Below, in pieces: positions 1-38,837 of a stretch of 38,837 nt of DNA (position 1 is its first letter; every line of letters begins with the position of its first letter). Made by a program: the position numbers and the translations under genes. Origin of the DNA: Thermoanaerobaculia bacterium (GTDB lineage: Bacteria; Acidobacteriota; Thermoanaerobaculia; Multivoradales; JAGPDF01); NCBI GenBank assembly GCA_019911865.1, contig JAIOJQ010000146.1, forward strand, positions 1-38,837, written 5' to 3'. Below the pieces are notes generated by a model. It was not told where the DNA came from. It saw only the letters and a program-made list of their open reading frames with translations, and did not search any database.

Positions 1-248
1 AACCCGTCGCCGGCGTGGTCGTGATCGCGGTCGTGATCGTCATCGCCGCCGCCCGCCCCATGGGCAAAGACCGCCGCGCGGCGCGCGGGCAGCCGTGTCG
101 TGCCCGGCGCATCGAAGAGCGCCACCACCCGCGCGCCCCCCGCCAGCGTCGCGATCGCGCCATCGAGCCAGGGCGCGAGACCGCCGCCCTGCACGAAGAC
201 GAGACCGGCCTCCTGGAGCGCCGCCGCCTCGCTCGGGCGCTGGACTTG
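1..248 (-). pseudogene. Fragment of a zinc/metal ABC transporter substrate-binding protein (ZnuA/TroA-like)
   Basis: Read leftwards from about 248, this frame gives RPSEAAALQEAGLVFVQGGG, then LAPWLDGAIATLAGGARVV, then a His/Asp-rich run (GDDDHDRDHDHAGDGF) that leaves the window. This order fits periplasmic zinc-binding proteins of the ZnuA/SBP_bac_9 family: a 'PSDA..L..ADLVFVNG' segment, a 'PWLD' segment, and a charged His-rich loop thought to handle zinc. The frame has a TAG at 276-278, and no start codon or signal peptide lies upstream because that DNA encodes TsaB and RimI on the other strand. The N-terminal part, including the first zinc-ligand His, is therefore missing. It is a fragment created by rearrangement or by an assembly join. 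The family call rests on pattern recognition only. Confidence 0.5.
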
Positions 249-312
249 GGACCCCTCCCCCCTCGCCCACCCGCTCTACCTGCGTCCGGCTGCCGTGACC
301 CCGGTCCGATGA
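241..312 (+). pseudogene. tsaB: C-terminal remnant of TsaB (tRNA threonylcarbamoyladenosine biosynthesis)
   Basis: The frame ends DPSPLAHPLYLRPAAVTPVR followed by TGA at 310-312. TsaB proteins typically end with a 'P.YLR' segment of this kind. The stop overlaps the rimI start as ATGA (309-312), and tsaB-rimI is a common bacterial gene pair. Upstream of about 240 the TsaB-like character disappears, the frame has stops at 22-24 and 34-36, and the other strand instead reads as a zinc-binding protein. Only about 23 residues are therefore recognisable. TsaB is the scaffold partner of TsaD in t6A modification of tRNA; this remnant could not work alone. The call is moderate because the segment is short. 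Confidence 0.5.
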
Positions 313-785
313 CCGTTCCGCTGCCGCTCACCTTCCGTCGCGCCGGACCGGCCGACGCGGTGCCCCTCGCAGAGCTGGAGACCGCCTGCTTCTCTCCCGC
401 CTGGAGCGCGGCCGAGCTCACCTCGCACCTCGCGTCGGCGAGCTGGCTGGCCTGGCTCGCCGAGGCGGGGAACGAGCCGGTCGCTTACGCGCTCTTCCTA
501 GCCCTGCCCGGCGAGGTCGAGCTGCTGCGCGTCGGTGTACCGCCAGCCCGGCGCGCGCGGGGCCTCGCGACCCGCCTCCTCGCCCGGGCTTGCGACGAGC
601 TCGTTGCGGCGGGACGAGCGAGCGTCCACCTCGAGGTCCGGCCGGACAACGTCGCCGCTCTGGCGCTCTATCGCCGACTGGGATTCACCCTCGCGGGCCG
701 CCGGCCGCGCTACTACGCCGACGGCGCCGACGCCCTGCTGCTGCGGCGTGATGCGACGGCTCGCCACGCGCCCGCGGGCGGTTGA
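309..785 (+). CDS. rimI: Ribosomal-protein-alanine N-acetyltransferase RimI-like GNAT
   Basis: This 158-residue protein has GNAT-fold features: an N-terminal beta strand with RRAGPADAVPLAELE, the acetyl-CoA pyrophosphate-binding loop RRARGLATRL (residues 81-90), the HLEVRPDNVAALALYRRLGF block (107-126) with Glu109, Asn114 and Tyr121, and a C-terminal RYYADGADALLL strand. RimI transfers an acetyl group from acetyl-CoA to the N-terminal alanine of ribosomal protein S18. The ATG at 309 was chosen because it overlaps the TGA of the preceding tsaB remnant, which suggests translational coupling. The frame is open further upstream to 15, but that part is low-complexity and unlike RimI. Length is normal for the family. 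The exact substrate is inferred from family and context. Confidence 0.8.
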   Translation: MTVPLPLTFRRAGPADAVPLAELETACFSPAWSAAELTSHLASASWLAWLAEAGNEPVAYALFLALPGEVELLRVGVPPARRARGLATRLLARACDELVAAGRASVHLEVRPDNVAALALYRRLGFTLAGRRPRYYADGADALLLRRDATARHAPAGG

Positions 786-810
786 GACCGGCAGGTCGTG
801 GTGCTAGGGT
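782..810 (+). promoter_or_regulatory. Candidate sigma70-type promoter for the DUF465-psd-pssA operon
   Basis: TTGAGA (782-787, five of six matches to TTGACA) is followed after 17 bases by TAGGGT (805-810). A TGC at 802-804 gives an extended -10. The -35 begins inside the last codons of rimI. Transcription would start near 817, about 40 bases before the ATG at 859. It fits the TAG-type -10 seen at several other genes in this window. Confidence 0.45.
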
Positions 811-858
811 CGCTGCGACCTACCTGCCGTACGCCACGAACCGGAAGGGGGCGGACAA

Positions 859-1089
859 ATGCCGAATCACGACGACCTCAGGAACGAGCTGCTGCGGACG
901 CATCTCGACTACAAGCGTCTGCACGACGAACACCGGCAGTGCGAGCAGCGCCTCGCCGAGCTGGGAACCCGGTCGCTGCTCGGTCCCGAGGACGAGGTGG
1001 AAGAGAAGCGGCTGAAGATTCACAAGCTCGCGTTGAAGGATCAGATGGAGGAGATCCTCCGCGAGCAGGGCACCGGCGCGCCGGTCTGA
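859..1089 (+). CDS. DUF465 (YdcH-like) small coiled-coil protein
   Basis: This 76-residue, highly charged, helical protein has the DUF465 pattern: an N-terminal helix (LRNELLRTHLDYKRLHDEHRQCEQRLAEL), a short linker containing 'GPEDEVEEKRLK', then a second helix ending LALKDQMEEIL. That helix-turn-helix with a terminal 'K..LKD.M..IL' is characteristic of the family. The start at 859 is preceded by a purine-rich ribosome-binding site (GGAAGGGGGCGG, ending about 4 bases upstream). No enzymatic motif is visible, and the family has no settled function. It lies 26 bases upstream of psd and is probably co-transcribed with the phospholipid genes. Longer readings in other frames here are shadows. Confidence 0.8.
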   Translation: MPNHDDLRNELLRTHLDYKRLHDEHRQCEQRLAELGTRSLLGPEDEVEEKRLKIHKLALKDQMEEILREQGTGAPV

Positions 1090-1115
1090 CCGGCACCGGG
1101 CGCCCTTCTTTTCGC

Positions 1116-1775
1116 ATGCGATTCGCCAAGGAGGCCTGGCCGTTCGTCGTCCCGTTCCTCCTCGCGGGCGGTGCACTCCTCGCGTTCCGCCGCCCTCTCT
1201 GGGGCGGCATCGCGCTCTTGGTCGGATTCCTCGTCCTCCTCTTCTTTCGCGACCCCGCCCGGCGTTTCGATGGTCCGGCCGAGGTCGCCATCGCTCCGGC
1301 CGACGGCAGGATCACGGAGATCAAGGTCGTCGAGGACTCCGAGATCGGACCCGGCCGCCACCTGCGCATCGTCACCTTTCTGTCGGTGTTCGACGTGCAT
1401 GTCCAGCGCTGCCCGGTCGGCGGGACCATCGTCCATTCCGAGTTGCGCCGCGGCCTCAAGCTGGCGGCCTTCAACCCCGATGTCGGCGAGAAGAACGAAG
1501 GGCACACCAACGTCTTTCGCCTCGCCGACGGCAGCCGCGTCGGCGTCCGCCAGCTGGCCGGCCTGATCGCCCGCCGGGTCGTCTCCTGGATCGGCGCCGG
1601 CCAGGTGCTGCGGCGCGGCGACCCGCTCGGGGTGATCAAGTTCGGCTCGCGGGTGGACCTCTTCGTTCCCGAAGGGTGGGAGCCGCTGGTGCGGGTCGGC
1701 GACCGGGTGCGCAACGGCGAGACGCCGATGGCGCGCCCCCGCCCGGCTGCCACCGCCGCGGAGGGAGCTCCATGA
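1116..1775 (+). CDS. psd: Phosphatidylserine decarboxylase (short, Psd-B type)
   Basis: This 219-residue membrane-associated enzyme would decarboxylate phosphatidylserine to phosphatidylethanolamine. The N-terminus has two hydrophobic segments (about residues 9-24 and 29-44), then FRDP, the APADGRI block (60-66) and the FLSVFDVHVQR block (88-98). The self-cleavage site is Gly177-Ser178 in IKFGSRVDLF; the serine becomes the pyruvoyl cofactor, and cleavage yields large beta and small alpha chains. The compact length and FGS rather than LGST processing motif fit the short bacterial type. The ATG at 1116 (MRFAKEAWPF) is the natural start, although the frame is open upstream to 798. Its TGA overlaps the pssA ATG (ATGA), so the two successive enzymes of PE synthesis are translationally coupled. 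Confidence 0.93.
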   Translation: MRFAKEAWPFVVPFLLAGGALLAFRRPLWGGIALLVGFLVLLFFRDPARRFDGPAEVAIAPADGRITEIKVVEDSEIGPGRHLRIVTFLSVFDVHVQRCPVGGTIVHSELRRGLKLAAFNPDVGEKNEGHTNVFRLADGSRVGVRQLAGLIARRVVSWIGAGQVLRRGDPLGVIKFGSRVDLFVPEGWEPLVRVGDRVRNGETPMARPRPAATAAEGAP

Positions 1776-2551
1776 CGGCCCCACCCGGAACCACCACGCC
1801 CGCCGCGCGCCGGCGCGTCGGCGCCTACCTCCTGCCGAGCCTGTTCACCATCGGCAACATCTATCTCGGCCTCGTCGCCGTGATCCTGGCGCTCGACGGT
1901 CGCTACGGGCGGGCCGGCTTCTGCATCCTGCTGGCCGCCGTACTCGACTTCCTCGACGGCAAGATCGCCCGGCTGACCGGCACCGAAAGCGATTTCGGGC
2001 GCGAGTTCGACTCGCTCGCGGACGTGCTGACCTTCGGCATGTCACCGGCGCTCTGCGCCTGGGCCTGGGGGCTGCACGAGCTCGGCCGCGCCGGCTGGCT
2101 GGTGCCGCTGTTCTACGTCGTCTGCACGGCTACCCGCCTCGCCCGCTTCAACGTGCAGACGACTCGCGTCGACAGCCGCTGGTTCGTCGGCCTGCCGTCG
2201 CCCGCTGCAGCCGGGACGATCGCCTCCTTCCTGCTCGTCGGCGCCGTGCGCGACTGGCGGCCGTGGACCAACGCGACGATGGCGATCGGCCTGGTGATTC
2301 TCGGCCTGCTGATGGTCTCCACTTTCCGTTTCTGGAGTCTCAAGGCGCTCGACTTTCGACGCAGTCGCAGCTATCGCAAGTTGTTGCCCCTGGCAGCGCT
2401 GATCCTGTTGCTCGCCTTCCGGCCGGAAGTCTTCTTCCCCGGTCTGGCGGTCGCCTATGCCGCGTCCGGTCCCCTGCTCTGGCTCTTCGGCCGCTTCTCC
2501 TCGCCGGCCCGCGTCACCCCCCACTCCAATCCGCCGGCGGACGCGCCGTGA
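1772..2551 (+). CDS. pssA: CDP-diacylglycerol--serine O-phosphatidyltransferase
   Basis: This 259-residue integral membrane enzyme would condense CDP-diacylglycerol with serine to give phosphatidylserine, the substrate of the adjacent Psd. The CDP-alcohol phosphatidyltransferase signature is complete: D59-x2-D62-G63-x2-A66-R67-x8-G76-x3-D80-x3-D84. Several hydrophobic helices follow, including WLVPLFYVVCTATRLARF, IASFLLVGAV, MAIGLVILGLLMVSTF and LLPLAALILLLAF. The start at 1772 overlaps the psd stop, and the end overlaps the GTG start of the next gene as GTGA (2548-2551). Such psd-pssA pairs are common in bacteria. Serine as the alcohol is inferred from the psd neighbour and the family subgroup. 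Confidence 0.92.
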   Translation: MTAPPGTTTPAARRRVGAYLLPSLFTIGNIYLGLVAVILALDGRYGRAGFCILLAAVLDFLDGKIARLTGTESDFGREFDSLADVLTFGMSPALCAWAWGLHELGRAGWLVPLFYVVCTATRLARFNVQTTRVDSRWFVGLPSPAAAGTIASFLLVGAVRDWRPWTNATMAIGLVILGLLMVSTFRFWSLKALDFRRSRSYRKLLPLAALILLLAFRPEVFFPGLAVAYAASGPLLWLFGRFSSPARVTPHSNPPADAP

Positions 2552-3510
2552 AGACAGTCGCCGTCGTCCATCCGACTTCGCTGCTCGGCAAGGAACTGCG
2601 CCAGCGGCTCGCGGCCCGATCCGAACTGGTCCGCGACCTGCGCCTCCTGTCGGACGACGAAGAGGAGATCGGTCAGCTGACCGAGGCGGCCGGCGCCGCC
2701 GCTTTCGTCGGGCGGCTCGACGCCGATGCGCTCGCCGACGTCGAGCTCGTCTTCTTCTGCGGCGCCGCGGACGGCGACCGCGAGGCACTCGCCGGACTGC
2801 CGCGTGGCGCGGTGGCCGTCCTGCTCGTCGACGGGTCGACCGCGGACGGGCTCCCGGCGGCCGTGGCAGGGGTGCGCGAGGACCTGCTCGCCGGACACGA
2901 CCGGGTGGTCGCGCCGCCCGCCGAGGTGGTGCTGGTGGCGACTCTCGCCGGCGCGCTCGCCGCTTTCGAGCTGCGGCGCGTCGACGGCACGGTCTTCGCC
3001 CCGGTCTCCGAACAGGGCGAGGGCGGCATCGACGAGCTGTTCGAGCAGACGCGTCGCATCCTCGCCTTCGAGGGAGCACCGAAACCGAAACTGTTCCCGG
3101 CGCAGATCGCCTTCAATCTCCTGCCGTCGGCGCGCGACGCGGCGGGCGTCGAAGCAGCGGTCCGCCAGGCGCTCGGCGACGCCTGCCCGATCAGCCTCCA
3201 GCTTCTCCAGGGCGGCGTGTTCCACGGCGTCGCCGCGTCCCTGCGCGTCGAGCTCGGTCGCGACGCCAGCGTCGCCGAGGTTCGCAAGGCGCTCGGCCGG
3301 GCGCGCGCCGTCACTCTGGCGCGCGACGCGCGCCGTGTCGGACCGGTCGGCGTCGCCGGCGACGAGAAGATCTCGGTCGGTGAAGTGCGCGCTGCCGGAG
3401 CCCCGGGCGCTTTCTGGATCTGGGCCGCGATGGACAACCTCGTGCGGGGCGGCGCGCTCAACGCCATCGAAGCCGCCGAAGCACTGCTGCGCGCCGGCCG
3501 CCCGAGCTGA
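2548..3510 (+). CDS. Aspartate-semialdehyde dehydrogenase-like protein, probably not catalytic
   Basis: This 320-residue protein has the two-domain layout of Asd: an N-terminal nucleotide-binding domain ([36 protein letters not shown]) and a dimerisation domain with [30 protein letters not shown] and a C-terminal [16 protein letters not shown] helix. In true Asd the active-site Cys lies in a 'PNCST' motif; the equivalent stretch here reads [18 protein letters not shown] and has no Cys. The active-site His area (FHG) and the C-terminal helix are kept. This resembles USG-1-type Asd paralogs, which also lack the nucleophile. The GTG start at 2548 overlaps the pssA stop. Its partner or role in a phospholipid operon is unknown. 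Confidence 0.7.
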
Positions 3511-3712
3511 GGCCGCTTCAGCCTGCGGCGCCCGGCGCGGTAACCCCGGTCCGTTGCGCGACAGGTAGTGGCCGGCCGGGATCGGTTTCCGGGCGATCGC
3601 TCGGCGCCGCCACCGGATTCTCTTGCAGCCCATCCAGCGTCGTCGCTGCCGCTCGGCCTCCCTATCTTCTCCAGCCGTGCGTGCGGTCGCGGAATCGCGA
3701 CTGGGACGCGAT
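3511..3712. other. Intergenic region upstream of trxB
   Basis: No open frame here has protein-like character in any frame. I see no tRNA-like or riboswitch-like fold by eye and no hairpin with a T-tract. The only recognisable signal is the extended -10 element listed next, at its right edge. Confidence 0.5.
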
Positions 3713-3721
3713 TGTTATAGT
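3713..3721 (+). promoter_or_regulatory. Extended -10 promoter element for the trxB operon
   Basis: The stretch reads TGTTATAGT: a TGN extension followed by TATAGT (five of six matches to TATAAT), in one of the few AT-rich patches of the gap. No good -35 lies 16-18 bases upstream, as is typical of extended -10 promoters. Transcription would start near 3728, giving a leader of about 60 bases. A ribosome-binding site (AGGAG, about 3773-3777) lies about 11 bases before the ATG at 3789. Confidence 0.5.
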
Positions 3722-3788
3722 CCCCGGGCGCGTTGGCAGCAGGCACACTCGGCGCGCGCCCGCAGCCCGGACAGGAGCGTATTTCCGC

Positions 3789-4748
3789 ATGGCGACCCCG
3801 CAGAGCAGCGCCGTCCCCCACCACTCCCTCGTCATTCTCGGCTCCGGCCCGGCCGGACTCACCGCGGCGCTCTACGCCGCCCGCGCCGGTCTCGCGCCGC
3901 TGGTCTTCGAGGGAGCTCAGCCCGGCGGCCAGCTGACCATCACCACCGAGGTCGAGAACTACCCCGGCTTCGTCGAGGCGATCCAGGGTCCCGAGCTGAT
4001 CGAGCGCATGCGCGAACAGGCGCGCCGCTTCGGCGCCGAGGTCCGCTTCGAGACGATCGCCCGGGTCGAGCTCGGGCAGCACCCCTTCCGCCTCGAGAAC
4101 GACGAGGGCAAGGCGGTCACCGCCGAGGCGCTGATCCTCGCCACCGGGGCCCGCGCCAAGCTGCTCGGCCTGCCTTCGGAAGCCGAGCTGATGGGCTATG
4201 GCGTGTCCGCCTGCGCCACCTGCGACGGCTTCTTCTTCAAGGGCAAGGAGGTCGCGGTGGTCGGCGGCGGCGACACCGCGGTCGAAGAAGCGACCTACCT
4301 GACCCGCTTCGCCAGCAAGGTGACGCTGATTCATCGGCGCGACGAGCTGCGCGCCTCGAAGATCATGCAGGAGCGAGCGCGCAAGAATCCGAAGATCGAG
4401 TTCGCCTGGAACTCAGAGGTCGTCGAGGTGCTCGGCACGCGCGAAGAGGGGGTGCGCGGTCTGCGCCTGCGCGACACGCAGAATGGCAGCGAGCGCGAGC
4501 TCGCCGTGCAGGGGTTCTTCGTCGCCATCGGCCATGAGCCGAACACGCGCCTCTTCCAGGGCCAGCTGGCGATGAACGAGGTCGGCTACCTCGAGGTCGC
4601 CGAGCCGAGCACGCGCACGGCGATTCCGGGCGTCTTCGCCGCCGGCGACGTCGCCGACCCGAGCTATCGCCAGGCGGTGACCGCCGCCGGCTCCGGCTGC
4701 AAGGCGGCGATCGACGCCGAGCGCTGGCTCGAAGCGCGGCACGGATGA
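3789..4748 (+). CDS. trxB: Thioredoxin reductase (NADPH, flavoprotein)
   Basis: This 319-residue enzyme would transfer electrons from NADPH through FAD and a redox disulfide to thioredoxin. It has the FAD-binding GSGPAG (residues 18-23), the 'PGGQL' and 'ENYPGF' blocks, the ATGA segment (118-121), the active-site CATC (Cys142-Cys145), the NADPH-binding GGGDTA (159-164), and the C-terminal GVFAAGDV motif. Length is normal. The ATG at 3789 is preceded by AGGAG; the frame is open upstream to 3681, but those residues are not TrxB-like. Its stop overlaps the start of the MoxR-like gene (ATGA, 4745-4748), an unusual partner. No thioredoxin gene is present in the window. Thioredoxin reductase rather than a ferredoxin-linked relative is likely, but not certain. 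Confidence 0.92.
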
Positions 4749-6247
4749 GCGCCCCGGCGAAGACGCTCGGCGAGCTCGTCCGCGCCGGTTACCAGCCGCG
4801 CACGGTACGCGCCGAGATCCGCGCCAACCTGATCGCCAAGCTGCGCGCCGGCGAGACGCTCTTTCCCGGCATCCTCGGCTACGACCGGACGGTGATTCCG
4901 GGCGTCGTCAACGCCCTGCTCGCCGGCCACGATCTGCTCCTGCTCGGACTGCGCGGCCAGGCGAAGACCCGGATCCTGCGCGCGCTGGTCGATTTCCTCG
5001 ACCCGGAAATCCCGGAGCTCGAGGGGAGCGAGATCCACGACGACCCGCTCGCGCCGGTTTCGACCTGGGGGCAGCGGCTGGTGGCCGAGGCCGGCGACGA
5101 CGCGCCGGTCGCCTGGCTCCCCCGCTCGGAGCGCTATCGCGAGAAGCTGGCGACGCCCGACGTCTCGATCGCCGACCTGCTCGGCGACATCGACCCGATC
5201 AAGGCGGCGACCCGGCGGCTGACCTACGCCGACCCCGAGGTCATCCACTTCGGCATCGTGCCGCGCACCAACCGCGGCATCTTCGCGATCAACGAGCTGC
5301 CCGACCTCGCGCCGCGCATCCAGGTCGGCCTGCTCAACCTGCTCGAGGAGCGTGACCTCCAGATCCGCGGCTTCCCGGTGCGGTTGCCGCTCGACCTGCT
5401 GTTCGCCTTCTCGGCCAACCCCGAGGACTACACCAACCGCGGCACCATCATCACGCCGCTCAAGGACCGTATCGCCTCGCAGATCCTCACCCACTACCCG
5501 CCGGACGTGGCGCTCGCCGCGCAGATCACCGCGCAGGAGGCCTGGGTCGAACGCGACGACGGTCCGCAGGTCGTGGTTCCGGACTTCGTGCGCGAGCTGA
5601 TCGAGGAGATCTCGGTCGCGGCGCGCGAGAGCGAGCTGGTCGACCAGTCCTCGGGCGTCTCGGCGCGCGTCGCGATCGCCGCGATCGAGCTGCTGGTCTC
5701 GAACCTCGAGCGCCGGGCGCTCGCGATCGGCGACTCTCCGGTCTGGCCGCGCGTCTGCGACCTGCCGCCGCTGGCGCCGGCCATCACCGGCAAGCTCGAG
5801 ATGGTCTACGAGGGCGAGCAGCAGGGGCCGGAGCTGGTGGTCAGGAAGCTGGTCGGCAACGCCTGCGCGAAGCTCGCCGGGCGCAAGCTGCCGGAGATCG
5901 GCCGCGAGGCCGGCTCGGGCAGCGATGACGACAGCGGTCCGTGGGCGCCGATCCTCGCCTGGTTCGCGGCCGGCAACGAGCTCTCGGTCTCCGACGAGAC
6001 TCCGTTCGAGCAGCACGAACTGGAGCTCGCCCGCGTGCCCGGCCTCGCCGGCCTGGTTGCGGAGCTCGGCGCGACGCGCGGAGAGCGCGCCTTCTGGGCG
6101 GAGCTCGCGCTCGAGGCGCTGCACCAGGCGGTGAAGGTCGCGCGCCAGGACCTCGACAGCCGCGTCAGCTACAAGGAGCTGCTCCGCTTCCAGCTGCTCA
6201 AGCCGCCGGTGCACCGCGGCCCGCGGCGCAGCGGCGACGCGAACTGA
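4745..6247 (+). CDS. MoxR/magnesium-chelatase-like AAA+ ATPase
   Basis: This 500-residue cytoplasmic protein has Walker A GLRGQAKT (residues 68-75), a Walker B-like [11 protein letters not shown] (178-188) with Asn in place of the usual first acidic residue before Glu184, sensor 1 [10 protein letters not shown] (221-230) and a PLKDRI segment (238-243). The [17 protein letters not shown] insert is typical of the MoxR/ChlI clade. The C-terminal half is helical with no recognised domain. AAA+ ATPases of this clade work with VWA-domain partners to insert metals or remodel protein complexes, and a VWA gene follows 2 bases after its stop. The start overlaps the trxB stop. The client is unknown. The Asn-Glu Walker B may be a family feature rather than a defect. 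Confidence 0.82.
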
Positions 6248-6249
6248 CC

Positions 6250-7338
6250 TTGCGCCACCGCTACCTGCATCTCGATCCCGAACTGCTCCAGTCGATCCTG
6301 GCCGGCATCGATCTGATGCGGATCTGGAACCATCTGGTGCTGGCGGCGGGCGGCGACCCCGATGAAGCGATGAGGTGGATGCGGTATCTGCAGGAGCAGG
6401 GGTACCTCGACCCCTCGCTCGACCTCGACGCCTTCTTCGACGAGCTCGAGCGCGAGCGGCTGATCGAGCGCGACGAGGAGGGGGCGCGAGTGCTCACCGG
6501 CTCGGGCGAGCGCAAGATCCGGCGCGGCGCGCTCGAGGCGATCTTCTCGAATCTCCGGAAAGGGGACGCCGGGTACCACCCGGCGCGCTCCTCGGGCGAG
6601 GGGACCGAGCCGCTGCCGGAGACCCGCCCCTGGTCCTTCGGCGACGAGCTCCACCGCATTGACGGCCCGCGCTCGCTGGCCAACGCGATGAAGCGCTCGC
6701 AGGGCGAGCTCGAGCTGGCCGAGGAGGACCTCGAGGTCTTCGAGACCGAGCACCTGACCTCGTGCGCGACGGTGGTGGCGATCGACGTCTCTCACTCGAT
6801 GATCCTCTACGGCGAGGACCGGATCACGCCGGCGAAGACCGTCGCGCTGGCGCTCACGGAGCTGATCCGCACGACCTATCCGAAGGATTTCGTCGAGGTC
6901 ATCCGCTTCGGCGATCGCGCGGAGCGGATCCCCGACCGCGAGCTCCCCTACCTCGAGGCGGGGCCGTTCCACACCAACACGCGCGAGGCGCTGCAGCTCG
7001 GGCGCGCGATCCTGGAGCGCCGGAAGCAGCCGAACCGCCAGATCTTCCTGATCACCGACGGCAAGCCGTCGGCGATCACCGAGAACGGCAGGATCTACAA
7101 GAACCCGATGGGGCTCGACCTCAAGATCGTCAACAAGACGCTCGAAGAGGCCGACCAGTGCCGCCGGCAGCGGATCGTGATCACCACCTTCATGATCGCC
7201 ACCGACCCGTGGCTCCAGGAGTTCGTCGAGAAGCTGACCAGGGTCAACCGCGGCCGCGCCTACTTCGCCTCGCCCGACAACCTGGGCGAGTTCATCCTCA
7301 CCGACTACCTGCGCAACCGCCGGCGGCGGGTGCACTGA
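6250..7338 (+). CDS. VWA-domain protein, partner of the upstream AAA+ ATPase
   Basis: The protein has about 362 residues. The N-terminal half is helical and charged (LDAFFDELERERLIERDEEG; a 'SFGDELHRIDGPRSLANAMKRS' region). A C-terminal von Willebrand A domain follows, with an intact MIDAS start D179-V-S181-H-S183 (AIDVSHSM), then a 'HTNTREALQLGRAI' segment that would hold the MIDAS Thr, and FLITDGKPSAIT. It ends in a basic tail (RNRRRRVH). The start is uncertain: TTG at 6250, just past the ATPase stop at 6247, fits best, while the first ATG is at 6316. Pairs of this kind resemble the ChlI/ChlD or MoxR/CoxE arrangement, in which the VWA protein bridges ATPase and client. The client is not identifiable here. 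Confidence 0.8.
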   Translation: MRHRYLHLDPELLQSILAGIDLMRIWNHLVLAAGGDPDEAMRWMRYLQEQGYLDPSLDLDAFFDELERERLIERDEEGARVLTGSGERKIRRGALEAIFSNLRKGDAGYHPARSSGEGTEPLPETRPWSFGDELHRIDGPRSLANAMKRSQGELELAEEDLEVFETEHLTSCATVVAIDVSHSMILYGEDRITPAKTVALALTELIRTTYPKDFVEVIRFGDRAERIPDRELPYLEAGPFHTNTREALQLGRAILERRKQPNRQIFLITDGKPSAITENGRIYKNPMGLDLKIVNKTLEEADQCRRQRIVITTFMIATDPWLQEFVEKLTRVNRGRAYFASPDNLGEFILTDYLRNRRRRVH

Positions 7339-7417
7339 CCGGTACCGCGCTGCTACCGCCTCGGCACCCGCAGCGACGACGGGAGTAAGCTAAGGCTGCC
7401 GGAGAGGGAAGACGCCG

Positions 7418-7858
7418 ATGACCCGGGACGAACAGCAGCTGCAACTGCTCTCGATCTTCCACTACATCGTGGCCGGCCTGATCGGGCTCTTCTCGCTCTT
7501 CCCGGTGATCCACCTGGTGGTAGGGCTGGCGATGGCCTCCGGTGCCCTCGTCGAGCCGGGCGCCGAGCCGGGCGAGCGGATGTTCCAGGCGATGTTCGGC
7601 TGGTTCTTCTTCCTGGTGGCGCTGGCGATCATCCTCGTCGGCCTCTGCCTCGCCACCTGCCTGGCGCTCGCCGGCCGCTTTCTCGCCCGACGCGAGCGCT
7701 ACACGTTCTGCCTGGTCGCCGCCGGCGTCGCCTGCACCTTCTTCCCGTTCGGCACCGTGCTCGGCGTCTTCTCCCTCCTCGTGCTGCTGCGCGACAGCGT
7801 GCGCGCCGGCTTCGGTCAGCCCCCTTACGCTCCGGTCGCGGCGCCGCCGGCCGCCTGA
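7418..7858 (+). CDS. Small integral membrane protein, function unknown
   Basis: This 146-residue protein has about four hydrophobic segments: near residues 12-40 (IFHYIVAGLIGLFSLFPVIHLVVGLAMA), 58-83 (AMFGWFFFLVALAIILVGLCLATCLA) and 96-122 (FCLVAAGVACTFFPFGTVLGVFSLLVLL, possibly two short passes). A short polar N-terminus (MTRDEQQLQLL) and a Pro/Ala-rich tail flank them. The layout recalls small membrane proteins common in Acidobacteriota and Planctomycetes, but I do not recognise a named family. A GGAGAGGG ribosome-binding site lies about 9 bases before the ATG. The gap from the VWA gene (79 bases) holds a weak TAAGCT element near 7386. There is no clear functional link to its neighbours. 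Confidence 0.7.
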   Translation: MTRDEQQLQLLSIFHYIVAGLIGLFSLFPVIHLVVGLAMASGALVEPGAEPGERMFQAMFGWFFFLVALAIILVGLCLATCLALAGRFLARRERYTFCLVAAGVACTFFPFGTVLGVFSLLVLLRDSVRAGFGQPPYAPVAAPPAA

Positions 7859-8056
7859 GTCCGACCCGGCTCGCGGCGAAAATCTGCCGCTGCCGGGCGC
7901 CGCCGCCGAAAGGTCACAAGGAGCCGAAAAGGAGAAGCTTTCGTGCCCCCCGAGTGGCATCATTCCCGTTCCGGAAGGCGCCCGTCGCCCCCGGGCGGCA
8001 GCTGCGCTCCACGGCGCCGGCTCCGGCCTGCCGGACGGACGAGAAGGAAGTCCCCC
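7859..8056. other. Intergenic region before the VWFA-related gene
   Basis: The 198 bases are GC-rich with no convincing open frame. A purine-rich ribosome-binding site (GAAGGAAG, about 8043-8050) precedes the ATG at 8057. I see no clear -35/-10 pair and no terminator hairpin with a T-tract. Confidence 0.4.
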
Positions 8057-9838
8057 ATGAGGTTTCGAACCGACCGTCCCCCGCTCCCGGCTCTGCTCGC
8101 CATCCTCGTCTTCGCCGGCGTGCCGGCCGCCGGCCTCGCACAGGGCGTCGAGCCGGCCGGCACTCCGTTCGGCGAGCAGGTGGAGGTCGAGGTCGTCAAC
8201 GTCGACGTCGTGGTCACCGACCGCGACGGAAACCGGGTGACCGGGCTCGAGCGCGAGGATTTCGCGCTCTTCGTCGATGGCCAGCCGGTATCGATCGAGT
8301 ACTTCTACGGGCCCCCGGTCGCCGCCGCCCGCATGGCGATGCCGGCCCCGGCGTCGGCGCACGCGCCGACGCCCGGCGCCGCGCCGGAGATGGCTCCGGC
8401 CCTCACCGTCGTCTTCGTCGACCAGAGCGCACTCGAACGGCGGGTGCGCCGGGACACCCTCGCCGAGCTGCGGCAGTTCGCCGTTACGCGGCAGCCGGAC
8501 GAGCGCGTGATGGTGGCCGGATTCGAAGACGCCCTGCGCCTCTTCGCGGTGCCCACCGCCGAGGGTGCGGCGATCGAAACGGCGTTCCAGTCGCTCGCCG
8601 AGCTTCCTTCCCGCGGCTCCCTGGTGACCACCGAGCGCAACCGGCTCGAGCACGAGATTCGCGCCTTCGGCCGGGTCGGTCCGCTGGTGCGCTCCGCCGA
8701 GCAGCCGGAAAGCAACGTGCAGGCGATCCAGCGGCGCCAGGCGAGCGAGACCGAGCGGCTGCAGAGCGAGATCGAGAACTGGGCCGAGCGGGAGCTCGAT
8801 CGCCAGCGTCGTTCGCTGAGCGCCCTCTCCGACATCGTCGCCTCGCTCGCCGCGGTGCCCGGCCGCAAGTCGGCGCTGCTGGCCACCGCCGGTTTCGACG
8901 CCGAGCCGGCCCGCTTCCTGCTGCGGTTCCTCGCCCAGAAGACGAGCTACGACGCGTCGGTCTCGTCGATCCCGCGCGTCGCCGAGCTCGAGCAGCTCGC
9001 CGGGCAGCTCAACCGCGACTACGAGGATCTCGTCCACGCGGCGCAGAACGCCCGCGTCGCCTTCTACACCGTGGTGGCGCGCGAGCCGCCGCCGTCGCAC
9101 AACGCCGCCGAGTTCGCCAGCGCCGGGCGCGACCAGGAGAAGGCGCCGCCGCGCGACTTCGCGGCGGTCGAGCTGGCCTCGAGCGTCACCCGCCTGGCGG
9201 CGGCGACGGGCGGCCGGACTTTCGTGCTCGACGAAGCTCTCGATACCCGCCTCGGGGCGGTGCGCGACGACGCCCGGGCCCTCTACTCGCTCGGCTTCGC
9301 GACCGGGCCGGAGGCCGGCAGCCGGAATCACCGCATCGAAGTCCGTGTCCGCCGCGACGGGGTCGAGCTGCGGCATCGGGAGAGCTACCGCCGCCGCACC
9401 GCCGGCGAACGCCAGGAGGAGGCGCTGATGGCGGCGGCGACGCTCGGCGAAGTGTCCGACTCCGCCGGCCTGGTGCTCGACCTGGGCGAGGCCGTGCCGC
9501 TGGCCCGGCGCGACGACCGCTCGGTCGTCCAGCTGGCGATCCGCATCCCGCTCGCTTCGGTGGCGCTGGTGCCCGACGACGGCCACCGCCGCGGCAGCCT
9601 GAGGGTCCGCGTAGCGGTCTCCGACTCGCGCGGCGCGGTGATCTCGAACGACGACGCGCCGGTCGAGATCGCCATTCCCGAAGCCGATATCGATTCCGCC
9701 CTGGCGGGGGTCTGGGTGCACCGCGTCGAGTTGCGGCTGCTGCCGGGGCTGCATCGCGTCGCGGTGGTGGTCGCCGACGGCGGCGGCGACCTGGCGACCG
9801 CCGCGGTGCCGCTCGAAATCCCCCGCCCGGCGCCTTGA
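8057..9838 (+). CDS. Secreted VWFA-related protein of the acidobacterial type
   Basis: This 593-residue protein has a signal peptide (hydrophobic residues 10-27, likely cleavage after about residue 29 at GLA-Q). Next come the family's opening beta strands (VEVVNVDVVVTDRDGNRVTGL, EDFALFVDGQPVSIEYF), and then a VWA-like domain beginning LTVVFVDQS. The 'V.VDVVVTD..G..V.GL...DF.V.EDG' opening is characteristic of the VWFA-related family abundant in Acidobacteriota. The MIDAS start reads D-Q-S-A-L rather than D-x-S-x-S, so metal binding may be weak or lost. The middle is rich in Glu/Arg helices (ETERLQSEIENWAEREL). The C-terminus returns to beta structure (HRVAVVVADGGGDLATA). It is predicted to be extracytoplasmic; the function of the family is not established. 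Confidence 0.8.
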   Translation: MRFRTDRPPLPALLAILVFAGVPAAGLAQGVEPAGTPFGEQVEVEVVNVDVVVTDRDGNRVTGLEREDFALFVDGQPVSIEYFYGPPVAAARMAMPAPASAHAPTPGAAPEMAPALTVVFVDQSALERRVRRDTLAELRQFAVTRQPDERVMVAGFEDALRLFAVPTAEGAAIETAFQSLAELPSRGSLVTTERNRLEHEIRAFGRVGPLVRSAEQPESNVQAIQRRQASETERLQSEIENWAERELDRQRRSLSALSDIVASLAAVPGRKSALLATAGFDAEPARFLLRFLAQKTSYDASVSSIPRVAELEQLAGQLNRDYEDLVHAAQNARVAFYTVVAREPPPSHNAAEFASAGRDQEKAPPRDFAAVELASSVTRLAAATGGRTFVLDEALDTRLGAVRDDARALYSLGFATGPEAGSRNHRIEVRVRRDGVELRHRESYRRRTAGERQEEALMAAATLGEVSDSAGLVLDLGEAVPLARRDDRSVVQLAIRIPLASVALVPDDGHRRGSLRVRVAVSDSRGAVISNDDAPVEIAIPEADIDSALAGVWVHRVELRLLPGLHRVAVVVADGGGDLATAAVPLEIPRPAP

Positions 9839-9870
9839 GCTGCGGCGCGTTCTCCGGCCGAGAGAATCGA

Positions 9871-10008
9871 CGCGGCAGGCAGCAGCTGACGATCACGGTC
9901 GTCTCCGACTCCGGCACCGGCGCGCTGACCGGGGTCGCCGCCACCTTCCGCCTCGAAATCGTCGACGGCGAACATCGCCTCACGCTCGAGCCCGCTCTGC
10001 CGGATTGA
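9871..10008 (+). pseudogene. C-terminal remnant of a DUF3224 domain protein
   Basis: The frame ending at the TGA at 10006-10008 reads LTITVVSDSGTGALTGVA, then ATFRLEIVDGEHRLTLEP, then ALPD. DUF3224 proteins end in a similar '..D.GTG.L.G..G...I...DG.H.Y...Y.LP' pattern. Only about 40 residues are present: the upstream DNA is the end of the VWFA-related gene, and no start codon or N-terminal half exists. It is therefore best read as the relic of a gene whose front half was lost, immediately upstream of the benzoyl-CoA operon promoter. The family assignment is by eye from a short stretch. Confidence 0.45.
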
Positions 10009-10071
10009 GGCCGGCTGCCGGGCTGGGCGGGCCGGCTCGGTCCGCGGCGCTCCTGCCCCGCCGGAGGGGGG

Positions 10072-10100
10072 TGGACACGTCGCTTGCACCGTTTTAAGAT
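10072..10100 (+). promoter_or_regulatory. Promoter of the benzoyl-CoA degradation operon
   Basis: TGGACA (10072-10077, five of six matches to TTGACA), a 17-base spacer, then TAAGAT (10095-10100) inside GTTTTAAGATA, the most AT-rich patch of this gap. Transcription would start near 10107, giving a leader of about 33 bases. No intrinsic terminator separates it from the genes downstream to 17955. I could not identify an operator palindrome for the Rrf2 regulator. Confidence 0.55.
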
Positions 10101-10128
10101 ACCGGCATCCGAAATCGCTTTTGAACCC

Positions 10129-10133
10129 GGAGG
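10129..10133 (+). promoter_or_regulatory. Ribosome-binding site of had
   Basis: GGAGG lies 6 bases before the ATG at 10140, a near-ideal Shine-Dalgarno sequence. It fixes the start of the first gene in the operon. Confidence 0.7.
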
Positions 10134-10139
10134 CTTTCG

Positions 10140-11216
10140 ATGCAGGTGGAAGCGTGGACCGTGTACCAGGGCGGCGAACCGATGCGGTTGGAGAATCGCC
10201 AGGAAACCCCCGGTGCCGGCGAGGTCGTCGTCGAGGTCGCCGGCTGCGGCGTCTGCCACACCGATCTCGGCTTCTTCTACGACGGGGTGCCCACCCGCCA
10301 CCCCTTCCCGCTCACCCTCGGCCACGAGATCTCAGGCGTCGTCGTCGAGGCGGGCCCCGGGGCCGCGGAGTGGATCGGTCGAGCCGTCGTCGTCCCGGCG
10401 GTCCTGCCGTGCGGCGAGTGCGCCGCCTGCCGCGCCGGCCGCGGCGCCATCTGCCCGCGGCAGATCTTTCCCGGCAACGACCTGCACGGCGGCTTCGCCA
10501 GCCACGTCCGCGTCCCCGCCCGCGGTCTCTGCCCCCTCCCCGACCTCGCCTCCCCCACCGCAAATCCGGCCGGCCTCGAGCTCTGGATGCTGAGCGTCAT
10601 CGCCGACGCGGTCTCCACTCCCTGGCAGGCGATCGCGCGCAGCGGTCTCGCCGCAGGCGACCTGACGGTCGTCGTCGGCTGCGGCGGGGTCGGCGGATTC
10701 GCGGTGCAGATCGCCGCGGCGCGCGGCGCCCATGTCGTCGCCGTCGACGTCGACGCCGGCCGTCTCGAACAGATGCGGCGCAACGGCGCCGAGCTGACGC
10801 TGCAGGCGGGAGCCCTCGACTTCAAGGCGATCAAAGGGGAGATCGAGGGCCTGACGAAGCGCCGCGGCATTCCGGGATTCCGCCAGTTCGTCTTCGAGAC
10901 TTCCGGCACGCCGGCCGGCCAGACGACCGCCTTCGGCCTGCTCGGGCGCGGCGGCTACCTCGGCGTCGTCGGCTTCACGCCCCACAAGGTCGAGATCCGC
11001 CTCTCCAACCTGATGGCCTTCGACGCCACGGTACAGGGCAACTGGGCCTGCCTGCCCGAGCACTATCCCGACATCGTCGCGGCGGTACTCGCCGGTCGCC
11101 TCGCCCTCGCCCCGTTCGTCGAACGGCGATCGCTGGCGACGATCCAGGAAGTCTTCGCGCAGCTGCACGCCGCGCCCTACAGCCACCGCATCGTCCTCAC
11201 CCCGGAGAACGCCTGA
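10140..11216 (+). CDS. had: 6-hydroxycyclohex-1-ene-1-carbonyl-CoA dehydrogenase
   Basis: This 358-residue zinc-dependent medium-chain alcohol dehydrogenase has the catalytic-zinc region GCGVCHTD (residues 35-42) and GHE (61-63). The structural zinc lobe has Cys91, 94, 97 and 105, and a Rossmann fold begins GCGGVGGF. The GNDLHGGFASHVRVPARGLC stretch, rather than a generic ADH sequence, points to the Had family. Had oxidises the hydroxyl formed by hydration of cyclohexa-1,5-diene-1-carbonyl-CoA, producing 6-oxocyclohex-1-ene-1-carbonyl-CoA with NAD+ as acceptor. Its stop overlaps the oah start by one base (TGATG). The neighbouring oah and bcrCBAD genes make this assignment much stronger than sequence alone would. 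It acts in the cytoplasm. Confidence 0.9.
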   Translation: MQVEAWTVYQGGEPMRLENRQETPGAGEVVVEVAGCGVCHTDLGFFYDGVPTRHPFPLTLGHEISGVVVEAGPGAAEWIGRAVVVPAVLPCGECAACRAGRGAICPRQIFPGNDLHGGFASHVRVPARGLCPLPDLASPTANPAGLELWMLSVIADAVSTPWQAIARSGLAAGDLTVVVGCGGVGGFAVQIAAARGAHVVAVDVDAGRLEQMRRNGAELTLQAGALDFKAIKGEIEGLTKRRGIPGFRQFVFETSGTPAGQTTAFGLLGRGGYLGVVGFTPHKVEIRLSNLMAFDATVQGNWACLPEHYPDIVAAVLAGRLALAPFVERRSLATIQEVFAQLHAAPYSHRIVLTPENA

Positions 11217-12343
11217 TGCCCTTCGCCTTCCACGATCACGACCTGCCCGTCCCGCCGCCGCAGCCGGACGGCGAAGCGCGCGTCCTCTGGGAGCGCCTGC
11301 CACTGCGCTCGCCCGACGGCACGCCCGATCCCGAGCTCAAGGTCGTCCGCATCACCCTGGACAACCCGAAACAGTTCAACTCCTACACCACCGCGATGGT
11401 CAAGGCGGTGATCCTCGGCTTCCGTCGCGCTTCCAACGATCGCGCCTGCGTCGCCGTCGTCTTCACCGGCGGCGGCGATCGCGCCTTCTGCACCGGCGGC
11501 AACACCGCCGAGTACGCCACCTACTACGCCGGCCGCCCGGAGGAGTACCGCCAGTACATGCGGCTGTTCAACGACATGGTCAGCGCCATCCTGGCCTGCG
11601 ACAAGCCGGTCATCTGCCGGGTCAACGGCATGCGGATCGCGGGCGGGCAGGAGATCGGCATGGCCTGCGACTTCTCGATCGCCCAGGACCTGGCGACTTT
11701 CGGCCAGGCGGGGCCGCGCCACGGCTCGGCCCCGGACGGCGGCTCGACCGACTTCCTGCCGCTGTTCGTCGGCATCGAGGCGGCGATGGAGAGCTGCACC
11801 CTGTGCGAGACCTGGAGCGCCCACAAGGCGCTGCGCCTCGGCCTGCTCAGCCGCGTCGTCCCGGCCCTGCGGGTCGACGGCGAGTTCGTTCCCAACCCCC
11901 TGGTGGTCACCGACCGCTGGCTAGGCGAGGCGGGCCGCCCCACCTTCGGCGAGCCGCGCGGCGGCGCCGACCGGGTCGCCGGCAAGGAGCTGCTCTCCCG
12001 CGGTGCCGTCGACCTCGGCCCGCTCGACGAGGCGGTCGACGAGCTGGTCTGGAAGCTCGCCCACACCATGCCGGGCTGTCTCTCGAAGACCCTCGAAAGC
12101 CTGCGCAAGCACAAGCTCGAGCACTGGGACCGCAACCGCGAGTCGAATCGCGCCTGGCTGGCGCTCAACATGATGACCGAGGGGCGGACCGGCTTCCGCG
12201 CCTTCCACGAGGGAGACCGCAACCGGCGCGAGATCGACTTTCTCGACCTGCGTCGCCGGCTGGCGCGCGGCGAACCGTGGAGCGAGAAGCTCACCGAGAG
12301 CCTGATCGCGCCGCTCCGGCCGGCCCCGGCGGAGACCAGGTGA
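11216..12343 (+). CDS. oah: 6-oxocyclohex-1-ene-1-carbonyl-CoA hydrolase (ring-opening)
   Basis: This 375-residue crotonase-superfamily enzyme has the early strand VVRITLDNPKQFNSYT, first oxyanion-hole block GDRAFCTGGNTAEY, and second block VICRVNGMRIAGGQEIGMACDFSIA. The long C-terminal extension (to LRRRLARGEPWSEKLTESLI) exceeds ordinary enoyl-CoA hydratases of about 260 residues and matches the roughly 375-residue Oah family. Oah hydrates 6-oxocyclohex-1-ene-1-carbonyl-CoA and hydrolytically opens the ring to 3-hydroxypimelyl-CoA, the exit from the alicyclic part of the Thauera-type benzoyl-CoA pathway. It starts at ATG 11216 within TGATG shared with had. Its TGA overlaps the GTG start of the GNAT gene. 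Confidence 0.9.
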   Translation: MPFAFHDHDLPVPPPQPDGEARVLWERLPLRSPDGTPDPELKVVRITLDNPKQFNSYTTAMVKAVILGFRRASNDRACVAVVFTGGGDRAFCTGGNTAEYATYYAGRPEEYRQYMRLFNDMVSAILACDKPVICRVNGMRIAGGQEIGMACDFSIAQDLATFGQAGPRHGSAPDGGSTDFLPLFVGIEAAMESCTLCETWSAHKALRLGLLSRVVPALRVDGEFVPNPLVVTDRWLGEAGRPTFGEPRGGADRVAGKELLSRGAVDLGPLDEAVDELVWKLAHTMPGCLSKTLESLRKHKLEHWDRNRESNRAWLALNMMTEGRTGFRAFHEGDRNRREIDFLDLRRRLARGEPWSEKLTESLIAPLRPAPAETR

Positions 12344-12813
12344 GCGCGGTCGCCCCGGCGCTCGCCGTGCGCCGCCTCGCTCCGGAGGACCTCGACCGGG
12401 TGGTCGAGATCGACGCCCACCATCGCGGCAGCGCGGTCCCCGACTACTGGCGCGGTGTGCGCGAGGCCTTCCTGGCGCGCGGCGGCGGCCGGGTCCGGGT
12501 CGCCCTCGGCGCCGAGTCCGAGGGCCGGCTGGTCGGCTTCCTGTTCGGCGAGTCGCGCGCCTTCGAGTTCGGTTCCCCCGCCTGTGGCTGGATCTTCGCC
12601 GTCGGCGTCGAGTCCGGTCACCAGCGCGGTGGCATCGCCTCCGCCCTGCTCTCGGAGGCCTGCCGGAAGTTCCGCGCCGCCGGCATCGCCACCATCCGCA
12701 CCATGGTGCGCCGCTCCGACGTCCCCGTCCTCGCCTTCTTTCGCGCCCACGGCTTCGCCGCCGGCGAGTTCACCCAGCTCGAGCTGAACCTGTCCGAGGG
12801 AGATTCGCGATGA
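12340..12813 (+). CDS. GNAT acetyltransferase within the bcr operon (BadL-like candidate)
   Basis: This 157-residue GNAT protein has an N-terminal LAVRRLAPEDLDRVVEID strand-helix, a central IFAVGVESGHQRGGIASALL block carrying the acetyl-CoA loop (QRGGIA), and a C-terminal VLAFFRAHGFAAGEF block. The GTG start at 12340 overlaps the oah stop, and its own stop overlaps bcrC (ATGA), so it is translated within the pathway operon. In Rhodopseudomonas palustris the GNAT enzyme BadL acetylates aminobenzoates, and the products relieve repression by the Rrf2-family BadM. A GNAT plus an Rrf2 gene in this operon suggests a similar circuit. Modification of a protein or another CoA intermediate is the alternative. 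The fold is certain; the substrate is inference. Confidence 0.75.
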   Translation: MSAVAPALAVRRLAPEDLDRVVEIDAHHRGSAVPDYWRGVREAFLARGGGRVRVALGAESEGRLVGFLFGESRAFEFGSPACGWIFAVGVESGHQRGGIASALLSEACRKFRAAGIATIRTMVRRSDVPVLAFFRAHGFAAGEFTQLELNLSEGDSR

Positions 12814-13979
12814 GCGCAGCCGTCACCTCCGTCGTCGACCGGGCCGAGGCCCACTACCGCGACCTGGCACTGGCCGGCGTCCGTCGCTGGAAGGAGGCGA
12901 CCGGCGGCCTGGCGATCGGCTACCTGCCGATCTGGGCGCCGCGCGAGATGCTGCACGCCCAGGGGGTCCTGCCGGTGGGACTCATGGGGGGCGGCGAGGA
13001 CGTCGAGATCATCCGCGGCGACGCCTTCTACCAGTCCTACATCTGCCACCTGCCGCGCTCGACCGTCGAGCTCGGCCTCGGCGGCCAGCTCGATCCGCTC
13101 GACGGCCTGCTCTTTCCGGCCATCTGCGACGTCATCCGCAACCTCTCCGGCGTCTGGCAGCTGCAGTTTCCCGGCAAGCTGGTGCGCTACCTCGACGTGC
13201 CGCAGAACTTCGATCCGGAGATCGGCGGCCACTTCCTGCGCCAGGAACTCGAGTCGCTGGCCGCCGAACTCGCGGAGCGCGGTGCCCGGCCACTCGAAGC
13301 GGAGGCGCTGCGCGCTTCGCTCGCCGCCTACAACGCCAATCGCGCCCGGGTGCGCGCCCTCTACGCGCTGCGCGAGCGCGAGCCCTGGAAGGTGCCGACC
13401 TGGGAGCTCTACCTGATCGTGCGCGCCGGTCTGGTGCTGCCGGTCGAGGAGTTCGACCGCCTGCTCGACGACTACGCGGCGGCGGTGACCGCCGACGAGG
13501 AGCGCCGGCCGATGGACCAAGCGCGCGTCCTCGTCGTCGGCTCGTTCTGCGAACAGCCGCCGCTCGGCCTGATCAAGACCCTCGAGCGCTCGGGCTGCTA
13601 CATCGTCGACGACGACTTCGTGCAGATCCATCGCTTCCTGCGCTCCGACATCCCGCTCGACGGTGATCCGCTCGCCAATCTCGTCACCGCCTTCCTCGAC
13701 GATGCCGTCGAGAGCCCGACGCGCTTCTGCGGCACCGACCGCAAGGCCGAGGCGATGGTCGAGCGCACTCGCGCCTGCCGCGCCGAGGGGGTCGTCTTCT
13801 GCGCTCCGAGTTTCTGCGACCCGGCGCTGCTCGACCAGCCGATGGCGGTCGAAGCGGTCGAGTCGATCGGCGTTCCCTGGACCGCCTTCAAGTACGCGGA
13901 GAACACCGGGCAGTTCCAGGTGATCCGCGAGCAGGCCGGCACTTTCGCCGACTCGATCAAGCTGTGGAGCAACCCATGA
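12810..13979 (+). CDS. bcrC: Benzoyl-CoA reductase subunit BcrC (class I, ATP-dependent)
   Basis: This 389-residue member of the HgdB/BcrBC (2-hydroxyacyl-CoA dehydratase) family would form, with BcrB, the substrate-binding half of benzoyl-CoA reductase. That module carries iron-sulfur clusters and delivers two electrons to the ring. The N-terminus has the family's GYLPIWAPREMLHAQGVLPVGL. Conserved cysteines that could bind clusters include Cys79 (SYICH), Cys106, Cys247 (GSFCEQPP), Cys331 and Cys336 (CAPSFCDP). Length and position (first of C-B-A-D) match Thauera BcrC and R. palustris BadD. It overlaps the GNAT gene upstream and bcrB downstream by 4 bases each. The dehydratase HgdB is the main alternative, but had/oah and the gene order argue for the reductase. 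Confidence 0.9.
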   Translation: MSAAVTSVVDRAEAHYRDLALAGVRRWKEATGGLAIGYLPIWAPREMLHAQGVLPVGLMGGGEDVEIIRGDAFYQSYICHLPRSTVELGLGGQLDPLDGLLFPAICDVIRNLSGVWQLQFPGKLVRYLDVPQNFDPEIGGHFLRQELESLAAELAERGARPLEAEALRASLAAYNANRARVRALYALREREPWKVPTWELYLIVRAGLVLPVEEFDRLLDDYAAAVTADEERRPMDQARVLVVGSFCEQPPLGLIKTLERSGCYIVDDDFVQIHRFLRSDIPLDGDPLANLVTAFLDDAVESPTRFCGTDRKAEAMVERTRACRAEGVVFCAPSFCDPALLDQPMAVEAVESIGVPWTAFKYAENTGQFQVIREQAGTFADSIKLWSNP

Positions 13980-15277
13980 CCTCTCCGACCCCGACGACGG
14001 GAGCGCGCGAGGCGCTCAAGGACGCCAGCCAGCTGCGCCAGAAGCGGATGATCGCCGAGCACTACACCCGCCTGGCGAGGGCCCCCGAGACCGGCAGCCG
14101 GAGCGTCTACACCTTCGTTCCCGGCAACCTCACCGAGCTGCTGCGCAGCTTCGACCTGCTGCCGGTGCTGCCCGAAATCAATGCCCTGCAATCGGCGATG
14201 CGCGGCAAATCGAAGGAGTACATCGCCATCGCCGAGAAGGCCGGCCAGAGCGAAGACGTCTGCACCTACGTCAAGGCCGACTACGGAATGATGAAGGCGG
14301 GCAATCTCGGGCCGACCGGGGAAAAACTTCCCGATCCGGACCTGCTGCTGCTCTCGTACACCGGTTGCTTCACCTTCCTCAAGTGGTTCGAGATGCTGCG
14401 TCACGAGTACAAGGCCCCGGTGGTGATGTTGCACGTCCCCTACCAGGCCGATGGGCGGATCACCGAGTCGATGCGCAACTACGTCGTGGCGCAGCTGCGC
14501 GACAAGGTGATCCCGGAGCTCGAGCGGATCTCCGGCAAGCGATACGACGAGGACCGCCTGCGCGAAAATCTCGCCCGCTCGGCGCGTGCCGAGGAGGATC
14601 TCGTCGCGGTCCTCCAGTCGGCCCGCCGGCGGCCGTCGCCGATCGACTCCTACTTCGGCGCCGTCTACTACGTCGGACCGATCTTCTCCGCCTTCCGCGG
14701 CACGGAGGACGCCTGCGACTACTACCGCGAGTTGCGCGCCGAGATCGACGAGCGCGTCGCACAGGGTCTCGGCCCGGTCACCCCGGACGGCCAGATCGGA
14801 CGCGAGCGCTTCCGCCTGGTCGTCGAGGGCCCGCCGAACTGGACCCACTTCCACGAGTTCTGGCGCATGTTCGCCGACGAAGGGGCGGTCGCGGTCGCCT
14901 CTACGTACTCCAAGGTCGGTGGCGTCTACGACACCGGCTTCCGTCACGACCCGGATCATCCCCTCGAGACGCTGGCCGACTACTGCATGGGCTGCTACAC
15001 CAACCTCTCGCTCCCCTCGCGGGTCGACATGATCTGTCGCTACGTCGAGGAGTACGAGGCCGACGGCGTGCTCATCCACTCGATCAAGAGCTGCAACTCC
15101 TTCTCCGCCGGCCAGCTCGCCATGCTGCGCGAGATCGAGAATCGCACCGGCCGGCCGGGGGGGTTCATCGAGAGTGACCTCGTCGACCCGCGCTACTTCT
15201 CGGCCGCCAACCTGAAGAACCGGCTCGAGTCCTACTTCCAGATGATCGACCAGAAGCGCGGGAGGCTCTCGGCATGA
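13976..15277 (+). CDS. bcrB: Benzoyl-CoA reductase subunit BcrB
   Basis: This 433-residue HgdB-like family member pairs with BcrC. It carries YTGCFTFLKW with Cys131, CMGCYTN with Cys337 and Cys340, and IKSCNSFSAGQ with Cys373. These cysteines are well placed to coordinate the 4Fe-4S clusters of the reductase module. Length matches Thauera BcrB and R. palustris BadE. The ATG at 13976 overlaps the bcrC stop and has GGAG upstream; an in-frame ATG at 13964 is possible but less likely given the 4-base overlap used throughout the operon. The end overlaps bcrA (ATGA, 15274-15277). BcrBC hold benzoyl-CoA and form cyclohexa-1,5-diene-1-carbonyl-CoA. The enzyme is expected to be oxygen-sensitive and cytoplasmic. 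Confidence 0.9.
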   Translation: MTSPTPTTGAREALKDASQLRQKRMIAEHYTRLARAPETGSRSVYTFVPGNLTELLRSFDLLPVLPEINALQSAMRGKSKEYIAIAEKAGQSEDVCTYVKADYGMMKAGNLGPTGEKLPDPDLLLLSYTGCFTFLKWFEMLRHEYKAPVVMLHVPYQADGRITESMRNYVVAQLRDKVIPELERISGKRYDEDRLRENLARSARAEEDLVAVLQSARRRPSPIDSYFGAVYYVGPIFSAFRGTEDACDYYRELRAEIDERVAQGLGPVTPDGQIGRERFRLVVEGPPNWTHFHEFWRMFADEGAVAVASTYSKVGGVYDTGFRHDPDHPLETLADYCMGCYTNLSLPSRVDMICRYVEEYEADGVLIHSIKSCNSFSAGQLAMLREIENRTGRPGGFIESDLVDPRYFSAANLKNRLESYFQMIDQKRGRLSA

Positions 15278-16575
15278 ACGGCTACGTCGGCATCGATCTC
15301 GGTTCGACGACCACCAAGGCGATCGTCCTCGGCGAGGACGGCGTCATCCTCGGCAAGGGAATCACCAACAGCCGCAGCAACTATTCCGTTGCCTGCGACG
15401 TCGCCCTCTCCGAGGCGCTGATCGACACCCGCTTCGGTCGAATCTCGGCGGCGCTCGCCGCCAGACAGCTCGATGAGGAGGAGCGCAGAAGACTGCTCGA
15501 CGAGCTCGAGCGGCGATTCCGCGAGCAACAGTATCGCCGCCTGCTCGCGCTGTTCGCCGAGCGCATTCTCGGTCACGCGGCCGCGGCCCCGGACAGCGAC
15601 ACGATCGCCCCGGCTCTGCGCGGCATCCTGGACCGCATGGAGGGCGAGAGCGGAAAACTCTTCGCGGCCGGGGCGACGCGGCGCAGCGACTTCTTCCGCG
15701 ACCTCGCCGGTGGCCGCTTTCTCGAACTGGCGGAACAGGCGGCGCGCGCCCTCCAGGTCGGCTTCGACCGCCTCGCCGGACTCTTCGATCGCACGATCCT
15801 CGAGGTCGAGAATCTGCCCGCCGACGAGGACTCGTTCTCCGGCCTCGTCGCCGCCGCCGTTCCTGCCGACGCACCGCCGGCGCTCACCCGCGCGGTCTCG
15901 GAGGCGACCGCCGCACCGATCACCGTGACGCGCTCGGTCGGCACCGGCTACGGCCGTGCCACTCTTCCCTTCCCCAAGGATCAGATCCGCTCCGAAATCC
16001 TCTGCCACGGCCTCGGTGCTCACCACCTCTTCCCCGGCTCCCGCACGGTGCTCGACATCGGGGGCCAGGACACCAAGGCGATCCAGGTCGACGCCGATGG
16101 CATCGTCACGTCCTTCCAGATGAACGACCGCTGCGCCGCCGGCTGCGGCCGCTACCTCGGGTACATCGCCGACGAAATGAACCTGGGCCTGCACCAGCTC
16201 GGCCCCCTGGCGATGACTGCCAAGCGCACGGTTCGCATCAATTCGACCTGCACGGTGTTCGCCGGGGCGGAACTGCGCGAGCGACTCTCGCTCGGCGAGA
16301 AGCGCGAGGACATCCTCGCCGGTCTGCACCGCGCGATCATCCTGCGGGCCCTTTCGTTGCTCGCCCGCTCGGGTGGTGTCACCGACGAATTCACTTTCAC
16401 CGGCGGGGTGGCGAAGAACAGCGCTGCCACGGCGGCGTTGACCGAACTCATCCGGTCCAACTACGGGGAACGGACGATGAACATCTCTCCGGACTCCATC
16501 TACACCGGCGCGCTCGGTGCTGCACTCTTCGCCCGCCGGGACGCCGAGGCGGGAGCCGAAAGGAGCGTCGCATGA
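15274..16575 (+). CDS. bcrA: Benzoyl-CoA reductase ATPase subunit BcrA
   Basis: This 433-residue ASKHA-fold ATPase of the BcrAD/HgdC activase family has the phosphate-1 loop GIDLGSTTTKAIVL at the N-terminus and a second phosphate motif VLDIGGQDTKAI. Cluster-binding cysteines are Cys287 and Cys291 (RCAAGCGRYL) and Cys326 (STCTVF), with an adenosine motif near FTFTGGVAKN. An insertion of about 140 residues follows the first loop, making it much longer than HgdC (about 260). That matches the large ATPase subunit of the Thauera type (BcrA, BadF), not the smaller Azoarcus BzdP. With BcrD it bridges a 4Fe-4S cluster and couples ATP hydrolysis to low-potential electron transfer from ferredoxin to BcrBC. 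It overlaps bcrB and bcrD. Confidence 0.92.
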   Translation: MNGYVGIDLGSTTTKAIVLGEDGVILGKGITNSRSNYSVACDVALSEALIDTRFGRISAALAARQLDEEERRRLLDELERRFREQQYRRLLALFAERILGHAAAAPDSDTIAPALRGILDRMEGESGKLFAAGATRRSDFFRDLAGGRFLELAEQAARALQVGFDRLAGLFDRTILEVENLPADEDSFSGLVAAAVPADAPPALTRAVSEATAAPITVTRSVGTGYGRATLPFPKDQIRSEILCHGLGAHHLFPGSRTVLDIGGQDTKAIQVDADGIVTSFQMNDRCAAGCGRYLGYIADEMNLGLHQLGPLAMTAKRTVRINSTCTVFAGAELRERLSLGEKREDILAGLHRAIILRALSLLARSGGVTDEFTFTGGVAKNSAATAALTELIRSNYGERTMNISPDSIYTGALGAALFARRDAEAGAERSVA

Positions 16576-17447
16576 GTGTCCTGGCCGGAGACGGAACGCT
16601 GCGCGTGGCCGGCATCGACGTCGGTACGGCGGCAGTCAAGCTGGTCCTGCTCGACGACCGGCCGGGCGAGCGCCCACAGGTCGTGCTGACCCGCCTCGAG
16701 AGGATCCGCCGCCGCGATCCGCAGAAGGTGGTCGAGGAGATCTTCGCCGAAGCGCTCGTCGCCGCGGGCTCCGCAAGCGACGAGCTCGCGTACGTGGCGA
16801 CCACCGGCGAGGGGGAAATGGTGCGCTTCCGCACCGGTCACTTCTACGGCATGACCACGCACGCCCGGGGCGGCCTGTTTCTCGACCCGGAAGTCCGCGG
16901 CGTGCTCGACGTCGGCGCCTTGCACTGCCGCGGCGTGGCGATGGACGAGCGCTCGCGCGTTCTCGGCTATCGGATGACCAGCCAGTGCGCCTCGGGGTCC
17001 GGCCAGTTCCTCGAGAACATCAGCCGCTATCTCGGCGTTTCGCTCGACGACATCGGTCCGCTCTCCCTGCAGTCCGACCAGCCCGAGGCCTGCTCGTCGA
17101 TCTGCGCCGTGCTCGCCGAGACCGACGTCATCAACATGGTCTCGCGAGGCATCTCGGCGTCGAACATCATCCGGGGGATCCACCAATCCATGGCCGGTCG
17201 GTACCTGCGCCTGCTCTCCAACCTCGGAATCCGCGGCGCCGTGCTGGTCACTGGCGGCCTGGCGGCCGACGTCGGCCTGGTTGCGGCGCTGCAGGAGGCG
17301 GCGACCGGCGCGAAGGGCGGGCTCGAGCTGCGCACCCACCCGGAGTCGGTGCTCGCCGGCGCCTATGGCGCGGCTCTGTGGGGCGCATTCCGCGCTCGCA
17401 AGCTGGCGAACCTGGGGCTCGAGCTGGCGAGCGGCGAAGCGGCCTGA
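16572..17447 (+). CDS. bcrD: Benzoyl-CoA reductase ATPase subunit BcrD
   Basis: This 291-residue short activase has the phosphate-1 loop GIDVGTAAVK (14-23), a phosphate-2 loop VLDVGALHCRG, TSQCASGSGQFLE with Cys139, EACSSICAV with Cys174 and Cys178, and an adenosine-binding AVLVTGGLAADVG. The second phosphate loop has Ala where BcrA has Gly-Gln-Asp, so the two ATPase subunits are not equivalent; this asymmetry is usual between BcrA and BcrD. It starts with ATGA over the bcrA stop and ends 52 bases before the Rrf2 gene. BcrA and BcrD together bind two ATP and one bridging cluster. No ferredoxin gene is next to it, so the electron donor must be encoded elsewhere. Confidence 0.9.
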   Translation: MSVLAGDGTLRVAGIDVGTAAVKLVLLDDRPGERPQVVLTRLERIRRRDPQKVVEEIFAEALVAAGSASDELAYVATTGEGEMVRFRTGHFYGMTTHARGGLFLDPEVRGVLDVGALHCRGVAMDERSRVLGYRMTSQCASGSGQFLENISRYLGVSLDDIGPLSLQSDQPEACSSICAVLAETDVINMVSRGISASNIIRGIHQSMAGRYLRLLSNLGIRGAVLVTGGLAADVGLVAALQEAATGAKGGLELRTHPESVLAGAYGAALWGAFRARKLANLGLELASGEAA

Positions 17448-17499
17448 GAGCCCGACAGATGACTCTCCGGCCGGCGCCACGGGCAGAAATGCCCCGCCG

Positions 17500-17955
17500 A
17501 TGAACTTCCAGCTGTCGACTCGCTACGCCCTTTACGCGGCGCTCGAGATGGCCTCGACCGACGACGGGCGACCGGTCACCGCCGCGCAGGTCGCCGACCG
17601 ATATCGCATCCCGCCGTCGGTGGTCGCCAAGGTGATCCAGCGGCTGGTCAAGGCCGGCCTGGCGCACGGCACCCGCGGTACTACCGGGGGCTATCGGCTC
17701 GCCCGGCCGGCAGCCGAGGTGACGCTGATCGAGGTGGTCGAGATCTTCGAGGGGGGGAGGGAGGCAGCCGCCTGCTCACTCGCCGGATGCGGCGAGGCTC
17801 CCTGCCGGCAGATGGCCGAATGCCGGCTGCGGCGCCTCTTCGAGGAGATCGACGAGCAGGTGAGGGTCACGCTGGCTTCGGTAACCCTCGCCACCCTCGT
17901 GGCGCCGCGAACCCCGCTGGCACCGCTGGTGCAGCTGGCCGCGCGTCGCGCCTGA
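17500..17955 (+). CDS. Rrf2-family regulator, BadM-like candidate with a cysteine cluster motif
   Basis: This 151-residue winged-helix protein has the Rrf2 opening MNFQLSTRYALYAALEMA, the recognition-helix region IPPSVVAKVIQRLVKAGLAHGTRG, and the GGYRLARPAAEVTLIEVVEI wing. A cysteine motif follows: Cys92, Cys97, Cys102 and Cys108. IscR and NsrR bind an iron-sulfur cluster through three cysteines in nearly the same place, so redox or oxygen sensing is plausible. BadM, repressor of the benzoyl-CoA reductase operon in R. palustris, is also Rrf2-type. Encoded 52 bases after bcrD with no terminator between, it is probably co-transcribed and could feed back on the operon. ATG 17500 was chosen because it gives the canonical N-terminus. 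Confidence 0.85.
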   Translation: MNFQLSTRYALYAALEMASTDDGRPVTAAQVADRYRIPPSVVAKVIQRLVKAGLAHGTRGTTGGYRLARPAAEVTLIEVVEIFEGGREAAACSLAGCGEAPCRQMAECRLRRLFEEIDEQVRVTLASVTLATLVAPRTPLAPLVQLAARRA

Positions 17956-17967
17956 CGGCGTCCGGGT

Positions 17968-19485
17968 TCAGTTCGCCGGCGGCATGCCGGCGGTCTGTTC
18001 TCCCGCTTTCTTCCCCTCGATCCACTTGAGACGGGTGCCGGCCGGCAGCGGCGCTTCCGGGTCGCTGACGTGGTTCATCAACGCCAGCTGGCGCGGGTCG
18101 GCGTCCGACGGATGCCGGCGGGCGAATTCGTTCCAGCTCATCGGCGCGGCGAGCTCGACGACGCGGACCTTCTGCGGCGCGACCGCGAGCCGCTGGCGAT
18201 CCTTGAGCGTCCGGAAGCTGCCGAGGGTGCTCTCGAACGCCTGCGCGGCGACGACGGCGCGGTCGGAGTAGACCAGGCCGACGAGCTGGAAAACACGCTC
18301 GCCGAGCGCCACGAACGTGGCACGCCCGGAGATCGCGCGCTGACTGGCCAGCGAGAAGTCGGCGCGCACCGCGCTGAGACCGTGGATCCGCGCCTTGCGC
18401 GACGAGATCCGGGTGACTCCCTGCTGGGCGAGGAAGGCCTCGGCGGCCGCCTCCGGAGTCGCTGCCGCGGCATGCCGGAGCTCGATCTGCGCCACCTTGT
18501 CCGGGTGAACGGCGATCAGCCGCTGCTTCTCGTTGACCGCCCGCCAGCCGGCCGGCATCTCGAGCTGGAAGGCGAGACCCGGGTGGTAGAAGGTCGAGCC
18601 GACGAAGTAACCTTCGCGCGGGTCGTGGCCGAAGATCACCCCGTCCAGCCGGTCGAGCAGGCTGGCCGCGCCGACCTCGCCAGACGGATACTTGCGCTCG
18701 GCGATCAGCTGCTCGGCACGCACCCGCCGCGCCGCCGGGTCGGGGTGGGTCGCCAGCCAGTTGGGCAGCCGCCCGGCCCCGGCAAGCTGCGAGGTCCCTT
18801 CCAGAAGAGTGAACATCTTCGGCATCTCGCGCGCTTCCCACCCCCCTTTGGTCAGGTAGCGCAGGCCGAGGTCGTCGGCCTGCCGCTCGTCGTCGCGCCC
18901 GTACTTGAGGAAGAGCAGGCCTAGCCCGGCCTGCACGGCCTGCGCCCCCTGCGCCACTTCGGGAGAGAGGATCGCGCCGACCAGCAGCCCGCCCATCGCC
19001 ACCTGCTGCTTGGAGATCTGGTTGAGGCTGTGCTGCGCGGTGACATGCCCGATCTCGTGGCCGAGCACGGAAGCGAGCTCGGCCTCCGAGCCCATGTGGG
19101 CGAGGATGCCGCGGGTGACGTAGATGTAGCCTCCGGGAAGGGCGAAGGCGTTGACCACCGGGTCGTCGATCACCTTGAACGACCACGGCAGGCCCGGCCG
19201 CTCGGAGCGGGCGGCCAGCTCGCCGCCCAGCCGGCTGACGTACGCCTGCAGCTCGGGGTCGTCCACCAGGCCGAGCTGCTGCACGATCTCGGCGTCCGCC
19301 TGGCGGCCCATTTCGATCTCCTGGGCCTCGCTGTAGAAGTTGAGCTGCGACTTGCCCGTTGCCGGGTTCGAGGCGCAGCCGGCGAGCGCCACGGCGGCGC
19401 TGGCCGCCGCGACGCCGGCGAGAGTGCCGGCGCGGCGGCCGCGCCGGAGCTGCCCGTTCGGGGTGCGTCCTGGATCTCGCATCAT
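17968..19485 (-). CDS. M48-family zinc metalloprotease lipoprotein
   Basis: The protein has about 505 residues with a basic N-region, a hydrophobic segment and a lipobox ending LAGC (Cys37), indicating a lipoprotein. The M48 domain has the zinc-binding HEIGH (143-147) preceded by ASVLG, the downstream acidic ligand in DDERQADDLGLRYL, and the NAFALPGGYIYVTRGI block. A C-terminal region of about 250 residues follows, with YHPGLAFQLEMPAGW. This architecture resembles the BepA/YfgC-type periplasmic proteases that survey outer-membrane assembly, though without clear TPRs. The start shown is the ATG at 19485 (MMRDPG); one at 19521 is also in frame. It lies 12 bases from the convergent Rrf2 gene and 57 downstream of the ABC ATPase gene. 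Confidence 0.85.
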   Translation of the reverse strand: MMRDPGRTPNGQLRRGRRAGTLAGVAAASAAVALAGCASNPATGKSQLNFYSEAQEIEMGRQADAEIVQQLGLVDDPELQAYVSRLGGELAARSERPGLPWSFKVIDDPVVNAFALPGGYIYVTRGILAHMGSEAELASVLGHEIGHVTAQHSLNQISKQQVAMGGLLVGAILSPEVAQGAQAVQAGLGLLFLKYGRDDERQADDLGLRYLTKGGWEAREMPKMFTLLEGTSQLAGAGRLPNWLATHPDPAARRVRAEQLIAERKYPSGEVGAASLLDRLDGVIFGHDPREGYFVGSTFYHPGLAFQLEMPAGWRAVNEKQRLIAVHPDKVAQIELRHAAAATPEAAAEAFLAQQGVTRISSRKARIHGLSAVRADFSLASQRAISGRATFVALGERVFQLVGLVYSDRAVVAAQAFESTLGSFRTLKDRQRLAVAPQKVRVVELAAPMSWNEFARRHPSDADPRQLALMNHVSDPEAPLPAGTRLKWIEGKKAGEQTAGMPPAN

Positions 19486-19542
19486 GGGCCGAGAATAGCT
19501 TCCCCGGCCGTGGATGCTCAAATGCTCCGCGGCGGAGCCCCG

Positions 19543-20295
19543 TCAGGCGACCGCGGTGACCGGCTCGTCCTCGACGATCCGCCCGTCCTGCACCCGCACG
19601 ATGCGCCGCGTGCGCCGGGCGAGGGCGTTGTCGTGGGTGATCAGCACCAGCGTGCGCCCCTGTTCGGCGAGCTGCTCGAAAAGGCTCAGGATGTCCCGGC
19701 CGGCGCCGGTGTCGAGGTTGCCGGTCGGCTCGTCGGCGAGGATCAGCGCCGGATCGCAGGCCAGCGCCCGGGCGATGGCGACGCGCTGCATCTGGCCGCC
19801 CGACAGCTCGACCGGGCGGTGGTGCATCCGGTCGGCCAGGCCGACCTGTTCGAACAGCCACTCCACCCGCTCGCGCCGCTCGCGCGCCCCGGTGCCCTTG
19901 AACAGCAGGGGCATCTCGACGTTTTCGTACGCGGTGATCTGCGGCAGCAGGTTGAAGCTCTGGAAGACGAAGCCGATCTTGCGGTTGCGAATGTCGGCCA
20001 GCTCGTCGATGCCGAGCTCGGCCACTTCCTCGCCGTCGAGCAGGTACGACCCGCCGGAAGGCACGTCGAGGCAGCCGATGATGTTGAGCAGCGTCGACTT
20101 CCCCGAGCCCGACGGGCCGACGATGGAGACGAACTCGCTCGGCTGCACCGTCAGGTCGACGCCGCGCAGCGCTTCGACCTTCACCGCGCCGGTGTCGTAG
20201 ACCTTGCGGATCGCGTTCATCGAAAGGACCGCGGAAGCACCCGCCGCCCCCCGCCCGTCGCCCTTCCGGCCGTTCTTGCCGATGAAGAAGTTCAT
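19543..20295 (-). CDS. MacB/LolD-type ABC transporter ATPase
   Basis: This 250-residue ATPase has Walker A GPSGSGKS (60-67), the Q-loop FVFQSFNLLP, signature LSGGQMQRVAIARAL (164-178), Walker B LILADEPTGNLD (184-195) and the switch His in LVLITHDNA. The 'EPTGNLD' motif and the LNIIGCLDVP stretch place it in the MacB/LolD group, which works with FtsX-like permeases and a periplasmic adaptor. Those partners lie immediately upstream in the same operon. An N-terminal extension of about 25 residues (MNFFIGKNGRKGDGRG) precedes the usual start; an internal ATG at 20220 would remove it. It is the last gene of the four-gene export operon. Confidence 0.92.
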   Translation of the reverse strand: MNFFIGKNGRKGDGRGAAGASAVLSMNAIRKVYDTGAVKVEALRGVDLTVQPSEFVSIVGPSGSGKSTLLNIIGCLDVPSGGSYLLDGEEVAELGIDELADIRNRKIGFVFQSFNLLPQITAYENVEMPLLFKGTGARERRERVEWLFEQVGLADRMHHRPVELSGGQMQRVAIARALACDPALILADEPTGNLDTGAGRDILSLFEQLAEQGRTLVLITHDNALARRTRRIVRVQDGRIVEDEPVTAVA

Positions 20296-20308
20296 GGTCC
20301 GTCGCCTT

Positions 20309-21586
20309 TCATTCGTAACGCAGCGCGGCCGCGGGCTGGATGTGGACCGCCCGACGGGCCGGGAACCAGCCGGCCAGGAAGCCGATGCCGCCGAGCAGCA
20401 GGATGGTGGTGAGCGCGACCCCGGCCGAGAAGGTCGGGGCGCCGAGGAACTTCAGCGCGTCGCTGTCCGACTTCGACTGCAGGAACGCCAGGCCCTGGAC
20501 GATGGCGAGGCCGGCGGTGACACCGATCACGCCACCCAGCGCGGTGAGCGAAAGCGACTCGATCACCAGCGGACCGAGCACCCAGCTGCGCCGCGAGCCG
20601 AGCGCCATCTGGACGCCGATCTCGCGCGTCCGGTGCTTGACCACGGCGTACATGATGTTGGCGACTCCGACGCCGCCGATGATCAGGGTCAGGGCACCGA
20701 TGATGCCGAGGAAGATCTCGATGCCGAAGCCGATGTTGGTGGTGACCCTCTGCGAGCGCGCGGTGTCCCAGATTCCGAGGGCCCGCTCGTCAGCCGGGTC
20801 GAAGCGGTATTTGCCGCCGAGGACTTCGAAGATGCTCTGCTTGAGCGCTTCGTTGTCATCGACCCGCGGCGCCCGGACCACCAGATTCGACACGTACGTT
20901 CGGCCGCTGATCGCTTTGAAGGTCGACAGCGGGACGAGGACGTGGTCCTTGTCCATGCCGCTGTAAGCGCCCATCTGGATCTTCGGCGACATGACGCCGA
21001 TCACGGTGAAGGGAGCCTGGTTGATCAGGATGGTCTCCCCGACCGCCTCGGCATCGCCGAAGAGCTCCTGCTTGATGCCGTCTCCCAGGAAGGCGACGCG
21101 CCGCTTCTCGCGCTCGTCGCGTTCGTTGAGGAAGCGGCCGCCGGCCTGCGGCAGCTGGTTGCGCAACTCGCCGTAGTCGGGCTCGACGCCCTTGACCGGC
21201 TTCGAGAATGTCTTGCGTCCCCAGGCGACGTTGTTGCCCCAGCGGATCATCTCGGCCGACGCCAGGGTCACCTGGTCGGGCAGCGAGGCACGCAGCAGGC
21301 CGACGTCTTCGGGAGTGAAGCGGAGGGCGCGTCCGGGCGGGAATCCGGCGTGGGCGATCGAGGTCGATCCGGGCCAGATCACCATGATCCCCTCCCCCAG
21401 GCCGCGGCTGCCGCGTGCGAAGTTGCGCTTCAGCCCTTCGCCGAAGGAGAGCAGGAGGACGATCGACAGGGTGCCCCAGGCGATCGCCGCGACGGTCATC
21501 ACCATGCGCTTCTTCTGGATCTGCGCGGAGCGACGGAACAGCGTCCAGACGAGGCCGAACCGGGGCATGCGGAAGGAGTTCGCCAT
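20309..21586 (-). CDS. MacB-like FtsX-family permease (second of two)
   Basis: This 425-residue permease has one N-terminal transmembrane helix (VMTVAAIAWGTLSIVLLLSF), a large periplasmic MacB_PCD-type domain, and three C-terminal helices (FLGIIGALTLIIGGVGVANIM; SLTALGGVIGVTAGLAIV; ALTTILLLGGIGFLAGWF). The HRTREIGVQMALGSRR loop and the terminal PARRAVHIQPAAALRYE are hallmarks of FtsX permeases. Start ATG 21586 is 2 bases after the stop of the first permease. The two permeases share layout but differ in sequence, so they may form a heterodimer, unlike homodimeric MacB. The ATPase is a separate polypeptide. The transported substrate cannot be told from the sequence. Confidence 0.9.
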   Translation of the reverse strand: MANSFRMPRFGLVWTLFRRSAQIQKKRMVMTVAAIAWGTLSIVLLLSFGEGLKRNFARGSRGLGEGIMVIWPGSTSIAHAGFPPGRALRFTPEDVGLLRASLPDQVTLASAEMIRWGNNVAWGRKTFSKPVKGVEPDYGELRNQLPQAGGRFLNERDEREKRRVAFLGDGIKQELFGDAEAVGETILINQAPFTVIGVMSPKIQMGAYSGMDKDHVLVPLSTFKAISGRTYVSNLVVRAPRVDDNEALKQSIFEVLGGKYRFDPADERALGIWDTARSQRVTTNIGFGIEIFLGIIGALTLIIGGVGVANIMYAVVKHRTREIGVQMALGSRRSWVLGPLVIESLSLTALGGVIGVTAGLAIVQGLAFLQSKSDSDALKFLGAPTFSAGVALTTILLLGGIGFLAGWFPARRAVHIQPAAALRYE

Positions 21587-21588
21587 GG

Positions 21589-22824
21589 CTACATCCTCAG
21601 GGCTTCGACCGGGCGCAAGGCCGCGGCGGTGCGCGCCGGAAAGTAGCCCGCCAGCAGTCCGATGGCGCCCAGGATCAGCGTGGTGACGGTGGCCACCTGG
21701 CCGGAGATCGCCGGCGTGCCGACGTAGTCGTCGAGTCCCAGCCCGGGGAAGACGGCGCAGATTCCCCACGAGATGAGGAAGCCGAGCGCCCCGCCGACCA
21801 GCGTGATGGTCAGGGTCTCGAAGAGGAACTGGCCGATCACGTAGCGCCGCCGGGCGCCGAGCGCCATCTTGATGCCGATCTCGCGGGTGCGTTCCTCGAC
21901 CGCCACGTTCATGATGTTCGAAACGCCGATGCCGCCGACCACCAGGGTCAGGGCGCCCACGATGCCGAGGAAGGCGCGGAAGGCGACGAAGAAGGTGGTG
22001 AGGAACTTCAGCCCCTCGGTGGTGTCCCACATCTGCACCGCCTCCTCGTCCGTCGGGTCGAAGCGGTGCCGGCTCGCCGCCAGCTCGATCACCTTCTTCT
22101 TGGCCGCCGCGACCGCGAGCGGATTCTCGACCTGGAAGACGAAGAGATCGATCTCTTCGGGACCGTAGATCGCCTTGTAGGTCGTCGACGGAATGAAGAT
22201 CTTGTCCTTGTCGCGGCCGCTGTACGACGAATCCTGGTCCTTCTGCACCATGACGCCGACTACCAGGAACGGCGTGCCGTCGATGCGCACGCTCTGTCCG
22301 ATGGCGTCGGTGTCGGCGCCGAACAGATCGTTCTTGATCTGGTCGCCGAGGAAGGCCACCCGCCGCCGATTCTCGATGTCCTGCTGATTGAGGAACCGGC
22401 CCCCTTCGGCGGCGATCAGGTTGCGCATCTCGCCGAACTCGACGTTGGTCCCGCTGACGTCGCTCGCCAGCGTCTTGCGCCCGAGCACCACCCGCGCATC
22501 GGACCGCTGGTACTCCTCGCTGATCCGGTCGATCTCCTCGACCTCGCGGTCGATGATGGCGACGTCCTCGTCGGTCATCCGCACCGGGCGGCCACGCGGC
22601 AGTCCCTCCCAGGGCTTGGTGGTACGGATCGGCCAGGCGATGACGATCGCGTCCCCGAGTCCCTTCTGGCTCCGCACCACCCGCTTCTGGAGCCCCTCGC
22701 CGAAGGCCAGCAGGAGGGTCACCGCAGCGGTTCCCCAGACGATTCCGAACACCGTCAGGAAGAGCCGCAGCTTCTGCGCACGGACGTCGCGCAGGAACTG
22801 GCGGAGGTAGTTCTTCAGCGGCAT
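21589..22824 (-). CDS. MacB-like FtsX-family permease (first of two)
   Basis: This 411-residue permease has the same plan as the next gene: N-terminal helix LRLFLTVFGIVWGTAAVTLLLAF, a periplasmic domain of about 230 residues, the helix FLGIVGALTLVVGGIGVSNIM, the EERTREIGIKMALGARR loop, two further helices, and a C-terminal PARTAAALRPVEALRM. It begins with MPLKNYLRQFLRDVRAQK, where a basic amphipathic helix precedes the first membrane segment. It starts 7 bases after the adaptor stop and ends 2 bases before the second permease. The two permeases are probably an old duplication kept as a heteromeric pair. Confidence 0.9.
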   Translation of the reverse strand: MPLKNYLRQFLRDVRAQKLRLFLTVFGIVWGTAAVTLLLAFGEGLQKRVVRSQKGLGDAIVIAWPIRTTKPWEGLPRGRPVRMTDEDVAIIDREVEEIDRISEEYQRSDARVVLGRKTLASDVSGTNVEFGEMRNLIAAEGGRFLNQQDIENRRRVAFLGDQIKNDLFGADTDAIGQSVRIDGTPFLVVGVMVQKDQDSSYSGRDKDKIFIPSTTYKAIYGPEEIDLFVFQVENPLAVAAAKKKVIELAASRHRFDPTDEEAVQMWDTTEGLKFLTTFFVAFRAFLGIVGALTLVVGGIGVSNIMNVAVEERTREIGIKMALGARRRYVIGQFLFETLTITLVGGALGFLISWGICAVFPGLGLDDYVGTPAISGQVATVTTLILGAIGLLAGYFPARTAAALRPVEALRM

Positions 22825-22831
22825 GGCGCTC

Positions 22832-23941
22832 TCACTCGATCTTCTTCGGCGGACGCTGCACCAGCTGCTCGCCCTCGTCGAGACCGGCGACGACCTCCAT
22901 GTTCAGTCCGTCCGAGAGCCCGACTTCGATCTCGCGCACCACCGGGTCGGCCTCCGGAGTCGGCCCGGGCAGCTCGACCGTCGCCTTGCCGTCCTCGAGC
23001 TTCACCACCCGTTCGGGGATCAGCAGAACGTCGGTCTTCTCCTGCACGATCACGTCGGCATTGGCCGAGTACCCGGCGCGCAGGGTGACTTCCGAGGCGC
23101 TGGCGTCGATCGCGACCTCGACGTCGAACACCGTCGCCCCCTCCTTCTCGCGCGCCTTCGGGGCGATGCGGATCAGGTTGCCGGGCACGGTGCTGCCCGG
23201 CAGGGCGCCGATCTGGATGCGCGCCAGCATCCCTTCGCGCAGCTTGCCGACGTCGATCTCGTCGACCGTGCCGCGGAACTCGAGGGTCGACATGTCGGCC
23301 AGCGTCATCATGACGGTGCCCTCCTGGAAGGTGGTCAGTGGCACCACCGGATCGCCCGGATTCACCCGCCGTTCGAGCACCGTGCCGGCGGTCGAGGCGC
23401 GGATCACCGAATCGACTGTGGTCGCGCCCTGCCGCTCGATCCGACCCTCCTTGAGCAGCGCCAGCCGGTCGCGTGCCTGTTCGAGTCCGATGCGCGCCTG
23501 TTCGAACTCCTTCTGTCGCGAGTCGAACTGGTCGCGCGCCACGATGCCGCCGGTCCACAGGCTGTGCGAGCGCTCGAGATCCTGCTGTGCCTTGTCGTAG
23601 GCGACCTGGGCCATCTCGACATCGCGCTCGGACTCGGCCAGCTCGAGCGGCGTCGGGTCGGGCGTGATGGCGAACAGCGGCTGTCCCGCCTCCACCCGCT
23701 CGCCCACCTCGACGTAACACTTCGAGACGATGCCGGAGATCTGCGACTTGACCTGGATCTCCTGGTCGGGCACCACCTGTCCGGTGGCCAGCGCCTTGTC
23801 GATGATCGTGCCGCGCGTCACTTCGACGGTCTTGAAGTCCGGCTGCTTGGCCCCCGCGTTGCGGGTCCAGAGAAAGAAACCGACGGCGGCCACGCCGACC
23901 ACCATCGAACCAACGACGACTTTCTTCATGGGCTTGCTCAT
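22832..23941 (-). CDS. Periplasmic adaptor (HlyD/MacA-like membrane fusion protein)
   Basis: This 369-residue protein starts MSKPMKKVVVGSMVVGVAAVGFF, an inner-membrane anchor. It has the split lipoyl/barrel-sandwich half-motifs (ALATGQVVPDQEIQVKSQISGIV and VIRASTAGTVLERRVNPGDPV), a coiled-coil hairpin between them (VEMAQVAYDKAQQDLERSH to ARIGLEQARDRLALL), and beta-barrel and membrane-proximal domains at the C-terminus (VGLSDGLNMEVVAGLDEGEQLV). GGAGG lies 7 bases before the ATG. It is the first gene of the operon adaptor, permease, permease, ATPase. It would link the inner-membrane pump to an outer-membrane channel; no TolC-like gene is present. A TACTAG element about 30 bases upstream (near 23972) may be part of the promoter. 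Confidence 0.92.
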   Translation of the reverse strand: MSKPMKKVVVGSMVVGVAAVGFFLWTRNAGAKQPDFKTVEVTRGTIIDKALATGQVVPDQEIQVKSQISGIVSKCYVEVGERVEAGQPLFAITPDPTPLELAESERDVEMAQVAYDKAQQDLERSHSLWTGGIVARDQFDSRQKEFEQARIGLEQARDRLALLKEGRIERQGATTVDSVIRASTAGTVLERRVNPGDPVVPLTTFQEGTVMMTLADMSTLEFRGTVDEIDVGKLREGMLARIQIGALPGSTVPGNLIRIAPKAREKEGATVFDVEVAIDASASEVTLRAGYSANADVIVQEKTDVLLIPERVVKLEDGKATVELPGPTPEADPVVREIEVGLSDGLNMEVVAGLDEGEQLVQRPPKKIE

Positions 23942-24048
23942 TCGTGTCCTCCCCGACGGACCTTCCGTTGCCCCTAGTACGCCGGTCGCGGCGCGGAGTT
24001 TCGCGGTGAAAGGGATCCGGCGGAGGGTGCCGCGGCGCGGCGGCGAGG

Positions 24049-25194
24049 TCAGCCGTTGGCGGACAGCGAGGCGCGCAGGCTGCGGTCGAGCTGACGAACA
24101 CGCGGCTGCAGCGGGTCGTGCTTCTCGGCGCGGCGCAGGAAGCGCTGGGCGTCGTCGATCCGGCCGCCAGCCAGAGCCCACTGGCCGAGGGCGGCGAGTG
24201 GCTCGGCATGCTCGGGGAAGAGCCGATGGGCGCGCCGGTAGTAGCGCTCCGCTTCGGCGAGCCTCCCTTCGCGCAGCGACAGGTCACCGAGGGCGAGGAA
24301 GGAGAACGGATTGCGATTGCCGCGCCGATCGGCGAGCGCGAGCAGCTCCTCGGCTTCGACCTGTCGGCCGGCACTGGCGAGCAGTGCCGAGAGGTTGTAA
24401 TACGGCGACGTGGCGATCGGATCCGCCTCGAGGGCCCGCCAGTACGAGGCTTCCGCATCGGCCGCCCGGCCGCTCCGCCGCAGCGCGACGCCGCGATTGA
24501 GCCAGCCGTCGGCGAGTTCGGGGTCGAGCCGCACCGCGACCTCGAGCAGCTCGAGGGCCTTGCGGTGATCGCCCTGACGGATTCTCTCGGCCCCCTGGTT
24601 CGAGTAGAAGAGCGCCAGCGCGCCGAGGTCGGTGAGCGGCTCGGTCGACCGGTACGGCATGAGCTGGTCGGCGCTGAAGTCGAGGATCTTGCGGTTGGCT
24701 GGCGGGCCGTAGGCCGCCGTGACGTGCTCGGAGGCGACCACCAGGTCGCCGTCCTTCTCGTAGCGCTGCAGGTCGGAGACGCGCAGGTAGTAGACGGGAA
24801 TGTCGACCTCGCGCGCCAGGCCGACGAACAGATGGGTGAAGGAGAGGCAGTTCGCCCGCCGGGTCGCCCAGACCTCGCGCGCCGTCAGGGTGGTGCCGCG
24901 CTGGTAGGTGATGGGCGTCTCGCGGTCCTCGATCAGCAGGGCGTTGAGCAGCCGCTGCAGGCGCAGCAGCGGCGAGCCGGTGCGCGGCACCTTCTCGCGC
25001 ACCCAGCTGCGCATCTCGTCGCTGAGCTCGAAGGGGAAGACGATGGCCTGCGGATCGAGTCCCGCTGCGGAAATCTGACGCTCGAGACGGAATCGTGCAC
25101 TCTTCGCGGCTCCCGAGCTGGCGCAACCGCTGGCGAACAGCGCCAGGCCGAGCACGGCGGTCAGTACGGCGGCACGGCTCCGTCCGGGCCTCAT
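24049..25194 (-). CDS. Transglutaminase-like TPR lipoprotein
   Basis: This 381-residue lipoprotein has a signal peptide with lipobox ASGC (Cys24). A transglutaminase-like domain carries a full Cys-His-Asp triad: Cys116 (RANCLSFT), His157 (ASEHVTAAYG) and Asp172 (ILDFSADQ). At least four tetratricopeptide repeats follow from about residue 195 (ALELLEVAVRLDPELADGW, EASYWRALEADPIATSPYY, and so on). The C-x..H..D order suits a cysteine protease or transglutaminase acting on envelope proteins or peptides; the substrate is unknown. The ATG at 25194 overlaps the murJ stop (ATGA), so it is coupled to peptidoglycan precursor export. The frame is open further upstream, but the lipoprotein start is clearly preferable. 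Confidence 0.85.
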   Translation of the reverse strand: MRPGRSRAAVLTAVLGLALFASGCASSGAAKSARFRLERQISAAGLDPQAIVFPFELSDEMRSWVREKVPRTGSPLLRLQRLLNALLIEDRETPITYQRGTTLTAREVWATRRANCLSFTHLFVGLAREVDIPVYYLRVSDLQRYEKDGDLVVASEHVTAAYGPPANRKILDFSADQLMPYRSTEPLTDLGALALFYSNQGAERIRQGDHRKALELLEVAVRLDPELADGWLNRGVALRRSGRAADAEASYWRALEADPIATSPYYNLSALLASAGRQVEAEELLALADRRGNRNPFSFLALGDLSLREGRLAEAERYYRRAHRLFPEHAEPLAALGQWALAGGRIDDAQRFLRRAEKHDPLQPRVRQLDRSLRASLSANG

Positions 25195-26891
25195 GTCGCC
25201 TCCCCGCCTCCCCGTCCGCGGCGCACCATCGCCAGCCATGAGGGCAATCCCAGTGCCAGGCTGGCCGCGGTGAAGGCGGCCAGGAAGGCGGCTCCGGCTG
25301 CGAGAGCGGTCAGCCAGGGCGGCCAACGCGCGAAGACCGGCGCCGCCACCGCCAGCCCCGCCGCGGCGCCCGCCGAGCTTGCCGCCACCAGACGGAGGCG
25401 CTCGCGCGCCGGGACGCGAAAGTGCGCCAGTCGGCGCGCCAGAGCGCGCGACAGCAGCCCCCACTCGACCCAGGCCCCGACACTCGCCGCCAGGGCGAGG
25501 CCGAGGGAGCCGAGGCGCAGGTCGCCGCCGAGGCCGCCCAGGCCGGGCAGCTCGACGAGCAACCGGCGGTCGAGCAGGAACATTGCCGGCAGCGCCACCC
25601 CGGTGCCGACCGCGACCCGCAGGGCCGCGATGCGCGCCGGCGTCCGCGTGTCCGAGAGAGCGAAGAAGCTGCTCTGCAGGACCCGCGAACCGGTCGAAGC
25701 GGGCAGGCCGAGCGCGTAGCCACCGAGCACCAGCCCGACCAGCCAGGAGTCCGCCTCGCCGAAGCGTCCGGGAAGCAGTCGATAGAGAGCGCTCACGATC
25801 ACCGGCCCCAGCACCAGATACGCCACCGCGGTGGGAAAGTTCAGCAGGCCGGCCTGCCCGAGGGCGCGGCGGGTCCGCCTGGCGATCTCCGACTCCGCGC
25901 CGCTGCCGGCCGCGGCGGCCGAGCGCGCCAGCTCCGGCAGCGCCGCGGCGGCCACCGACTGGCCGAACAGCGCCACCGGCAGAAGGTAGAGCAGCTGGGC
26001 GTAGCCGAGCGCCGAGACCGCCCCGACGGCGAGCAGCGAAGCGAGCAGCTGGTCGAGGTAGGAGGAGAACTGCACCACGCCCCGGCCGGCCACCGCGGGG
26101 CCGAACGCGGCGAGCGCCTCGCGGACCCCCTCCGGGCGCAGCGAGAAGCGGACCGGCACCCCCCGCGTTTCGCGCAGCACGGTCGGCAGCTGGACGAGGA
26201 ACTGCAGCAGGCCGCCGACCAGGGCGCCGATGCAGACCGCCACCAGGAGCCGCTCGTCCCGCCGTCCGGAGAGCAGGCCCCAGGCGAAGGCTGCGATGAT
26301 GGCGGCGTTCCAGACCACCGGCGCCACGTAAGCGAGGAAGAAGCGCCCGTGACTGTTGAGCACGCCGAGCGCCCAGGCCGAGAGCACCAGCAGGCCGGTC
26401 ATCGGGAAGATCCAGCGCACCGCGGTGACTGCCAGTTCGAAGCGATCGACGGCCAGGGTGCCGGCCGCCACCGCCGCCGCGTCGCGCAGATAGCCGGCGG
26501 CGAACAGCGCGACGAGCGGCCGGGCGGCCAGCACACCCACCAGCGCCGCACCCCCGGCCACCGCCAGAAGGAGGCCGAAGACCGCGCCGGCGAAGCGGCG
26601 TGCCGCCTCGTGCCGGCCGGCCGCCAGCAGCCGCGAGTAGATGGGGATGAACGAAGCCGAGAGCGCCTGCTCGCCGAGCAGGTTCTGCAGCAGGTTCGGG
26701 GCGCGCAGGGCGGTCTGCAGGACGTCGGCGTGAGGACCGACGCCGAAGGCGGCGCTGGTCACCGCGGCGCGCGCGAATCCGGCCAGGCGGCTGGCCAGGA
26801 TGCCGGCGCCGACCGCCAGCGCACCGCCGCGCCGGCGACCTGCCCCGCCATCGGCGCCCGTCCGGTCCGCCTCCGCCCGGCGCCCGGCCAT
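25191..26891 (-). CDS. murJ: Lipid II flippase MurJ (MviN)
   Basis: This 566-residue polytopic protein of the MOP superfamily has about 13-14 hydrophobic helices. N-terminal motifs are typical of MurJ: GILASRLAGFARAAVTSAAFG, then ADVLQTALRAPNLLQNLLGEQALSASFIPIYSRLL (35 residues of near-consensus including the NLLR-like and 'SA.F.P.Y' parts). MurJ moves lipid-linked peptidoglycan precursors across the inner membrane and is normally essential. A short Arg/Gly-rich N-terminal extension precedes the first helix, so the true start may lie slightly inside. It begins 6 bases after the stop of the secreted TPR gene and overlaps the transglutaminase-like lipoprotein gene, giving a three-gene envelope operon. 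Confidence 0.88.
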   Translation of the reverse strand: MAGRRAEADRTGADGGAGRRRGGALAVGAGILASRLAGFARAAVTSAAFGVGPHADVLQTALRAPNLLQNLLGEQALSASFIPIYSRLLAAGRHEAARRFAGAVFGLLLAVAGGAALVGVLAARPLVALFAAGYLRDAAAVAAGTLAVDRFELAVTAVRWIFPMTGLLVLSAWALGVLNSHGRFFLAYVAPVVWNAAIIAAFAWGLLSGRRDERLLVAVCIGALVGGLLQFLVQLPTVLRETRGVPVRFSLRPEGVREALAAFGPAVAGRGVVQFSSYLDQLLASLLAVGAVSALGYAQLLYLLPVALFGQSVAAAALPELARSAAAAGSGAESEIARRTRRALGQAGLLNFPTAVAYLVLGPVIVSALYRLLPGRFGEADSWLVGLVLGGYALGLPASTGSRVLQSSFFALSDTRTPARIAALRVAVGTGVALPAMFLLDRRLLVELPGLGGLGGDLRLGSLGLALAASVGAWVEWGLLSRALARRLAHFRVPARERLRLVAASSAGAAAGLAVAAPVFARWPPWLTALAAGAAFLAAFTAASLALGLPSWLAMVRRGRGGGEAT

Positions 26892-26897
26892 CTGCAG

Positions 26898-28184
26898 TCA
26901 GCGGTCCCGTTCGAGCGCCGCGAGGGCGAGCGGGCGGACGATCACCGATTCGGCGTCGAGCCCGTCGGCCGCGGCGAGTGCCCTTTCGTACCAGCCACGC
27001 GCCGCCTCCCGGTTCCGATTGCGCGCCTGCGCCTCGCCCAGCAGCCAGGCAATGTAGGGCCGCTCGAGGTCGGACTTGCCGAGCTCGACGGCAGCCTCGG
27101 CACTGCGCCGCTCGGCGAGCAGCAGGTACCCTTCGAGGTACGGGCCGATCCAGGCGTAGTGCTCGGCGTTGGCCGGGTCGCCAGCCATCAGCCGGCGCGC
27201 CTCGGCGGCCAGCTCGCGCGCCCGCGGCAGCTGGCGCCGGGAGGCGGCGACCCGGGCGAGACCGTGCAGCTCGCGCACCCGCCAGAGCGCCCGCTGGTCC
27301 TCTCCGAGTGCCGATCCGGCGATCAACTGGCCGCCGCGCAGATACCAGCTCTCGGCGCCCTCCGGGTCACCTGTTTCGAGCAGCACCCGGGCGGTCGCGT
27401 TGGCCAGACCCGCCGCCAGTTCGGGCCGGCCGAGCTCTTCCCAGACGCGCACCGCCGCCTCGGCGCTGGCGATCCCCTCGGCGGTGCGGCGCTGATAGGC
27501 GCGCACGTAGAAGAGCCCCATCCGGGCGCGGGCGAGCTCCGGCCCCGGCGCCGCCTGCCGCGCCACCTCCTCGAGCTCGGCCACCGCCCCTTCGGCGTCG
27601 CCCATGAAGAGGCGCGCCGTGGCGCGCCCGAAGCGGGCGGCGAGCGGTTCGCCCCGGGCGTCGACGGCATGGTTGTAGGCGTTGAAAGCGGCACCGAAAT
27701 CGCCGCGCCGGCGCGCCAGGTCGCCGAGCGCCATGTTGGCCGCCGGGTGGTCGGGGCGCAGGGCGACCGCCTGCTCCCAGGCGGCGCGCGCCGCGTCGGC
27801 CTCGCCGCCGGCCTGCAGTTGATCGCCCAGCAGCTTCCACAGCCGGGCCTCGCCGGGAGCCAGGGCCGTGGCCTGGCGTAGTCCGGCAATCGCGGCGTCG
27901 CGGTTGCCCTCCTCGACCGCCACCAGGGCGCCGGCGGCGGTGCGCATCCACTCCGGAGCGGCCACATCCGCCGCCACCTCTCGGGCCGCGGCGAGGCGCG
28001 CCGCCCCGCGTTCGGACACCGCCAGCCAGAACCCGGATTCGGCTTTGCGTGCCGCCAGCAACGGGCGCGCCGCCGGGTCGCTGCCGCGGTCGATCGCCGC
28101 CAGTGCCGTCTCGAGGTCGTCCGCCGCGAGAAGGGCCGCCGCGAGCCCGAGCACGAGTCCCACCCACGCCGTGTGTCGCTTCAT
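26898..28184 (-). CDS. Secreted TPR-repeat protein
   Basis: This 428-residue protein has an N-terminal signal sequence (MKRHTAWVGLVLGLAAALLAADD, likely cleaved near Ala-Ala) and then tetratricopeptide repeats along almost all its length, for example AGLRQATALAPGEARLWKLL, AAWEQAVALRPDHPAANMAL and AYNHAVDARGEPLAARF. No enzymatic motif is visible. The start ATG 28184 follows a GGGGAGGAGAGG ribosome-binding site. It is the first gene of the operon with murJ and the transglutaminase-like TPR lipoprotein. It may be a periplasmic scaffold for cell-wall or envelope enzymes, but that is inferred only from its neighbours. Confidence 0.82.
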   Translation of the reverse strand: MKRHTAWVGLVLGLAAALLAADDLETALAAIDRGSDPAARPLLAARKAESGFWLAVSERGAARLAAAREVAADVAAPEWMRTAAGALVAVEEGNRDAAIAGLRQATALAPGEARLWKLLGDQLQAGGEADAARAAWEQAVALRPDHPAANMALGDLARRRGDFGAAFNAYNHAVDARGEPLAARFGRATARLFMGDAEGAVAELEEVARQAAPGPELARARMGLFYVRAYQRRTAEGIASAEAAVRVWEELGRPELAAGLANATARVLLETGDPEGAESWYLRGGQLIAGSALGEDQRALWRVRELHGLARVAASRRQLPRARELAAEARRLMAGDPANAEHYAWIGPYLEGYLLLAERRSAEAAVELGKSDLERPYIAWLLGEAQARNRNREAARGWYERALAAADGLDAESVIVRPLALAALERDR

Positions 28185-28251
28185 CGAGCCTCTCCTCCCC
28201 TGCCGGAGAGCGGCGCGCCGAGGCGCCGCATTCGTCGAGTCGTGGCCGCCG

Positions 28252-28257
28252 ACTCTA
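28252..28257 (-). promoter_or_regulatory. Candidate -10 element for the TPR-murJ operon
   Basis: On the minus strand this reads TAGAGT preceded by CGG, with the TANNNT shape of the other candidate -10 elements in this window. It would start transcription about 60 bases before ATG 28184. No clear -35 is visible. Confidence 0.3.
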
Positions 28258-28280
28258 CCGCAGCCGGCGCGGCCGACCCG

Positions 28281-28286
28281 TAGAAT
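28281..28286 (+). promoter_or_regulatory. Candidate -10 element for the alpha-mannosidase gene, near-leaderless
   Basis: TAGAAT lies 9 bases before the GTG at 28296. Transcription would begin about 3 bases before the start codon, and no Shine-Dalgarno sequence is present. This fits a near-leaderless transcript. No good -35 is seen 16-18 bases upstream. Confidence 0.35.
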
Positions 28287-28295
28287 CAGCGCACC

Positions 28296-31082
28296 GTGCC
28301 GCGCCCCTCCACCGCCGCTCCCGCTGCCAGCGACGCCGGGCGTCCACGCCTCCACGTCGTCGCGCTGGCGCATCTCGACACCCAGTGGCGCTGGACCGAG
28401 CGCGATTCCGCGGCTCTCTTCCTCCCCGCCACGGTGAGCGAGAACGAGGCCCTATTCGAGCGCCATCCCGCCTACGTCCTCTCCTTCGAAGGAGCGCATC
28501 GCTATCACCTGCTCGAGCAGCTCCACCCCGAGCTGTTCGCCCGGCTGCTCGCCCGCGTCGCCGCCGGGCGCTGGCACCCGGCCGGCGCGGCGATCGAGGC
28601 CTTCGACGCCATCCTGCCGTCGCCGGAATCCCTGCTCCGCCAGATCCACCTCGGCCAGCGCTGGTTCGCTTCCCGGTTCGGCGTCGAGAGCGTCGACCTC
28701 TTCCTGCCCGACTGCTTCGGCTTTCCGGCCAGCCTGCCGCAGATCGCCGCACATGCCGGCCTGCTCGGATTCGTCACCCAGAAGCTGCGCCGCGGCGAGC
28801 TGCTGCGCGCCGCCCGGCCGATCCCTTTCCCTTACGGCCGCTGGCGCGGCGCCGACGGCTCGGAGATTCTCGCCGCGCTCGACCCGGGCGAGTACAGCGC
28901 CCGGATCACCGGCGACCTGTCGCGCGATCCCGCCTGGCTGGCGCGTTTCGCCGCGCGGCGCACTGCCGGCCACCCCGAGCGACTGCTCACTTTCGTCGGC
29001 ATCGGCGACCGCGGCGGGGCGCCCCCCGAGCCCTCGATCGCCGCCCTCGCCGCTTCTCTCGTCTCGGACGGACCGATCGAGGTTCGCCACGGCGGTTCGG
29101 ACCGCATCCACGTCGAGACGACGGAGGCCGAGCGCGCGCGGCTGCCGGCCTGCGAGGGAGATCTGCTGCTGCGCCAGCACGGCACCGGTTGCTACAGCGC
29201 CAAGCTGGCGCTCAAGCGCTGGAATCGAGCCAACGAGCGGCGGGCGCGCGCCGCCGAAGGGCTCGCCGCACTCGCCGCACGCTGCGGCCGCCCGGCGCCG
29301 CGCGACCGGCTGGCCGCCGCCTGGTGGCGCTTCCTCGCCCGCCAGATGCACGACGACCTGACCGGCACCGCGATTCCCGCCGCCTACCGGATCTCGCTCG
29401 CCGACGAGGCGCTCGCCGCCAGCGAGTTCGACGAAGTGGCGGGCGACTCCCTCGCCCACCTCGCCCGCGTCCTCGGGCGGCCGGCCGCCGGCACGCCGGT
29501 CATCCTGTTCAATCCGCTCGGCCAGACGCGCCGGGAGCTGGTCGAGATCGCCTGGCCGGAGGCCGGTCTGCGCCCCCTCCACGTGGTCGGACCGCGCGGC
29601 GAGCTGCTGCCGACGCAAGTCGGCGGCCGGAGCCCGACGACGCCGACGCTGCTCTTCGTCGCCGAGCTGGCGCCGCTGTCGGCGGCCGTCTTCACGGTCT
29701 GCGAGGGACCGAACCCGGCACCCCCCGCCGCGCCCGCTGCCGCTTCGCCGCGCGGGCTGGACAACGGACGCCTGCGGGCGCGCTTCGACGAAGCCGGTCT
29801 GCTGGCCAGCCTGGTCGATGCCGCCCTCGGGCGCGAGCTGCTCGCCGCGCCGTCGCGGCCGGAGAGCTTCGCCAACCGATCGCGCAAGTACCCCGCCTGG
29901 GAGATCCTGTGGAGCGACCTCGCCGCCGGCCCGCGCGCTTCCGGCGGCACCCTGCGCGGCGAGCGGATCCTCGAGTCCGGCCCGCTGCGCGCCACGCTCG
30001 AGCTCGAACGCGAACTGGACGGTCAGCGTCTGCGCGAGCGCTGGAGCCTCGCCGCCGGCGACGCCGGAGACCGCCTCGAGTGCGAGCTGCGGCTCGACGC
30101 GCGACAGACGGGGCGGCTGCTCAAGTACACCCACCACTTCGCCGTCGACGCGCCGCAGATCGCCTGCGACCTCGGTCTCGGACTCGTCCGCCGCCCGCTG
30201 GCCAGCGAGGCGCTCTACGAGGTGCCGGCGCAGCGCTTCGCGGCGCTCGAAGACGGCGCGGGTGGCGGCGCGGCGGTGCTCGCCGACGTGCTCGCCGGCT
30301 GGGACCATCCCGACCCCTCCACCTTGCGGCTGACCTGCCTCCACGCGCCGCGCGCCAGCTTCAAGTGGCGCCACCAGCGCACCCAGGACCGTGGCCGCCA
30401 CCTCTTGCGCTTCGCCCTCGCCGGCCTGGCGGGACGCGCCGACGACGGTGCCGCGGCGGCGCTCGCCGATCGTTTCGCCGAGCCGCCGCTCGCCTGGCGC
30501 GGCGACCCCGGTCCGGCCGTCTCCGGCCCCGCCTCGCTCGGCCTCGGCCTGGCGTGCGGAGCCGCGCGCGTGATGGCGTTCAAGCCGGGCGACGACACGG
30601 ACGAGTCGATCCTGCGCCTCGCCAACCCGACGCCGGAGAAAGTGACCGTGACGATCGGCGACCCCGGATTGCGGGCCGCCCGGCGCCTCGACGGCCGCGA
30701 GCGGGAGCTTGCACCGCTTACCGTCCCGCCGGGCGCGGCGCTGCAACTCGACCTGCCACCACACGCCCTGGTCACCGTCGGTCTCGACCTCGCGTCGGCC
30801 GAAGCGCGGGCCGAACCCGTCCCGGCCCGGCCCGTGCCGCTGCCGTGCAACCGGCGCGCCTTCCGCCCCCGCGGCCGGCGGCGCGGACACACTCGACTGC
30901 CGGGGCCAGCTGCTCGAACTGCCGGAGGGCAGCGCCGAGCTCTGGCTGCTCGGTGCCGCCGTCGGCCGGCGCGAGCTCGAGTTCGAGTTCGGACTCGACG
31001 AGCGGACCCTTCGCCTGACGGTGCCGGGCTGGCGGGCGCCGCTGTACAGCGAGAGCCGATTCCGGCCGCGCCTGCTCGGTGA
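28296..31082 (+). CDS. Glycoside hydrolase family 38 alpha-mannosidase (3' end frameshifted)
   Basis: The open frame is 928 residues. GH38 features are the N-terminal AHLDTQWRW with His26, Asp28 and Trp31 (zinc-binding HxDxxW), LPDCFGFPASLPQ with nucleophile Asp139, and QMHDDLTGT (350-357), the family's 'Q.HD.LPGT' motif. The central and C-terminal beta-sandwich domains follow (ELERELDGQRLRERWSL). Retaining GH38 enzymes remove alpha-mannose residues; the substrate is not identifiable. No signal peptide is seen, so it is probably cytoplasmic. After about residue 855 the frame becomes low-complexity Arg/Ala/Pro, while the next frame takes over with normal protein to 31320. A single-base shift near the C-run at 30866-30870 would give the expected length of about 1,008 residues. 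The GTG start is tentative. Confidence 0.8.
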   Translation: MPRPSTAAPAASDAGRPRLHVVALAHLDTQWRWTERDSAALFLPATVSENEALFERHPAYVLSFEGAHRYHLLEQLHPELFARLLARVAAGRWHPAGAAIEAFDAILPSPESLLRQIHLGQRWFASRFGVESVDLFLPDCFGFPASLPQIAAHAGLLGFVTQKLRRGELLRAARPIPFPYGRWRGADGSEILAALDPGEYSARITGDLSRDPAWLARFAARRTAGHPERLLTFVGIGDRGGAPPEPSIAALAASLVSDGPIEVRHGGSDRIHVETTEAERARLPACEGDLLLRQHGTGCYSAKLALKRWNRANERRARAAEGLAALAARCGRPAPRDRLAAAWWRFLARQMHDDLTGTAIPAAYRISLADEALAASEFDEVAGDSLAHLARVLGRPAAGTPVILFNPLGQTRRELVEIAWPEAGLRPLHVVGPRGELLPTQVGGRSPTTPTLLFVAELAPLSAAVFTVCEGPNPAPPAAPAAASPRGLDNGRLRARFDEAGLLASLVDAALGRELLAAPSRPESFANRSRKYPAWEILWSDLAAGPRASGGTLRGERILESGPLRATLELERELDGQRLRERWSLAAGDAGDRLECELRLDARQTGRLLKYTHHFAVDAPQIACDLGLGLVRRPLASEALYEVPAQRFAALEDGAGGGAAVLADVLAGWDHPDPSTLRLTCLHAPRASFKWRHQRTQDRGRHLLRFALAGLAGRADDGAAAALADRFAEPPLAWRGDPGPAVSGPASLGLGLACGAARVMAFKPGDDTDESILRLANPTPEKVTVTIGDPGLRAARRLDGRERELAPLTVPPGAALQLDLPPHALVTVGLDLASAEARAEPVPARPVPLPCNRRAFRPRGRRRGHTRLPGPAARTAGGQRRALAARCRRRPARARVRVRTRRADPSPDGAGLAGAAVQREPIPAAPAR

Positions 31083-31320
31083 AGGCGTGGTCGAGGAGGC
31101 GTTCACCGCGGCGGCAACCGCCTGGATCGCCGACTTCGTGCGCGATCGCGACGGCCGCGAACTCCCCGGCGAGCGGGCGCTGCTCGCCCAGCTCTGCCTG
31201 CCGGTCGCCGGCGCCCGCCGCTTGCGCCTGCCGGCCGGCGGGCGCCTCCGCCTCGTCGCGGCGAGCGCCGTGCCATGGCCGGCGCGGCCCGGTCGGCTGG
31301 TCTCGCTAGCGCGCCTCTGA
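30859..31320 (+). pseudogene. Displaced C-terminal part of the alpha-mannosidase
   Basis: This frame (offset by one from the upstream gene) reads GADTLDCRGQLLELPEGSAE, then LWLLGAAVGRRELEFEFGLD, and on to RLVSLARL with TGA at 31318-31320. It has beta-rich, non-repetitive protein character and no ribosome-binding site or plausible start of its own. It continues the C-terminal domain of the mannosidase, so the 3' end of that gene should be read here after a one-base shift. It overlaps the 3' end of the convergent CDF gene by 15 bases. The shift may be a sequencing error, an inactivating mutation or, less likely, programmed. Confidence 0.65.
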
Positions 31321-32220
31321 TCCCTGTTCGGCCCCGCCGCGGCCCGTCGCCTCGTCTTCGGGCTCGACGTGGATGGTCACCTGCGAGCGCGGATAGCGCG
31401 CCCGCATCGCCGCCTCCAGGCGGTCGCAGATCTCGTGCGCCACGGCAACCGACGTCCGGCCGGCGACCACCAGGTGGAATTCGACGAAGACCTGCGCTCC
31501 GGCGCGGCGAGCCCGCAAGTCATGGTGCTCGATCACCGGTGGCCCCTCGGCCGCGACGAGCGCCGCCAGCGCCTCCCGCTCGCCGTTCGGCAATCCCTCG
31601 TCCATCAGGCCGCCGATCGAGCCGCGTACCGCGCGCAGACCGGCGCCGAGAATGTGGCCGGCGACGGCGAAGGCCACCAGCGCATCGAGGATCCAGAGCT
31701 TCGTCGCCCAGGCGATGGCGAAGCCGACGTAGGCCCCGAGCGACGTCCAGACGTCACTGCGCACGTGCAGCGCATCGGCCAGCAGGGCCGGCGAGTGCTG
31801 GCGGCGGGCCGCCCGTTCCAGGTAGCCGGCGAGCATCCAGTTGGCCGCGGTCGCGACTCCGGACAGCAGCAGGCCGACGCCGAGCTCCGGGATGCGCGGC
31901 TCGCGTCCGAAGTTCACCACCGCCTGCCAGGCGATGGTCACCGCCGCCAGCATGACGAGCGAACCCTCGAGGCCGGCCGAGAAGTACTCGACCTTGGCGT
32001 GGCCGAAAGGGTGATTCTCGTCGGCCGGTCGCGCCGCGATGCGAACCGCCACGAGCGCCGCGGTCGCGGCGACGACGTTGACCACCGATTCGACCGCGTC
32101 CGACAGCAGGGTGAGCGATCCGGTGCGCCAGGCGGCCAGCAGCTTGAACAGCAGCACGGCGATGCCGACCAGCACCGAGACGGCCGCCGCCCGCTGCGTG
32201 GTGTGGGCGTGGATGCGCAT
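31306..32220 (-). CDS. Cation diffusion facilitator (CDF) metal exporter
   Basis: This 304-residue protein has six transmembrane helices in the first 200 residues and a cytoplasmic C-terminal domain. TM2 carries LLSDAVESVVNVVAA (Asp41, Glu44, Asn48), the loop HPFGHAKVEYFSA is diagnostic for CDF proteins, and TM5 carries ADALHVRSDVWTS (His-x3-Asp). The C-terminal domain has QVFVEFHLVV and VTIHVEPE. CDF proteins export divalent metals (Zn, Fe, Mn, Co) in exchange for protons. The E-x3-N variant of the first site is common in one large CDF subgroup, and its metal cannot be assigned here. It is divergent from the DUF456 gene with 36 bases between the starts, and convergent with the mannosidase. 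Confidence 0.92.
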   Translation of the reverse strand: MRIHAHTTQRAAAVSVLVGIAVLLFKLLAAWRTGSLTLLSDAVESVVNVVAATAALVAVRIAARPADENHPFGHAKVEYFSAGLEGSLVMLAAVTIAWQAVVNFGREPRIPELGVGLLLSGVATAANWMLAGYLERAARRQHSPALLADALHVRSDVWTSLGAYVGFAIAWATKLWILDALVAFAVAGHILGAGLRAVRGSIGGLMDEGLPNGEREALAALVAAEGPPVIEHHDLRARRAGAQVFVEFHLVVAGRTSVAVAHEICDRLEAAMRARYPRSQVTIHVEPEDEATGRGGAEQGSEAR

Positions 32221-32242
32221 CAGGCAGTCCCGGCGCGCGGGC

Positions 32243-32248
32243 TAGACT
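32243..32248 (+). promoter_or_regulatory. Candidate -10 element for the DUF456 gene, predicted leaderless
   Basis: TAGACT lies 8 bases before ATG 32257. A start site 7 bases after the element falls at 32255, two bases before the ATG. No Shine-Dalgarno sequence is present. The site sits in the 36-base gap between divergent genes. Confidence 0.35.
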
Positions 32249-32256
32249 GCGCCGCC

Positions 32257-32733
32257 ATGGAGCCGCTGCTCGGCGTCGCCCTGCTCGTCGTCCTCGCCGG
32301 GATCGCCGGCACGGTGCTGCCGGCGCTGCCCGGCGTGCCGCTGGTCTTCTTCGGCCTGCTGCTCGCCGCCTGGAGCGACGGCTTCACCCGGGTCGGCGGC
32401 TGGACGCTGGCGCTGCTCGCCCTGCTGGTCGTCGTTTCGCTGCTGGTCGACCTCGCGGGCGCCGCGTTCGGCCTGCGGCGCGCCGGGGCCAGCCGCTGGG
32501 CGCTCGCCGGGGCGCTGGCCGGACTGCTGCTCGGCTTCGCCTTCGGGCTGCCGGGGCTGCTGGTCGGCCCGTTTCTCGGCGCCTTCGCGGCGGAGTACCT
32601 GGTGCGCCGCGACGCCCGCCAGGCGGGAAGGGCCGGGCTGGGAGCCTGGGTCGGGCTGGTGGTCGCCACGGCGCTGCGCCTGGCGGTCGCCTTCGCGATG
32701 GTCGGCATCTTCGCCCTCGCCTGGTTCCTGTGA
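32257..32733 (+). CDS. DUF456 family membrane protein
   Basis: This 158-residue, very hydrophobic protein has about five transmembrane segments. The opening (LLVVLAGIAGTVLPALPGVPLVFFGLLLAAW) with 'G..GT.LP.LPG' and the later segment GLPGLLVGPFLGAFAAEY are characteristic of DUF456, whose glycine-rich helices resemble glycine-zipper motifs. Function of the family is unknown. There is no ribosome-binding site, and a TAGACT -10 element lies close to the start, suggesting leaderless translation. A hairpin follows 4 bases after its stop. The neighbouring divergent CDF gene may share a control region. Confidence 0.82.
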   Translation: MEPLLGVALLVVLAGIAGTVLPALPGVPLVFFGLLLAAWSDGFTRVGGWTLALLALLVVVSLLVDLAGAAFGLRRAGASRWALAGALAGLLLGFAFGLPGLLVGPFLGAFAAEYLVRRDARQAGRAGLGAWVGLVVATALRLAVAFAMVGIFALAWFL

Positions 32734-32737
32734 CTCC

Positions 32738-32756
32738 GTCCCGCTGCGGGCGGGAC
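32738..32756. terminator. Hairpin between convergent genes (possible bidirectional terminator)
   Basis: GTCCCGC (32738-32744), loop TGCGG, then GCGGGAC (32750-32756): a perfect 7-bp GC-rich stem in the 28-base gap between the DUF456 gene and the convergent small gene. No T-tract follows on either side, so it would be a weak or factor-assisted terminator. Confidence 0.45.
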
Positions 32757-32761
32757 CGGGC

Positions 32762-33241
32762 TTACGGCGCCAGCACCTCGGTGATCTCGAACTCGCGAAT
32801 CCACCATTCGCCCTGGTCGCGCACCCAGACGATGCGGGCGCGGAAGCGCTCGCCGCGCCCGAGAGCTCCCTCGGCGACCGCGAAGCGCGCCGAGGTCTCG
32901 GCGCTGCCGAGGGCGCGGTCGATGCGCACCTCCCGTTCTGCCGCGTCGACCCGGATCGCCGCCGCGCCGTCGCGGTACCGCTGGACGATCGCCGCCAGCT
33001 GCTGGCGGTCGGTGATGGTCGCTTCGTAGGGGCGGGCGAGCACGACGAAGCCGGGCGCGAAGGCCTCGACGATGCGCCGCGTCTTGCCGAACGAGGTGAG
33101 CTGATCTTCCGGCCCGCTCTTCTCGAACCACTCCTGGATCGCGGCGAGCCGCGCCGAGAGCCGCCGACGGTCGCTCGTCCACCAACCCCAGGCGGCCGCC
33201 GTCAGCACCAGCACGAGGAGGCCGGAGACGAGACGCCTCAC
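32762..33241 (-). CDS. Membrane-anchored small protein, possible NTF2/SnoaL-like fold
   Basis: The protein has about 159 residues, with GTG start at 33241 (VRRLVSGLLVLVLTAAAWGWWT), one N-terminal anchor helix, then a soluble domain. That domain begins with helices (RRLSARLAAIQEWFEK), has a middle part ITDRQQLAAIVQRYRDGAAAIRV, and ends in antiparallel strands with FRARIVWVRDQGEWWIREFEIT. The length and a final 'W.I..FE.' strand recall NTF2-like proteins, but I do not recognise a named family. The frame is open upstream to 33400, yet the anchor start is more natural. It lies downstream of the OsmC-like gene on the same strand with a gap of 61 bases. Function unknown. Confidence 0.65.
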   Translation of the reverse strand: MRRLVSGLLVLVLTAAAWGWWTSDRRRLSARLAAIQEWFEKSGPEDQLTSFGKTRRIVEAFAPGFVVLARPYEATITDRQQLAAIVQRYRDGAAAIRVDAAEREVRIDRALGSAETSARFAVAEGALGRGERFRARIVWVRDQGEWWIREFEITEVLAP

Positions 33242-33302
33242 GACGGCGGCATCCAGCCCCGGCCCCTCGTTTGCCCGTCCACGGCAGCTCTCGCGCCCTC
33301 GC

Positions 33303-33734
33303 TCAGACTCCGGCCAGGCGGGCGGCGAGGCGGATCTCGACGGCGGCGAGCGCCTTCGATACCGGGCAGTTCTTCTTCGCCCCTTCGGCCTGCCCGGCAA
33401 ACGTGGCGGCGTCGATGCCGGGCACCTCGGCCTCGCAGTCGAGCTCGATCAGCGCGATCGAAGCGCCGCCCTCGCCCATGCGCAGGTGGACCTTCGCCGT
33501 CGTCGCGATGCGCCGCGGCGCGAAACCCGCCTTCTGCAGAGCCCCCGAAAGCGCCATCGAGAAACAGCCGGCGTGGGCCGCCGCGATCAGCTCCTCCGGG
33601 TTGGTTCCCGTCCCCTCCTCGAAGCGGCTGCTGAACGAGTAGGCACCCTCGAAGGCGCCGCTGCCGAGCCGAACGGTGCCGTTGCCGTCTTTCAGGCCGC
33701 CGTTCCAGACGGCGGATCCGTTGCGCGTGGCCAT
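33303..33734 (-). CDS. OsmC/Ohr family peroxidase
   Basis: This 143-residue protein has the two family cysteines: Cys57 in AAHAGCFSMAL and Cys123 in KKNCPVSKAL. It also has Arg37 and Glu48 (GTNPEEL), which position the peroxide in this family. The WNGGLKDGNGTVRLGSG start and GAFEGAYSFSSRFE strand are OsmC-subfamily features. Such proteins reduce organic hydroperoxides using dihydrolipoyl or similar thiols. Length is normal. AAGGGGAGAG precedes the ATG, and the beta-barrel gene ends 19 bases upstream, so the two may be co-transcribed. OsmC rather than Ohr is favoured by the N-terminus. Confidence 0.9.
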   Translation of the reverse strand: MATRNGSAVWNGGLKDGNGTVRLGSGAFEGAYSFSSRFEEGTGTNPEELIAAAHAGCFSMALSGALQKAGFAPRRIATTAKVHLRMGEGGASIALIELDCEAEVPGIDAATFAGQAEGAKKNCPVSKALAAVEIRLAARLAGV

Positions 33735-33753
33735 GTGCTCTCCCCTTGCCGGC

Positions 33754-34284
33754 TCAGAACCCGAAGCGCACGGAGGCGCCGAGGGTGATGGCGTCCGACT
33801 CCGCCTGATCGAGATCGTTGAAGGCGTCGGCGCGGTAGTTGGCGTTGATGTCGAGATGGATCCTGGGCAGCAGCAGCAGATCGACGCCGACCCGCGCCGC
33901 GTACCAGGGGTCCGACCAGTCGTCGCCGGAGAAGAAGCCGTCGCTCTGCGTCATGCCGACGCCGACGCCGCCGTAGAAGCCGCGTCCGGCGAGGAGGTAG
34001 ATCTGCGGCGCGTAAGCCTCTTCGCCGGTCACGCCGCCGAAGCCGTCCTCCCAGTATTCGATGTCGGCCTCGAAGCGCAGCAGGCCTCCCGGCAGGTACT
34101 GGTAGGAGACGACGATCGAATTGCCGCTGTCCTCGATGGCGCCGAGATCGTCGATCTCGATGTCGTCGAGCGTCTCGAAGTAGTGATACCCGAAGCCGAT
34201 CCGGTGCTCGCCGGCGAGCGCCGGCACCGCAGTGAGGGACACCGTCAGGAGCGCCAGGGAGGCGGTTCGAAGGAATCTCGACAT
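33754..34284 (-). CDS. Outer-membrane beta-barrel protein
   Basis: This 176-residue protein has a clear signal peptide (MSRFLRTASLALLTVSLTAVPALA, cleavage before Gly25) and then alternating hydrophobic/polar strands: HRIGFGYHYF, NSIVVSYQYL, LRFEADIEYW, GGVGVGMTQ, WYAARVGVDLLLL and ITLGASVRFGF. It ends in phenylalanine, the usual signal for outer-membrane insertion. Eight strands of this size resemble small OmpA/OmpW-like barrels. Codons and GC are like its neighbours. It starts with a ribosome-binding site (AGAGAGGAAG). Its job is unknown; it lies just upstream of the OsmC-like gene. Confidence 0.8.
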   Translation of the reverse strand: MSRFLRTASLALLTVSLTAVPALAGEHRIGFGYHYFETLDDIEIDDLGAIEDSGNSIVVSYQYLPGGLLRFEADIEYWEDGFGGVTGEEAYAPQIYLLAGRGFYGGVGVGMTQSDGFFSGDDWSDPWYAARVGVDLLLLPRIHLDINANYRADAFNDLDQAESDAITLGASVRFGF

Positions 34285-34427
34285 GAATCGCTTCCTCTCT
34301 TTCTTTTCCGGTCGTCGCAGCGCGTGGCGAGCCGCGGAATGCGACGTCGCCAGCGCAGCGTCAGGATACCAACTCGCTCAGCAAGATGCGCGCCTGCAGG
34401 CGGCGCCGCAATGGCGCCCGCTCGGGC

Positions 34428-35315
34428 TTACAGCACGCCGCTGCCGAAGCTGTCGCAGGAGTCGACGTCGCCGGACTCGAGGCCGCGGCGCAGCCACTGG
34501 GCGCGCATCTCCGAGGAGCCGTGGGTCCAGCTCTCCGGCGTCACGTAGCCCTGCGTCTGCTTCTGCATCCGGTCGTCGCCGATCGCCGCGGCGGCGCGCA
34601 ACCCCTCTTCGGCGTCGCCCGGCTCGAGCAGGCCGCGCTGGTGGGCGTAGTGGCCCCAGACTCCGGCGAGGCAGTCGGCCTGCAGCTCCATGCGCACCGA
34701 CAGTTCGTTGGCCTCTGCCTGCGACCGGGCCCGCTGCTGCGCCGCGGTGACGCGATCGGCGATGCCGAGCAGGTTCTGTACGTGGTGGCCGACCTCGTGG
34801 GCGAGGACGTAGGCCTGGGCGAAATCCCCCGGCGCACCGAACCGGGAGTGGAGATCGTCGAAGAAGGCCAGGTCGATGTAGAGCTTGCCGTCAGCCGGGC
34901 AGTAGAAGGGGCCGACCGCGGCGCTGCTGAAGCCGCAAGCCGACTGCACCGCCTGGCGGAAGAGGACCAGCGTCGGCAGGCGGTACTCGTACCCCCGCTC
35001 GCGGAAGATCGTGCTCCAGGTCTCCTCCGTGTCGGCGAGTACCGTGGCGGCGAACTGCGCCTGCAGATCGTCGGCGGCATCGCCGGTCGCCTGCGGCCCC
35101 GGAGCGCCCGCCGGCGCGTCGACTCCGACCGGCACGCCGCCCGTCTCCTGCACCTGCTGCAGGAGCGCCAGCGGATCCGAACCGGTCAGCCAGGCGAACA
35201 GCACCACGAGCACCACCGTGCCGCAGCCGCCGGCGAGCAGCCCGCGACCCCCGCCCATGCCGCCCGCCCGACGATCCTCGACCTGCGAGCTCTGCCGTCG
35301 ACCTTGCCAGCGCAT
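34428..35315 (-). CDS. Neutral zinc metallopeptidase (YpfJ family)
   Basis: This 295-residue protein begins with MRWQGRRQSSQVEDRR, a Gly-rich stretch, and one membrane helix (residues 30-44: GCGTVVLVVLFAWLT). The C-terminal domain carries FYCPADGKLYIDLAFFDDL, the zinc-binding HEVGH at 173-177 (LAHEVGHHVQN), and the downstream ELQADCLAGVWGHYA helix with an acidic ligand. These are typical of the Zn_peptidase (YpfJ) family, which also starts with 'M.W.G.R.S..VEDRR'. It is predicted to be anchored in the inner membrane with the catalytic domain outside. Substrates are unknown. It is divergent from the SDR gene, and GAGGAGG precedes its start. Confidence 0.93.
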   Translation of the reverse strand: MRWQGRRQSSQVEDRRAGGMGGGRGLLAGGCGTVVLVVLFAWLTGSDPLALLQQVQETGGVPVGVDAPAGAPGPQATGDAADDLQAQFAATVLADTEETWSTIFRERGYEYRLPTLVLFRQAVQSACGFSSAAVGPFYCPADGKLYIDLAFFDDLHSRFGAPGDFAQAYVLAHEVGHHVQNLLGIADRVTAAQQRARSQAEANELSVRMELQADCLAGVWGHYAHQRGLLEPGDAEEGLRAAAAIGDDRMQKQTQGYVTPESWTHGSSEMRAQWLRRGLESGDVDSCDSFGSGVL

Positions 35316-35424
35316 CGTTCTGCCTCCTCGATTCCTTCACCAGCGACGCGGCCCGGAGCAAGACTTCCACAAACCGGTTTCGCCTCCAAGCCAGGGGCGC
35401 CCCCCGTCGGGTCGCCAGCGACGC

Positions 35425-35430
35425 TAGGAT
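35425..35430 (+). promoter_or_regulatory. Candidate -10 element for the SDR gene
   Basis: GC-TAGGAT: a TAG-type -10 in the 159-base gap between divergent genes. Transcription would start near 35437, giving a leader of about 38 bases before ATG 35475. A GGAGA sequence lies about 8 bases before the ATG. Confidence 0.35.
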
Positions 35431-35474
35431 CCGTTCACCCCGCAAGGACCCCGCGGGAGATCGGAGACCGGACC

Positions 35475-36299
35475 ATGCCCCAGGCGACGCTGGCGGGAAA
35501 GCGACTCTTCATCACCGGTGCGAGCCGCGGCATCGGGCTGGCCATTGCACGCCGCGCGGCGCTCGACGGCGCCCGCGTGGCGGTCGCCGCCAAGACCGCC
35601 GAACCGCACCCGAAGCTGCCGGGGACGATCCACTCCGCGGCGGCGGAGATCGAGGCGGCGGGAGGCGAGGCGCTCGCGCTCGAGTGCGACATCCGCTTCG
35701 AGGAGCAGGTCGAAGCCGCCGTCGCGCGCGCCGTCGAAGCCTTCGGCGGCATCGACATCCTGGTCAACAACGCGTCCGCGATTTCGCTGACCGGCACCCT
35801 CGAGACGCCGATGAAGCGCTTCGACCTGATGCACGGAGTCAACGTGCGCGGCACCTATCTCTGCTCGCGCGCCTGCCTGCCTCACCTGTTGAAAGCGGAC
35901 AACCCGCACGTGCTCAATCTCGCCCCGCCGCTCAACCTCGACCCGAAGTGGTTCGCCGGGCACGTCGCCTACACGATGTCGAAGTACGGCATGTCGATGT
36001 GCGTCCTCGGCATGGCCGAGGAGTATCGCGACCGTGGAGTCGCCTTCAACGCCCTCTGGCCGCGCACCGCCATCGCCACCGCGGCGATCGCCATGATCGG
36101 CGGCGAGCCGATGCTGCGCCACAGCCGCAAGCCGGAGATCCTCGCCGACGCCGCGCACGCCATCCTCGTCCGGCCGGCGCGCCAGTGCACGGGAAACTTC
36201 TTCCTCGACGACGAGGTGCTGGCGGAAGCCGGAGTCACCGATCTCTCCGGCTACGCCGTCGATCCGGCCGCCGAGCTGGTCGGCGATTTCTTCGTCTGA
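35475..36299 (+). CDS. HSDL2-like short-chain dehydrogenase/reductase
   Basis: This 274-residue Rossmann protein has the NAD(P)-binding TGASRGIG (14-21), NNAS (98-101) and the catalytic Tyr166-x3-Lys170 (YTMSK). The NLAPPLNLDPKWFAGHVAY and MSMCVLGMAEE blocks and the C-terminal FFLDDEVL are typical of the HSDL2-like SDR group. In most SDRs a catalytic Ser precedes the Tyr; here the equivalent position in 'NLAPP' is Ala150, whereas close relatives usually read 'NLSPP'. Activity may therefore be altered. The group has been linked to lipid or fatty-acyl metabolism, but the substrate is unknown. It lies 71 bases upstream of the molybdopterin oxidoreductase, which has its own -10 element. Confidence 0.85.
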   Translation: MPQATLAGKRLFITGASRGIGLAIARRAALDGARVAVAAKTAEPHPKLPGTIHSAAAEIEAAGGEALALECDIRFEEQVEAAVARAVEAFGGIDILVNNASAISLTGTLETPMKRFDLMHGVNVRGTYLCSRACLPHLLKADNPHVLNLAPPLNLDPKWFAGHVAYTMSKYGMSMCVLGMAEEYRDRGVAFNALWPRTAIATAAIAMIGGEPMLRHSRKPEILADAAHAILVRPARQCTGNFFLDDEVLAEAGVTDLSGYAVDPAAELVGDFFV

Positions 36300-36358
36300 C
36301 CCGCCCGGGAGCCGTGAGGCAGAGCCTTCCGCTCCGCGTCCCGCCAGCCGGCGGAGAC

Positions 36359-36364
36359 TAGAAT
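36359..36364 (+). promoter_or_regulatory. Candidate -10 element for the molybdopterin oxidoreductase, predicted leaderless
   Basis: TAGAAT ends 6 bases before ATG 36371, so a start site 7 bases after the element is the A of the ATG itself. No Shine-Dalgarno sequence lies between. No good -35 is visible. Confidence 0.4.
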
Positions 36365-36370
36365 CGGGCC

Positions 36371-38383
36371 ATGCCGGAAGCCATCCTGCGCACCACCGCC
36401 TGTCCGCTCGACTGTCCCGACGCCTGCACGCTCGAAGTGACGGTCGAAGGAGACCGCCTGGCCCGCGTCGCCGGTGCGCGTACGGGCAATCCGGTCACCG
36501 ACGGCTTCATCTGCGGCAAGGTGCGCCGGCTGCCCGAGCACGTGCACGGCGAGGCGCGCCTGCGCCAGCCGATGCGGCGGAAGGGAGCCAAGGGTTCCGG
36601 CCGCTTCGAGCCGATCTCCTGGGACGCCGCCCTCGACCTCGCCGCGGCGCGCCTGGTCGAGACCCGCGACCGGTTCGGCGGCGCCGCGATCCTCCCCTAC
36701 TCCTACGGCGGATCGAACGGCCAGCTCACCCAGGACACCACCGACGCGCTGCTCTTCCGGCGGCTCGGCGCGTCGGCGTTGGCGCGCACCGTCTGCGCGG
36801 CCCCCTCGGGGAGGGCCGCCACCGGCCTCTACGGCAAGATGCCGGGCGTCGCCTACACGGACTATCCGGAGGCGCGACTGATCGTCGTCTGGGGCGCCAA
36901 TCCCCGGACCTCCGGTGTCCATCTCGTCCCCTGGATCCACGCCGCGCGCCAGCGCGGCGCGCGGCTGGTGGTCGTCGACCCGCGCGTCACCTCGCTGGCG
37001 GCGCAGGCCGACCTCCACCTCGCCCCGCGGCCCGGCACCGACGTCGTGCTCGCCCTGGCGGTGATCCGCGAGCTGTTTGCCTCCGGCCGCGCCGACCGCG
37101 AGTTCCTGCGCCGGCATGCGCGTGGCCACGAGGAGCTCGAACGGCGGGCCGCCCGCTGGAGCCTCGAGGCCGCGGCCGAAGTCTGCGGCCTCGAGTCCGG
37201 CGAGATCGCCCGCTTCGCCGAGCTCTACGCGGCGAGTTCACCGGCAATCGTGCGCTGCGGCTGGGGGGTCGAGCGCAACCGCAACGGCGGTTCGGCGGTG
37301 GCGGCGATCCTCGCCCTGCCGGCGGTGGCCGGCAAGTTCGGCGTGCGCGGCGGCGGCTACACGATGTCCAACTCGGGCGCCTGGAAGTTCGCCGCCTTCC
37401 CGGTCGGCGACGCCCCCCCGCCGCCACGCACGATCAACATGAACCTGCTCGGCGAGGCGCTGCGCGCGGAGGCCGAACCGCCGGTCCGGCTGCTGTTCGT
37501 CTACAACTCCAACGCCCTCGCCACGACGCCCGACCAGAACGCGGTGCGGCGCGGCCTGGCACGCGAGGACCTGTTCACCGTCGTCTTCGACGCGGTCGCC
37601 ACCGACACCGCGGCCTGGGCCGACCTGCTGCTGCCCGCCACCACCTTCGTCGAGCACCGCGAGCTGTCGCGCGGCTACGGCGCCTACGCGCTGCAGCTCG
37701 GCGAACCGGTGCTGCCGGCGGTCGGCGAGGCGCGCGGCAACTACCGCGTCTTCGGCGACCTGGCGGTGCGCTGCGGCGTGGCGCGGCGCGAGGAGATCCC
37801 CGCCGAGGCGGCGTGGGTCGAGGCGCTGCTCGACTCGACCGGCAAGGGGGACGCCCTGCGCGCCGAGCTGGCCGAGCGCGGCCTCGGCACCCCGCCGGAC
37901 GGCGAGGCCCCGGTGCAGTTCGTCGACGTCTTCCCGCGCACCGCCGACCGTCGCGTCGACCTGGTTCCCGACGAGCTCGACCGCGAAGCGCCGGAAGGGC
38001 TCTACGCTTTCCGCGCCGAGCCGCAGGAGGCGCGCTATCCGCTCGCCCTGATCTCGCCGGCGAGCGACCGCACCACCTCGTCGACCTTCGGTCAGCTGCA
38101 CGAGGGCGAGGTCGCGGCGCGCCTCCACCCGCGCGATGCGGCGGCGCGCGGCATCGCGGACGGGGCCCGCATCCGCATGTTCAACCCGCTCGGCGAGGTG
38201 ATCTGCCGCGCCCGCCTGTCGGAGTCGCTGCGCCCCGGCGTGGTCGAGCTGCCCAAGGGGCTCTGGCAGCGCCACACCGAGAACGGTTCGACCGCCTGTG
38301 CGCTGGCTCCGGCGACGCTGACCGACCTCGGGGGCGGCGCCTGTTTCAACGACGCGCGCGTGGAAGTCGAGGCACTCCCCTGA
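36371..38383 (+). CDS. Molybdopterin (Mo/W-bisPGD) oxidoreductase, catalytic subunit
   Basis: This 670-residue DMSO-reductase-superfamily protein opens with a 4Fe-4S site: Cys11, Cys15, Cys19 (ACPLDCPDAC) and Cys48 (GFICGK). Then come SYGGSNGQLTQDTTDALLF, a likely active-site region TVCAAPSGRAATGLYG with Cys142, the cofactor-binding IVVWGANPRTSG, and VVVDPRVT. The C-terminal MopB domain (PLALISPASDRTTSSTFGQL to LPKGLWQRHT) binds the second pterin. No twin-arginine signal is present, so it is cytoplasmic. It appears self-contained: no iron-sulfur or membrane subunit is adjacent. The substrate is unknown; the group is close to formate-dehydrogenase-like and polysulfide/thiosulfate-reductase-like proteins. 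Whether Cys142 is the metal ligand is inferred. Confidence 0.88.
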   Translation: MPEAILRTTACPLDCPDACTLEVTVEGDRLARVAGARTGNPVTDGFICGKVRRLPEHVHGEARLRQPMRRKGAKGSGRFEPISWDAALDLAAARLVETRDRFGGAAILPYSYGGSNGQLTQDTTDALLFRRLGASALARTVCAAPSGRAATGLYGKMPGVAYTDYPEARLIVVWGANPRTSGVHLVPWIHAARQRGARLVVVDPRVTSLAAQADLHLAPRPGTDVVLALAVIRELFASGRADREFLRRHARGHEELERRAARWSLEAAAEVCGLESGEIARFAELYAASSPAIVRCGWGVERNRNGGSAVAAILALPAVAGKFGVRGGGYTMSNSGAWKFAAFPVGDAPPPPRTINMNLLGEALRAEAEPPVRLLFVYNSNALATTPDQNAVRRGLAREDLFTVVFDAVATDTAAWADLLLPATTFVEHRELSRGYGAYALQLGEPVLPAVGEARGNYRVFGDLAVRCGVARREEIPAEAAWVEALLDSTGKGDALRAELAERGLGTPPDGEAPVQFVDVFPRTADRRVDLVPDELDREAPEGLYAFRAEPQEARYPLALISPASDRTTSSTFGQLHEGEVAARLHPRDAAARGIADGARIRMFNPLGEVICRARLSESLRPGVVELPKGLWQRHTENGSTACALAPATLTDLGGGACFNDARVEVEALP

Positions 38384-38392
38384 GCGCGCCGC

Positions 38393-38760
38393 TCAGGGAG
38401 CCGGCTCGACGCTGAGCGCCGCCGAGCGCGGCGCCGCGCTGCGCGATTCGAACGCCGCCAGCACCACCGTTGCCGCCGCAGTCCGCCGCAGTACCGCCGG
38501 CCAGGGGAACGCGCACTCCCCCGCCGGGCAGGCCACCCCCGGCTGGCAGGCGGCCGGCGACCCCCCGTCGGCGAGCGCCGCGTAGGAGATCGCCCCGGGA
38601 ATCGTGCCGGCCGGCAGGTCGAGCCGCAGCAGGACGCAACCCGGCGGCAGCGTCTCGGCCAGCCGGTCGAGCGAGGCGAGCGGAACCAGGGAGAGCCGGG
38701 CCGCCAGGTCGCTCGGACAGCCGGCGCCGCCGCCCTCGAGCCGCACCTCTATCCGCGCCG
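38393..38760 (-). CDS. Partial cysteine-containing protein of unknown function
   Basis: Reading leftwards from the palindrome centre, the frame gives ARIEVRLEGGGAGCPSDLAA, then RLSLVPLASLDRLAETLPPG, a CQPGVACPAGECAFPW stretch with three closely spaced cysteines, and ends SAALSVEPAP before the stop at 38393. The composition is protein-like with beta strands (CVLLRLDLPAG, ATVVLAAFES). The 5' end is lost in the 74-bp palindrome. A GTG at 38746 could be a start but is probably internal. It is convergent with the molybdopterin oxidoreductase with a 9-base gap. The paired Cys suggests an extracytoplasmic, disulfide-bonded domain. No family recognised. Confidence 0.5.
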
Positions 38761-38797
38761 CGGCGCGGATAGAGGTGCGGCTCGAGGGCGGCGGCGC
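38724..38797. repeat. Perfect 74-bp palindrome (37-bp arms, no spacer)
   Basis: The arms are 38724-38760 and 38761-38797 and are exact reverse complements, centred at GCGCCG/CGGCGC. Beyond 37 bases they diverge at once. The left arm is coding on the minus strand (RIEVRLEGGG), and the right arm encodes the same residues on the plus strand. It lies 40 bases from the end of the window. Confidence 0.95.
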
Positions 38798-38837
38798 TCA
38801 CTCCGACGCCCCGCGCCACGCGGGGGGAGGCCGGTGG

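Follow-up and report, generated by a model that had tools for sequence, protein, structure and literature searches.

A loop-free 74-bp palindrome near the end of a Thermoanaerobaculia contig is almost certainly a fold-back artefact

How does a perfect palindrome without a loop come to lie next to the end of a bacterial contig, and does it belong to the chromosome at all? The stretch of DNA analysed here (the window, 38,837 bases) is the complete contig C425 of a draft genome of 458 contigs totalling 3.76 Mb (completeness 92.6%, contamination 6.2%) whose relatives are MAGs of the Acidobacteriota / Thermoanaerobaculia. The palindrome is built from a left arm (38724-38760) and a right arm (38761-38797), each of 37 nt, with 100% complementarity and a spacer of 0 nt, exactly as a preliminary description of the sequence had stated; because the window is the entire contig, the palindrome stops 40 nt short of the right contig end. 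Within the window there is no second inverted repeat of this kind, and a search of the rest of the genome found no further occurrence of the palindrome. At the window's GC content of 71.7%, random sequence would yield about 1e-15 palindromes of this kind, and DNA folding of 38700-38837 compared with shuffles gives z = -10. Chance is thus excluded, leaving biology or artefact as the remaining choices. We assign a probability of about 0.95 to the reading that the palindrome does not belong to the chromosome but arose as a fold-back (snap-back) join, through either laboratory handling or the assembler.

The gene broken at the palindrome centre

Both arms had been placed inside coding sequence, which is correct for the left arm, located in a real gene fragment, but not for the right arm, which belongs to no gene. 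The fragment (38393-38760, minus strand) encodes roughly 120 aa from the C-terminus of a secreted-type protein. Over 120 aa it is 44% identical to an open frame of 636 aa in G001, a genome of the same genus, and it has homologs in further relatives; it has no family in Pfam or NCBIfam. This homology includes the left arm, whose minus strand encodes (A)ARIEVRLEGGGA, where the preserved C-terminal domain begins, and it ends at the palindrome centre. Roughly a dozen codons past the centre, the reading frame hits a stop. Because the homology reaches the centre and ends there, the left arm is genuine and the right arm is its copy; the exact reverse complementarity, together with the survey of contig ends given below, points to an artefactual copy, and the right part occurs nowhere else in the genome.

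The same peptide, ARIEVRLEGGGA, is read outward from both sides, confirming the earlier observation of RIEVRLEGGG on either side of the centre, and this speaks for two gene copies joined as an inverted duplication. However, the part held in common is just 37 nt long, the right side goes on as HSDAPRHAGGGRW with no homology to the conserved GCP..LAARL segment, and the C-terminal domain has only one match in the genome, with no second copy found. An inverted duplication is therefore already contradicted, and its probability is negligible.

The whole gene can be followed in the relatives, where it is intact. In the G001 protein, an N-terminal part with weak similarity, below Pfam's cut-off, to the carboxypeptidase regulatory-like domain PF13620 is followed by a long tandem repeat rich in Pro, Ala and Lys and then by the C-terminal domain. 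When the N-terminal part of this protein was used as query, a match was found in the genome under study at C379:115-519 (minus strand, 46% identity), and the N-terminal part matched again, inverted, at C379:2-199. Contig C379 (locus L257, C379:1-2019) also begins, on its left, with an exact fold-back: two 136-nt arms and a loop of 41 nt occupy 1-313, within the gene's N-terminal half. The gene thus extends from C379 into C425 and lacks its middle, and both broken ends fold back; the two contigs are probably adjacent in the chromosome. The tandem repeat of G001 sits exactly at the part that is missing here, and by analogy the lost middle is probably a GC-rich proline/alanine repeat at which assembly fails. 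We observed, as a general feature of this protein family (window 38393-38760, minus; L029 6009-7916, minus), a signal-like start followed, in order, by a regulatory-like domain, a long Pro/Ala-rich linker, in many cases a CxECxxGE motif, and a C-terminal domain; this conserved C-terminal domain is without a Pfam or NCBIfam family.

The split gene also bears on whether the palindrome could be a hairpin telomere or another terminal hairpin of a linear replicon. A covalently closed hairpin, when read through, does appear as a spacer-free palindrome near the end of a sequence, but here the site is not the end of a replicon: it lies inside a gene that continues on C379, and an ordinary metabolic gene adjoins it. 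This neighbour, an intact molybdopterin oxidoreductase of 670 aa (36371-38383, plus strand; PF00384, PF01568, PF04879), is convergent with the broken gene, an arrangement kept in G001. Moreover, the trait is common to at least 23 contig ends with unrelated sequences and differing arms (see below). The split gene already contradicts a telomere, which we regard as having next to no chance of being correct. The oxidoreductase is widespread among Acidobacteriota MAGs, and its score is well under the cut-off of every listed NCBIfam subfamily.

A more serious competitor is that the assembly broke because of a real, perfect 74-bp palindrome in or next to the gene (a recombination site, a cruciform or an inverted micro-duplication). 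In its favour are the exactness of the sequence, the 40 nt of unique sequence that follow, and the tendency of a genuine palindrome, too, to break contigs. Instability in cells, which had been raised against such a structure, is a weak argument at 74 bp, a length short enough for cells to tolerate; in bacteria, marked inviability concerns palindromes longer than roughly 150 bp. Against a real palindrome stand the in-frame stop that it would place some dozen codons ahead of the conserved domain of a gene intact in relatives, and the corresponding place in those relatives, where no palindrome, even with 12-nt arms, was found; nor does the window's palindrome occur on another contig. The 23 other fold-back ends of this genome, at unrelated places and never internal, also argue against it, and we consider a genuine palindrome very unlikely. 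A narrower version, in which the gene of this strain is interrupted by a real short palindrome, such as a recent inverted micro-duplication accompanied by a 40-nt insertion, is slightly less likely still. Overall, the biological readings offered in the preliminary description are opposed by the presence of a gene in one arm only, the lack of a second copy, the intact and palindrome-free relatives, and the location of the other half of the gene on a contig that also folds back.

Fold-back at contig ends of the draft genome

The strongest evidence for a fold-back join comes from the other contigs. We surveyed 143 contigs of the same genome besides the window, leaving out contigs reading N, and tested 203 ends. 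An exact inverted repeat flush with the end, with arms of 19-136 nt, was present at 23 of them (L228, L161, L111, L116, L185, L134, L192 and L025 among others), while at 5,783 pseudo-ends placed inside the same contigs the longest fold-back was 16 nt (none above this length; Fisher p about 1e-36). Not one of the 39 contig ends tested from other assemblies folded back (p = 0.018). Contig interiors hold a few ordinary palindromes or hairpins, with arms of at most 27 nt. Arm sequences vary between the fold-back ends, and the loci are unrelated. Folding back is thus a trait of contig ends in the assembly studied, and it is because about one in nine of these ends folds back alike, and interiors do not, that an artefact is almost certain. 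This genome-wide comparison lends strong support to the suggestion in the preliminary description that a fold-back join, a known artefact of contig ends, could account for the palindrome.

The window's end, with its palindrome 40 nt from the terminus of C425, differs from the rest in one respect: it is the sole fold-back end found that is not flush, owing to its 40-nt unmatched tail. A flush inverted copy is typical of these ends and not strictly required. The tail lowers certainty about the mode of formation, but not about a join at a failing contig end.

With about 11% of the surveyed contig ends of this draft genome bearing false inverted repeats, up to 136 nt long, the finding serves only as a warning. 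Such ends may be taken for terminal inverted repeats, hairpin telomeres, transposon ends or regulatory palindromes, and genes located there are truncated or corrupted.

Formation of the join and origin of the tail

How might such ends arise? Coverage would have been lost in the GC-rich, repetitive middle of the gene, and the few molecules or reads extending the contig may have been chimeras that link one strand to the reverse complement of another lying nearby or of its sister, either by hairpin priming or by annealing and filling in of palindromic ends. Such chimeras would usually be outvoted by genuine reads; at a GC-rich repeat gap they may not be, so that the assembler extends into them, taking them because no genuine reads compete. 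At the window's end, a loop-free fold could have formed around the short GC palindrome GCGCCG/CGGCGC, the right arm would be the inverted copy that arose in library preparation or assembly, and a further switch would have added the 40-nt tail.

Comparable artefacts are known. In short-read libraries, chimeric molecules consisting of a strand fused to its own reverse complement are described by the PDSM model, in which partly single strands pair at inverted repeats or short palindromes and are then filled in (PMC10908179). The likeness extends to geometry, with zero-loop joins at short palindromes and looped joins at inverted repeats; in contrast, those artefacts were seen as soft-clipped reads in human capture data and ours are metagenome contig ends, and a 40-nt tail is not predicted by the model. 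Whole-genome amplification creates artificial palindromes (PMC6218980), and long reads show foldback artefacts (PMC12870357); in both, as here, a molecule is folded onto its own complement, but there the observations were made in long reads. A 460-bp perfect palindrome construct in E. coli (PMC4245961) is likewise a spacer-free, perfect inverted repeat, but it is far longer, engineered and internal to the chromosome, whereas the present palindrome occurs only at a contig end. Our literature search on contig-end palindromes in metagenome assemblies found none.

The tail (38798-38837), which reaches the contig end, does not continue the copied strand. The preliminary description had proposed searching for the sequence after 38797 elsewhere in the assembly; at an exact match or with up to 3 mismatches, the tail finds only itself, and in the relatives it gives only weak, short, scattered GC-rich matches. 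The tail is probably the product of a second chimeric switch, which is the simplest reading, or the sequence of another read. Its last codon specifies Trp, and in G001, G002 and G004 a Trp stands at an equal distance before the GC(P) motif; this hints weakly that the tail may derive from the missing part of the gene. Such an origin in the gene's own upstream part is a guess, since placing the tail directly before RIEV clashes with the five bases CGGCG that precede RIEV in the left arm. A match of 38788-38822 to contig C101 (86% over 36 nt) was rejected as a chance match, in which only a short GC-rich stretch and scattered bases are shared.

The contigs also carry a signature of the assembler. 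Where contigs of this genome adjoin, they share an overlap of exactly 141 nt, which implies an assembler k of 141, and the default series of MEGAHIT has 141 as its last k. Every fold-back arm is shorter than 141 nt, as expected because a longer exact fold-back would fuse with its own reverse-complement path in the de Bruijn graph. Among the 24 arm lengths, eleven coincide with k or k-1 in the usual MEGAHIT series, compared with an expected fraction of 12% (p about 5e-5, for a post hoc grouping), so that this clustering is only suggestive; the window's arm of 37 nt is neither k nor k-1, a point against the fold-back reading of the palindrome. Arm lengths of 136, 118, 94, 39, 28, 26 and 20 nt recur, which suggests an assembler effect.
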